A stretch of 64,000 nucleotides of DNA. It comes from Isoetes taiwanensis (taxonomy: Eukaryota > Streptophyta > Lycopodiopsida > Isoetales > Isoetaceae). Under the pieces are notes generated by a model that was given only the letters and a program-made list of their open reading frames with translations, did not search any database and was not told where the DNA came from. A program made the translations under genes and the position numbers. Below are positions 1 through 64,000 of this stretch, piece after piece. The stretch lies in assembly GCA_021234155.1 (NCBI GenBank), contig JAJEKV010000049.1, positions 2,757,487-2,821,486 of the forward strand. The letters are read 5' to 3'. The number at the start of each line of letters is the position of its first letter. Position 1 is the first letter of the stretch.

Positions 1-189
1 TTTAGAGGCATTTTGCTCTGCAGAGAGCATGGAACTAGTATTGGGGATGTTTGCGAATGAATTGAATACCTTCTTTGGCTGCTTGCTTTGCAAGGATGTG
101 GCATATTTCTTTCCTTGTAAGATGGCCTTGCCATCTACAAGTGAAATTTTGATCGATCTTTGGAATGTAATGTTTCTCAAGGGCTCAAT

Positions 190-2179
190 AGCACGGTGAC
201 CTAGTTGATCTCTTGAAAAATCCATTCCTTGAAATCATAAGTTTCTTCCAATAACTTCGATGTACGGGCGAGGATTGTAGGAATCTTGGATGACCTCAAT
301 CATGGTGGGAGGCTTTTTTTTTCGAGCAAGGCGTTTAGAGAACCTCTTGAACATCGATCAAATTTGGTCGTGTGTATGACCAACAAGCGGGGAAACCAAT
401 CTTCACCTTCTTGAAGATTTGTTTCTCTACTAGCATAGCTGATAAGCAAACAACGCTGATTCTTATTTTCCTTGTCGTGTTATCTAGTGAAGATGAGAGC
501 CGGCGGTATATGTTCTAGATTGGAAAGAAGCTTATTCAATATTGTGATAGTGAGATTTGGATCAGCATGAATGTTTGGATAATTCAAAAATGCCTTGCAA
601 GATAGTTTTCCATTAAATACCATAGCACCAACAACATGCACGGATGTATGAAATCTTCTTGTTGAAACATCCTTAGGCACATTGACAAAATGTGGTAGGG
701 TGGTCTTCTTCTGGTCCATTCCATCAATAACAAACCGATATGTAGTTGAGTGGTTGTTCGATTGCTTTCTTCCTATGTTTTGTCAATTTTCTCCTTTCCA
801 AAGATTGTTGTTCTGCATTTGTTCGGTTTCTCCTTCAATGCATCCTGAAAGGAAAACATGTTTAGGAAAGAACCTACTTTTAAGTAGAACTAGGCAAGAA
901 CACGCCCGGAAGCTTACTTTTTAGTGTGAAGTGTCCTTGCATTTTGTCTCTGAGCTTTTAATTCAGAGCATGTAGCACAAACAGACATCCTATGCTTTCT
1001 AGGAATGGCCACACGAGAAAACTCTTTTTTCCAGAGCACAGTAAAGTAAGAGTAGCAGACAAAGCGTTCTCCAGCCTCAACACACATCTCCTTATAATTA
1101 TCGTAGACTTCTTGTTTTAGTGAAATTGTCACTCAAGTGGTACATAGGGCTGTTAGGGAGTTTCTCACAAGACTCCTTAAAGAAACCTTCCATCCAGGAA
1201 ACACATTGAAGAGCATGAATTCTAGTTATGCCTCCTGAATGGCAGTAGTCATTGATGCCTGGATTCTTGTCAAGCCTTTTCTTCAGGCGGTCAAGTCGTC
1301 TGCTGCCTAAAGCATGAATCAATTTGAAGGCCGTTTGGCAGGGGCGGTGTGGCCACCAGTGTGTAAGTAAACTTCTCACCATCATCGGCCTAATATTGAA
1401 GGCTAAGTAGCCCCTTTGGTCTAGCGAGTCATTGAGCTGTAACTATCACGAAGCAACCTCAATTCCTTTAGTCCAATCTTAAGCAAACAACGTTGAGAAC
1501 AATGATTGCTTTGTATGTGTTGCCATAAGTGAGCCTCGATCCATGAGTTTCTTTCTTCTAGCGGTTGTACATCTTTGTCTTGTGTAAGTTACGCTTAAGA
1601 TTTTTTTACTTGGGGGCTTTGAATTCGAACATGGAGTCTTGTGGCTTTGGTAGGTCCTCGTGCCCGAGACATCAACATGAGGTGTTTCTTCGTCGAGAGA
1701 TCAACATGAGGTGTACTTGTAGATCTTTGAGAGGTTTGATGTGGGCAAGGCACGGGGGAGGTGCTTTCCTCTCTCACGGGAAAAATGTCGAGGCTGGTGG
1801 CGTAGTTGACCAGCTCTGAAATGTCGTAGAACCACGGGGAGTTGCGTGTGTCATTTGCTCCCACTTGTTGTAGTACCATTTAGCGAAATGGATGGAGTTG
1901 GTGTGATTTGCCTCCGTGGAGGGAGCCTACGGTGGACTATGGGCGACGTACTAAAATGAATTGGAGGAGGTAGTCTGACCTCTCTAGCCTGAGGCGGGGT
2001 GAAACGCATTGGTGGGGGGGCACGACGTTCAGAGCGTGTTGTGGTGGAGTAAATTGAACTGGTGGTGGAAGCCGAGGTGGTCTTGCTGGAGCAAACTCAA
2101 CAGAGCTGGGTGTTGGAATGTCGGATGTAGAATATTCGTGGCTACTTCCTGGTGTCTGTTGAGGAGGTGTGAAAGCCAT
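190..2179 (-). pseudogene. Decayed DUF7869-family protein gene
   Basis: Reading from 2179 downwards, the pieces occur in the order of this family. A Pro-rich N-terminus starts MAFTPPQQTPG. It is followed by GEKFTYTL and CQTAFKLIHALGSRRL (about 1340-1270), SLKQEVYDNYKEMC (about 1125), and a block with FVCYSYF, FSRVAIPRKHRMS and CATCSELK (about 1050-950). Next come IDGMDQKKTTLPHF (about 728-690), HDKENKNQ (about 475) and a GFPACWSYTRPNLIDV block (about 395) where relatives carry a G-H-T-H motif. The gene is dead: frames change near 1340, 1130 and 900-730, and a stop lies just before HDKENKNQ. DUF7869 proteins are widespread and often repetitive in genomes. A DDE-transposase-like role is suspected here only by inference. 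The gene runs divergently from the ParB-methyltransferase gene and shares its palindrome-filled upstream region. The family call is fairly safe; the exact start and exon structure are not. Confidence 0.72.
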
Positions 2180-2236
2180 TGCGGGGAGGAAGCCCCGCGA
2201 ATCGGGAGTTGGAGGCTCTGAGTTCTTTTTCTCGAG

Positions 2237-3057
2237 CCATACCGGTATAAATTTATCTGAGTGGGTATAAATTTATCTGAGGAAGAAAAAACTTAAGGGG
2301 TAGAGATCGTATAAATTTATACGGAGATGGTATAAATTTATACAGAGGAGGGCAACATAGAACAGAGCGGTATAAATTTATACGAAAACTCACAGACACT
2401 TGTATTGAAAACTTTATGGAGAAGCGCTATATGAAGCGGCACTTAGCAGAGGTACTTAAGCCGGGCGCCGGCCACCCTATTTTCTATATACGCATTTGGA
2501 GTCGATATGCCATGGTCGCGGCTTATATACCCCCTTATTTGCTCTCTGGAACGTCTATACGCGGGTCTATACTGTCATGGCCACGTAAGTCTACTACCCG
2601 TACTGTTCTAGTTTCTCTTTTGTTTTAATCTGCTAGAGTGTAAGCGCTTACGGTATAACTTTATACCGATATGGTTCTGGATCGGTATAAATTTATGCTG
2701 CGTAGTATTGGCGGTATAAATTTATACCGCCGAGCACGCGGCGGTATAAATTTATACCGTTCGAACTAAAATTCGTATAAATTTATACCGATATATAATT
2801 CTGATTCGGTATAAATTTATACCGCAGGTGCTCGAGCGGTATAAATTTATACCGTTCCAGAACACAGTCGGTATAAATTTATACCGCTCGAGCACCTGCG
2901 GTATAAATTTATACCCGACCGTGTCTCGAGCGGTATAAATTTATACCGCCGAAAGCACCTAGGCGGTATAAATTTATACCGATCGGTATAAATTTATACC
3001 CGTGTCGGAAGAGCGGTATAAATTTATACCCTTTCGGCGGTATAAATTTTTATACCG
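2237..3057. repeat. Palindrome array A between the divergent genes
   Basis: Nineteen copies, perfect or near-perfect, of the self-complementary unit CGGTATAAATTTATACCG. Five variant copies lie at 2240-2400 and fourteen at 2651-3057. Several are exact 18-bp palindromes; others have one arm altered (for example ending TATCTGA or TATGCTG), and one has an extra T at the centre. Spacers are short, mostly about 10-30 bp, and differ from copy to copy, although GCTCGAGCACCTGC-like spacers recur in both orientations. Each unit carries a TATAAA on both strands. The array fills the space between the start codon of the DUF7869-like gene (2179) and the first coding sequence of the plus-strand gene (about 3218). 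Confidence 0.93.
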
Positions 3058-3670
3058 ATCCAGAACCATTTTGGAATCTTGGTGTCTAGTGCTTAAAGAA
3101 GTGTCGCAAACCTTAAAATTTCAGTAATATTCTTGCGTTTTAAGCTTAAATAACACAAATAAAGTGATAATTTAGTGTAGATTTTATGCTCTTTTAAGCC
3201 TCTATTTTTCTTGTTTTATGGTACAAAAGGTCGAAAAAGGTTCTGTTTCTTGCATAAAAATGGCCTTCTTTACGCTTTTTCCATTTGAGGATCAAGTTTG
3301 TAAACAAGGGCCAGTCATCAAAAGGCGCACCAATAGAGCCACGGACATGGCCCGAAAGACCCGGGCGTGTGGTGCGCCCACGGGGGTGCAAGAGAGAGCA
3401 AACCCACTGAGGCGTACCTTTACTTGTGTCATCAATCAGGGAAGGGCAAGTACAAGAGTGACGATTATTACCCTGCCGGCGAAATTATCAACCTTATTGC
3501 TACAGAGGTCGATGATGAAATCTTAATGAAGTGCATGCATGACAAGGGGAAGTCTTCTACGTTCTTGAAAGTAAAATGCTTCGAATAAGCATGTGCAAAC
3601 CCAAAGATGTGCAAGAGTACGTGGCTGACAATTACAAGAGTGGCCATGTAAGTATTGTTTAGTGTCTTTA

Positions 3671-3687
3671 CGTATAAATTTATACCG
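3671..3687. repeat. Single palindrome copy inside a 70-bp intron
   Basis: One CGTATAAATTTATACCG unit lies in the middle of the intron 3648-3717 of the ParB-methyltransferase gene. The intron has a clean GTAAGT donor and a CAG acceptor that join KSGH to DIVDILMS. Confidence 0.85.
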
Positions 3688-4738
3688 TCATCTTCCTAAC
3701 TTAACCCTGCATTACAGGATATAGTGGACATTTTAATGTCAGTTGTGCTTTGCGAAGAAACAAAGTTGGTCAAAGGTCTCGGCACCGACTCCTATCGAAG
3801 AGTTTGAAGAGAAGGACGAGGAAGTAGAAGAAGAAGAGGAAGAGGAACCAGTGGTAACAAAGGGAAAGGGTAGAAAGCATTCCCTCGTAGTAGATACACA
3901 GGCTCCTACAAAAAAGAAATCTAGAGGCACAAAGGCTTTGACTATAGAGGAGTCAACAGAAGCTCTTCAGAAGGCCCCTGGAGCAGATATTGTTGTGAAG
4001 CCTGCAGATAAATCAAGTGCTATTCTCAAGCGGGTGAATGACACTAAACTGCTAAAAGCAAACTATTTCTTTGACATTGAGCACCATTAAGAGGCCACCT
4101 AAAAATGAAGATGGGGTCGAAAGTGCTCTGGTCCGGAAGCTGTATGCGGCACATGTGGCTATACTGAAACAAAGAATGAGAAGAAATCCTCATGCCCATG
4201 TGTCGCCACTAGTTGTTATGGTGGACAGGAGTCAGTGCAACCAACTAAAAGATTACAAGAAGGTGACTTGAAGATTACACATACTACGTTCTTGGAGGCA
4301 CACATAGTTACAAGGCAAGGAAAGAACTAGCAAAAGAGGAAAGCCAGAACGAAGTGTGGAAGAGCGTAGAAGCACATATATACGTTGGTGTAACGGATGA
4401 AGAAGCAAAAGTCATTGCCGTGAGTCATAATCTCGACAATGACTTTGATTAAAAAATGAGTTTAATAGACAAGATCCGTTTCATGCACCGTGAGTGCACG
4501 TGGAATTTAAACAAATGTATGGAGAGATTTTTAAAAAGCAAAAGAACAAGCTGCGGGAGCTTGAGAAGCCTGCGTGATGTAGTCTTTGCCTCGACTATGA
4601 CTATGATAAGAAGCCCATTATGGCAATAAAAAGCAATCACGATAACTACTTTCAGCTGGCATTCAGAGATGGTCAAGTAAGAAGCTGCTCTTCTTTCTAT
4701 GTTTTGTAGTGTTTAGCGTGTTTACAAGTGCCTTCGCA

Positions 4739-5102
4739 CGGTATAAATTTATACCGTGCGGGCCCACTGATATAAATTTATATCATGACTAGGCACGCGG
4801 TATAAATTTATCTGCGTGCTTAGACGCGGTATAAATTTATACTGTGCCTAGTATTGATATAAATTTATACCATAGTGGCCCGTGCGGTATAAATTTATAC
4901 CGTCCCTAGTCGCGGTATAAATTTATACCGTGCCTAGTCGCGGTATAAATTTATACCGTGGCGGGGCACGGTATAAATTTATACCGTGGCGGACGCGGTA
5001 TAAATTTATCTGCATGACTAGGCGCGGTATAAATTTATCTGCGACGACTAGTCGCGGTATAAATTTATATCCGGTGTCGGGGATCGGTATAAATTTATAC
5101 CG
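4739..5102. repeat. Palindrome array B, 13 regularly spaced units in an intron
   Basis: Thirteen copies of the 18-bp palindrome or its variants start at about 4739, 4769, 4798, 4827, 4856, 4884, 4912, 4939, 4969, 4995, 5023, 5053 and 5083. The period is therefore 26-30 bp. Two copies have TGATATAAATTTAT in place of the CGG arm, and several end TATCTG. Spacers of about 9-14 bp share a CCTAGTCG/GACTAGGC core that is partly self-complementary. The array starts about 60 bp after the donor at 4677 and stops before the next exon, so it lies wholly in an intron. Confidence 0.93.
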
Positions 5103-6182
5103 CGTGACTACACACCATGCGTGTTTAGAAAGTAGGCGCAACATATTCTCTTACGCTAAGCAACACTAAACTAATGGCGTTTGTCCATTTACGGTGTGGG
5201 ATCTTCAAGAAAGAATTTTTGTATGTTGAAGATGGTGAGCTTAAAGAGCAAGCCCGACTCAGTGAAAAAAACCAAAAAGGGTGGAGAATTAAAACAGAAA
5301 AATATGAGCATTGTACCACGGACGCGATTCTGAGGGGATTAAAAAGCAAAGAAATTTTTGTTAGCCTTTTGGAAAAAGTCGTGGCCAAGGAATTTACATT
5401 AGGCGAAATGGCCAAGGAAGCTAAGGCGTAAGCCACATTTGCAATGCCGTCTTTCTTCTACATTTTCTCGGTCTTACAACATGTTTCTCTTTGCGGTCGA
5501 AAGACATTGTTACCGCCGGCCGAAGTTAATGAAGCGACTAAACCTTGAGGATGGGAGGAGTGCAAGCTTCTCTACCCAAGTTGTACCAATCGATAGTATT
5601 ATTAGAGAGCACGCCGTTAACTTTAGTGGTCGGGTAAGTTTTGCTAAAAATATGTTACGTGTTTGTGCCTTTTTTTCTCACAATATTCTTCTGAGAACAA
5701 GAAAAAGGGGCTCCCATTTGGATTTTTTAAACCTGGGTTCGTAGGGCCAAGGAAGAGAGGCGAGACTTAAGGCAATCGAAGCAGGGGAAAGGAGGTCGCC
5801 ACTAGCAGCTTTGACACTTCTTATGAAAGATTTACAACGTTTGGTCGACTGCATGTACTGAGTTGTTGAGGGTGGCCTGACGAGGTCGGGGACACTTTTG
5901 GAGAAGCGAGAACTTCACATTATGCATTGCGGATATTCCCTATGGTTTCAAAATTAAGGGCCGCTTTTGACGAGGAGGCTTTCACGCACGCGTGCAAGTC
6001 CACTCTTTTTTGGAAGGCCTAAAGGAAGTCACCTTATCCGCTAACGGAGGGTCATTATTTTCCATTCGGACCTACAAACAATGTCGATTGCTTAAACCTA
6101 TGGGAGCCGCTCATGCGTAATGCTTGGGCTTTGGCGCATTTGGTAAGCTTAACATTTAACGCTTTTCTTTTTAGTAACTCCA

Positions 6183-6348
6183 CGGTATAAATTTATACCA
6201 CAACCGCCCCTAAGGTTTAAATTTATATAGCAAGGCAATGTTCGTATAAATTTATACGACTGTACCGCTGGTATAAATTTATACCGCATAAAGGCAACCC
6301 CGGTATAAATTTATACCGCAAGGCAAACCCCGGTATAAATTTATACCG
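6183..6348. repeat. Palindrome array C in the last recognised intron
   Basis: Six copies: two exact CGGTATAAATTTATACCG units at 6301 and 6331, three single-arm variants, and one strongly changed unit (GGTTTAAATTTATAT). A donor at 6143 (CATTTG|GTAAGC) precedes the array, and methyltransferase motif X/I coding sequence follows from about 6570. The array is therefore intronic, as arrays B and the single copy are. Confidence 0.9.
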
Positions 6349-7079
6349 CCACACTCTTGAGCTAACTTATTTTCCTTGTTTTTATTTTACTAATATTTCA
6401 TTGTTGTCTTTGTTTGGCGGGGCTTAAAACAAACGTTAAGGGTCATGGTGGTGGTCCGCGCTTAGTAAGTTGTTTGAGCACTTTCACATAGGGTTTTACA
6501 AATGACAGACGCCAAAAAAACCATGGTTCACTTTAATACGCTAGGAATGAAAAGACTCCCCCGCAATGCGTTTTGAGTTCGGCGGTTTTGCAAAAATTAA
6601 GAGACCCACAGCGACAATTTGTGGTGTCCCATTATCGAAGCCACGCCGACTTATAAATAATTTGATGATGGTTTTTTCGCCAGGGGACTGGATCTTAGAC
6701 GCATTTTCCGCTCGGGCACCCGCGGCGGTTTGCCCTTAAGGGCGCAATGTTGTCTCCGTCGACATAGACCCGGACAAAATAAATTTCATCGGGACCGGGG
6801 ATAAGCTCTTGTGAATCCTTTCCCCGATGAAAACGAGGAATTGGGAGCAAAAAATGGTCTTTGGCGATGTAAAAGGCACATATCTGAGAAATCCAGCCTC
6901 CACTTACGGGAAGAAGAAATGAGGAGGTGGAGTTCGCCGATCCGAGCCTTGTGGTGCTCGAGCCGAGAAACAAACTGCACTGCACTACCATTGGAATCGA
7001 GAGGGCGTCTCGCTATTATAACCTCGCAAGAGACCCGATCCTAAGGGGAGAGAGAGAGTCACGTGGATTTGGGAAGAGC

Positions 7080-8290
7080 CACCTCAGAGTATAATTTTTA
7101 TCTGAGACAAACATTTTAAACTATCTTTCATTGTAATCTATGTGTTCTTAATTTTAATATATTTTGATGAAGATTTCTCAACTGAAAACTTTGTCTCTTC
7201 AACAATGCTTAATTAGAACAATTCTTTTTTTGATTCATGATTTCAGACTCTTTCTCTTTTCTATGTTTGATTTTCTTAGTACTTATATTAAGCTTGCAAA
7301 AACACAAAACTATATTTCCTTCTATTTTCAACAACAAATACTTAATGAGTTTTTAAATGTAATGTCTTTCTCCTCAAAACAAGCTTTTTTTTTTTTTGCC
7401 CTTCTTAAAAAATGAAAAGGCTTCAAAAATGTTGCTTTTTTTGGGGTATTTCGAATGCTATTTGCTCAACAATCTATTTTGCTCCCTATTTTGTCCATTT
7501 TTTTCAAGTTTCCAATTTTTATAAAGGAATCTTTCAAACGCACTTCTTAAATAAGTGCGTTTCATTTTAAACCTTGTTTTCCATGAAAAGGGGGATTTTA
7601 AGGAGTTTTTTATGGGGGATTTTAAGGAGGATATGGGCATCGTTTTTGATGTGTAATAGTTATTTTTTGCAATATCAAACAAATTGATTGCTAGATAAAT
7701 ATTTCAACCCATTCCTACATATCCTAGACATATCATCTTTGAACTACTTAAGCTTCGTTCGAGATGCGTTTGACAAATAATTAATCAAAAAAATTTACAA
7801 TCATATATTAATCTAATGAATGAATTGTACAATTCGAATGCATAGAACTATAAAAATAGTTGTATTAAATGTTAGAAAATAAAAGGCTTCATAATTTTGG
7901 AAAGGGATTTGAACCCCACAGCATTTTGAAACAATGAGACTACTCAACATCATGTCATCGTCATTTTGGGGCCCTCAACATTATGTTATATAACTCATGA
8001 GTCCTTGCATCATGACAAAGAAAGATTGCATCTGCTATTACAATTAAGACTTCTTAGTCTTTATCTTTGAAGGCTCCCAAAATTTTGAAACCTTGACACA
8101 CATTGCCAACAAGAGGACCAAGCTCTATTCTGAACAATTAAGCACTTTATTTAGACCCAAATAACATCTTCCTGTCCATCTCTGCATGAGTATTATATTG
8201 TGTTCAGATCAACGTTTTATGGAGCCGCCATAAAAGAATAGAATAGAACAGAGCTGCCATCAAAGAAAGTACAGAATTTCACAACACAAA
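7080..8290. other. AT-rich spacer, no gene seen
   Basis: Base composition drops abruptly to very AT-rich at about 7080, just after the last methyltransferase-related sequence. That makes this a candidate right-hand edge of the region 1 element. Short ORFs here look like chance products of T/A runs. No terminal inverted repeat or target duplication was found by eye. Confidence 0.6.
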
Positions 8291-8418
8291 TATTCATACT
8301 ACAAATCTTCTTCTTGAATCTTCATTTTCATGCATTGTGAATGAAATACACTGCTGCATGCCCTGCATGGCTGCATCAGCAATAGAATCGCTGAAACCAC
8401 AGAATACATGTGTTGCAT

Positions 8419-8490
8419 GCAGCGACATTTCATTTAAGTAGAAATTTTTAACCTGCAGCGACATTTCATTTAAGTAGAAATTTTTAACCT
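8419..8490. repeat. 36-bp tandem duplication
   Basis: Two identical 36-bp units starting GCAGCGACATTTCATTTAAG lie head to tail, at 8419-8454 and 8455-8490. No function is visible. Confidence 0.9.
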
Positions 8491-9041
8491 GCATTACCAC
8501 AAGAACAATATTAGAACCAAGAAGAGCTGCAAATTATAAATTTACCAAGAGATCAGTGAGATGGCTTTAACCCTAACACAGAATGACTAAATGGATGTGA
8601 AGACACAAATTTTTTAAATTACTCTTTACTCTATAATACTCAATGCCCTACCAAAATGGGCACATCTGATATCTAGATACTGCAGATTATGCTCCCAGAT
8701 ATCTGCCATTGGAGACATAGCAGATGCAGATGCACAATAGCCTGGAATTTCCCTCACTCTAAACATTCTCTCATGACAATGAGATACTATAAACAACATG
8801 AATGAGCACAGAAAATGCTGCATTTTGTTACAACAACCCATACACATTCCCAAATTAAATGAAACATTATCACCTCTTGAGAGCTTAGATTTCCAGAAGT
8901 GCAACCATAAGGGATGAACTTCATTGAGGAAATACGGAACACAGGGGAACCACGATATCAAAGCATATGCTCCTGAGATCCGCACATAGAGCACAAGCAG
9001 AGTGCTGATTCTAATGGTAGATACAATAAAGCTGAACTTAC

Positions 9042-9165
9042 CTGCAAAAGGGTAATTCCTCCCAGCACACCATACAGCTTTGTAGTCCGGTAGTGCATCC
9101 ATCATTTGGAAGTGGCACCTTAGATCTGAATAATCAAATGCAGAACACTGCTCAACTTGTGTATT
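9042..9165 (-). CDS. Unidentified exon, interrupted at its 5' end by a retrocopy
   Basis: On the minus strand this open stretch reads QVEQCSAFDYSDLRC, then ALPDYKAVWCAGRN, and ends YPFAG at a perfect donor CAG|GTAAGT (exon end 9042). Before the insertion, the exon would have begun after a TATATAG acceptor at 9727-9728. The acceptor now lies 560 bp away, beyond the retrocopy. I do not recognise the protein. Minus-strand sequence at 10.7-11.05 kb looks like a 5' leader and could belong to the same gene, but no continuous model could be built. Confidence 0.45.
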
Positions 9166-9715
9166 GGGAGTTGCAGAAGACTCAGATAGTGAAAACGCCA
9201 ATCTTCCAGGTATAGAAGAAGAAGAAATCTTCATCCAGCTGAAACAGGAGCTCATCCATGCTTCTGCACTGAAGAAGATACTGAAGAAACCTGAAGTATG
9301 GAGACATAATAATCTTCGGCCATATTTCATGAACTTATTTCATAAATGGCAACAGAAAAGAGAGGCTCATGTCCTCCTATTGCTGGACTTCACAAATTAC
9401 AGGGTTGAAAAGCTGGATCTGGTCCTCAATATCTTAGGCCGGAGGTCTGTCCATGACCTTACCATCCAAGATCTGATCGAGGCACAATGAACTATACTGC
9501 TCTACATCTGAACTGTTAATCTATGTTTGGTCATAAGAATTTTGATGTATTTTGTATGGATCAGACTTAGATCTGGCTGATAGCACAACTCCTATTATTA
9601 GGAATGTGCAATTTTTATTATATGTATGCCATCTATGGTATATCCCATATGTATTTAAGATTTTAGTATGAATATAAACCCCACCTTGACTCCAAAAAAA
9701 AAAAAAAAAAAAAAA
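9166..9715 (+). mobile_element. Retrocopy with poly(A) tail and 12-bp target duplication
   Basis: A 550-bp insert ends in 22 A residues (9694-9715). It is flanked by exact copies of AACTTGTGTATT at 9154-9165 and 9716-9727, the signature of target-primed reverse transcription. It contains an open frame from the 5' junction to 9490 (GVAEDSDSENANLPG at the start, HDLTIQDLIEAQ at the end, about 108 residues, acidic then Lys-rich). A 3' UTR-like stretch with an ATATAAAC sequence follows. It is most likely a 5'-truncated processed copy of an mRNA, or a truncated LINE. I do not recognise the protein. Confidence 0.85.
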
Positions 9716-9929
9716 AACTTGTGTATTCTATATAGAAATGCTACGTCAACAAAGGAAGGGCCAAATACTAATGCTCCAAGGATTTGAGACAAATGTTTCA
9801 AGATTTCAATTATGTGTGCATCTCTGTGCCAAAAACAGCAACATTTCTCCGAATAGAGACAGGGCAGATACCAAGGTAAAATTGACTGCATTGCATTTAA
9901 GAGAAAAAGATGAAGGTAAATGTCTATCA

Positions 9930-11104
9930 GACTATTTCTAGCACCTTACGTCGGAGCACTAGCGTGTTTTATCTGGTTAAGTGTTCATCTGTCAATAGAT
10001 AAAAATCATGGATCACTCACCTATCAATTGAGGCTTTCCATTTTTAAAGACAGAATCTTTTCTGAACCCCCTTCCAATGGCTCAAACACCACTTGATCTG
10101 GAAACTCCCACAGGCGCATCTGCCTACAAATCTCTATCGCCGTTATGCCTGCATAGATCCACATCTATATTGTCAATAGCTTTATTGTTAATAGCTTTTA
10201 CATCCAATACTTTTCGTTCAACCATGCTTGTTCAAATGCCTAAGATCAATCTCTAATTCAGCTCAAAGCCAACACAAATGAAAAGGTTTGAATAGAAATT
10301 CTCTATTTTGCAAGCTGCACAAAACACGAATGCTCTTAACCCTGGGCGACCTATGTGCAAACTGGCTAACCAGCACGGCGGAATCGACTCGTCAAAATCA
10401 CAGCTATGGAGTCCGTGATTCTGCATGTGTGGCCACAGGATTCGCAAGAAGCCTGTTTTCAACAACATACTATAGATGCCGAGGCCATGCAGCCCAGAGA
10501 CTAGGAATATCTGACTCATTGTGCTGCACATAATGAAATGCAGAATGAGCTAGCTTGTTGTGATCCAGCAAAAACGGCATAGCCAAAAACAACATATTAC
10601 CAAAAACGATGGTTCTAAGCTCATCTGCGCACCTACACTACATAAACAAAAATCAGAGCTAGATTCAAGAATAAAAAACTGAAAATATGACAAGATTCTA
10701 AGAGCTTACCAAAAGTTATGAAACATTTCAAAGATCTAGTCGCTCCATGATCCAAGAACGAAGAGAAATATGCAATGCTATGCTTTGAAAACCCCTGCAA
10801 ATCTACTAAACCTTACAAAAACCTAAGCGCGAGAGGAAGAGCGACATACGATGAGGGCCAGACCTCACGAAGAGCACACTGCCAGGGAAACGAATGCAAG
10901 TGCCAAAGGAATGCTACAGCGCCTTCCAAAGGGGGAAATTCCCTTGCCTTTTACCTCTAACAAAATGTCCAAGAATGCTCAAGAGGGTGCGAAAGGATCT
11001 CACCTTCTTCTACATCCTGAGACGAATCGAGAGGACTGTGGTCGGTTAGGCGGTTGAAACATGAGCAACCCACAATGGATGTGACCGCCAATTTACAGGG
11101 AAGA
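9930..11104. other. Spacer with possible minus-strand gene leader
   Basis: No supported coding exon. The part 10750-11050, read on the minus strand, has the mixed composition and CT-rich stretches of a plant 5' leader. ORFs on both strands are short and unlike known proteins. Confidence 0.4.
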
Positions 11105-11176
11105 GTGGGTTTTTAGCAGTCACCAGCATATCCTAAGTATATTCTAGCATATACTTAGGATATGCCAAAAACCCAC
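11105..11176. repeat. 72-bp hairpin repeat
   Basis: A perfect 16-bp inner stem (GCATATCCTAAGTATA at 11126-11141, complement at 11150-11165) encloses an 8-nt loop. The outer arms GTGGGTTTTT and AAAAACCCAC also pair. The size suggests a very small foldback MITE. No target duplication was clear. Confidence 0.7.
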
Positions 11177-11179
11177 ATA

Positions 11180-13240
11180 AACAAGGGTTTGCCCCCCTAG
11201 GGGCAACCCAAAAAATATTGGCAAGCTCGTGAATAACACATAAAACATTAAATATAGCATAAATCCCATAACACATCAAAACAAAAATTTCCAAAGGAAA
11301 CAGAAATGCCTTTCTCGTAATAGAAATGCCTTGTGCTTCTGACACGGAGCTCAACTCGGATCTTGATGGCTATGGCTATCGGTTGGCAAAACTTGTTCCC
11401 CTGTGCCTTGTTTTTTGCCATATTTTCCTCTATACTATGCTCTATTTCTCTGATCCAAGTCCGTCAAAGCAACAAATCTTCGCTGGCACTAAGAGCCGCT
11501 GGCTTGTTGCATTGGCCATCGACCATGGCTGCCTGCTTGGCTCCGTCTGGATCCACGTGAGAGCTTTTTGGGGCCCTAAGAAACTTCGTTTAGATCTTTT
11601 TGAGTTTTTGTCAATGGTCCACACCATAAAATCTCTTATTTTTCATTGAATTTTTTTTTCCACCCAAAAGTTTGTAAAAAGCATTTGCCAATGTAATCAC
11701 GCTCGTGGGATTGCCTATATCCAATCTAATAGGTAATCACAACCCATATGTCAGGGCCAAGCTTGGATATTGTCAGTCACGAACTTTTACACAAAATATA
11801 CAAGACTATTATGTGACTCCGTGTGACATGAATTGAGTAAAGCTCGTTGGCTTGCTTCACTAGTTTACTTTGTTAAAATTTCAAGGGAAAATTACCATAA
11901 TGCCCCTATAGTTTGCAAAAAATCTCAAAATGCCCCTAAGAATAGTGTTTAGTTAAAATGGTAATAACTTCTCTATGACTGATCAAATTAGAAAGTGGTC
12001 TCTACAAAACTTATAGATGAGAGTGAGATCTGTCCAATGACAGTAAAATCATTTAAGATGAAGTTGGAATTTTCAAGTTATATTCTTTGAAATACGTGTT
12101 TCAAAAACCATAACTTGTGAATTTCAATCAATTTAGATGAATTTGATCTTGTTGTGAAGATTTTATCATGATGCACGCCTTTTATGCAAAAACTTTTGCT
12201 TTTGATGAGCACAAATTTTTTTCAAAATCTATTTGAATGCAAATCAGTTGCTGACTGTTGTTTCCTATTTGTGTAATTGGCAAGGCCTTGGAGTGGCCAT
12301 TTAATAACAAAAAAAATTATAGCAGAGGAGATAATTTTTGCAATGAACAAACCAATTCGTCAATATTGTCACTTGTGTCAAGCTTATAAACTGGTGGTTT
12401 TATTCAAAACTGTTTCTTCAAGTGTATATTTTCAAATTGGATCCAATTTAATTTTTACATTTGGGTCTCTTTAAATTTCAATGTTGTTTTTTGCTTCTCA
12501 TTCTAAGTTGCTTTTTCTTTGTGTTGCTTCTCATGGCTTTTGTTTGTTAGGCAATAATGATACGTGTATGTTTCTATTGTTGGAATATCGTTGTTCAAAC
12601 AGGTCTCATCAAGTAGATGGTCTTTCTTCATAAATGTACATTCTTATTCCTCAGGTTACTGCAATCAAAACTTTATTGATATTAGAGTGGAATTTGTGGA
12701 ATTCGTATTATTCTTTATGGCTAAGATTTGCAAACATTTAAGTTTCTTCCTCGCCAGTTTAGAATGAACAAGAATTATGCTACATAGTTCTTTCTAATAT
12801 GTGCATCATCCCTCCCAAGACCCCAAAGGAGCCAAATTCTTTCTTTTTTTTTTTTCAAAACAAAAGTATTGCTCCTTATAGTTTTAACTAAATTTCTCCT
12901 AACCCTTTTTTGTTTAAGTGCATATTTATACGAGGGGTGATGTACGGCAGCGAGAGCCTCCCCTCTAACTGTATAATACATGTATAGAATTAACACTACT
13001 AAATACATTTGGTTCAAACCTTATAGTATCTTGCCAATCATGTTATACATCATACTCCAACTTGTGGAGGTATACCCCCGAACGAGGATCACTATCTATG
13101 ATCTAAAATGAGGTACAAGTTTCAATAATGGAGCAGTGGCAGTGCAATGCCACAACTTCATCTCTAAAGCATAGGTTAGATAAATTTCCATTTTTTGTTA
13201 TGTTTGGTCCTTTAACTTCTGTGTCACTGGCTTTGGGGCC
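11180..13240. other. Spacer, nothing recognised
   Basis: AT-rich sequence with T runs. The stretch around 11885-11935 resembles the AATTACCATAATGCCCCTA boilerplate often found near plant repeats. No coding region, RNA gene or element end is supportable. Confidence 0.5.
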
Positions 13241-13249
13241 ACTGAATTC

Positions 13250-14720
<1,471 letters not shown>

Positions 14721-14740
14721 GAAGGAAGGAAGGAAGGAAG
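14721..14740. repeat. (GGAA)n LINE 3' tail
   Basis: Five GGAA-type units sit directly at the LINE A 3' terminus (minus-strand TTCC repeats). Confidence 0.9.
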
Positions 14741-15809
14741 TATATTTTAACGTCCACGGAGACCAACTGGCCTATGAGACAGTTTTACAATATAGCGGAA
14801 AGTTTCCAAACACAAAATAAAACCACAGAAACCCTGTACAATGTGTCTCTACCACTGGGATGAAGAAACCCCCCGTGTGGGAGGAAAAACCCTTGTAGTA
14901 GGCGTTGAGAGGCCCTATTTGGGCGCTCAAATTCCCTGAGCTGTGAGGGACTCCCTGACGGTGGAGACTTGCAGAATGTAGGACACAAGACGTGCCACCA
15001 TTGGCGAAGCCAGCAGTTGGTGAATTGCTATCTCAGAGCATCTGAGATCGGCATGAGCTGCTTTCCGGATGTGTGCATATCTTTGGGCATTCTGTAGAGC
15101 ATGGTGTTCATCTTCTACTATCTGCATGTGACAAAGACTGGCATAATCTCTCATCTTGGGGGATTCCCCCGCCCTCCATCCGTACCCAAATACTGTCTCA
15201 ATTTCGAGATGGTGGGACCCTCGCCCTTATTGCAGCTATAGCTCTTCGTTTCTTGGTGGAAATGTGTGCCTTCGGATCTTGGTGGGGGCGTGTTCAAGCG
15301 ATGGATTGACTGTGTGTGGTAGTGCTCGTTTTGGGCTTTGCAAGAGTGGGCATCTCATAGAGAGGCAAACAAAACGCATTCAAATGCGGCTCACGCTTCT
15401 GCGATATCGACATATCCACAATATGTTGATAGTCTATGGACCATCGTCGCGAACCATCCCCTACAATGCTCTTGCCATACTCTCTTGGGGCGTTGCGGCC
15501 CTTGTGCCAATAATGAGCCGGGGAGGAAGGCGTTGTGCATCCATTTCGTCAACCTTATGGAAATACAAAGGTGCTGCGCATAGCGAATCTTTGCAGGGGC
15601 CAAAAGCTAGTCTCATACAACAAAATTGGATAAGGCACCGTGTCCTTGGCCGCGGGTACGTATGTCGGAAAAGCCTTCTACACCCTCTCTAGCTTATCCC
15701 AAGTACCCTTGCTAATTTCGACCCCGGACCTCTACCCCATACAAGTGATCTTGGTTCCACGAGTGCTTTTCGGAACAAGTGTGCTGCGTGCCCAATTGCG
15801 AGAGATCTA

Positions 15810-17073
15810 TTACGTCAGGATGGCTATTACGCATTGCATATAGGGCTTTCCATCCGTGGCCCGACCCTTCTTTCTACGGTCATCCCATAGTATGTTAGCA
15901 GAGAAATCGATTCCCGGATACTTAAAGGTCCTTACAACTTCCATCCTTTGTCCTCTGTAATAGAAGTGCGGGATATCATCTTTGCGTGAAGCGAGGATTG
16001 GCAGCATGCTTGGTTTTTCTGGTTGGTTGGTGTCATTCTGCTATGTCCGCGTAATTTGACCGAGAGCATCAAATGTTCACGCATACTCACGTCGTATGGG
16101 ATAATAAGCCCGGATCGATGCGCATAGAGCAAAGCTTTTTTCTTGTATATGCCTCGGCAAGCTGCGGGCCACCACCTCCATGTTCTTGCATCCAGATCTC
16201 CAACTTGTCAATATAGAGTCCAAAAAGCGTTGGAGATAACGGGCATCCCTGTTTAACACCTATGGTGCTGTTCACCCGGTGGTCTGACGCAGGCAAAGTG
16301 GCATATATTCCGTCATACAGCCGGTAGATGGCATTCTGCAAATCCTGTGGGACATGTAGCTCCTGCAAGCGTTGCCACAACAGGTCCCGAGGGACCATAT
16401 CATATGCCGTCTTAAAATCCATGAAACAGCAATACAGGTCACATCGTGCATTGCGGCTAGCTTCCATAGGGATTTTGAGAGTAAAAATATGATCACTCGT
16501 GGAGTGGGCAGGGCGGAAACCTGCTTGGCCAACTGCACGCACTCCAGTTTCCTCCGCCCATTGCATTAACTTCTTCTCCAGCACCCCTGCTAGAAGTTTT
16601 GCGAGTAACGGGCTCACCATGATCATATGGTAGTTGGTGGAGTCATCCCTGCTTCCCGTCTTATGAATAGGGGTGACCTTGCTAACCATCCATTCCTGCG
16701 GGAGGCCCTCTCTGATGGCCTGATTGATTATCCCTGTCAAAGGTCCGAGCAAAGCTGGCCCACCCCATTTCAACAGCTCGGCCTGAAGTCCCTGCAAGTC
16801 CTTTGCTTTACCATTAAGAAGATGCCTAAGACCCTGGTGGATGTCCGCCTCTAAGAGCTGCAGTGTTTCTCCTAGTTGATCTGGCACGTCAGCAATTGCT
16901 CCTGGTGGGTCATACAACTCCTCCAACATTTGTCTCCACCGGGTGCGGTAATATTTCAGTGGTTGATGCCTCTTATACAACACTCTACGCCAAAAGGCTT
17001 TTGGCTCAGTCATCAGTAGATCAAACATGCGTTGCTGATTTTCTGCAATGTAGCGATGCTTTTTGGATTTCAA
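15810..17073 (-). pseudogene. LINE A reverse transcriptase domain
   Basis: The frame 17073-16087 holds the RT finger and palm motifs: WMVSKVTPIHKTGSRDDSTN, AGFRPAHSTSDHIFTL, YCCFMDFKTAYDMVPRDLLW and IGVKQGCPLSPTLFGLYID. Where LINE copy B has LIYADDVDLL, this copy reads LLYAHRSGLI in another frame (around 16120). Both catalytic Asp codons of the active-site box are gone. Downstream pieces such as FYYRGQRMEVVRTFKYPGID (about 15920) match the thumb region of copy B. Confidence 0.9.
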
Positions 17074-17184
17074 GAATGCCTTATAGTTCCTAATGGCCTG
17101 TGGCCGGAGCTGTAGATCTAAGATGGTTCGTAGCTGACTCTTTAGAGCCTTACATTCCGCGTCAAACCAGGGGTTTTGAGGGAA

Positions 17185-18166
17185 TTAATTACCTGATGTC
17201 CCCTGGCGGGGAGCTTTCTTCTTTGCAAAGCATTTCAGGCTGGCTGCGAGTAAAGCTTTCACCAACCATTCACACTTATCATGCAATGTATAGAGGGCAT
17301 CAATCCCCTGTAGCTCACATTCAAGCTCCACCTCATATCCTGCTTGCTTCCTATAGTTCGGGTTGTATCCCAAACCCCGGGGGTGCCTGTCCTGTGGCCA
17401 CGCCACTGAGTGCCTCCAATCCAAAGTGACATAAAGTGGATAGTGGTCTGACAAAGTCTCTTCATCTCTTGTTCCTGTGCTTGTCGCGAAATCACGAATG
17501 ATATCAAGTTCTGGCACTGGAACTAGGAGATAGTCCACCACACTGGCTCCCCCATTGCCCCCGCCGCCACGGAAGTGAAGCCCCCCGATCGTGCCACACA
17601 GGCATACCATTGCAGATCACCATGTCAAAGATCTGACATAGCTGGACCAACTCTCTTACAAAGGCTCCGGAGACTGTATCCTGGGAGCGTCTTGCATGCT
17701 GGGATGCCTTCGTTTCTAACCAAAGTGGGTTGGAGTCAGCATTTCCCTGAAAGGTGACCGACTGGTACTGTGCCGTACGTGCATTGAAATCTCCCAATAA
17801 AAACACATGACCCTCCTGGCGATACTGCTCTATGTCATCATACAATTCTCTATAGGGCATATGCACATCTGTGTTTGCCTGATGCACCCTGTAGAACTTA
17901 GAAGTTTCATGGGGTATATAACATACTGCTCTAAACAGTGGGCGATGGTGAGGCTGCAGCACTCGTATCCACAGGTAGCGGTTGAGTCTATCAGCCTTGT
18001 GGAGTGAGACTGTGGATGCTATAGCATCTTTGAAGTAGCACGCGACCCCTCCATACCCTCGCTTGCCATGGTGCTCATTGGCCAGTGAGAAATGATAGTA
18101 CCCTGGGATGTCCGGCAACAGTTGACCGCTATATTCCCATGTCTCTTGCAAGAAGATGATGTCCAT
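17185..18166 (-). pseudogene. LINE A AP-like endonuclease domain
   Basis: The frame 18166-17504 contains IIFLQETWEYSG (metal-binding Glu), GYGGVACYFKD, and FLLGDFNART (Asp/Asn box). The domain continues in a shifted frame (17610-17185) with DYLLVPVPELD and ETLSDHYPLYVTLDW, the terminal SDH motif. The order and spacing match the exonuclease-endonuclease-phosphatase fold used by LINEs to nick target DNA. A frameshift lies near 17560. Confidence 0.9.
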
Positions 18167-18179
18167 GCCTGCAGCAATT

Positions 18180-19441
18180 TCAGCAATGCCGCCGCCAAGG
18201 CGCTTGTGGAAATCCCCTCACGGTTCCCGACACAATTGAAGGCACTCTTCCTATCTCGCTATGCGTGGTGACTACCGATCCCGATCCCCATGGAGGGTGC
18301 GGGGAGTTGGGCCATTGGCAGTCTTTGGGGCTCTCATGTCCGGCTCTTTGTGGGTGGTGCCGGTACTTGGTCCTGGCTGGCGTATGCGATCCGCCATTCG
18401 GAAGTGGGGGATCGAAATGCACAGTCCCCGGTCGGGCCGCCTGCCATTTGTTGGCCGTGGAGGCACAAATACCTTCATCTTGCCATTCACCGGGCCTGCC
18501 GATCCCCCGCCTACGACTGTCTAATCTTTGCGCACTCCTCCGCCTCTCCTTACGTTGAGCGGGGTTGGATCCGTGTCTAAGTACGCCGATGTCCCCTTCA
18601 AGCGACTAAGCGGCTGCGGCATCAAGCGTCTTCGGCGCTTGGTCGAGCTGCTTTGTGAGTTTAACTAGTCGGGGTCTCATGCTTGGCCCTCAGGCTACGG
18701 TCGAGTTTCTTATTGTCAAGTCTTTGCAATTGGAGCCTTGCCAAAACCAGGGGCATGGAGCTTATTTGGGAGATCTTCCCCCGTTCTTGGGCAAGCTCTG
18801 ACGACAATGTTGGGTCGGCCGAGGTGGCGGTTCTTCTTCCTCATGAAGGACCCGTCTAATTCCCTGTGCAACCTCTGCCTCAGGTATTGGGCATGGTGGT
18901 GGTGCTGCCCCTGTAGTGGTACTTATGCGCTTCATGCATGCATGCGGATCATACATCTCTCTTTGGAACTTCGGCCATCCTCTTCTCAAGGGCGAAAGCA
19001 CGGCGCTACCTCTTGACTCTCGGGTTGTCTCTTACGCAAGGTGTCCACCCTCCCTACATCCAGAGACATTGTAGCCTCACAGTGCCAAGCCGGCCGTCTA
19101 GGGCAACCAAGCTGTGCAACTGCGCCACTTTACTGTCGAGCTCGTTTTACAGCTGTACCACATCCTCTGACATTTGCCGTTGGAGCTGCTCTAGACATCG
19201 GGTTGCATCGCTGAGAGTGCGAGACATCGCTGTCACTTCACTTCTTAGCTGGGCAACAGTATCACGTGCTTGTCTGCGCTCAAAGTTAGCTAGGCCAAAA
19301 GCAGTCATCCAGTGGCCTGATGCGCTCTTCCAGCGTCGAGATACGTTCTTTCTCTTTCATCAACTGTTTCTTGAGAATAGCTGCCGGCTGGGTATCCCTT
19401 TGCATCTCCACACTGCCCGGCTTGTCACGAGATGGCGTTGA
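18180..19441 (-). pseudogene. LINE A ORF1-like region with coiled coil
   Basis: On the minus strand the stretch 19390-19090 reads KEKERISTLEERIRPLD and VAQLRSEVTAMSRTLSDATR, heptad-patterned coiled coil of the kind found in LINE ORF1 proteins. Pro/Arg-rich pieces (TGAAPPPCPIPEAE; RPTNGRRPDRG) follow. No zinc knuckle was recognised, and several stops interrupt the frame. Confidence 0.5.
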
Positions 19442-20279
19442 CTTTTCGGGACATGTATTGCTTCTGTCTGTATGATGAATTCTGAGGGGGAGGAGCCCTC
19501 GGCATTACGTGCCCGCTTCTTTAGCGCATGCAGATTCCCCTCCATCCTTGTGTGCTGACTTTCAAAGGCTATGGGGTCTCTGGCTGTAAAAAGTGTGCTC
19601 AGAATCCAATTTGAGGACCCAAAATCGCGGTAGAGTAACATGTTCATTTTGTTGTCATAATAGAGAGGAGAAGGGCATATATCTACTAGGGTCATTTGCT
19701 AAGGAAAAACTAGGTACTTTATTCAACATTGTTTAGGAAATTTGATATAATTACCACTAGAAACAACCATACACTACCACCATGCAACATATGGATTCAT
19801 TTTGTTAACATTTTGAAGCTTTGTTAGCATTTTGAAGCTTTGCGGAATCATGTGGCAGATCTCTGGGAAAGGTCCTGGCCATAGCTGGGGCCGACCTAGG
19901 TCGGCCCTAAAATCCGAGCGCTTCCGACCTAGGTCGGAGTCGGCCTAACCCGACCCAAGGTCGGATGGGTCTTAAAACCCAAAAAAAAAAAAATTTACCC
20001 CCTTTTCTCTGTTGCATGCAGTAGGCGCCGAAGTAGCTGGAACAGAGGATTTTCGACCAGATTTGGGCAGCCCAATCCCATCCTGAGTCTTTCCACTCTC
20101 TGTTTAAAGCAATGCAGGGCAGGCCATAGCCAAAACGAACTCGAGGTAAGCTTTCTTCCACATTTTTTTACGTTTCTAGACTGGGATTAAACATGTTTGG
20201 ATGCTTGTTTGTGGCAACGAAGGTCTGCTGTTGATAATCTCTAAGATCTGTTAAACTCACTTTTCAGTCTCATTGAGTG

Positions 20280-21064
20280 CAGGGATAGGTTCTGTACGTA
20301 CGAAATCTAAATTCCTGACGTATAAAGTTAAAAAATACTTATTTAAAAAAAAAAAAAAAAAAACCCGTATTTTACGTATTTTTTAGTCGCCGACCGGAAA
20401 AAAAAATTTCCGCGTGACGCTGAAACCTTACGTTTTGCGTCGCATAAAAGTTTTTTCGTCGCACGCCGAAAAAAGATAAAAACAACGTCTGTGAGAAAAA
20501 AAAATCAATTTTTTTTTTTTTTAAATTGCGTTCGGCGTATCGCGAAAACCTTTTGTTTTCGCATTATCGCGAAAAAACTTTTCAGCGTCGCTGTAAAGAA
20601 GGTTTCAGCGTCTGCGATTTTCAAATTTCAAAAAAAAAAAATTATACAGTTTCGCGTACGCGAAAGAAGTTTTGCATACGTGGTTTATGGGATTTCGCGT
20701 ATGCGAAATTCAGATTTCAAATTCGTACGCGGAAATTTTTTTTTTTTTTTCGGCGTCTCTGAAACCTACTATTTTCGTGACTGTGAAAAAACTTCAGCGT
20801 CACATAAAACAAAAGGTTTCAGCGTCTGTGAAAAAAATTTGCGTTCGCATATGCGAAACCTCTGTTTCGCGTACGCGAAAAAACTTATTAGTTGTTTTCG
20901 CGTACGCGAAAAAACTTATTAGTTGTTTTCGCGTACGCGAAAATCTTCCGACGCCGGAATTGTTTTTTGTCGTATTTTATACGTTTTATACGGCAAATAT
21001 GTGCCGTATCATACAATTCATACGTATTCCGTATAAAACGTACATCGTATTGAACCTATCCCTG
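20280..21064. mobile_element. hAT-like non-autonomous element rich in CG palindromes
   Basis: Perfect 13-bp terminal inverted repeats CAGGGATAGGTTC (20280-20292) and its complement (21052-21064). The flanks ATTGAGTG (20272-20279) and ATCGAGTG (21065-21072) form an 8-bp duplication with one mismatch. The TIR start CAGGG and the 8-bp duplication fit the hAT superfamily. The interior has no transposase. It is full of palindromic TTTTCGCGTACGCGAAAA units and single-base variants (about 20650, 20690, 20850, 20865, 20896, 20928) separated by A/T runs. The last three form a 32-bp tandem array. Confidence 0.88.
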
Positions 21065-21430
21065 ATCGAGTGGGTCATAGCAGTTTTAAGAGGAGTTGGA
21101 ACTTACTCCTTTTGGTTTCTATTTCTCTTGCCAAAGCAATACTGCTAGCAGTAAGGTTCAAGCTAAACCTTTTTGAAGCAGGGCTTCAACTAATCTGAGG
21201 GATTGATTTTTATCTACAAAACAAGGGAATATGCATTGCCTATAATTGGTCCTAATTGTTGAGAAATGCTTCCAAGATCAGGTGACTAGCTTTTTATCCC
21301 AAATTTTGGGGCAAAACATCATTACTGCTTGCATCTAATTCACTTCTTTGAAGGGATTTGAGTTTAGCATTCTTACTTGTTTGTTACAATGTTCTTGTTG
21401 ATTAATGGGTGCAGTATATAGGCCAAAATT

Positions 21431-21553
21431 GCTTGTTATATGGTAGCACTGTAATTTAACTTGTTTATGCATTTATCTGCAGGAAAAGAGAAGCTTGTTA
21501 TATTGTAGCATTGTAATTTAACTTGGTTATGCATTATCTGCAGGAAAAGAGAG
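21431..21553. repeat. 62-bp tandem duplication
   Basis: Two near-identical units starting GCTTGTTATAT and ending CTGCAGGAAAAGAG lie head to tail near the right end of the TIR element at 19880-21665. Confidence 0.85.
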
Positions 21554-21669
21554 AGTTGCATTTTGGCAAAATAGGTCGGTAGGTCGGCGAAAAATCCCCA
21601 CCTAGGTCGGACATCTCCCACCTAGGTCGGCAGGTCGGCTAGGTCGGTGGGTCGGCCCAACTATGGTCT

Positions 21670-24472
21670 GGCTGGATAACTAAGCTGGCTATAGAGAGTC
21701 GGAGCTCGGAAGGTGCGTGCTTCCTGCACTCTGGAGTTGGCTATGGAGAGTAACGACAATTTCTTCCAGTTTTTATCTGCCGTTGAGCTCGCCATCTGTC
21801 TTAGATGCAATAGATAATGGATTTTTCCATATGAACTTAGATAGCCAAGGATATCCATCTTTCTATTCGTTCAGTTTGGAGCAAAAAAAACTGGAACGCA
21901 CGTCGAGAGCCTGAAGATGTACTCGCTAAGAAAGAATAGAGTTATTATACACACGTGACATTCATCCCAAGTTTGGGCATCTACACTTCATGCTATTATG
22001 CCAAAACCCACTAAGGATTGTTTTACGAAAGCACGATAGCTATTCTATAGTGTTCTATCTCTCATACTTAATAGGCAAAGTAGGCAATATGTAGTCACAT
22101 AGAATTTGTGTATAAAGTGGCTTGGATGCAGTCCTTCTATGGAAGCAACTCAAGATGTTATTGCACCAACCAAACAGATGAGCTCTCACTTGCCATTTGT
22201 TAGGTCCCTTTCTTCTTCACAATAATGTGCTTTTGCTACATGTCATGATGAATTATTGGTGAAATTGTGAAATACACATTGACAAACATATTGACCTGCT
22301 GAATACGACACATTGAGACTAAGATAACACGGCAAGGAACCACTATGGCAGAAATTCCTCTAATGAGCAAATGTGTGGACTGTGTGGACTCTCGATGTAC
22401 CCGCATAGACGATCCCATGTTTTGAGCTTTTATGACTTGTCTTTTGTGGATGTTACGGGACAATTCTTTGCAGAAATTGGAATATGAGCTGAAGTTGAAA
22501 TCATGTATTATGATTTTCTTATTAATTACAGGTGTAAAATTTAAGCATTCCAGTGTTGCAGCTCATAAGCATGCTCTACATCAACGGTTATTAATTGGCT
22601 AACTGAAACTATGCATATAGCTACGTTTGCTTCGTAGTTGAACATATGTTTCTCAGATATCATGGCATGGAATTCATTAGTTGATCCATCCATAATCATA
22701 CGGTCATATTTCATGCTAGTTGTGTGGCTTAGTATAGCTTTCAACGTGCATGTTTCCCTTACCATGCAGTTAGACCATGAAATAGAAATCAATGGGTAAC
22801 AATAATTTAGCTACAAACTACCCAAACTACTAACAAATGGAATGTGGAGTATACATTTAGAAAATAAAATCTCAAAGATAAGACTCAAATCTCACTGGCT
22901 GCCATTGGGTGGTGGAAATAGAAAAAGGAGATATAAAAGAAGGGTGCCCATCAGATGGTGGCCTAAGGGTCAGGGTCAGGTCATTGTATATGGATCCACC
23001 CAGGCCTAAACCCAGTGGCTACTGCCTCCAAGACATATATAATTTGTCTTTCTTTGATCCACGCAGAGTAAGTACATAGATGATCTGTGTCTTTGTAGTT
23101 AAAGATGTAAAATAAAATGGTAGAAAAAAGCACGCATACAAAATAGGTGCCATTTTTCATTTCAAGATTATCACTAGGTGCAAAAGTTTTCCTTTTAAAC
23201 TTACTGGATGCTGTCTATCTGTGTCGAGTATCTAATTTCCAAAGGATCATACATTGACCAGAGCAAATAATCGTGTTGGACAATATTGCATGAAGGACCA
23301 TCTCCATGATGCACATCATAAATTTGTTCTTACCATATGGAAAGCTATTGGGTTAATGGGTCATGTTCTATTCATATGCATTTTGGATAACCATTTTGCA
23401 TAGATATATTGTCAACTACAGAGGTTAAAATTCTCCATGCTCAAGCACAGTTCAATTTTTGCATGTCCATGTCCGGAACTTAGATTCTTTTGATTTACTA
23501 CAAACATCTTTCATAGTAAGACGTTATAGTCAGCATCCTTCTATCGTGAGGGCACTAAACACAAGGCAAAAAAATGCAAGTTCAAATGCTGCATGTTCTA
23601 CCACGTATAGACGAGTTCGGGTAGAGAAACTTGCTATTGAAATACTATACTAGGCCAAGAAAGAAGTGATGGCAGCTTCAATCTGGCATTTAAACTATAT
23701 TTTCATGAAAATGTTGAGATTCATGAAGCTGCTCTAGATGCCTGGATCTTACACTTGCTAGATTCAACCACATATGGACCTCTAGGATTAGATTAATTGA
23801 TGTTTTCACATACTAGTGAAGCCTTTGCCATCATTACTCTTGATGGAGTACTATATATATGAGAAGTTGGGCTCTATGCGTCAATGATACTTTTGATCTT
23901 TTTGGAATCTATGTTCCTCTTATAACTCTGGTTTTTACATACTAAACTCTATATTTAGAAAGTGTTTCTATATTAAGGGTTTAATCCTCCTGTTTAGGAG
24001 TGGTAGTAGTTGGCTTCTGCCATTACTCTTCTGCCAGAGAATCTTTTCTCTGAAATTTTGTGTTAGTATGTATTTCTACATGTAATGTAATACAACTGCC
24101 CAACAATATACCAAAATGTACGATTTTTAAACAATAGAGTGCCATTCAACATCTCTAAGTGCATACACTACAAACAACCCATACACATGTCTATGTGAAG
24201 CACACCCCACACACGAGCCAACACCACAATTCACATTACTTCAAGTTGAACTCTCATGCCAAATTAATTGCGGCTTAACTTGTTGGAACCAATAGTCCAT
24301 GAAGAACAATATTGCTTAAATATCGCCTGCGCATGGCAAATAGATAGGAGTTTAGGATATACTCATCATGAATTCAGGAAAGCCCATTTAGTGGGCTTCC
24401 CTATAACATGGAGGACAATTAGGTGCGGTTCTGGGACATGTGTGTCCAACCGATAGCCAAGCGGTGAATTTG
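21670..24472. other. Long spacer, nothing recognised
   Basis: No coding region with recognisable domains on either strand. Codon-like ORFs are all under 85 residues. There is no tRNA or element end that I can support. Confidence 0.5.
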
Positions 24473-24499
24473 AAAAAAAAAAAAAAAAAAAAAAAAAAA
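24473..24499 (+). repeat. 27-nt A tract, possible retroposon tail
   Basis: A pure A run follows AGCCAAGCGGTGAATTTG. The AGCCAAGCGGT string resembles a tRNA D-arm, so a truncated SINE or other retroposon tail is possible. No target duplication was found around it. Confidence 0.35.
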
Positions 24500-24644
24500 T
24501 GAGTATTTTGTTATTGTACTTTCTGGAAATGAATGTATGCTAAAAATCGCCACATGGCGGCATAAGGTTGGACAAGAGGGTAGAACAGCACCTAACTGTT
24601 CTTTACGATATGTTGAAAGCATTCTTTGCCAATATAACTAAACT

Positions 24645-24800
24645 AGTAACGGTGCCCAGCGTTGCTGGGCATAATTTGGGAACTTATAAATGTTGAGAAC
24701 TTGTGCATTTGCGTATGATAACTTCTCAGTCATTGGATCATTTGGGGAAGCTGTAGATTGCAAGTGGCTATGTTTATGAGTTGTTGATGTTGTGTATCTA
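24645..24800 (-). mobile_element. Helitron 3' end, copy H1 (minus strand)
   Basis: On the minus strand the terminus is hairpin GCCCAGCAACGCTGGGC, 7 nt, then CTAG, followed by host T. This is the Helitron hairpin-plus-CTRR signature with insertion before T. The terminal 150 bp match copy H3 at 46.5-46.7 kb (both contain AACTCATA, GCCACTTGCAATCTACAG and CAACATTTATAAG/GAACATTTATAGG), so they are one family. The 5' TC end would lie at higher coordinates and was not located. Confidence 0.87.
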
Positions 24801-25049
24801 ATCTCGTAAAGTCACTTTTCCTTCTATTGTGTTCTATTCTTTCTACTTGTATATGAATATGGATGTCTTCTGGCTACAAACGTCTATTCCATTTTTGTTG
24901 CTTGTGTATGAATGTGCACAACACCCATGTAAGCCTTTGAACACATTGCATTTATTGCACGTATTGCATTATTTAGTGTGACCTTGTTCATGTGGTTGTT
25001 ACTTAATGTTCTGTCTTTTTATCCACGTCACACGTAGTTACATCTTTTA

Positions 25050-25230
25050 CTATCGTTGTAGTTGTTAAAAAAGATATGGCAATACAATTATTTAAGTATA
25101 AAGTTAAAGTTGTAGTTGGAAAAGGATATGGCTTGTAGTTGTAGTTGTTGGAAATGGACATGGCAACACACTTATTAAAATATAAAGTTGTAGCTGTTGG
25201 AAAAGGATATGGCAATACAGTTATATAAGC
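25050..25230. repeat. Degenerate tandem repeat, about 60-75 bp unit
   Basis: About three imperfect units carry GTAGTTGTTGGAAA, GGATATGGCAATACA and ATAAAGTTGTAG in that order. No gene is associated with it. Confidence 0.7.
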
Positions 25231-26208
25231 ATAAAGGAACAAACAGCACAGAATTTACTGAATATGATATCCTTCCTCAAAATGGGTACAAATTAAACAA
25301 AATCCGGCTCATTCCAATAATCTATGGGAGCTTTTGTCTCCAAATATCACCAAAACATAGCTGGCTTGAGTTTTTAAAAAATGTTACCCTGTAGTGTAGG
25401 GCACATGTCACTGTAACCTGCTATAGGACTGGGGAGAATATGCAGATCGTTGTTTGCCACGCTCATAGTTCTTGTAACTCCTGTTGGTTTGGATTATTCC
25501 CCTTCCATGCAAAGAGATCTTTGAACTAATTTTTGGACATATTGGGAGGAAGTTCTAAGCATTCTACAAATTTACATCACCATAGATAACAGTAGCAGTT
25601 ATGCCACGGCACACTGCATCATATAATTCTATATGATGCTAGGATGCTTGACCAGTTGTTGATAGAGATGTTGAAGCTGAGAGTAGGGCTTCCCGCCCAA
25701 CACATTATATACATGGCAAACGCATACTGCCCTGTATTCTGCAATATAAACTGTATTCTGCAACTGTGAATATGACTACAATCAAGATGAAATTGAATAA
25801 AGTGCCTTTTCAATCTCAATTAAATCAAAGCATGGAGAGCAAGCAACAAACATATCTATGAAGAAATAAATCGAGAAACTCAGGCCTTGACAGCTGGTCT
25901 CGAAATCATTGCGGCATTCCAAATGCTTAGACTGGTGCTCGCACCTTGGATCGGATTTGTGGCGAGCACATTAGATACTATAGAAGGGGTCTGTTGGTGT
26001 TGCCAAATGACAAATTTCCTCTGTTTGGTCTCCTCTAGCCACCCTCTCCACCAGGCTAAGAGCAATTATTGTCATTCCCTTCAAGGACTCTACACGCTAG
26101 GCAGGACTTGTAGGAGATGGGAGTGTCTGGATGACAACCATGGATTAGTTTCAAGAAAATATTTAGATTAAGATTTAAACTTAACTGGCAAAACACATTA
26201 GTTCTTAC

Positions 26209-26936
26209 CTCTCCCTCTTCACAATCCGCAATCAATGTCTTGAGTTCCACATCAACCTGATCAGAAGTTTCAAGGCCCAACGAAAAATGATTTATGAGAA
26301 CTTCCAAGCAATTGAGCTGCACATATACTGCAACTATTTATATTTAAACACATTGCCATGCCATAGATAATTGTTTGCATCACATAACTCCTCTTTATCA
26401 ATCTTTCCCCATTCTATTTCCACAACAATCTGTAACTATAGAGGTGAGCCCAACTTTGTTAAATTAATCTTTTTACAGGTAGAACATTTACCTTTCCAGC
26501 AGAAATACTGTTATAGATCTTCATGATCTTCATGAGCTTCGCTCATCTTCAAGAGGAGGAGCCTCATCAGCATAGTGCCTATTGCAGCCAGGCACCACTC
26601 CGCAGCAGAATGCAGTGCATCAACTTACACAAAACAGAAAAAGAAAGAAGGGCGTGTACCTGTGATATGGAAGCATCCAAGCTTATATGGAATGAGAAGG
26701 GGCATTTTGCCCAGATCTTCAAATCTTCCCATGGTTCTGTGCTGTCAAGCAAGACAGAGACTGGGTTTTAAATCGCTCAGCCAGAGTTTTACCTTGTCCC
26801 ATATCTGGGCCTGCAGTTCATGCCTAAACTCGAAATCAACTCTGCTATGGAACAGGGCCGAAGAAATAAAACCTACGCCATAGCAAAAAAAACAAACGCC
26901 GAACAGGATTGAACTCAAACGCCGGCCTTTGAGCAT
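26209..26936 (-). CDS. Unidentified small membrane-anchored protein, two candidate exons
   Basis: Exon 1 (26936-26793, 48 codons) starts MLKGRRLSSILFGVCFF and has a hydrophobic segment at residues 8-29, then HSRVDFEFRHELQAQIWDK. It ends at donor AAG|GTAAAA. A further exon (26316-26209, exactly 36 codons) runs from acceptor GTGCAG to donor GAG|GTAAGA and encodes LNCLEVLINHFSLG, SDQVDVELKTLIADCEEGE. Both keep one frame and have consensus splice sites. The exon or exons between and after them were not resolved. I do not recognise the family. Upstream plus-strand sequence at 26.95-27.05 kb reads as a plausible minus-strand leader. Confidence 0.42.
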
Positions 26937-27544
26937 GCAAACAAAACCTATAAGAAGAAACGGTGATTCTGGAAGGAATGGAAAAGGAAAATGAGATGTT
27001 TTCGAAAAGTGTTAGGAAAATAGGGTTAGGGTTTGGTTGACGACATACTTACCCAATAACATCTTATATTATTATTACAAGAAATTTATCGTGGCGGCCA
27101 AGGCCGCCGCGAACATTTCTCTTTTTCAAAACGGTGCAGTTGGACCCCAGTTAACGTCCAACATTCTCTTCTGCAATGGCCAAGTGATTCTGGATTGATG
27201 TGAAGGAACTTCGTAAGATCTTACATTCTAACTCTAATTTAGAAATTACAAAATGAGATTGCATGCAATTAGTGAAGCAGAAGAGAAGCGCTCACAATAG
27301 CTCTTCAAGTGCTCTCAATGCGTCGAGACAATAAGAAGGCCTTCTATTTATAAGATGGAGTTTTGTTGGATGATCGACACACATGACTAATCTAGGGCTA
27401 TATTTATGCCAAGTGTGCCTATATCCTTAACTTCGCGTGTAATCATTAATATCATTCGATATATATTTCATATCCATAATTATCCTAAAATGGATATCAT
27501 TAAGATTCTATATATATTGGGATTGATATCTTTAACAAATTTGC

Positions 27545-28345
27545 CAATGGCGTAATAAATGCAAAGTGCACACATGTCGTGCTTTGATAATTCCTTAATA
27601 AATGCAAAGCGTAGCGCAATAAATGCAAAGTGCACACACATCGTGCTTTGATAACTTCATAATAAATGCAAAGCGTATTAATGGCTTAATAAATGCAAAG
27701 CGTATTAATGGCGCAATAAATGCAAAAGGGTATTAATAAATGCAATAAATGCAAAAGTGCACACATGTCGTGCTTTGATAACTTCGCAATAAATGCAAAG
27801 CGTATTAATGGCGCAATAAATGCAAAGCGTATTAATGGCCGCAATAAATGCAAAAGGTAATAATGGCTACAATAAATGCAAAGTGCACACATGTCGTGCT
27901 TTGATAATTCATAATAAATTCAAAGCGTATTAATGGCCAAAAAAATGCAAAAGTGTATTAATGGCCGCAATAAATGCAAAGTGCACAAATCGCCATAAAT
28001 GCGATGAATGCAACGTGTCATCCTATGGTAATGCTCATATCTTCCTCCGCCATAAATGCTCATAAATGCCTCAAATCACGAAATTAATGCCCTTAATAAA
28101 TGCTTTATAATCAATGAATGCACACAATATTCGATGTTATTAATGGCTGCAATAAATGCTTTACAATCAATGAATGCACACTGTACACGTGTCATGTAAT
28201 CACGTCAACATCACGAAATATTCGAGTTTACCGCAATAAATGCTTTATATAATCAATGAATGCAAAAATGAATGCAAAGAAGGTTATTAAGTGGCCGCAA
28301 TAAATGCTGCAATAAATGCTTTATAAGTAATAAATGCACACAAGT
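27545..28345. repeat. Degenerate repeat field built on AATAAATGCAAAG
   Basis: About 800 bp with some thirty copies of AATAAATGC plus recurring longer strings GTGCACACATGTCGTGCTTT and GCGTATTAATGG. The four long units near 27555, 27620, 27740 and 27870 show a higher-order, irregular periodicity. Divergence increases towards 28.3 kb. No coding potential. Confidence 0.88.
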
Positions 28346-28910
28346 ACACGTGCCATGTTTTAAGAATTTTGAAGGAACAAAATGAAGGAGAACAGAAATT
28401 GGACACTCAATTACATAGGAAGGATAATTATAATGTTTTAATGCAAGTAATGGACCACGCCCTAATTTGGACGATTTGGATTCATTCTATCACGTGGCAT
28501 CATCCTAACCTTTCCTTGCAACTTACCTCTCTGTAGGGTTTCTTCTTCAATCGCGACAGTCTGATAATCCAAACCTCGGTCAGTTCGTTACGGCACGAGC
28601 TGCTAGACGGAGCCTGATATCGCGGCAGTCTGACGAATCCAAACCTTTAGGGTTTCTTTAGCTTCCATTTGTGTTACAGCTTTGGGCTTCCTTCAGCTCA
28701 TTCTTGATATTTATAGCTTTATTTTGGTTGCTGCGATCAAGGAATGAATGCATGTTCATATTCCTTGATGAGTCAGATGTGGCATATGTTTCGTCTAAAA
28801 CATATTGGGGAGGTAATGAGGTTCTTAAGGTCATTTTCCGGTGAAAAAGTCATCTATATTGCGATCCGGATATAAAATTTCTTTTGGTTTTGCTTTCGAA
28901 GTTCACAATT

Positions 28911-29830
28911 ATGGCAGCAAATGCAACTTATACTGGGCCATTGCATGCGCTCTTGATAAAGGCAGGCCTAGCATCACCAGAGAACCATTCCACAGTAGTA
29001 GCAATTAGTTTATTTGTTACCCTTATATGTGCATGTATTGTTATTGGCCATCTCCTGGAGGAGAGTAAGTGGATGAATGAATCTATTACTGCTCTTATTC
29101 TGGTACATCTATTCGCTCATTTAAGATCTGAGTGTTATTTATTTATTTGGATATGATTCTAAATTTGTCTCATTTTGCAGGGTTGTTTTACTGGCTTCAT
29201 TGTTCTTATAACAAGTGGAGGAACAAATTCTCATATATTGCAATTTGATGAGCAGCTATTCTTTATTTATTTATTACCACCTGGGTAAGAATGTCTTTAT
29301 GCTTATAAAAGTCAATATCAAGATTAAAACTCATGCTTTTACATACACAATCTGACCCTAGATGCTGCCTCGAAGCATAAATCAACTTATTCTACCTAAA
29401 ACCCCAAAGGATGAATAATTGCAGAAATCTTAACTTCTGGACCACCATGTGAAGCTCTGAAATAGACATCTCCTGTTTAGAATTGTTCCCTTTGTTTTGC
29501 GGGCAATCCTCCTCTCTGGCTGAGGATCCGGTGCCTATACCATGGCCACTGCACCATGCCATAATTGGCTGTTAGTTGCTTTGCCTATACTGATTTTGGC
29601 ATATTTGATGTCTTTTCGCAGTTCGTGCATTAGTTTATCAAAACTGCATTATCTTTTTGCATTTTGTACTGTGTTTGTTTCTTGCGTTTTCTTACATGTC
29701 TTTTATTGCTCGACACTGACGCAAATGATGGTATTTCAAGTCCAAGATTTGTGAACAAAGTTCTTGGTTCAATTACCTTAGAGCAACATAATTGGAGCTT
29801 GCAAAATCAATGCTGTATGTGCAGGGTAAG
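28911..29830 (+). pseudogene. NHX: 5' fragment of a vacuolar Na+/H+ exchanger gene
   Basis: Exon 1 (28911-29102, ATG to CTG|GTACAT) encodes an NHX1-type N-terminus: STVVAISLFVTLICACIVIG, HLLEESKWMNESITALIL, with the first membrane helices. Exon 2 (29181-29284) follows TTTTGCAG and encodes GCFTGFIVLITSGGTNSH, then ILQFDEQLFFIYLLPP, including the FFIYLLPP amiloride-binding motif of plant NHX proteins. A decayed third exon near 29730 keeps FQV and IIGA around two stops. NHX proteins of about 540 residues exchange Na+ or K+ for H+ at the tonoplast. No later exons (FAATDS and so on) were found, so this is a truncated or captured fragment. Confidence 0.9.
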
Positions 29831-29849
29831 AGCACTTTCATTTACTATT

Positions 29850-31498
29850 CTGTGAAGTCTCATGATAGTTTGATGTTGCCATGTGCCTTTATATTTTTCA
29901 AGTTTTGAATCTGGTAATTTGTTGTAGGGAAGGGAGAAAAATAGAGGGATGTAACTAACTGTATGATGACCAATATTGCCATATTGCTCTTTCAGAAAAA
30001 GAAATGGCAGCCAAGTTGCAGTTGACCAATACATAAATATTCATTCCGAGGCTGAAGAATAGCAGTCTATTTATTAATCCTACTACATCATAGCACAAAA
30101 AAGGTATTTGTTAGTCTATATAGTTCAAGATCCTGAGAAAACTACTATAGTCAAAAGCTTTTAAAACAGAGATTCCTTTATGTTTGAACATCTTGGAAAA
30201 GTATTCATGTTTTCTGAAATGAGTTTTGTCGTCTAGATTTTTGTCAGCCACCTTTTGTTATCTGCATGCTTCATTTTCAAGATCATCTGGCGGTTAGTAT
30301 TGATGATTTCAAGCTCATATAAGATGACATGATTTGTTTATTTTTGTGGGAATCCACATAAATGATGGCATTGTTTGTAGGTTGAATGGGTTGACTATAT
30401 GAAATGGCCCACAAATCTCCATGTGCTTTGCTGTTCTAGAATTTTTAGACATTATCTTCTGGACATTCCATATTAAGAATGCCAAAGGCACATAAATGTC
30501 TTACACTTTATTGCATATTTTATACCACTATAAAGTCTCTTTTTTATTTCAATAGTATATAATCAAAGAAATAATTATTCAAGGCATTGGCAGCATGTAG
30601 CCACTCTATTTAGACTGGAGATGCTTGGACACCCCACTTGAAATACATATGCTTGGAAGAGATGGATCTTATTTTAAGGTGGGACTTGATGAAATGGACA
30701 ACTTTTTCTAAAGCACATAAAGTCGGATCATCTATCTCGCAACAAAGTAAGAGAATTATATTTCGAAGTGCAAGATAATCTCTAGAGAACTTATCGTTAT
30801 TCATTCATCTTTGAACTTACATAACACCCTAGCAGTTTGAAGCTACCAATTCGTTGCAGTGTGACATCTTTAATGCACGTTTCTAAATGCCCACCATGTA
30901 GCATTTTAGCATCTTAATGCACGTTCTTTAATGCCTGCCATGTTCCACCATAGCATCTTTAATGCATGCTCATTAATGTACACCTCATTTTCCACAGAGA
31001 CAAAGTATAAAATATATCATTGTCGCCTTTCAAGCATTGATTGACTGTAATCATACCCAGGAAAACTTAAGTCTTTTTTTGCAACTAAGAATGAGTGTCA
31101 GATCTCTGTCATAACTAAATAAACAATAAATGTAAAGTCTTAAGAGGAATGCAAAGAATTCATTATGGCTCACAGTGGAGCTTTAGGGATTGATCTTTGA
31201 AGCTATGGGTTGTATGCTATGCTTTCATTGTTGTCCTTTGCACATGGAATGCTCAAACAATTCAAATTCTGCCACATGGCAAAATTTTTTGCATTTTCAC
31301 TTAATTAATGGTGTCACGTGGGGCAATTGGGCAAAGGGTGGCCGTCTATCTTCCACACCAAATGGTGTGAAGGATGCCATGTGAAAGAGATATAAGATGC
31401 GTTTTGCGCCTTGAAACAGAGTTATAAGATATCCTTTGAAACAAAGTGCTCTTTAAAACGTGGTGTTGTGTTGCATTTTTGCTTATGTAAAAGCACAT
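29850..31498. other. Spacer between the NHX fragment and a Helitron end
   Basis: AT-rich with no recognised coding sequence. Around 30870-30990 there is a loose repetition of TTTAATGCAYG. This stretch may be the distal part of the Helitron whose 3' end lies at 31530. Confidence 0.4.
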
Positions 31499-31530
31499 AA
31501 ATTGCCCACCGAAGGTGGGCAATTTTCTAG
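31499..31530 (+). mobile_element. Probable Helitron 3' end, copy H5 (plus strand)
   Basis: A 12-bp stem (AAATTGCCCACC, loop GAA, complement; 31499-31525) is followed by CTAG at 31527-31530 and host T. It fits the Helitron terminal hairpin and CTRR rule, but the hairpin sequence differs from that of the other copies. It lies 1.7 kb downstream of the NHX fragment in the same orientation. Confidence 0.6.
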
Positions 31531-32010
31531 TTATAATATAGGATTGTCCGCAAACCTTATGGTCCTTTTCTAGCATTGTATTCTATAACTATATCAACGG
31601 TCAAGTGGGGGCCCAACAAATAGTGAATTTGACGGCTAATGTCCAAAGTATATGCCTATATTATCAAATGCCATAGCACGTTGAATGGCGTATTGATTTA
31701 AGGTTTTATAATTTTGAGTTGCCTAGGCTATTACATGGAATGTGTTGGCTTCTAGTGAGATAGAGCATTGCATTTTAAATGCACAACTTCAAAATCATTC
31801 ACAAGGGCACACCAAATTGCATCCAATATGGCCATCGTTATCGGGAAATGTGAGTGTAGAAGTGATGTGGTCTCCAAAGTACTCAACCCAAATAAAAAGC
31901 ATTTTAATCTGGAGGCTTAAAGACTTGGTGCAATCATATTCTAAACTTCAGAATGGTCCCATATTTATAAGTACATTTATGTAGTCCATATTAGAACTTA
32001 AACAATACGT

Positions 32011-32124
32011 AACTGGGTTAAGGAGCAGTCAATCAGCATGGAACGAGTTAAGATAATGACATAGCACAACTGGGTTAAGGAGCAGTCAATCAGCATGGAA
32101 CGAGTTAAGATAATGACATAGCAC
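32011..32124. repeat. 57-bp perfect tandem duplication
   Basis: Two identical units starting AACTGGGTTAAGGAGCAGTC at 32011-32067 and 32068-32124. Confidence 0.95.
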
Positions 32125-33526
32125 GGACACCCTAAAGCTTTCCAGTCCAAAAACACTAAACATGGCCTCCATCTTGCATCCATGGCAAGACCACTAAAGA
32201 TGGGCATTTTGCTAGTCACAACATAAAACATTGTTACAACCCCTGGAATGACGAAAAGTCCATGAGCAAAGCCAGAATTGGTACGAGATCTTTAAACTCA
32301 AGTGAAATCAAGAAGACAAAGGGAAAATCAACGAGACACTAAGATGGAGGACTTCAATTCATAATGCAAGGACTTGATAACAATTAGCAATTCTAGGATC
32401 GATCCTTATAAAGGAAATAAGACTGAAATAAAGACTGGATTTCTCCTTGGATCATGGCATTGAGCTGGTGGTCGATGGAAGTCTGCGATTTTGTTGTATG
32501 CCCTTGAATTGCTCATAAGACGACGTTGCCATATGTTAGCCAATGTTCTTATTTCTCAACAGATCTTACCACTCAGTTAAGAATAGAATCTTCTAGTCAC
32601 TTCCTAGTGACCATTGAATTGTAAGGATGAAGGGATTTGCTATGACTATCTCTATAAACTTGAGCAGGATCTGGGGCACGGACGTAGGTATGATAAGTAA
32701 TACAGGCAGTGATGAGCAGAGCAAAAAGACAAGCTAAAATATAGCAGCCCCAGATGAGGGGACTGAAGTAAGTAGAACTCCCTTCAACAAAGGTGAGGAA
32801 GAGCAACTTGGAGCCATATGTATTAACCGTCTCGGAGGTGGCCGATATGGCCCATGTATGGAAAGGCAAACGCTTATCATATTGGGTACGCATGGCAGTA
32901 ATAATTGGGCCATAAACAACGCACCTTATGCCCACGTTGAGGAAGCACAAGCACACACAGCCCAAAGTGGTTTTAGTGCTTGAATTCGAACTTTGGTTTT
33001 CTTCATCACATTTGCTGAAACATTTGAACCATTTGCTATCTCACCTCGGGTTAACGGCCCTATCAAAGAAACAAGCCCAATGAATGTGGCCATGGATAAA
33101 GCTGCAGCGTCAAGTCTGCTACCATAGGGCCCCTTTTTGACGTTGAATTGCGTCACATGGCCCGACAGAAAGCTGTCTGCAGTGTCTTTCAGCATTGCCC
33201 CTAGCAGATCTGCTGAAAAGTAAGTTGGGTCGCACCTTGTAGATGTAGAAGTCTCAGCGTTTGCATCTGAACAGCTTAAGGGCTCAGCTGCTTCTTGGAT
33301 ATTTTTTATTTTCATGTAGCAGAACTCTCCTGTTGGTTGCCCTTCTTTAAATTCGTCCAACAATTTGCCATCGCTGACTTCCCATGTACTGGTCACAGTT
33401 ATGTAGTGAGAAGCTTTAAACACGTAATATTTCCCAACCCCGCAGGTGGTGCTGCCCGGATTCGTCGTAAGCTTCTCATACATTGCATCAATAGTGGCGC
33501 GGTAGGAGCACTCCTTAAAATTTGTA

Positions 33527-33635
33527 TGGGTTCACGGTATTTGGGATGCCATTCGCATAATACCGGTGGGGTCCGGCTGGCGTTAGCGGGGAGGGAATCC
33601 GTCCGGTACATGCAAAATCAAATGCCGTGAACCCA
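33527..33635. mobile_element. 109-bp MITE inside an intron
   Basis: Terminal inverted repeats TGGGTTCACGGTATTTG and TGGGTTCACGGCATTTG (read inwards from each end) enclose a GC-rich core in which TACCGG is also repeated in inverted form. It sits just upstream (minus strand) of the second exon of the membrane-protein gene. No clear target duplication. Confidence 0.7.
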
Positions 33636-33769
33636 CAATATGGTATTTGGGGAGCGATTTTTTCTCTCCCTCTTTGCTCCGGCAGCGATCGCGTCAAGCA
33701 AGATCATGCAGCAACTAGATTTTTGAGGTCCAGCAGGATGTCGCCACTGAAGCTGTGAAGCTTTGGTAA

Positions 33770-33981
33770 AGCTCAGATCTACTAGCTATGGCCGCCTGTA
33801 GCTCTGGTAAAGCTCATGTCTAGAAGCTATGGCGTCTGAAGCTCGGTTTAGAAGCTCAGGTCTAGAAGCTATGGCGTCTGAAGCTATGGCATCTGAAGCT
33901 CAGGTTTAGAAGCTCAGGTTTAGAAGCTATGGCGTCTGAAGCTCAGGTCTAGAAGCTATGGCGTCTGAAGCTCAGGTCTTT
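33770..33981. repeat. Minisatellite, units around AAGCTATGGCGTCTGAAGCT
   Basis: Seven or more imperfect units alternate AAGCTCAGGTCTAG with AAGCTATGGCGTCTG. It is located in the intron of the minus-strand membrane-protein gene. Confidence 0.88.
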
Positions 33982-35500
33982 TTGTGGGTTTTCGGTCCCG
34001 TAAAGCTTGCTCTGTTTTCTAAAGCTTATGCCTGCAGTAATACAAGCCTTCTCTTTACTTTCTCTTCTCCGACAGCCATGCAAACTATTGAGGCACAAGA
34101 GGATATGACTGCAGAGGATCTGCCTGGCACAGACGCTACGGCAAGGAACAGGGGTTTGGTAACAGAACAAGAAACAGAAGATTACAGAAATAAGAGATTG
34201 TCTACCGGCTAGAAACCGGAGATGCGGAATGGTAGATTCAACTACCATTCTGCAATAGAATCCTCTGCCACATGGCAGCAGGAAATTAACCCACAGCAAA
34301 AAATCGTGACCCAAATACCATATTGTAACTGTAACACAATAGAAGCTGTTACTGGTAGTAGCATTACTTGCACAAGCCATAATATAATAACCATAACTAT
34401 TGTATCCGACGTCAAGGAAAGGAGCAGCAGAGCATTCTTCGATTGGGCATTTTGGCCATTCAACTGCACCATAAGATGTGGTTTTTTTGAAAAGTGCCTG
34501 CTCATTAGATAAAACCCTTGATGATGTTTTTAAGCTTGATGACGTATCGTAGCAGAAAAAACCTGGAAGACCATAAGAGGCGCCCAGCACGCTTCTTGCA
34601 GCTGATTAGTGCACTCTTGTACATTTTTAGGCATTTGAAATGTTAAGCCATCTTTGATATCGTTATAAGCTTGAAGATTAGCAAGGTCAGCAGAAACAGC
34701 ACTGGCAAAGTATGGAGAATTAGGAGCATTAAAGAACCCTCTATACAGGCTAACATATTCAGGCTTTGATTTTTTATACTCATCTTGCAAAATGAAGGCA
34801 GGAACTAAGGAAGTACATTGGCTTGAAATACAGGAATAAACTAAAGACCAAGCCTTTATGTTAACAGTTCCCACCTCCTTCACATGGTAGTTGCTTTGGT
34901 AGACTACTACTGCTGATCTCTTAGTAGCTGATAATCCTCCCATCTCTGACACATTTTTGAGTAGCTCATTTTCTTTGGTAAGATCAAGGGTCTCCTTGTT
35001 GGGAGGAGCAGCCAATATCATAAACCTCCAGAATGACATTGGATGCCAGGATCCATCAGTTCCATTCAACATTTCCAACAGAGCATCTCCATAGCTCTGT
35101 CCAGCTATAGTAGCCAAGGCATCTAATTGTTTCACATCTGACAATTTTCCTTCGTTCACGTGCACAGAAGTAGCTGCAATTTCTTGACAAATTAGCCCGA
35201 CTAGAATTAGCAGCAACCCAAATCGCCCCATGATACTTCTCATACTTCTGTTGCCGCTATTAATCTATATTGGCACACTAGGACTGTCCTGTTGAATTCG
35301 TCCAACTAGCAATAACTTTCTCTAACATCTTTCTTGTCTTTTTCTTTTCGTTAGGTCGCGTATTGTTTTCCTGTTATTATAGTCTTTGCATCCCATGTTG
35401 GTCTTGGTTGGTATGATTTTTAATTAAAGGTGTTGGCCAATTGACAATGGCTAATTTTATTTTTTTTTATTTTTTTTTTTGCATTGTTGCATGCATACAT

Positions 35501-35685
35501 GAATAAGATAAAATAAGATAAGATGAATTTTTACGTCCACGGGAACCCAACGGGTTATGGGACGGCACATGCAAGGGCAACAGCCCATCTAAAACCTGGG
35601 GACTAGGCCCCATCACCAAACACAATAACCAAATATTAAAAGGCTACCAAGAATAAGATAAGATAATGCTAATGCTAATGGTAAA
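35501..35685 (-). mobile_element. Short SINE-like retroposon, copy 1 (minus strand)
   Basis: About 160 bp with a (TTATC)n-like 3' tail (35501-35525 on the plus strand) and the terminal sequence GTTGGGTTCCCGTGGACG before the tail. The same unit lies in opposite orientation at 61724-61899, and both copies begin at the same place (TTACCAxTAGCATTAGC). The 3' end resembles the ends of LINE copies A and B, so it may be mobilised by that LINE machinery. Confidence 0.75.
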
Positions 35686-35688
35686 TTT

Positions 35689-36222
35689 ATGCTTCTAAAA
35701 TTATCTAGACATAAGCAATCGGAATGGGTAGCTGCAGTTGGGAGGGAGCTAATTCGCGTTCTTGAAAGAGGCATGTGGCTTCTCAAACTCTGTGAGAGGG
35801 ATTGGTCCACCACGTCTGTCATAATTCCTAGCGGCCCTGCAGAGTTCTGTGAGATTATTGATGACATGAAAAGGTATGCTAAAATGATGAATATGTTGAT
35901 CCAAGCTTCTCCCCTTGATTCTGATAGAAAAAATGTGGTTAAACACTTTCAAAATAAGATAGATTCTGATACCTCCATTATGAAGACGACCTTGATTTGG
36001 GCTAGCAAACAGGACCAAAACGTGTTGCTGCAGAGCTTGAGCAAATCCGACAAACTCAAGCGTTCCTTGAAACCTTTGTTTGGAGGGCATAAATTTTATT
36101 TGCCATCATCTGCGACTACTTGCGCCGGGATATACAAAAAGCGGCTAGATAAAAGAATCTTGGATGTCTATAGCTTGGAAGTTGTCCTACGGAGATCTGC
36201 CGGGGAAGCAATGTTTCATTGA
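35689..36222 (+). CDS. Unidentified ORF, about 178 residues
   Basis: An open frame with non-random composition reads WVAAVGRELIRVLERGMWLL, CERDWSTTSVI, PAEFCEIIDDMKRYAKMM and LIWASKQDQNVLLQSL, ending at 36222. It begins right at the end of the SINE-like unit, so the true start could be lost. In another frame the sequence continues open past the stop (SYGDLPGKQCFIEWAKAAKA) to a donor GAAG|GTAAGA near 36293, so a frameshift is possible. I do not recognise the family. Confidence 0.4.
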   Translation: MLLKLSRHKQSEWVAAVGRELIRVLERGMWLLKLCERDWSTTSVIIPSGPAEFCEIIDDMKRYAKMMNMLIQASPLDSDRKNVVKHFQNKIDSDTSIMKTTLIWASKQDQNVLLQSLSKSDKLKRSLKPLFGGHKFYLPSSATTCAGIYKKRLDKRILDVYSLEVVLRRSAGEAMFH

Positions 36223-36299
36223 ATGGGCAAAAGCGGCAAAAGCGGTGGGTGGTTTTACGATGGATTATCTTTGTGTGGTGGTCTTTTTGAAGGTAAGAT

Positions 36300-38640
36300 T
36301 GTTGTGTATACAGACTAGGCTTTTGCTCGGAGAGTGGCTTTTGCATGTGCTCAGGTATTCTTCTTCATAGTATGTTCTATTATAGTCAGTTATGCGGTTT
36401 GTGTTTCAGACACTTTAATCAGAATCTGCTCTGTTTTAACATAATCCCCACAAAGAACAGAGGTAGGTGCGTGTTTATTTTTCCTTTTCCTACATCGCCG
36501 TTCTTCTTCTTTAGCCTTTATTCTACTTTAGATTCGTTCTAACGCATTTGCTTTCTTCTACAGCTCTTCTTAAAGCTGTAGCTGGTGCTTAGAGCAGGGT
36601 TCAATTCCCTGCCATTTGCTAAAACATGGCATAGAATATTCTGTTCGCTTAAGGAGTCGCTATAAGCAGGGGAGTTCTTTTCGGCAAGCCAAAAATCAGC
36701 TCTCAAGGTAGCTTCAAAGATAAAATTGTGTCTGTGGGAGGGATATAAGTTTCAATTTTGAATTTCTTAGAAGTTTCTATTATATAGGTGAATGTGTCAG
36801 TTGCAGAGGTCTTTTACCTTTGTAGACAGGCAGAGCTTAAGGAAATGCAGGTGAAGCCTCAATATATTTGCACGACCTTTTCTTTATTCGTTTGTATTTC
36901 TTGCAGTAGAATTCAATGAACCTAATAACAGGATTTACTATGTGTTTAGACTTAGAAGCAGCTTAGAAAAAGCGTGGGTGCAGCGGAAAAGAAGCTCTGC
37001 AGCACAATCGGTTCCAAAAGGTTCCTTTACCAAAAATGAAGGAACTTTATGCAAACCTTCTCTGTTTGTATTGTGCTTTGTGTGGCGCTTGAAAGGCTGA
37101 TGAAAAGTCTGGGATCCTTTAGAAGAACAGAGAAAGCGTGAACTCCATTAAGACTGTGATCTTGGAACAGGAGGTCTTTTTGATTGAGACATTATTTTCA
37201 TTGGTCTAACACTCTGCTAAATCTGCTGACTTTGAAATGAGAAATTTCTATATGGAGCTTGCTTCCCATGTGGACACATGCTGGCCTTCACACAATTTTA
37301 CGACTTAGACAAAGTTTCCTATTCATTGGGAAGCACAACCAACACACAGAATGTGGACTCTTAAGATGAACATGGCCATGTAAATTAAATTGCATTTCCC
37401 AACATTTCTTTTTTTTAATGAAACAACTAGAACAAGTAATTGGACACCATCTAAATTAAATTGAATGTATATATGCAACATAACATTACAATGTAACCAC
37501 ACAAAATCAATGTAATAGGCTGCTAACAATGTAATAACCTGCTTTTAGCGATGGTATGAACCAAATGTGCACAAACATTTGTATGTTAGACAAAAGTTCT
37601 AACAAATGTTACATGTTGAAAATATAAAGAATATATGTTGAACCATTGAAATAAATGTGCAGAAACGTTTGTATGTAGGGCCAAAGTTCTAACCAAGAAC
37701 ATGTTGAACCATTGAGATAAATATGCACAAATGTTTGTATGTAGGGCTAAAGTTCTAACTGCCACGTTACCTTTTTGTGTGCCTCTAAAAACAACAATGA
37801 TAAGGAAAAAACAGGCCAAGGAAAAACCACCATCCCAACTTTGTACTGAGCTTGGCTTTCTATAGTAATGTGAAAAATTAATACATTAGCAAGGGTTCAA
37901 ATCCCATGGGCATAACAACTAAAAAAGTATGGCATAATAGCAACTAAAATTATTGTGAAGGCAACTACCAGAATAATTAACAACTTCCCTAAAAATTGTC
38001 TCATTGCCTCATAAAAAAATTGTCTCATTGAAAAATGAAAAGCATCTAGCCTTAAAGGGTCGTCCAAGAAAAACTTCCATGACACCTTCCATGACCATAT
38101 CTTCTGGAGCAAAGAGCATATTGTATAAGACAATATCAACATTCTGGTTGCTATATTGTCGCTATAGTGATCGAAGGATCCAAATTCATGTCTCTTTGTC
38201 AACGGCCCAAATTTATGCCCTTTTTCCCTTCTAATCAAAACATCAACCTACGACCATGAGTTGATGCGAGGAGAACACCATCTAACAACATGAGAAAATG
38301 CAAGAGATAAGCGAAAAAAAAAGGGGAACAAATTAAAGAAGTGGAAGGGCTTTTAGGAAGAAAACAATGGAAATTCATCAAAAAAAGTCTAGACTCAATC
38401 CAAGGGCACCTCTGATGCACATGCATTTGCGCTGACCTCTAATACTTCGACTAACAAACATAGAAGACATTAAGAAGTCTTGCCAATGCATCAAGCTGTT
38501 CTAGGCCCAAGGACACAAATGTGGAAGCTTCTGAGAGAGTGATGAATTGGAAAGCAAGCTAGACACTGAATTAAAGGATAATGCATGAGTGGTGAGCCAA
38601 GACCTCAATATCACTGTTGCCTTAACATTTACAGGTCCAC
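36300..38640. other. Spacer with a tandem repeat, probably Helitron interior
   Basis: No recognised coding region. It lies upstream of the Helitron 3' end at 38675, so part of it may be that element's body. Confidence 0.4.
37565..37762. repeat. Imperfect tandem repeat, about 60-75 bp unit
   Basis: Three units contain ATGTTGAACCATTGAGATAAA, ATGTGCAGAAACGTTTGTATG and AAAGTTCTAAC with substitutions. Confidence 0.8.
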
Positions 38641-38647
38641 AACTTAT

Positions 38648-38675
38648 GCCCAGCAACGCTGGGCACCGTTACTAG
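38648..38675 (+). mobile_element. Helitron 3' end, copy H2 (plus strand)
   Basis: Hairpin GCCCAGCAACGCTGGGC (38648-38664), ACCGTTA, then CTAG (38672-38675) and host T. The terminal 28 nt are identical to the H1 end, but sequence further inside differs from H1 and H3, so this is a related but distinct element. Confidence 0.87.
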
Positions 38676-38689
38676 TGTTTACATAAAGT

Positions 38690-41600
38690 CAAACTATCTC
38701 AACAAAACGAATTTTTCAAATTTTTTGATTACCATGATATTTTTCTACACGAGATAGGGAAAACAAAACAAAAAACCACATGTCAATCTGAAGTCTGTGA
38801 AGAAAGATAGGGCCATTCAAATATGACAGGGTCAAAACTGCTTTTTGCCTCCTCAGAACCAATTATGGTTCCCAGAAGGCAATTGTAGATTAAATACAAC
38901 AACTTTCACAAGGAAATGCATTTTGAGCTAATATTTGATATATAAGCAACTGACAAGTTCCTCCATCCCATAAAAATGTTGGTTGGCCTTGGATTTGATG
39001 TTTGGACTTTCACTTTTGATCTCAATTTTAGGTAACTTGTAATAATAATTAATATTTCCCCATATAGAGCAAAACTTACTCTATGATGTCCTCTAAAAAA
39101 TCATAGTATGAAAGTTCAAAATTATGAAGCCAATGCAAAAACAAGCTCATTAAAAACGCAAAAGACATGGTCACAAGAAATCAAGAAAAGTTTCTGTACC
39201 TGAGCCCATTATTGGTCCATAGGCCCATTTAAAATGAATAACTTTCTTATGTTAATTTTGAGATATGAATAACATCTCATTTACTTTAATAATGAAAATA
39301 TTCGTTGATCATAACCTTGAGATTTGGATTAAACTTTATAGCATTAAATTCAAATATGTCTTCTATGTTTATTCTAGATTTACGCCTCGAGATGTGACTT
39401 TGAAAAATCGTATTCTCAAAATGTCCCATGTCATGAAATCAATGCAAAAAAATTCAAAGAAAAATATGGAAGTTTATGACTATAAAAAGTCAAGTTAGAC
39501 TACTATGTGCAGTTCCACTTGCAGACCATTATTGGTCCATAGTACTGAAAGTTTAAAAATTAATAAGACAACATCTTAATCAATTTTGATCTCAACTTTA
39601 GAATATAGTTTATGCATATAATTCTCTATAGGATAAAATTAATTGGTTAGACGAGCTTGCATAATTTGAGGGCAATGTTTAAGCAAAAGCAACTGTGAAT
39701 TTATGGGGTACTTATTCGCCAATTTAATCTACATGGACTTCCACTCACACGTTTCAAAAATTATGTTATTAAAGGTAAGAAACCATGGTATCATTATGGG
39801 GACAAAATGGATAAGACTAGTGAGAGATATATGCTCTATACACTTGGTCTAGTTATGGACCATAAATGGTTCATGCTTAATTATATTCGTATCTTTAAAA
39901 TAATACGTTATTTCAATATGAAAATGGAGAGTTATATTGCAAAGGAAGGCCCGCATTCATGAAAAATATAGTGTATATGAAAGATGACCTACTTGTAACA
40001 TTATCCTACTAAAACTCTAATGATTTGTAGCAGCAATGGATATACCAGTTTTATACTAGTAAAAAATAACCATGTTTCTCTCTATCTTTTTGCAAGAAAG
40101 CCACACAACCTGCATAAGGGATCTATATATATGTCCCTTGTCATATTTTGAACCATTTGAAAGGCTTATTTCGAGAAGAAATATAGCATGTTCTCTACGA
40201 AGCTGAGAAAGACGCATCAAAGGTAATACGATTTAATTTTTTATTCTTATACTTAAACTTCACGATCTTCACTTTCACAAATCCCATACTTACTTTCTTT
40301 CTTCTTGAACAACCCCGCAAGTAATGGTAGTATGGCATGAAACCTTCAATCTCCATCTAGGTTTGCATCTAAATCCAGATCAAGGCGTTTGCATCTACAT
40401 CTGGGTGTTTGCATCTCCAGCTAGATTTGCTGGTAAGTATTGGCTTAGGCTAGGATAAAATTGGCAGAGGCTAGGGATGGAAGGTAAAGAAATTTTGTGG
40501 CATTGTACCGGGCAGCCGCTATAGCAGAACAAGGCATTGAAGAAGCTATGGCAGAACAGGTGCTGCCCTGGTATGGCGGCAGACAGACAAACCGGTTTGA
40601 ACATCTGCAATTGGGCAGACCGTCTGGCTTGCTTGCTATGACAGACCTTGCTATGATTTTGCTCTGAGCTATTTTCCTTTGCTGACGATTTGCCTTGCAA
40701 AGGGACATGCTTATAGCTGACCTGAGTTATTTTCCTGCAGCGCTGCCACAAGTTGTACCATTGGGATGGCCTTTTTTTTTGTTCTTTGAGCTTCCGTGCA
40801 TACTGGTCCGTTTTGCACCATTGCTTCCTGCATTCAGATTTTAGTTAAAATTCTAGGGGTCATTGATTTGGCATAAAAGGCAGAATATTCGCCAGATCAA
40901 TGGTTCCCAATAAAATTTAAACATGATGCGATAATAAGTGCAAATGAATGAATGACCTACATATAGCAGTTCGTAAATGATAAAACTTCCATATAAAAGT
41001 TCTCTAAGAAAATTATAGCGTTGCCCTATCCGGACATAACCATTTTCATGCAAAAGAATGGCTGCATTATTACGAGGGCTACATTATTATAAAACTTGCA
41101 GCCTATACATGCCATGAATGAATAGATACTTAATTGAATTACAACATGATCTGGCTCTCATGTTGCAAGCTCTTTGATTACCCATCGTAGCTTTGACATG
41201 CAAGCATCTGCATAACAATAATAACACAATAAGAGAGAAGAAGTGAAGATAAATAAATTCTCTCTTTTCTACATTCAAAAATAAACGTCAGCAGTAAAAT
41301 TGGATTGAATCGAATTGAATTAGTAGAAAAGCATGAATAGGGCGACAAATGCAAGAAAGTCATATTTAATTAAAGTGGGACTCATTCCATTCCCATTTTT
41401 TTTCGGAACCCTGTTAATTTACACGAAAAGGAGCACCCCGACCCGAGAACTATCCTTAATTCGAATTTTTGTCTAGAACTCTGCATCGAGGCTTTCCTCC
41501 AGTTTTCCCTGGATAGCGAGTCGAGAACAAGAACAATGCAACTGAAACAAAGGAAATTCAGTAAAGATTGAAACCAAAGCTCTAGTTGAAAAAGAATTTT

Positions 41601-42170
41601 TATTAATAAATTGAATAGGTACAATGTATTTTACATCGGACGCAGAGACCATGGCGGTCTTCTTTGTCACATGATTACATCATCTTGGTAAGTGGTCCAC
41701 CTTAGGGGATTAACTTGGCGCTTCTTCACGCCGACCGTAAGCCTTGGGGGCAACTGAAGAGTGTGGAATGCCTCACGTGGAGGTGCCTCACGGAGCTACC
41801 GGCCGACTGTCCACCCGACTTCTCCACTTTCGCCTCCTGCGGCTTTTCATCGAATATGCTCCTTCCCCAACCTCCGTGGATGTTATGCAATGCTTGCAAG
41901 ATGCTTTGAGGTTCGGACTGTCTCTCAAATTTCTTGGCGTGTTCTTTATCCCTGTGGGTGTGCATGGCGCCCCGATTCACGAGCAACCTTATCCCAAAGG
42001 CCGGGCAAGAGTGTAGCGTGAGCGGGATCTGTGCCAGAACGGTATTTCTTCCGCCTTGAGCGGGATCTGTGCCGCCTGGAGTGGTCTCTGTGATGCCTGA
42101 GCGGGATCTGTGCTGGTGTCGGATCTGTGCCTGAACCACCTGGAGCAAGGAGAGTCTATGATTAACAATT
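38690..42170. other. Spacer, nothing firmly recognised
   Basis: AT-rich to about 41.5 kb. From 41.56 to 42.15 kb composition rises and GCGGGATCTGTGCC-type strings recur (about 42017, 42060, 42097). This looks like another diverged repeat into which, or next to which, the Copia element was truncated. Minus-strand ORF 42262-41726 is open for 178 codons but has no recognisable domain. Confidence 0.4.
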
Positions 42171-42319
42171 ACGGTGCCATTAGTCAAAACGAAGAAAAGA
42201 ATGTTGAAATCACACACGGAAGCATACAAGAGGAAGGGGAAGAGGAGGAAGATCAAATTCAAGCTTCAGGGGAAGAGGAAGAGGCAGAGGTCGAAAAATA
42301 AATGCTGAGGCAAATGTGG

Positions 42320-43859
42320 CAGAATTGATGAGGAAAAATCTGAAGACGATGATGAGGTAAGAAAATTTAAATTATTTTCCATATGTGAAAATCTAAATGA
42401 TGACAATCTTCTGATTTTAGATAGTGGAGCAGAAAGGTCAATTGCATGCTCATCAAAAATCTTGAAAGATTGCAAAGGAGCTAATGGAGGCCATGTGCAA
42501 GTAGGAAATGGGGATTTACAGAAAATTAGAGATGTTGGTGTACTTGAAATCTTTGATTTGAATGGAAAAAGTGTGAATTTGAACAATGTTCTATGTGTAC
42601 CAAGCTTGGTCAGAAATCTTATATCTATTTCTCAACTTGTGGACATGGGTTTTAAAGTGGTGTTTGAACAAATGGATTGCAAAATATATGAAGGAAATGA
42701 ATTAGAAAAACTGGGAAGACGAGTAGGAAATCTGTTTGGAATAGATTTACATGGACATGGAAGTATCAATCTAGTTACAAATCCTGATGTAGAAATCTGG
42801 CATGAGAGATTGGGCCACACTAACATCAAAAATATTGAAATGATGGTTAAGCAGGGATGGATTAAATCAGCAGATGAAGTCAAAGAAAATTTCACATGTA
42901 AAGGCTGCCAGTTAGGAAAACACTCAAGATTACCATTCTCAAAGGCAAAGAAGAAAACAAAGGATGTGCTTGAATTAATTCATACTGACTTGTGTGGACC
43001 ATTAAATGTAACAGGAATTACAGGGAAAAGATACTTCATAACTTTTGTGGATGACCACAGTAGGAAAACAAAAGTTTACTGCTTGAAGACTAAGGACTTA
43101 GCTTTTGAAGCATTCAAAACATTTGCTGCAGAGGTCGAGTGTGAAACTGGAAAAAGAATCAAGTGTGTTCGATCAGACAGAGGAGGTGAGTATATGTCTG
43201 GTAGATTTACAAAATATTGCTTGAATAGGGGAATAAAAAGGCAATATACATGTAGCCACACACCTCAATAAAATGGAGTTGCAGAAAGAAAGAATAAATC
43301 AATCCTAAATGCTGTTAGATCTATGCTTAAACATGCAGGGTTGCCAAATTTCCTTTGGGAAGAAGCAGTAAAACTCTTTGTCATGATTCAGAATGTTTTG
43401 CCAACAAAAAGCCTTCAAGGTACAATTCCAGAATATGTATGGTCAGGTAGACTACCTAATTTTGAAAAATATAAAGTGTATGGGTGCTTGGGATATACAC
43501 ATGTGCCTAAAGAAAACAGATCGAAGATGGATGATAGGTCAATCATAACCTATTTAGTAGGTTATGATGAACATGCAAAAGGTTATAGAATGTATAATCC
43601 TATGAGAAGAAATATCATAATTAGCAGAGATGTTACCTTTGTGGAAAAGGAGTTGTACAGGCCAAGAATAAATATCCATGATAAATCTGAAACTAAGGAA
43701 AGTCAGGTTCCAGAATTCGATGAGGATGAACAGAATAATGACATTCATAAGCAAAATGAAATTATTGAACAGGATATACCTGAGGATGAAAAGGATGCAG
43801 AAAATCATGGTGTAGATCTGAGCCAAGAAAGAAATGCGAGAAGAAGAAAATGTTCATGA
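42320..43859 (+). pseudogene. Copia protease-integrase region
   Basis: Protease active site DSGAERSIA (about 42420). The pre-integrase region has VEIWHERLGHTNIK and the zinc-binding CKGCQLGKHSRLPF. The integrase core has ELIHTDLCGPL, FVDDHSRKTKVY and CVRSDRGGEYMSG, followed by HTPQ, a TAA stop at 43269-43271 and NGVAERKN. The intact family motif is HTPQQNGVAERKN, so one Gln codon became a stop. The frame then continues to 43859 with FLWEEAVK and GCLGYTHVPKENRSKMD. Confidence 0.92.
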
Positions 43860-43861
43860 GC

Positions 43862-45569
43862 AAAGATAAAACAAACACTAGGAAAAGAAGATCTGAAAGT
43901 CAAAGATTGATTGAGGAGGCAAACATTGACACAAACTTATATGGCAGAAAAGATGATGGAAAAAGCTCAAGATTGCAGCTACTTGAACAAGATCCTGAAA
44001 TGTTTTTAGTCATGGAAACAGAGTACCGTAAAACATTTGATGAGGCATAAATGGCAATGGATGCAAACAAGTGGAAAAAGGCTATGAAAGAGGAAATAGA
44101 ATCATTTGAAAGAACCAAGTACATACGAACTAGTTGATCTACCAAAAGGAAAGGATCTTTGTGGGAAATAGATGGCTTTACAAGATAAAAAAAGAATTCG
44201 ATGGCAAAGTCCTAAATACAAAGCCGATTAGTGGCGGGGGTTTTCCGGTAAGAAAGGCATAGATTTTGAGGAGACATATTCACTGTGGTCAAATTAACAA
44301 GCATAAGAATGATTATAGCTATGGCAAATGCTTTAAATTTGGAACTCCATCATATGGATGTGTGCACTTTGCATTTTTAATTTGAATTAGAAGAGGAGGT
44401 TTATATGAAACAGGCTCAAGGCTTTGAAAAGGAACAAGGAAAAGTGTGGAAACTAAAACGTGCAGTATATGGGCTTAAACAAGCACCAAGACAATGGAAT
44501 ATTTGTATAAATCAGTTCTTAAAGGAGCAGGGATACGAGAAGCTTGCAAATGATGGAAATGTATACATTATGAGAAAGGGAGACAGATTTTGTATTCTAG
44601 CAATCTATGTGGATGATTGTGTACTAGCAGCAAATGATATGAACAATGCAATGCAAAGAGGGGCTTAAAAGAAGATACAAAATGTCTGATCTAGGAGAAC
44701 TCAACAAATTTTTGGGAATACAAGTCAGGAGACATAAAGAAAAGAAGGTAATTTCGATGTGTCAAAGTGAATACATAGATGCAGTTTTAGATAAATTCAA
44801 CATGCAAGATTGTAACCCAGTAAAATCACCTATTCTGGCTGGGACTAAGATATCTAAGGATATGTGTCCAAAAACAGATAAGGAAAGGGAATATATGTCA
44901 AAGGTTCCATATAGACAATTAGTGGGATGCTTATTATTTATTGCAAATAATACCAGGCCTGATATAGCCTTTGTTGTGAATGTATTAAGCAGATACAACA
45001 ATGACCCTGGACAAGGTTACTGGAAGATTGCTAAAAAGGTACTCAGGTTTCTAAAGGGATCAAAGTATAAAGGAATAGTATATGGAACAGAAAATCTGCA
45101 ACTTCAAGCATACTGATTGATGCTGATTGGTGTGGAGATATAGATGAAAAGAAAATCGACATCCGGATATGTGCTATTATTAGGTGGAGGACCTATTAGC
45201 TGGAGAAGCAAGAAGCAGTCATCAATTGCATTATCTACTGCAGAATCAGAATATGCATCTACCACCCTGGCTGCAAAAGAAATAATTTGGACTAGGAGGA
45301 TGCTAGAAGAACTTGGAATCAATCAGGAAGGAAGTACAGAATTGCATTGTGATAATCAAAGCTGCATAGCAATGACCAAAAATCCAGTCTTGCACGAGAG
45401 GACAAAACATATAGAGATAGAAATGCATTACATTAGAGATATGGTAAACAAAGGAGAAATTACATTGAAATATGTATGCTCAAAAGATCAAGTGGCTGAC
45501 ATTTTGACAAAAGGTTTAGGATGCAGAAGATTTCAAGAACTATCTGAAAAACCGGTAGCAAAGAAATAA
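43862..45569 (+). pseudogene. Copia reverse transcriptase-RNase H region
   Basis: RT N-terminal parts at 43.86-44.40 kb are broken by several frameshifts. From 44405 the frame is good: VWKLKRAVYGLKQAPRQWN and the catalytic ILAIYVDDCVL (YVDD at 44606-44617), then after a frameshift YKMSDLGELNKFLGIQV and RPDIAFVVNVLSRY. RNase H has KSTSGYVLLLGGGPISW, ALSTAESEYAS and LHCDNQSCIAMTKNP, ending DILTKGLG at about 45520. Confidence 0.92.
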
Positions 45570-45593
45570 CAGGATTATGATTTGAAAGGGGAA

Positions 45594-46516
45594 TGTTGGA
45601 AATGTTCATATCATAATCCAAGGTTTACAATCTGTTAGTGCAGCATGGCAATAAATCAATCATGTGATAGACCTACAGGTGATTATATGTTGCAGCAGGT
45701 TACAAAATTGCAGTTAAAGAATATAAGAGTATGATTAAGGCTAGTGGTCTATATGACACTGGAATCTTGAATGATTAATGGTAAATTATAGTGGTCTATA
45801 TGACACTAGAATATATGCAAGGGATATGGTCGATATGACAACACCAGTTTGAATGAAGATGAACTCTAGTGGTCTATATGACACTAGAACATATGCTGGA
45901 AATATTAGGTCGATGACTAAACTATTAAATGAGACAATTGAGCCTAAGGTAATTGTGCCTAAGGTAATTGTCTTTATTTATAAAGTTGACCTTAGAAGAA
46001 ATCTCGGTCCAATCAAGTTGGAGCCAAAGAATAATTCAAATCTCGGTCCAATGTGAGAATGCCGGATTTGATCTCTGTGGTGCGGCGGTTAGGCTTAACC
46101 GCCGGAACTGTCTGCTAACCATGAATATAAGATGTACAGGGGTGGATAGGGTGTTCAGTTTTGGTGGATTCACGATCAGAGGGGAAAACGAAGTGAAGGT
46201 CTGTATATTGACTTGTAATTAGACATTGAAAGATTTTTCAATGGTCATGAAGAAGAGAATACATGAAATGTAAAGTTTATTTTTGACTCTACTATCTAGA
46301 AGAATGAATATATGATATGAAAATGTTGAAGCTAATGACATCTAGGAATGCATTATTTGAATATATCTGGTTTTGAAGAGAAGTCACTTGAATTGGTATT
46401 GTTCTAAAGGTGATGACATGATTATGAGTTTATGAAGTATCATAAGTTAAGTTCTTGTTGATGAACATGATTGTTAACATCATAATTATTTGATTGTTGA
46501 CATCTATTTTCTGACA
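45594..46516 (+). repeat. Copia 3' LTR
   Basis: It starts TGTTGGAAATGTTC directly after the polypurine tract. Its end is placed at TTCTGACA (46516) or at the ATCAACA that follows (46523). It contains three copies of AGTGGTCTATATGACACT (about 45744, 45789, 45868), likely enhancer-type subrepeats of U3. The 5' LTR is absent, so the length cannot be confirmed by comparison. Confidence 0.75.
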
Positions 46517-46711
46517 TCAACAACTCATAGATGGCCACTTGCAATCTACAGTTTCCTAAAGTAATCCAGTGGCCTAGAAATTATTGTACGCAAGTGCATA
46601 GCTCCAATGGCCTAGAAGTTACTCCTAGAAGTTACTGTATATGCAAATGTACAGGTTCGAACATTTATAGGTTCCAAATTTATGCTCAACAATGCTGGGC
46701 ACCATTACTAG
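46517..46711 (+). mobile_element. Helitron 3' end, copy H3 (plus strand)
   Basis: Hairpin GCTCAACAATGCTGGGC (one stem weakened by substitutions), ACCATTA, CTAG at 46708-46711, host T. The 190 bp before it match H1. The match begins right at the Copia LTR edge (ACATCAACAACTCATA), so the Copia element sits inside this Helitron. Confidence 0.85.
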
Positions 46712-46719
46712 TTATATTA

Positions 46720-47930
46720 TATGTTATGCAGTGTGTATCAGCCCTAAATCGAATGGCTAGGATTGAACGAGAAGATCTAATGGACCAATTTCGCTTTCAT
46801 TTCTACGTCTCGATCTGAACCTAATCTTTTCGTTGTTGAATAGAAGGAAGGTGTTTATCCGTGGGTTCGAGTTTATCTTATCATATTCTGCGGATCAACA
46901 ATATGCATTCCTGTGGCGGAGCTAACAGGTGTACTGTGGAATCAACCATCAAAGGAAAAGTCTGCATGGCTTGATTCCGGCCGTTGCAATGTGTTTTACC
47001 TCATTAGAGATGGCATACTTGTATTTTCAGCAGGTGGAAGCTAGATTTCTCGAACTGCATAAATGCAAGGACCAGTTCGGTAAATCTACTAACCCGGGTT
47101 ATTTCTAGGGGGAGGCCATCATTGGCCAGACGTCCGTCAATGGTGGCATTTTCGTTTTTAGGGCACCTCCCCATCAGCGTTAAACTTAGGCACCCAGTTG
47201 GCGCATTACTGGCGCCCCATTGGCGCATCATAGGCACCTAGTTGGCGCATTATTGGCGCCCTGTTGGCGCATCATAGGTTCCCTATTGGCGCATCATAGG
47301 ATCCCGTTTGATGTTGAGGTTTCGTCTGCAAGAACTGAGAGTTCCAGATAGGTTTTCAGGGTCTACACTCGTGTTTCTGGAGGTACCGATTTGGCGCCAA
47401 TATACTCCTTCATGGCGCACACTGCCTTGAGCAGATTTGCATCAAACATCAAGTTATTTTTTAGGTTTGAAACATCCTGCTGCTATTTCCTTGCATTTCC
47501 CTCATTTTGCTTTCGTTCCCCCTTGTTTTTTGAAGTTTTTAGTACTTGCAGGTGGATTAAGCTTGATCTTGACCATCAGTAGCTCGGATTATTGAGCTGG
47601 CACCATTTCCTTCCATTGATTTTGAAGGCCACATGATCTATTGCATTTCAACTCAACTTCTGTTTGCAGGATCAATGACTTGGCATGCATTCTACCATGA
47701 GCCTATAAATATCCAGTGCTTTTGCATTGGTTTCCTCCTCTCTTCAAGGCTTTATTCTGATTCACTTCTAGTCAATAACAAGATTTCAGCCGATCAGGTG
47801 ACTCTTAATCTTAATTTTAGTCTGCATTTTTACTTCGAATGTGTTTGATTCATCACTAGTTTCATGTATGTTACATAAGAAGTTGTCTCTCTCTTAAAGA
47901 ATAGCATTTTCAACTATTGCAGGTGGTAAA
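46720..47930. other. Spacer before the pogo-like transposase
   Basis: No recognised domain. The last 60 bp contain a plausible splice acceptor (CTATTGCAG at about 47922) just before the transposase reading frame, so a 5' leader intron is possible. Confidence 0.4.
47188..47305. repeat. Degenerate tandem repeat around TTGGCGCATCATAGG
   Basis: Six or so units of about 20 bp carry TTGGCGCAT and alternate between ATCATAGGCACC, TTACTGGCGCCC and ATCATAGGTTCCC. Confidence 0.85.
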
Positions 47931-47978
47931 TAAGCTGAATTGTTCCCTTGCCTTGTTCATTCTAGTGTGGCATTATCC

Positions 47979-48735
47979 ATGAACCTTAGAAGCAACCGAG
48001 TTGTAGCTACCATTCCTACAGTTCCCTCCCATGGACAACCATCTCCTCAACCATCTGCTCCCAAGAAAAAGAGATGTGCTCAACCTGACTTAATTCAGCA
48101 GGATCAAAATTTTCCTGTAAAGAAGTACATGAGATCTGCTGTTAGAGGGTCATGGACTGAAGAACAAATGAATGAGGCAGTTGATGCCATAGAGGATGGC
48201 ATCATGTCTATAAGGAAAGCATCATCCCATTTTGGTATACCACAAACTACATTGAGGAACCACTTGTATGGGATAACTGAAAATAAATTTGGTTGTGTTC
48301 CTAGGGTATTAACTGTGGATGAGGAGAAGGCCCTAGTAGAGTGGTCATTGAAACTTAGTGATGAGGGCAGAGCTGTACATACACTTGATATTATGAGACA
48401 AAGGGTGGCTGAAATGGTGATTAACAGGCAGACCACATTTACAAATGGTCTGCCAGGCAAGAGTTGGTGGCGAGGCTTTAAAAGAAGGCATCCAGAATTA
48501 ACATTGAGGTCTGCCCAATGTGTAGAAGTCCTAAGAGTGAAAGCTATGACTTCTAGCAACCTAAACAATTTCTATTCTACCTTAGAGAGCATTTACCATG
48601 ACCTTGACCTTGATCCATCTCGTATATGGAACTGTGATGAAACAGGGATTCAAGCAGGAAATAGAACAGGCCTGAGGGTTATTGCTAAGAAAGGTGTAAG
48701 AAATGTGACCGAGACTGTCCCTAAGAGTAGAGCTC
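47979..48735 (+). pseudogene. pogo/Tigger-like transposase, C-terminally truncated
   Basis: The ATG at 47979 gives a basic N-terminus, then a psq-type helix-turn-helix (WTEEQMNEAVDAIEDG, SIRKASSHFGIPQTTLRNHL; residues about 60-95). A CENP-B-type second helix-turn-helix follows (EEKALVEWSLKLSDEG, GKSWWRGFKRRHPELTLR). The DDE domain opens with SRIWNCDETGI (first catalytic Asp) and VTETVPKSRARF. The remaining catalytic Asp residues are absent because the palindrome array at 48738 replaces the rest. Relatives of the Tc1/mariner pogo group run about 450-550 residues. The 252 codons that remain before the array are free of stops. Confidence 0.88.
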
Positions 48736-48737
48736 GA

Positions 48738-49060
48738 TTTGCGTTCTTCACTCTGAGCTGCCTTTGTCGAGAAAGGCCATTAGAGGGGCCTTGAGGGTCT
48801 TTCTCGAGAGTCGAGAAAGGCCCTCAAAAAACTTGTTTTTTCTACTAAAAAAATGTTTTTTTTTGGGGGGCTCTGAGCTATGTTTCTCGACTCGCGAGTC
48901 GAGAAAGACCTTCAGAGGGGCCTTGCGGGCGAGAAAGGCCCTCAGACCTGCTTTTTTTATTCTGAGCTTCCTTTCTCGACTCGCGAGTCGAGAAAGGGCA
49001 TCAAACTTGCGTTTTTCACTTTAAGCTGTCTTTCTTGACTCGCCCTCAGACCTGCTTTCT
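48738..49060. repeat. Array of CG-rich palindromes replacing the transposase 3' half
   Basis: About three to four diverged units of roughly 95 bp. Each has CTCTGAGC, a palindrome centred on CTCGACTCGCGAGTCGAG, then CCTTCAGAGGGGCCTT and GGCCCTCAGACCTGC. The two full palindromes (48883-48906 and 48972-48995) are exact over 24 bp. A partial one lies at 48800-48818. The first unit begins inside the transposase frame. Confidence 0.88.
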
Positions 49061-51300
49061 TCAAAAATTGCCCTTAGAACTCCGTAGCATCACTTGCATT
49101 AACTTGATTTTGCCTTTTCCAGTACAGATCGTGAACAGAAAAGACATGATCAGGAGCCATGGAAAGACCCATTCATTGAAGAAAGAGGCTGAGAAGAGGT
49201 TGATGACATGCATTGGACAAGCCAGCGCGTTCAGATTTCTATTCTCTTCAAGTTGCTCTCGTGGCTTGGAACACCTCAAACCTTGCTCCACACGTTGTTC
49301 CCAGTAGATGGTCTGTGCGAAGATGATGTAATATTTGTGCTAGCCCGACCATCATGGCCGCTTCAACCACTATAAAATACAATGTAATGAAATTATTTAT
49401 GTATAAAAATTTAGGGCAGATTAGCACTTCGTTTACAATGGGATAGCATTTTCATTGGTTTTGAATGCGCTCTTCACCTTATCGACTCGCTAACTGAGAA
49501 AAGTAGACCATGTAATCTTCCTTAACATTTTTTCACATAAGAGAAAAAGGCATGTTCTAAAGCAATAAAGGGGTTTCAAAACTTTTCCCTCATCCTTTTC
49601 GTGTAAAATAATAGGGTTCCAAAAAAAAAAAGGGAATGGCATGAGACCCACTTTAATTAAATGCGACTTAAATGGAGAAAGAGAGTTTGGCAGTCCTTGG
49701 GAATATTGGACTGAGCCAGATTGCAAGCATCCCAATGCTTTCCAAGAATCCCAGGAATTGACCAATTCAAGAACTAAGACAAGATGTCTTGATGATTTAT
49801 ACAGGGCTGAGGCAAACGAGCACCTCCAATCACTTGGATTATGAATTTTGTTGTTGTATTTTCAGTTTTGGACAATCTAAATATATGTATGGAATATTTT
49901 GAGTTGAATTCCAATCGCGTATGTACTCTTTCTTCTTTTGATCAGATTGCAACAGTTCTGAATTAATGTTGTTTGAACCACTTTAATGGTTGCATCTACA
50001 CTTAATAATTAACAGGTTTGTGCAGTTAGATCCATTGAAATGTTGTGGCAGCATTATTCTTACTCAGACATGGATTACTTATTCTTAATAGTTGGATCAG
50101 ACATGGATCTATTAATGCTCCAAAATGGTTCTCCTTATCACCATCAAGGTATGTACCTAGCTCTATTGCAAGTATTTGTTTCATCAATAGGTTGACTTAC
50201 ATGATCCATGTGGGTATTGCAGATGTTCTATCTAAGTATTGGAGATGATCCATTGAGGTGTTGCAGGTGCACCATAAGGGTCAATGGACTGGGCGTGGGT
50301 GCTATCACTATTAGGGGATGACCTGCACCATAAGGGTGTCCTGACCCCTGTCCATTTGAGGTCAAATGCACAACAGAAGGAACTTGAGATTCATTCTCAA
50401 ATTTTGAAGCTTGATCTGGAGCATCATTAGGAGAAACAAAAATAGGATTTGAGCAAGAATACAGGTTTTTTGAATGATTCTTGTCTTAAGTGCACCAACG
50501 ATGGCCTCCCCCCCCCTTATGCTTTCATTTCTTCTGATCAATTTTATCTCTTCTTCTTTCTTATATTTCAGTTCTTAGTATCTCAATTCCCTCAGTAGAA
50601 TAAGTTCCTTATTTTCTCATTTGTACTTGGACAGGGTTTTTGATCCTTCATGATGCCGATTTGCCATGGTAGGATGGCTATGGATCATAGAACCTGTTAC
50701 ATATTTCCCTCCTTTGATACCAATTAGATGCGCTAGGATGGTCGGAGTTGCACTTTAGATTGAGGGTATTAGCGAGGTAAGAACTTGGATTCTTTGCAAC
50801 TTTTTGTACAGCCATTCAAAATTTTTAGCATTCATTTCATTCATCATGACTTATGTTTTCCGTTTTCCTTCTCCTGTTTTCTAACAGATTAGAGCAGGTG
50901 TCCTTGCATTATCTGCTTTGTTCTTTGTTCTTCGTTTGAAAATGAAGAAGGGCTTCTTGGTGACCTGTCTACTGGCGATCTGTGTTGATCTTATAATTCA
51001 GAGGAGGTAATTCTTATATACCTTAACAATAAGCACTGCACCTTAACTGCATGACAGTAAGCCATTAAGACTCATACCAGAGTAGCACTTGCAGGATTTT
51101 TTTTTTTTTTAAGCACTTGATAAGTTTTAAGCATCCCTTTCAGTCAGCATTGAAGTAGATATAAACACTATAGCAAAAACTTATAGACAAGTCTGCATTG
51201 AACTACATAAACAATATAGCAAAAAGATTCTTAAATTAAGATAAAGATGGTACATGAAAAGTGTAGGATTCCTTGGCCTACATAAATGACAAACAGGCCA
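49060..51300. other. Spacer with one exon-like segment
   Basis: Mostly unrecognised. At about 50889-51006 a stretch bounded by CTAACAG and GGAG|GTAATT encodes IRAGVLALSALFFVLRL and KKGFLVTCLLAICVDLI, two possible membrane helices. It is a candidate exon of unknown gene, or chance. Confidence 0.35.
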
Positions 51301-51304
51301 ATAA

Positions 51305-52010
51305 TTATGGAGAATGACAATCGTCATCACCATAAACCTTCTCCAATTCCTCCTTCACAAACCTGCAGAACTGCAACTGTTTTCCAGAAAGTCTTTCCAA
51401 GTATAGCTTCATAATCTTTCTATCTATCTTGGGCCAGGGCTTGTATCTGTGTATGTTCTTCACCAGTGACTTCATTTCTTCCTCAGTCTTGGCCTGCAGT
51501 ATTTCTTCTATCTTTGGGGTGAGTATCTTGTTAGCACTTCATCATGGACATCCATCTTGAATGCGGTACTGCAGAGAAATTTCGAGGGACTGCTAAGGTA
51601 AGACTTGTATAATGAATCATCAAGAAGCAAAGTCTTACCTTTGAATCTTGGGTATGGCTCATATATTTTCCCAAGTGGCTTCATCATATTTGGACATGAC
51701 CCGGGTTTGTTAGGGTGGTGAAAACCGGTGCGCACACATTTTTCCCTGTCCCCATACAAATTGAAATCTGTCCCTCAAATCGGACATAGTACTTGCGGCA
51801 CATCTTCCACATTAGAGAGTTGCATTGATGACCATATACCAACACAACACTTCAGAACAAAGTCTTCAAGAAGAGCACCGCTTACGTGCGAATATCACTT
51901 TCTTTACGCTAGTGTATGTCATTGTCAATCCCGCTTAAGCGTATGTGTTCATTTGCACCAAATGTTTTTACCAACACACCATTTAAATCCAAGACAATGA
52001 GTTTATCTTT
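51305..52010 (-). pseudogene. FCP1-like (NLI/HAD) phosphatase domain, decayed
   Basis: In minus-strand order: KLIVLDLNGVLVKT (about 52005, the plant variant of the HAD DxDG/T motif), FVLKCCVGIWSSMQLSN and VEDVPQVL (about 51830, the VWSS motif), YGDREKCVRTGFHH, then KTLLLDDSLYKSYLSSP (about 51635, the DDSxxK motif with the second acidic pair). A C-terminal piece follows, ILTPKIEEILQAKTEEEMKS to CRFVKEELEKVYGDDDC, with stop at 51305. Frames change near 51900, 51760 and 51540. Active relatives dephosphorylate Ser, typically RNA polymerase II tail residues. This copy cannot make a full protein without correction. Confidence 0.78.
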
Positions 52011-52339
52011 TTCTTTGCCAAATCAATATTTAGTACGTTGGAACATCCACGAATACCTACACAACAGGGAATTACTACATGAATAAATAGATGAAGATGA
52101 AAATGAAAAATGGGTTGAATGTGGAAACCTTTACGTATCAACGGCAGGATTTCTCGACCTAACGAGAATCAACTGGTAATCCTACAATGAATGCAACAAA
52201 AGAAAATCAATAATATTCAATGTCTTAAGCAACACGATTTACGGGCTTGCCCAAAGAATGCCCACACCGACCCTCCGGGGTTCTGCGCAGGGGCAGCAAT
52301 CACTTTTGAACATCGGGCTCACGAAACTTGAGGCCCCGA

Positions 52340-53050
52340 TTACGCATTTTCTTGAGAACACACCGATAGGTGTGGTGTCATGATTGAGGCGCTTCTCGCA
52401 TCTTTTGCATAGCTACTTCTTGTTCTCTTTCTTGGAGCCTGAACAACTTCTGTGCTATCCTCCAGCTTACCTCTCTTTATTCTTCTGCCCTTTCCTTTTC
52501 GCAAATAGTCACCCAAGTTGCCCTCATCCGATGGAATTACTCCCTCAACTTCCTTAGGTGCTTCAATGTGTACTGTCGGGTTCGTTGTTTTTCCACAACC
52601 GGTCTTTGTGTTTATAACCGGTCTTTGTGTTCTGACTTCTTCTATAGCTTCTTGGATGACTTCTTGGGTGGTGGTGGTGGTTCTGTTGTTGCATTCAAAT
52701 CGGGCACAATTGATTTGTACTCCTATAGGACTTTGCAGGTGTTGTGCATCTTCAAATGGCACCATTGTCCTTCTTTGAACCCTGAACGGTGAGACCTCAA
52801 TTGCAGGACGGATTAACACATCCTTTTTTGGTGTACTATTTGAAGCACCTTCAACATGGCCAAAACCTAGCTCGTCAAATACACCCTCGGCACCTTTCGG
52901 GCAACCATGAATACATTGTCCTCCTCTCAACAATGAATAACAAGCTATATGATACTCATGTTGGCAATTGATTGCTAAACTTAACCTGTAAGCTTTAGTG
53001 AATTCGGACCACATCTTAGAACATGTATAAAATGGATCTTCCACTAACAA
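52340..53050 (-). CDS. Unidentified ORF, perhaps N-terminal part of the FCP1-like gene
   Basis: A 236-codon frame with a His/Cys-containing segment (AINCQHEYHIACYSLLRGGQ, CIHGCPKG) that recalls a degenerate RING or zinc finger. A disordered Thr/Glu-rich middle and a basic tail (RKGKGRRIKRGK, QAPRKRTRSSYAK) follow. It ends 330 bp before the first FCP1 motif on the same strand. Further upstream, 53.1-54.08 kb, the same strand reads Lys/Glu-rich coiled-coil-like pieces (RKLKLEEELKVLKK; KPHEEEAWLENNVTDRDW). Joining all of these into one gene is a guess. Confidence 0.33.
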   Translation of the reverse strand: MLVEDPFYTCSKMWSEFTKAYRLSLAINCQHEYHIACYSLLRGGQCIHGCPKGAEGVFDELGFGHVEGASNSTPKKDVLIRPAIEVSPFRVQRRTMVPFEDAQHLQSPIGVQINCARFECNNRTTTTTQEVIQEAIEEVRTQRPVINTKTGCGKTTNPTVHIEAPKEVEGVIPSDEGNLGDYLRKGKGRRIKRGKLEDSTEVVQAPRKRTRSSYAKDARSASIMTPHLSVCSQENA

Positions 53051-54159
53051 CTTATCTCGTATAATAGTAGAGATGCTAAATGTTTGCAGGAGTATCCATT
53101 TTCAGCTTCCACAAATTGTTTATGTAGAAATCACGAAGTCTACGTTCTTCTTGAGAACTTTTAACTCCTCCTCAAGTTTGAGTTTACGTTTGACCTGCTC
53201 ATTAACGGATGTAGGGTTCATTGCTTTTTGTACCTTGTTCTGTGCCAAGTTTCCATCACGGACGGTCTGCTCCAAATCTTTAATTTCGCCTCCAACTCAC
53301 ATGTTGGATTAAGCTTGAACTCCTCTGTTTTGTAGCCAAATCATTTGTGGCTTTGTCTTAAAGCATTTTTCAGACCTCTTCCAACATTATTTTTACGTAA
53401 TTGAGAGGCCTTCTCATTGCCTTTCAGCTCACTTCCCTCTTTGCTTCCATTCTTTGTGATAAGTAAAACCGATTTTCCAATCTCTGTCTTTGCATTCTCT
53501 AAGGTTTTATGTTTTCATCACATGCACCGATCTCATTTGATCCAATTTTGCCACCTTTGGCTTTGCCTTCATTTGATTTTCCTAACATGTGCTACAACAT
53601 CTCCCTCTATTTTTACTTGTCTATTGTTGTGGTATCTTTGGCATTGCACGCGACAAATGCAGCCCCGATTTACTTTGTGTTCCTCAGGTGCAAGTATTGA
53701 TCTAGTGCAATTTTCAAAGCATAAAAGCAAGAGCCGGTTGCTTTCTTACTTCTTTGTTGTGACAATTCTTGTAGATTTTTCGGCAGAGTGTTTCCAACTT
53801 CTCTTGAAGATGCTCCTTTGCACAGTGCCATTTTATCTTTCCCTTGTTCAACTTCTTTGTCCAAACAGAATCCCAATCTCGATCCGTGACATTATTTTCC
53901 AACCAAGCTTCTTCCTCATGGGGCTTCACCCCCGAATTGCACAGACCTCTGATGCTGTGAAAATCATCCGCGCTCCATGCCTCCATCGTCAACAGTGAAA
54001 CACTGATCTGAGTTTTCGCGCCCAGGGGAAAAGGAGGGAGAAGGGCGTGACGGGCTTCGACGTCCGCGAGTTTCAGCACTTAAAGTGCTTAAACGCTTCG
54101 CCAAAAGTTGTACCCCACTAGCGATTTTACACCCATAGACAGATGGCTGCACTCAGTGG

Positions 54160-55950
54160 ATTATCTTTGTCTGCTGAGATTTTATTCCTGTCTCTGCATC
54201 TATGTGTGTACTTCTTTTGGAATTTTGAATAAGAGTCTGTCGTCCTTCAAAAAAAAAAATGGCAGTCCATTTAAATTGGAATTTACTAAAAGTCTATGCT
54301 TTCAATAATTTGTGTGGGGCAACTCAAGAAATGTTTCTTATCCTTCTAGACCTAGAAGCAGCTAATATATGTTTTTGAGCATTGCTGGTTGAAGGATCAT
54401 CACATCTATAGTCATCTATCTTTTGCAGTTGTACAATTCATGATTGTGAGAAGCCAATAGACTTTATGGACAAGCAGGTCTTGCATATGTCCATGTTGGA
54501 GTGTTGTCCGTCATTTATGAGCCCAATACAATAGAATAGTACTTTACTATCAAGATTAGCATACCATAGTGCTTTGAGGAAGAAGAGGAGGAGGGTGCTT
54601 TTATAGAAAACAAATATTTTATTGTACAAGTTCAGATGCTGGTTATTGGAAGTGTCTTTAGTATATATATTAACTAAAAAATGTCATTATGTATAATCAA
54701 TATGCTATGGGCATATCATTATCTTGGCCTAATCAAACGCTGCAAGTGCTCTTGCAAACACCTGCAATCATGGCACTAGCCTCTTCTATCCTGGTGTTCT
54801 TGACATACGAGCTCAATTATGTTCTATATCAACACATTCACATGCATAGATGTACAGTTACTCAGCGAATTCATTACTACTAATGTTTTTCCTTTAAAAT
54901 CCCCTTCCGGACGAGGACCCTTTTTTTTTTTATTATCCTGGATAGTATTGGGCTTGCTGTGCTCTTTCATTTCTTGTGTTGGCTCCCATAGACCTTTTGG
55001 TCTTCGTGGACAAGAAAAATTCAATTTTACTTCACTAAGGGGTTGTGCACTTTAAGAATGCAGGTGCATATGAATCAAGAACATTTATATCCACAATCTA
55101 TTTGTTATCGCACTTAACTCTAAAGCACACTGCTTCTACTTGGGCTTAAGCAACATAGGCTAAGTCCATAGACTAACAGCACAAGCTAAAAATGCAAACA
55201 TAGGAGCAATCGAAACTCTATAGCAGAGACACACTATAATCATGTGCGTGCCATTGATATACCTTCTTCCGCCTCAACTCCCACCAACGACGACCACTAA
55301 AACAACACCACAAAGAACAAGTGCCATATCCTCCCGGGGCAAACCTCTTGTTTGAAAGGTTTGTTATGTAAGGCCAATAACATTGCATGATGTAAAAGTT
55401 CATTTGATTGCCATTGCTTATGTGCTCATGTATCACTATTCACTACAATTGGGTTGGTTTTCATATTAACAGCTTAGAATATTGGCAGCAAGTGTAATTC
55501 TTCGATTGTGGAGACACGATCCCTCCTGGGCAATTTGGAGCATTCCTCTTATGGCTTCCAAATCTTGTTGGATAAGTATGGGTGCTGTATTATCTAAGTT
55601 ATAACCAAATGCCTACTGTAGATTTGCATGTCTCGATTTCTAGCCGGAAACTTCTAGGTTCCTTAGCGCATAAATTATACGTACTTGGAAATTCTTGTTC
55701 CATACACAACTAACATCCACGTTCTGCTAAATTATACTAAAAAATAGGTCCATAAACTTTGGAAATTCTTGTTACACGCGCACAACTAACATCCACGTTC
55801 TCCTCTATGGGCGAGGTTTATTACATTTCTCCCTATATAGGTCTTCGTGCAGAGCAGAAAATCGAAGTTGAGGTTGTCCGGTTCTCGCATTCTGGGGCTT
55901 ATTCTGATTGCCGGAATAACATAGGACTTATGAATCCGTGAAGAAATGCT
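54160..55950. other. Region upstream of GALS
   Basis: No recognised coding region. Sequence from about 55750 to 55955 is the likely promoter and leader of the GALS gene. Confidence 0.45.
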
Positions 55951-55958
55951 GTTGTAAG

Positions 55959-56021
55959 GTGAGCTTTTTGCCTTTATTTATTCACTAAAGCGATCAGATC
56001 AATTTTTTCTGCTTTGCTTAG
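55959..56021 (+). other. Possible 5'-leader intron of GALS
   Basis: Donor AAG|GTGAGC at 55959 and a pyrimidine-rich acceptor TTTTTTCTGCTTTGCTTAG ending at 56021 frame a 63-bp candidate intron 22 bp before the GALS start codon. Only the splice-site fit supports it. Confidence 0.35.
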
Positions 56022-56043
56022 GGGATGCAATGAAATTACGTGG

Positions 56044-57511
56044 ATGACGAGCAGAGGTTTTAGGTCATTGATTTTGGTTGTGCTGTTAGTAACTCTGTAT
56101 TATTACAGCATGGGCGTATTTGATTCAGCTCAAAATACAGCTGCAGTGGACACAAAAACTGAGAAGGGATTAAAAGGAAAAATTATTGCAGAATCAGGGA
56201 TCTACTCCACAGTAGGGCATTTCGAAGAACATGGAGTAGGTGCATATCTGTTTGTAGAGCTTGGAGCATACAGAGTGAGTCCAAGCAATTTTTCTGTAGT
56301 TGGTCTTTCTTCAAAACCAATTCATGTTTTGGCAAACCAATTCAAATGCATCTGGAATCCTTCAAATTTAAGAACGGGGGTAACAGGAATCATGGCAGAA
56401 AAATTTCTTCAAGATTGGGGTGGAACAAGATACACATGGGGCTATGGAAGAACATACACAGTTGTACTATTAAAATGCAAATTCAAACAAGAAGTAGGCA
56501 GTGATGCAAAAGGAGGAACATTGTCTATAGAAGCATCAGAGGGTCAAGATGTAGGTAAAACCTTTTCATCTCTGGAAGAGGAGGCTGAAAGGTTCATGAA
56601 AGAATTTTTTGAACCTCCTTTTTTATATGACTACTGTGGATCACCTGTCTATGGAAATATAAGTGCACAAAGAGTGAGAGAATGGATTGCTTACCATGCT
56701 CGATTTTTCGGGCCGCAGTCTCATTTTGTTCTTCATGATACAGGAGGAATTGATGCAGATGTTGGGAGGGTTCTTGAGCCTTGGGTTAAACTTGGTAGAG
56801 TAACTATCCAGGACCTTAGAGAAGAGAGTCTTTATGACGGTTATTTACATAACCAGTTCTTGATAGTCAATGATTGCCTTCTTAGACATAAATTCATGGC
56901 AAATTGGACCTTTTTCTTTGACCTTGATGAATATATGTACATTCCACCAAACAAGACACTGGACATGGTGCTTGAAGATTTCAAGAACTACTCACAGGTC
57001 CTGATTTCGCAGGCTGAAATGTCCACAAATATGTGCATTGAAGAAGAAGACAAAAACAACTATTCAAGGTAAACAATGGAGAAAAGAAATCCTTCTACTT
57101 TAAAAGAAAAACTTATGAATGAGTGGGATTAGATCTAATATTATTTGCTAATGCTAATTATTTAGGCAATGGGGATTTGAGAAGCTGGTCTTCAAGAACA
57201 TCAAAACACGAGTCCGGCGCGACATAAAATATGCCATTAGAGCTTGGAAAACAGATACTACAGGGGTTCATCTTTCTAAAGATGTAACAGGGAAAACGGC
57301 AAGAAGCCTTAGGACTGCAATTCAATATTACCATTACCATGGCACAATAGATAAGAAGGGAGAGCTTTGCAGCCAGTTCTACAGATTGAAGAAAAATGGC
57401 ACAAATATGTGGTCCATTAACAACACCTTTTATGCTTATGATGATAGCATGAGAATCCTTGGAACCTTTGTCAAGGATTATGAGATCCAACAAATAGGAT
57501 TTCAGGGCTAA
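56044..57511 (+). CDS. GALS: Galactan beta-1,4-galactosyltransferase, GT92 family, two exons
   Basis: Exon 1 is 56044-57068, the intron 57069-57165 (97 bp, GTAAAC to TTTAG, splitting an Arg codon), and exon 2 57166-57511, giving 456 residues. Plant GALS proteins are about 490-520. The start is the first in-frame ATG and gives a Golgi type II topology: a short basic tail and a membrane anchor at residues 5-25 (SLILVVLLVTLYYYSM). The GT92 domain shows DYCGSPVYGNISAQRVREW (from residue 196), YHARFFGPQSHFVLHD, RVTIQDLREESLYDG, and the DxD-type FFFDLDEYMYIP (293 on). Exon 2 adds QWGFEKLVFKNIKTRVRRD, GVHLSKD and IQYYHYHGTID. The enzyme adds galactose from UDP-Gal to beta-1,4-galactan side chains of pectin in the Golgi. 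All family motifs are present and the frame is open, so it is probably functional. Confidence 0.94.
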
Positions 57512-57519
57512 TTCTTTTT

Positions 57520-58960
57520 TCTTACACGACCCCCTTTTTTGTTATTAAAATTCTTTGTACGGTATTAAAAGGTGGCCATAGGCCCTTTATCGAAACTGTA
57601 ATTATGATTGTTTTGTTCTCGGTGGAGAAGTTTACCCACGGGTGATCTTCGACCCTACAATAGATCCACAGGACTTCGAAATTCCGTCAATGGCATACAT
57701 AGCCATTTGAACACCGAACAAACGAGGTTCTTGCAAACAAACCAAAAAGGAAATCTCTAGGAATTTCAAAGTCCCATTGGGTCCTTATTCCAAGAGTTGA
57801 TGCAAAAAATAGATGGGATCACTATGTTAGGGTTAATCTTCCCTATGAGAGACTAATTGAGGTAAGGGACTGGTCAGCCAATTAGGGCAAGCTAGTGCTC
57901 GAACCCTAGGTAATATCTCCTGAGAGAACCTTTTCCCTCTTAATGTGCCTAGGCAAGTGGTCATGAACATCACATGAACATTTTTTGGTTGACTCGAGAT
58001 TTCATGGGGTTTTGGTGGGGGGCATGGTAGAGATGGACATCAATAGATTATTGCTTATAGTCTGAGTTTGTAATCCAGAACATTACAATTTACAATGTAA
58101 ATCTTAGGTGACTAAAATTTAGGCCACGAAGCCAATGACGCTCTTCCACATGGAAAACATACTTTATGTGAATCAATGTTGTTAAGTACGTCAAAATGCG
58201 TACGCTTAAAAAGCGATTTTTATAATTTTTTGAAGATTTTAAGAATTTTGGAAAAAATCTTAAAAATTATATTTCATATAAAATATGTTAAAAGTCTTTA
58301 AAATCCTTAGACTATGATTTTTTTTAATCCAAATATATGATATTCTTGAACTTATTTATCCTTGTATATAAAATTATTATATTTATTAACCTTTATAATA
58401 TTGTTTTTCTGAACTTTCTTAAGAGTTGCATGGCAAAATAGCTACGACATCGTTGTAGTTGAGTTTCTAATAGCAGCATAAGCTTCTAATTTACTTGTTG
58501 GCATGCTATATCTTGTAACTTGTAGCAAAAATGTGCATTTTAACAGCAACAAATATGTCCAATAAAGCAATGTAAAGAATATACAAATTTTTTTTTTTTT
58601 TTTGGCCATACCAAATCATAAAAATCCTTTAAAAACGTACGGATTTTTATAGAGGTACTTTAAAAGTAAAAAACATGCTTGTTAACGACATTGATGTGAA
58701 TGTCGATCCAAAGAATTTGTTGGACCATAGCTTCACGTTACACATTTCTACCCAAGAATACCGATTGTTTTACCTTCTACATTTAATATGTTTTACCTTG
58801 CATTCCATTTCTAGCCCAAATTGTAGAAAATTTACCTGATTGAAATTTTATGTTCACCTTACGTTCACATTGCAGGAATGACCTCAAGGCCCTTATCACG
58901 TGTGTTAGCAGTGCCTTATGCCAAAATTTGGGCTTCGAGGCCATTCTTGCATATTAAATG
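57520..58960. other. Spacer downstream of GALS
   Basis: The GALS 3' UTR probably ends within the first 100-200 bp (ATTAAA-type sequence near 57545). The remainder is AT-rich, with a T run at 58591-58603 and no recognised gene. Confidence 0.5.
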
Positions 58961-58963
58961 AAA

Positions 58964-59100
58964 CTAGAAATGTGTGCCCGGCGATGCCGGGCATTAGTCA
59001 TGGATGTGTGGAATGGGTAGATGTAATGGAGTTCGTAGGTCAAATAGATAGTTGTAGGTTTCTCATGTCCGTAGATGCGATGGAGCATGAAGATATTATA
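58964..59100 (-). mobile_element. Helitron 3' end, copy H4 (minus strand)
   Basis: On the minus strand: hairpin GCCCGGCATCGCCGGGC (58976-58992), ACACATTT, CTAG (58964-58967), host T. Internal sequence differs from H1 and H3, so this is a separate family. The inner extent is unknown; the end given here is nominal. Confidence 0.8.
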
Positions 59101-59444
59101 AGTATTTTGCACGTTGTAGGTAAAGAATGGATATTCCTATGAAGGATAAAAATTGACCTTGAGTTTAAGTAGGAATAAAATATTAAGAAAAATGCCTATG
59201 AAACCTATTCAGATTTAGTTGTCAAGTCGATTTTTAGTTAGAACAGTATCTACAAAGGCTAATCAAATGAGTTGTCAAAATGCTAGCTTTTAGCGTTAAA
59301 GTAGAAGAACAAAATATTAGGTGCACTTATACAAAACATGCACACCTTCAAGTTCCAAATCCACTTCCAAAAGTTGTGAAGGTGGAGAGGGATTTCGTAC
59401 ACCTCGCCGATGACATAACATTCTATCATTATTATTGAAGGATA

Positions 59445-59478
59445 GGAAGGAAGGAAGGAAGGAAGGAAGGAAGGAAGG
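59445..59478. repeat. (GGAA)n LINE 3' tail
   Basis: Eight GGAA units mark the 3' terminus of LINE copy B (minus-strand TTCC). Confidence 0.92.
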
Positions 59479-60175
59479 TTCTTTTATCGTCCGCGGAGGC
59501 CAACCGGCCTATGGGACCCAAATTACACGGGTGCAGCAAGCCCGTTGCTACCCGGATTAAAAAACCCCCCCTTAGGAGGGAAAAACCGTCGTAGCAACAA
59601 GCCTGCTGGCAGCTGTACAAATATACATATACACATGAATTCCCGGCACCTCAGATAGGCGCCCGGGGGCAGAGGTGAGTCCGCAGATCTAAAACCTCCT
59701 GGAGGTAGGAGCCAAGGGATCGGTGACGATTGTCTTGGTAGCTTCGTCGAGGGGGAACCGAGTCGCACCAAGAGAATGTAGCGAGCCCGAATCGACTATA
59801 TATTTTGGATGACTCACGGAAGGCATGGCTTTCATCCTCAACAACCCCGGTGGCAACACTGACAAAGCTTTGTCTGTGGCGGCTCCAACCCACCGACCCG
59901 TCTCAAGCCGAAGATGGTGGGCCCCTGATAGAATGGGCCAGCGATGATCTGCGCTTCTTCATGGGCAAGCTGCGAACGAGGTAGAGCTGTGGGCCTCGAA
60001 CAGGGGTGGGTTTATGTCTTTGTTTGTAGTGTGCCACCTTTACTGTTCGAGCATGGTGGTCCCCGAGCTTCCCGAGAAAACAAGAGTCCAAGTACCCCCT
60101 CGGCCTATCGGCCGTCTGTGTGCACTGGGCGCACTGGGCAAAAGTATCTTTGGTGGGTTACAAATAAACGCCTTG

Positions 60176-60256
60176 ACGGCACCCGGCACCCGGCACTTTC
60201 CGGCACTTTCGGCACTTTGCACCCGGCACTTTCCCGGTTTTCGGCACTTTCGGCGG
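60176..60256. repeat. GGCACTTTC minisatellite in the LINE 3' region
   Basis: Units CCCGGCACTTTC and CGGCACTTT repeat about six times with small changes, between the RT domain and the tail of LINE B. Confidence 0.85.
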
Positions 60257-60679
60257 GGGTGCTAAAAGCATGCGTCCGGGGCGTGCTTTTGCACCCCACC
60301 GGCATACTTTGCCCACCTCACGTGCGTCACGTTCAGTAGCGCTAGCCTTGGGCTCTCTTGTCCTTCCAACAAGCCACGAGTGGTTGCGGGCTCATCGCCC
60401 TGGCGTAAGCCAAGTCGCGGGGAGCGAGTGTAAGCCCATCTTTGGCCACCTTACGGAAATAAACAATGTGTCTATCGGGGGGCAGCGTCTTTGCGGGGGC
60501 ATGAATCTGTCTCTGCAACAAGATCGATATGGGCGAGGGCTTGACCCCAAGTGCGCGTCAAAAATGCCTTACGGACTCTTTGTAAGTCATTCCAAAGTCG
60601 CCAAAGACACCACTTTGGGCCCCACACCTCGACCCCATCTGAGAAGAAGCTGGCTCCACCAATGCCGGAACAAATGTGA

Positions 60680-61390
60680 CTAGTGGCCCTGATCATACAA
60701 CTTCGCCCTGTGACTATTGTTTTGCATTGCGTACAGCGCCTTCCAACCTGCGGTCACCCGAAGGCGAATGGATGCATCCCAATACATTGAGGACGGAAAT
60801 TCCACCCCCAGGTACTTGTAGGCGGGTGTAACCTCTACCATTTGCCCACGATAAGTGGCCGGAGGTCTTTGGACGGAGGAGGATATGAGGACCACCTTAG
60901 TCTTGGCGAGGTTGACATGCATGTCCGTGCAGCTGGCGAGAATGTCGGGGGCATCTAGATGTGCCTGCATGCCCTCTGGTGTATGGGCCAAGAGGTCCAC
61001 ATCATCCGCATAGATGAGCTGCCGGATGACCTGGTGCAAGAGCTGTATACCATCCCCCCCATTGGCAGCAAGCCAGGCTTCCAACTGGTCAATGTAAAGT
61101 CCAAAGAGTGTGGGTGAGAGAGGACAACCTTGCCTAACTCCAATGCTACTGGCAAATGACAGTCCTTCCGGTTGCATGCGGCCTGTGCAGCTCTCGTACA
61201 GTCTGTACACTGAGTTCTGCAAATCCATAGGGAGCCCTAGATGGTGCAATCTCGCCCACAACTTTTCCCGGGGTACTGTGTCGAAAGCTTTTGCAAAGTC
61301 CACAAAACAGCAGTACAGGTCCTCCCGACGGTTCCTGCTGTTTTCGACCAGGGCCCTGAGTGTGAAGATGTGATCAATGGTCGATAGGGA
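60680..61390 (-). pseudogene. LINE B reverse transcriptase, C-terminal half, intact active site
   Basis: Open frame with STIDHIFTLRALVENSRN, YCCFVDFAKAFDTVPREKLW, IGVRQGCPLSPTLFGLYIDQ, the catalytic LIYADDVDLLAHTP, NLAKTKVVLIS and AYKYLGVEFPSS. Unlike copy A, the YADD box is kept. The fingers and the whole endonuclease are missing by 5' truncation. Confidence 0.92.
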
Positions 61391-61723
61391 GTAAAGGGAT
61401 AGAGGTTTGTAGTTGTATTTGAAATAATTGGTGCATGAAGTTTGTGCTTGGATGACAAATCTTACATGATGAATATTGCTTTTTATTGCACACATGATGG
61501 AAAGTTAACACATGAATCTAAATTCGGATCAGCTCCTCATATTACTTATTATCTTTGATATTATATAAGGTTAGAAAATATATCAACTTGAGGAGACATA
61601 ATGATAATTATTCTTGGAAGGGCAATTAAACGCATAAATATAGAAAGCAAGTCATATTCTGAACTGACCTCTGATTTTTGGACTTGGAGCATAAGCTAAT
61701 GATTAATGACCTTTCCCTTGAAA

Positions 61724-61899
61724 TTACCACTAGCATTAGCATTATCTTCTTCTTGGTAGTCTTTTAATATTTGGTTATTGTGTTTGGTGATGGGGCCTAG
61801 TCCCCAGGTTTTAGATGGGTTGTTGCCCTTGCATGTGCCGTCCCATAACCCGTTGGGTTCCCGTGGACGTAAAAATTCATCTTATCTTATCTTATCTTG
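61724..61899 (+). mobile_element. Short SINE-like retroposon, copy 2 (plus strand)
   Basis: About 175 bp from TTACCACTAGCATTAGC to the tail (CTTAT)n at 61880-61899. It is nearly identical to the copy at 35501-35685 in opposite orientation. It contains GATGGGGCCTAGTCCCCAGG and ends CCCGTTGGGTTCCCGTGGAC just before the tail. Confidence 0.78.
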
Positions 61900-62936
61900 A
61901 TTCTTAGAAATAATAAATGGCAATAAAACTTGATCAAACATTACAATTACACCATGTAACATCCAAGTTCCATAAAACCAAATGAACATTGACGAAGGAT
62001 AAATCATACACATCAAGCTATCAAAGCGCCTTTTTTAAAAAAACTCAAACAGATAACATTGGAGTGTTAAAATGAACATATGGCATGACGTGAAATGATG
62101 CAACTTGAAATATTATTTGGCAAATTGCATATTCAGAGCAATATGGAAGAAAAAACATAAATTCAAGTCACATGCCAACTTATTGTTTCAGAAAACACAA
62201 TCTGTATATTATGGACTTTGTAGAGCTTTATCTCTAACTACGCCAAGTAAAAGAGAGCAATTTTCTTGTAATTAAAGAATGCCACTTATATTATTGCTAG
62301 AGAATCCTGAACCTCCACCAATTAGAAGGTAACAGAAGGAAAATAACATGTAATAGACGTACAATTTTTTAACAATATTTGCATATAAACTTTTAGATGC
62401 TTCAACCTAAAAAGGGAAATTGTAGAGAAATATCAAATGCAATTTGTGCGCTCAAATTCTGTGACATGTAACTAACAACTTACTCAGCAATTAGCTTACA
62501 TATCTCAGACCTTATCGCAGAGTTGCCCGCAACGGAAGATTTTTTATAAGGAGAAGCTCCTCGTCCAATACAATATTTGGATGTTGGCATTCCAAACTGG
62601 AGATTGAGATTGGCTGACTATCATTTTTACCTTCCGTATTATACCATAAGAGGAACCCAAATCCTCAAAAATAAGGTTGACTCTGTTGTAGGGAAGTGTT
62701 CAACATGCCAGCCCTTGAATCCCTGTGAGTGGGATGTTTGTTGTTTTCATATAATATGTAGGTTCTAATATATTGCATTTTGTATATAGATCACATGTTT
62801 GAAATGAACTCAAGGGACTGTTAAACCTTTCAAATTTAGAGGGAAATCTAGCTGAAGTGAATCTACATCTGTGATTGGACCAGGAAATAACACAACTCTT
62901 AACCACAGGCAAATGTCTAGCCATAATTCTCTTTTA
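61900..62936. other. AT-rich spacer, nothing recognised
   Basis: No coding region or element end supported on either strand. Confidence 0.5.
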
Positions 62937-63132
62937 CACTACTACAAAAATAGGTAGAAATGGCACAAAAGTGACATTTATCCTCCGCCCTTTTACCGCG
63001 TATAAACGTCACTTTTGTGCCATTTATAACGTTTGTGCTCCCCAAATGGCACAAAAGTGACGTTTATACGCGGTAAAAAGGCGGAGGATAAATGTCACTT
63101 TTGTGCCATTTCTACCTATTTTTGTAGTAGTG
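62937..63132. mobile_element. CACTA-type foldback MITE
   Basis: 196 bp: two 89-bp arms with only one mismatch around an 18-bp loop (63026-63043). Ends are CACTACTACAAAAATAGG and its complement, the canonical CACTA terminus. TTA at 62934-62936 and 63133-63135 is the expected 3-bp target duplication. Within each arm, GGCACAAAAGTGAC and GTCACTTTTGTGCC repeat in inverted order, so each arm can also fold on itself. Confidence 0.95.
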
Positions 63133-63139
63133 TTAGCAT

Positions 63140-64000
63140 AGGTCATGGACATGGTGCTAACGTTTCAATATGATTCTAGACTTGCCAACAATCCTGTTTG
63201 TATTACAGTTTTTTCAATAACACATACAACCGAAATGCTTTAGGCCAGTCGACTCATAACTTCACATGCGCATCAGCATGTTCTGCAGATGATATAAGTC
63301 CCAATCTATGCGAATGTTTTCAACTTTCTTTATGCCGACTGTCCAATTTCTTGCACCTTCATTGCTAGAATTGGACATTACATGATTCACAAATCTCTCG
63401 GACCAGCTTTTAAAACAATTGAATTTGCAAACATAGGTCAAAAATGGTTCCACAAGTAATTACAGGCTATATGCAACTGCACAATTTTTCCCAGCTAAGG
63501 ATGATCAATCTTCATGATCAATCTTTATCAACTAAAACCAGACAATATATCTTCAACAACTTAAGTCAACATGTGCTGAAGTTTTTCTATAAAGTTTTAC
63601 GTCCTATCAGAGATATGTGCAAGGATTTAAAAAATCATTTTCTTCATAAACTTCACATAAGCATCGGGACTGTCCTGCAGACACAGTTAAAATTTTCAGC
63701 AACTGCCTATGCTAGGACAATATTACAATGTATTAAAAGTTCCTAGAAAATAGAAGTAATCTTACTGTATCATCTTCTTATTTGGTACTGCAGTATCATT
63801 AGTTTTGATCCCATCCTTGTCTCCATCCTTGTCTGTGAATGTTTCCCTAAGGTGCATTGAAGAACTAAATGCATAGGACTGTGACAATGCTGCAAAATTA
63901 GTCTCTAGTTAATATGTCAACCAACTAAAACATTAAGTAGCTTTGATATACAATGGTTACAACTTCTAAGGAGGACTCTGTTAATAAATTGAAATTGCAA
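63140..64000. other. Spacer at window end, nothing recognised
   Basis: AT-rich. No domain, RNA gene or element end that I can support. Confidence 0.5.

Follow-up and report, generated by a model that had tools for sequence, protein, structure and literature searches.

A TIR DNA transposon of Isoetes taiwanensis with a ParB-like/methyltransferase gene and family-specific palindrome arrays: a candidate self-marking system

The element and its two divergent genes

A decayed member of a DNA transposon family, 8.9 kb long (~8871 bp), occupies the left edge of the window, that is, the whole stretch of 64,000 nucleotides of Isoetes taiwanensis analysed here (contig JAJEKV010000049.1). Its transposase gene (minus strand) and its ParB-methyltransferase accessory gene (plus strand) form a divergent pair. 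The features are given below in window positions.

-1293..-1264, no strand: left TIR, pairing with the right TIR in 29/30 bases
1..7578, no strand: the DNA transposon as far as it falls within the window; 1293 further bases of it precede position 1 (locus L037)
1..2272, minus: transposase gene, decayed, extending left beyond the window; DUF7869 region at 480-782
687-725, minus: DGMDQKKTTLPHF, within the DUF7869 region
2244..3050, no strand: array of the GGTATAAATTTATACC palindrome between the two divergent genes
3337..3650 (approximate), plus: exon E1 (N-terminal), decayed, from translations; counterpart in L042 at 4690-4944
3670, no strand: single palindrome in the small intron after exon E1
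3718..4676 (approximate), plus: exon E2 (ParB), decayed; conserved block 4267-4449, GT donor after DGQ
4294-4329, plus: GGTHSYKARKEL, ParB-like block peptide
4390-4431, plus: VTDEEAKVIAVSHN, ParB-like block peptide
4739..5102, no strand: palindrome array in the intron following exon E2
5195..5430 (approximate), plus: exon E3 (LRCGIFKKEFLYVEDGELKEQ...), resembling L042 E3 (6317-6544)
5495..5632 (approximate), plus: exon E4, decayed, resembling L042 E4 (6617-6751)
5702..6143, plus: exon E5, first methyltransferase half; ADIPYGF also in L041 and L042
5932-5949, plus: DIPYGF, motif IV, in exon E5
6186..6349, no strand: palindrome array in the intron between exons E5 and E6
6430..7090 (approximate), plus: exon E6, second methyltransferase half; the L042 counterpart (7422-8156) is open
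6635-6655, plus: SKPRRLI, in exon E6
6680-6718, plus: PGDWILDAFSARA, motif I (changed), in exon E6
6749-6769, plus: VVSVDID, motif II, in exon E6
7549..7578, no strand: right TIR, followed by the target duplication TTCC at 7579-7582

TTCC lies directly outside both ends of the element as a 4-bp target duplication, and such duplications were identical in 9/9 copies with both ends readable. With its TIRs and its target duplication of fixed length, the window element is a TIR DNA transposon (class II), and an element-encoded transposase was also found (DUF7869 in the relative L019). The 4-bp target duplication is shared with the Sola superfamily, the length being stated for Sola2 in the available part of PMC3627910. 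The window transposase gave a PF25273 match at E 2.5e-5 and 24.4 bits, below the cut-off of 26, and DUF7869 was matched in L019 at E 3.2e-51 (Pfam). Position and conserved acidic residues suggest that DUF7869 is the transposase; none of the papers searched mentions this domain. Of the 20 main-family copies fetched, 15 gave transposase matches, as did L041, L042 and the window copy; the copies checked had been picked for methyltransferase matches.

Both domains of the accessory gene lie on one strand, opposite the transposase, in consecutive exons with GT/AG borders, and the exons are probably joined into one spliced protein. The initial annotation had read the ParB block, DIPYGF, SKPRRLI, motif I and VVSVDID in this order and in one direction across several GT-AG introns; all of them were recovered in that order, on the plus strand. 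A gene does lie at the coordinates then proposed (3218..6930), but these were too narrow, the element extending from -1293 to 7578. The DUF7869 transposase, terminal repeats, target duplication, palindrome arrays and copy number go beyond that annotation. The window copy contains stops and frameshifts, its motif I reads SARAP versus SGSGT in relatives, and tblastn of exon E2 gave 33% over 214 aa with 8 stops. Since the I. taiwanensis assembly is Nanopore-based (PMC8566536, available part), some of the frameshifts may be assembly errors.

Identity of the methyltransferase and ParB-like parts

When eight single plus-strand ORF pieces of the window were compared with Pfam at a limit of E 10, neither ParB nor PF01555 was found and the only two matches were unrelated and sub-threshold, so that the identification rests on relatives. 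L019, which has the same exons as the window copy, matched PF01555 over the cut-off (E 6e-18, 66 bits versus 26.7), and a profile of three relatives matched CcrM at E 8.6e-13 over profile positions 51-294 of 296. On the strength of these profile matches the enzyme is assigned to the beta-class DNA methyltransferases of PF01555 type, as initially claimed. The alignment, read by eye, has the motif order IV, X, I, II. Among named matches DNA adenine methylases score best, and motif IV reads D(I/L)PY; two N4-cytosine enzymes are also among the profile matches (E 0.005-0.01).

At least 150 methyltransferase matches in the genome exceed the Pfam cut-off (150 of the 150 scored, from 1443 first-look candidates), 26 of these 150 having stops by a count made by eye, and several fetched copies retain the catalytic motifs. 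With the 61-aa ParB piece of the window (4267-4449), 1797 first-look candidates were recovered, and the 150 scored were 88-100% identical. Given these many near-identical copies and the PF01555 and CcrM matches of relatives, the window peptides are not due to chance.

The evidence for ParB is less strong than that for the methyltransferase and lies at profile level only. The hhalign comparison of the ParB-like profile with plasmid ParB proteins gave E 8.3e-5 (probability 61%) against 0.32-0.9 in controls (eight column shuffles and one reversal), in a test that is not independent because the partners were chosen from weak plasmid matches. One of three ParB-like pieces matched TIGR03764 (0.0024), the ParB-like part matched phrog_1033 (0.0012), and the window-family ParB had a single plasmid match, unannotated. 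GGNHSFKA of this part lacks the arginine usual in the ParB nucleotide-binding motif. The profile search of the PDB returned no ParB chain, and DHFR-TS chains recovered there by a short match (0.002) were taken as chance. For the 61-aa piece of the window the predicted fold (pLDDT 59) was uninformative and was left unused. The ParB claim of the initial annotation is thus upheld as profile-level similarity but not by PF02195, for which nothing in the genome exceeded the cut-off (two candidates, best E 1.49).

Among phage records, 813 had distant matches to the methyltransferase at E up to 0.01, with 23-26% identity in the 20 listed, and nothing beyond chance level turned up for the ParB part (6 records, best E 2). 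Pattern-based scans of viral_contigs and genome_contigs with short peptides found no viral or prokaryotic relative. A mobile element carrying its own modification enzyme, as first proposed, is supported; a phage source and intron gain in the plant lineage are conjectural.

Palindrome arrays, selection and recombination

All three families examined have arrays, which lie within the promoter region common to the two genes and within introns of the methyltransferase gene. Their palindromes all fit GTAT-N6-ATAC with family-specific centres (AAATTT, TCCGGA and GAATTC), a rule that was drawn from two families, written before the third was read, and held in the third. Five element stretches contained 9-28 occurrences of GTAT-N6-ATAC versus a Markov mean of 0.04-0.10. 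In 10 copies, coding-matched bases held 0 of 133 sites, 73.1 being expected. We counted 125 sites in 17 copies of the main family, 78 in 3 of the window family and none in shuffled sequence; three of the 20 main-family copies (L013, L022 and L026, with 7, 0 and 5 sites) are omitted from this count and likewise from that of central dinucleotides. Site conservation was 1.66-1.69 bits per base versus 0.12-0.37 in the flanks, the former inflated because sites were found through their similarity to the motif. Genome-wide, tandem pairs numbered 1918 for the window palindrome (control 0), 668 for the main-family 26-mer (control 0) and 64 for the third family's palindrome (control 11). When further palindromes were sought at other loci, most of the pieces ended short of the arrays. 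Among altered central CG pairs, 47/50 were TG or CA, changes that point to host 5mC at the sites.

The location of the sites bears on what may read them. They could be transposase binding sites, comparable to the subterminal repeats of CACTA/Spm, with the methyltransferase timing transposition by marking DNA in a Dam/IS10-like manner; transposition would then be the sole link between the two. The transposase diverges between families (67-78% identity) along with the palindrome centre, and could therefore be the palindrome reader; many sites also lie upstream of its gene, for instance 13/24 in L042. However, no palindrome was seen in the terminal few hundred bases of the copies examined, the nearest lying ~0.5 kb from the right end (L042), and the methyltransferase gene, part of the half that recombines apart from the transposase half, has arrays in its introns as well. 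We consider this explanation unlikely. It is quite unlikely, in our opinion, that the arrays are promoter or enhancer sites of a host transcription factor for both genes, the methyltransferase acting elsewhere on DNA or RNA. The intergenic arrays do fall in a bidirectional promoter region and introns can hold enhancers, but a centre that differs between families within one genome is hard to explain in this way, and the best named enzyme matches are DNA adenine methylases.

The main-family copies had arrays of 0 to 15 sites. L011, with seemingly intact genes, counted only 1 site because 6/7 of the palindromes in its introns lack 1-2 bp at the centre, and the mismatch criterion leaves out sites with a changed centre length. 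Beta-class methyltransferases are classic restriction-modification partners, and the central hexamers resemble restriction sites. The modification might then shield the element, in place or once excised, from a nuclease, restriction-modification style, rather than from silencing, and the L011 deletions could have been left by break repair, assembly error being the plain alternative. Pfam, however, found no nuclease in nine exon pieces of L019 and L012 (E3 and E4 left out), and we judge such a role very unlikely.

Purifying selection on the methyltransferase module is strong among the copies compared. Mean main-family dN/dS was 0.031 for ParB and 0.057 and 0.029 for the methyltransferase halves, with single pairs up to 0.55; copies with stops or covering less than 75% of the query were excluded, as were pairs with zero or saturated dS (pairs kept: ParB 17/21, methyltransferase 39/105 and 130/153, transposase 6/6). 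As the 20 main-family copies were picked for long open frames, the figures for intactness and selection do not come from a random sample. The ParB-methyltransferase could in principle be a passenger or a domesticated host gene playing no role in the element; such genes are also present in algal transposons of other types, so that capture may be repeated (PMC12477816, available passages). The low dN/dS and the transposase matches next to most of the copies fetched argue against it, and we hold it to be highly improbable.

The methyltransferase half recombined independently of the transposase half. Between L012 and L019 identity is high through exon E1 and drops at E2, and between L019 and L027 it is low already in E1, so that a breakpoint at the intergenic array was dropped. 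We also dropped synonymous change beyond saturation, as under active recoding against small RNAs: NG86 pS in the module looked >0.75, but the fourfold-site difference was at most 0.62 in the four-exon comparison (single exons up to ~0.8, on few sites), which is near saturation only.

Proposed function and related systems

With moderate confidence, we favour a role of the ParB-like/methyltransferase accessory gene in self-recognition, self-marking and anti-silencing of its TIR transposon. The fused protein would most likely recognise the element's own GTAT-N6-ATAC palindromes and methylate the element DNA there, probably at N6-adenine and possibly at N4-cytosine. Either the mark or the protein itself, once bound, may keep the element genes active against host cytosine methylation, by analogy with VANC, and each family would address only its own copies. 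More tentatively, and with considerable doubt, the outer GTAT/ATAC half-sites, the same in all three families examined, might be read by the conserved ParB-like part and the central hexamer be the methylation target of the family's enzyme.

The Isoetes element is a variant of a kind already known from algal transposons, and the palindrome arrays are new here. ParB-methylase transposon genes are known in brown, green and red algae, which makes a plant-specific origin unnecessary; as predicted for Isoetes, one protein with a ParB-like part and an N4C/N6A methyltransferase is encoded by a DNA transposon on the strand opposite to its transposase, and the authors, who refer to Iyer 2011 and Petroll 2025, suggest that it binds and modifies the element's own sequence (PMC12477816, available passages). 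Compared by description, the algal element is 21.5 kb long, whereas that of Isoetes measures 8.9 kb, resides in a vascular plant whose genome has at least 150 methyltransferase matches above the cut-off, and has a DUF7869 transposase. Palindrome arrays, the half-site rule, selection and half recombination are without mention in the algal passages available of PMC12477816.

VANC of Arabidopsis VANDAL21 is likewise an element-encoded accessory protein associated with tandem arrays of short motifs that differ between related families; according to the available part of PMC5735166, its targets are family-specific arrays in introns and upstream regions. Unlike the Isoetes methyltransferase, VANC has DUF1985/DUF287 and causes loss of DNA methylation (same source), and the Isoetes motifs are palindromic, unlike the arrays described there. 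DUF1985/DUF287 were absent from the Pfam matches of the exon pieces scanned (E3 and E4 left out). To our knowledge, VANC has no known enzyme domain. The likeness to VANC would be functional only. With CcrM and other beta-class adenine methyltransferases the Isoetes enzyme shares a catalytic-domain profile match and the permuted motif order, and differs in its motif IV, D(I/L)PY and not DPPY, its ParB-like fusion and its introns. Fungal DNA transposons carrying TET/JBP also have a modification enzyme aboard, read as counter-silencing, but that enzyme is a dioxygenase acting on 5mC and not a methyltransferase (PMC12730594, available part).

In a vascular plant genome, a DNA methyltransferase of bacterial type is present in many copies, and selection has preserved those compared. 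Nuclear adenine methylation in plants, and the enzyme that makes it, are disputed. The predicted address sequence makes the idea of a self-methylating transposon testable at named sites with data of kinds already available, and recombination and site divergence can be traced inside one genome. As proposed, the system would be a second design for sequence-specific anti-silencing, independent of that of VANC. If the two-part code is true, rival families within one plant genome would have mutually exclusive self/non-self DNA-modification codes, and specificities of the restriction-modification style would have found a new use in a eukaryote, that of selfish epigenetic self-recognition.

A DNA transposon with two divergent genes

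The peptides on which the initial annotation had based a ParB-like domain joined to a beta-class DNA methyltransferase were located at 4294-6769 on the plus strand, in the order claimed. The Pfam support it called for was obtained only in part: the window copy alone is too decayed for detection, neither domain being seen in the eight plus-strand pieces searched, and relatives gave PF01555 matches. On the minus strand, the window copy matched DUF7869 (PF25273), the predicted transposase, with an E-value of 2.5e-5, slightly below the curated cut-off. The left terminal repeat begins 1293 bases ahead of the window start, in flank taken from the assembly, and the right one lies at 7549-7578, with 29 of 30 bases matching and TTCC bordering the element at both sides. 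This terminal repeat is common to related copies, and identical 4-bp duplications were found in all nine copies with both ends readable (L010, L011, L015, L017, L020, L024, L025, L026 and the window copy). The feature bearing the ParB-methyltransferase gene is thus a DNA transposon, about 8.9 kb long. The 4-bp length of the duplication fits Sola elements (PMC3627910), to which the element may belong.

Features of the element
Minus strand: DUF7869 transposase gene (3.2e-51 in the copy L019)
Plus strand, divergent from the transposase gene: ParB-methyltransferase gene
Exon E2: ParB-like domain
Exon E5: methyltransferase motif IV
Exon E6: methyltransferase motifs X, I and II

Six putative exons, E1-E6, were recognised in the ParB-methyltransferase gene. 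E2-E6 are present in all three families found, namely the window family (the window copy, L041 and L042), a main family of 20 fetched copies and a third family (L029/L030), and E1 was found in two. The less decayed L041 and L042 both read ADIPYGF, followed in L042 by HYQKPQRLINNLI, RPGDWVLDAFSGSGTT and GRNVVSVDID; unlike L042, the window copy has lost the motif I glycines. The joined methyltransferase exons of L042 matched PF01555 (7.6e-16), phrog_67 (2.9e-22) and phrog_498 (9.4e-21), and a three-sequence methyltransferase profile matched CcrM at 8.6e-13 over almost the whole domain. The predicted product is, tentatively, more likely to be N6-methyladenine than N4-methylcytosine.

Profile-profile comparison of the ParB-like domain with plasmid ParB proteins gave 8.3e-5 and a probability of 61% (controls 0.32-0.9), and TIGR03764 and phrog_1033 also support the label. 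A plasmid tblastn search returned 12 records, and the ten listed were all annotated ParB but had E-values of 0.1-5. Against the label, the window-family sequence gave one plasmid match, unannotated, no PF02195 match over cut-off was found in the genome, a PDB search returned no ParB chain and a search of phage records gave six matches at chance level.

Genome-wide searches covered an assembly of 1,658,258,908 bp in 1110 contigs, built from Nanopore reads and polished with Illumina data (PMC8566536), so that some short indels within repeats could be assembly artefacts. First-look candidates numbered 9903 for DUF7869 and 1443 for PF01555, and the 150 scored for each were all above cut-off, figures which are lower bounds on matches and not numbers of intact elements. 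By our own count, 26 of the 150 scored PF01555 matches contained stops. Since the matches are scattered across many contigs, including one of 53 Mb, contamination is no reasonable explanation.

Elsewhere in the window, open frames at 16090-18217 and 60683-61504 (both minus strand) resemble by eye LINE reverse transcriptase/endonuclease, pieces of a Copia-like polyprotein lie at 42309-43856 (plus) and a 286-aa frame at 47934-48791 (plus) resembles the start of a pogo/Tigger-type transposase, both also judged by eye. A tandem array at 27550-27983, with a unit of 27-28 bp (AATAAATGCAAAGCGTATTAATGGC), is dissimilar to the element palindromes.

Family-specific palindrome arrays

The palindrome GGTATAAATTTATACC is abundant between and within the genes of the window copy, and all 36 occurrences of its core ATAAATTTAT in the 64-kb window fall inside 2247-6335. 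The main-family palindrome, CAAAGTGTATTCCGGAATACACTTTG, is unlike that of the window family and has a period of 41-42 bp. Arrays occupy the intergenic region in both families, together with the E3/E4 intron in the main family and the E2/E3 and E5/E6 introns in the window family. Neither motif was seen in the other family's copies (17 main-family and 3 window-family copies). Both share a GTAT-N6-ATAC frame around a TCCGGA (main family) or AAATTT (window family) centre, a rule set down from these two families before the third was found. The third transposase family is 78% identical to the window family and 68% to the main family, and its flanking stretch L046 carries five occurrences of GTATGAATTCATAC, distributed between the intergenic region and the intron following E2. 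L046 contains nine GTAT-N6-ATAC within 4.8 kb; the centre is of the window-family type in one and mixed in three, which are possibly intermediates of motif change, and these lie beside its own type at 273-921, in the intergenic region. At G000:C4:9726-14244, window-family arrays lie less than 5 kb from a main-family palindrome, the elements of the two families being neighbouring or nested there.

In five stretches, 9-28 GTAT-N6-ATAC were observed per stretch against a Markov expectation of 0.04-0.10, and the remaining 56.4 kb of the window held none. Exact matches counted across the genome, with the reversed pattern as control, were 1918 vs 0 (pairs of the window-family palindrome), 668 vs 0 (main family) and 64 vs 11 (third family), and third-family sites adjoin PF01555 matches at C1037:14962111 and C1059:1168217. 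Motif columns carried 1.66-1.69 bits, values inflated by the gathering of sites by similarity to the motif, vs 0.37 and 0.12 in the flanks (125 and 78 sites). None of 133 sites in 10 copies fell in coding-matched bases (73.1 expected). The central CG was altered in 50 of 125 main-family sites, in 47 of these to TG or CA, a pattern that reads as the trace of 5-methylcytosine deamination.

Main-family copies hold 0 to 15 sites. L011, with genes that look intact, yet has one by the similarity criterion. Compared with L012 (6044-6318, methyltransferase orientation), six of seven intron palindromes of L011 (6050-6282) have a deletion of 1-2 bp exactly at the centre; the two copies are 97% identical and differ over 4.2 kb by 25 indel events, six of which are these central deletions. 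The deletions may represent Nanopore miscalls at modified bases, repair of breaks or plain decay. Variant palindromes with a shortened centre, a change like that in L011, were also seen in L016 (3758-3879) and L028 (3687-3820): GTATTCGAATAC, and GTATTCCGAATAC in a 38-bp array.

Selection and exchange of element halves

Table. dN/dS in the main family, saturated pairs left out
Part: mean; median; single-pair maximum
ParB: 0.031; 0.041; 0.19
Methyltransferase, halves: 0.057, 0.029; 0.087, 0.031; 0.52, 0.55
Transposase: 0.21; 0.196; 0.28

The compared copies had been picked because their open frames were long, and this choice brings dN down somewhat. The L041/L042 pair agrees with the main family, with a transposase dS of 0.13, saturated synonymous sites in ParB and E6, and dN of 0.054 (ParB) and 0.092 (E6). 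L012 and L019 are 96.6% identical in the transposase half and 79.5% in the ParB-methyltransferase coding half, and L014 and L016 show the opposite (88.5% and 98.6%, respectively). Among the 91 measurable pairs of 190, the transposase half was the more similar in 69 and the ParB-methyltransferase half in 22; fourfold sites in 78 pairs gave the same picture. Recombination has therefore brought together old methyltransferase modules, conserved at the protein level, and transposase halves that differ from them in age.

A candidate self-addressing modification system

A palindrome kept while spacers drift, placed in different introns by family, non-exonic in the checked copies and with a family-specific centre, looks like a binding site coevolving with a reader protein. 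The element's site-specific DNA binders are likely to be the transposase and the ParB-methyltransferase; the latter is favoured as reader because sites are absent near the transposon ends and present inside the recombining methyltransferase half. The quillwort arrays share their architecture with the targets of VANC, an Arabidopsis VANDAL accessory protein, whose targets, according to PMC5735166, are family-specific tandem motifs in VANDAL introns and upstream regions, and whose action removes DNA methylation.

The Ectocarpus transposon Sola1-1_Ec32 likewise encodes a ParB-like and DNA methyltransferase protein opposite its transposase; PMC12477816, which describes it, also refers to examples from green and red algae and proposes that such proteins modify their own element. 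ParB-methyltransferase genes in transposons are thus already known from algae, and the Isoetes element is a variant of that kind. A literature search lying outside most subscription journals found no report of such a gene in any land plant, Isoetes included, and none of comparable palindrome arrays. Given the VANC-like architecture and the favoured reader, we therefore propose a self-addressing DNA-modification system, in which the ParB-methyltransferase would bind the element's own palindromes and methylate element DNA, and this modification, or the binding itself, would keep the element promoters active.
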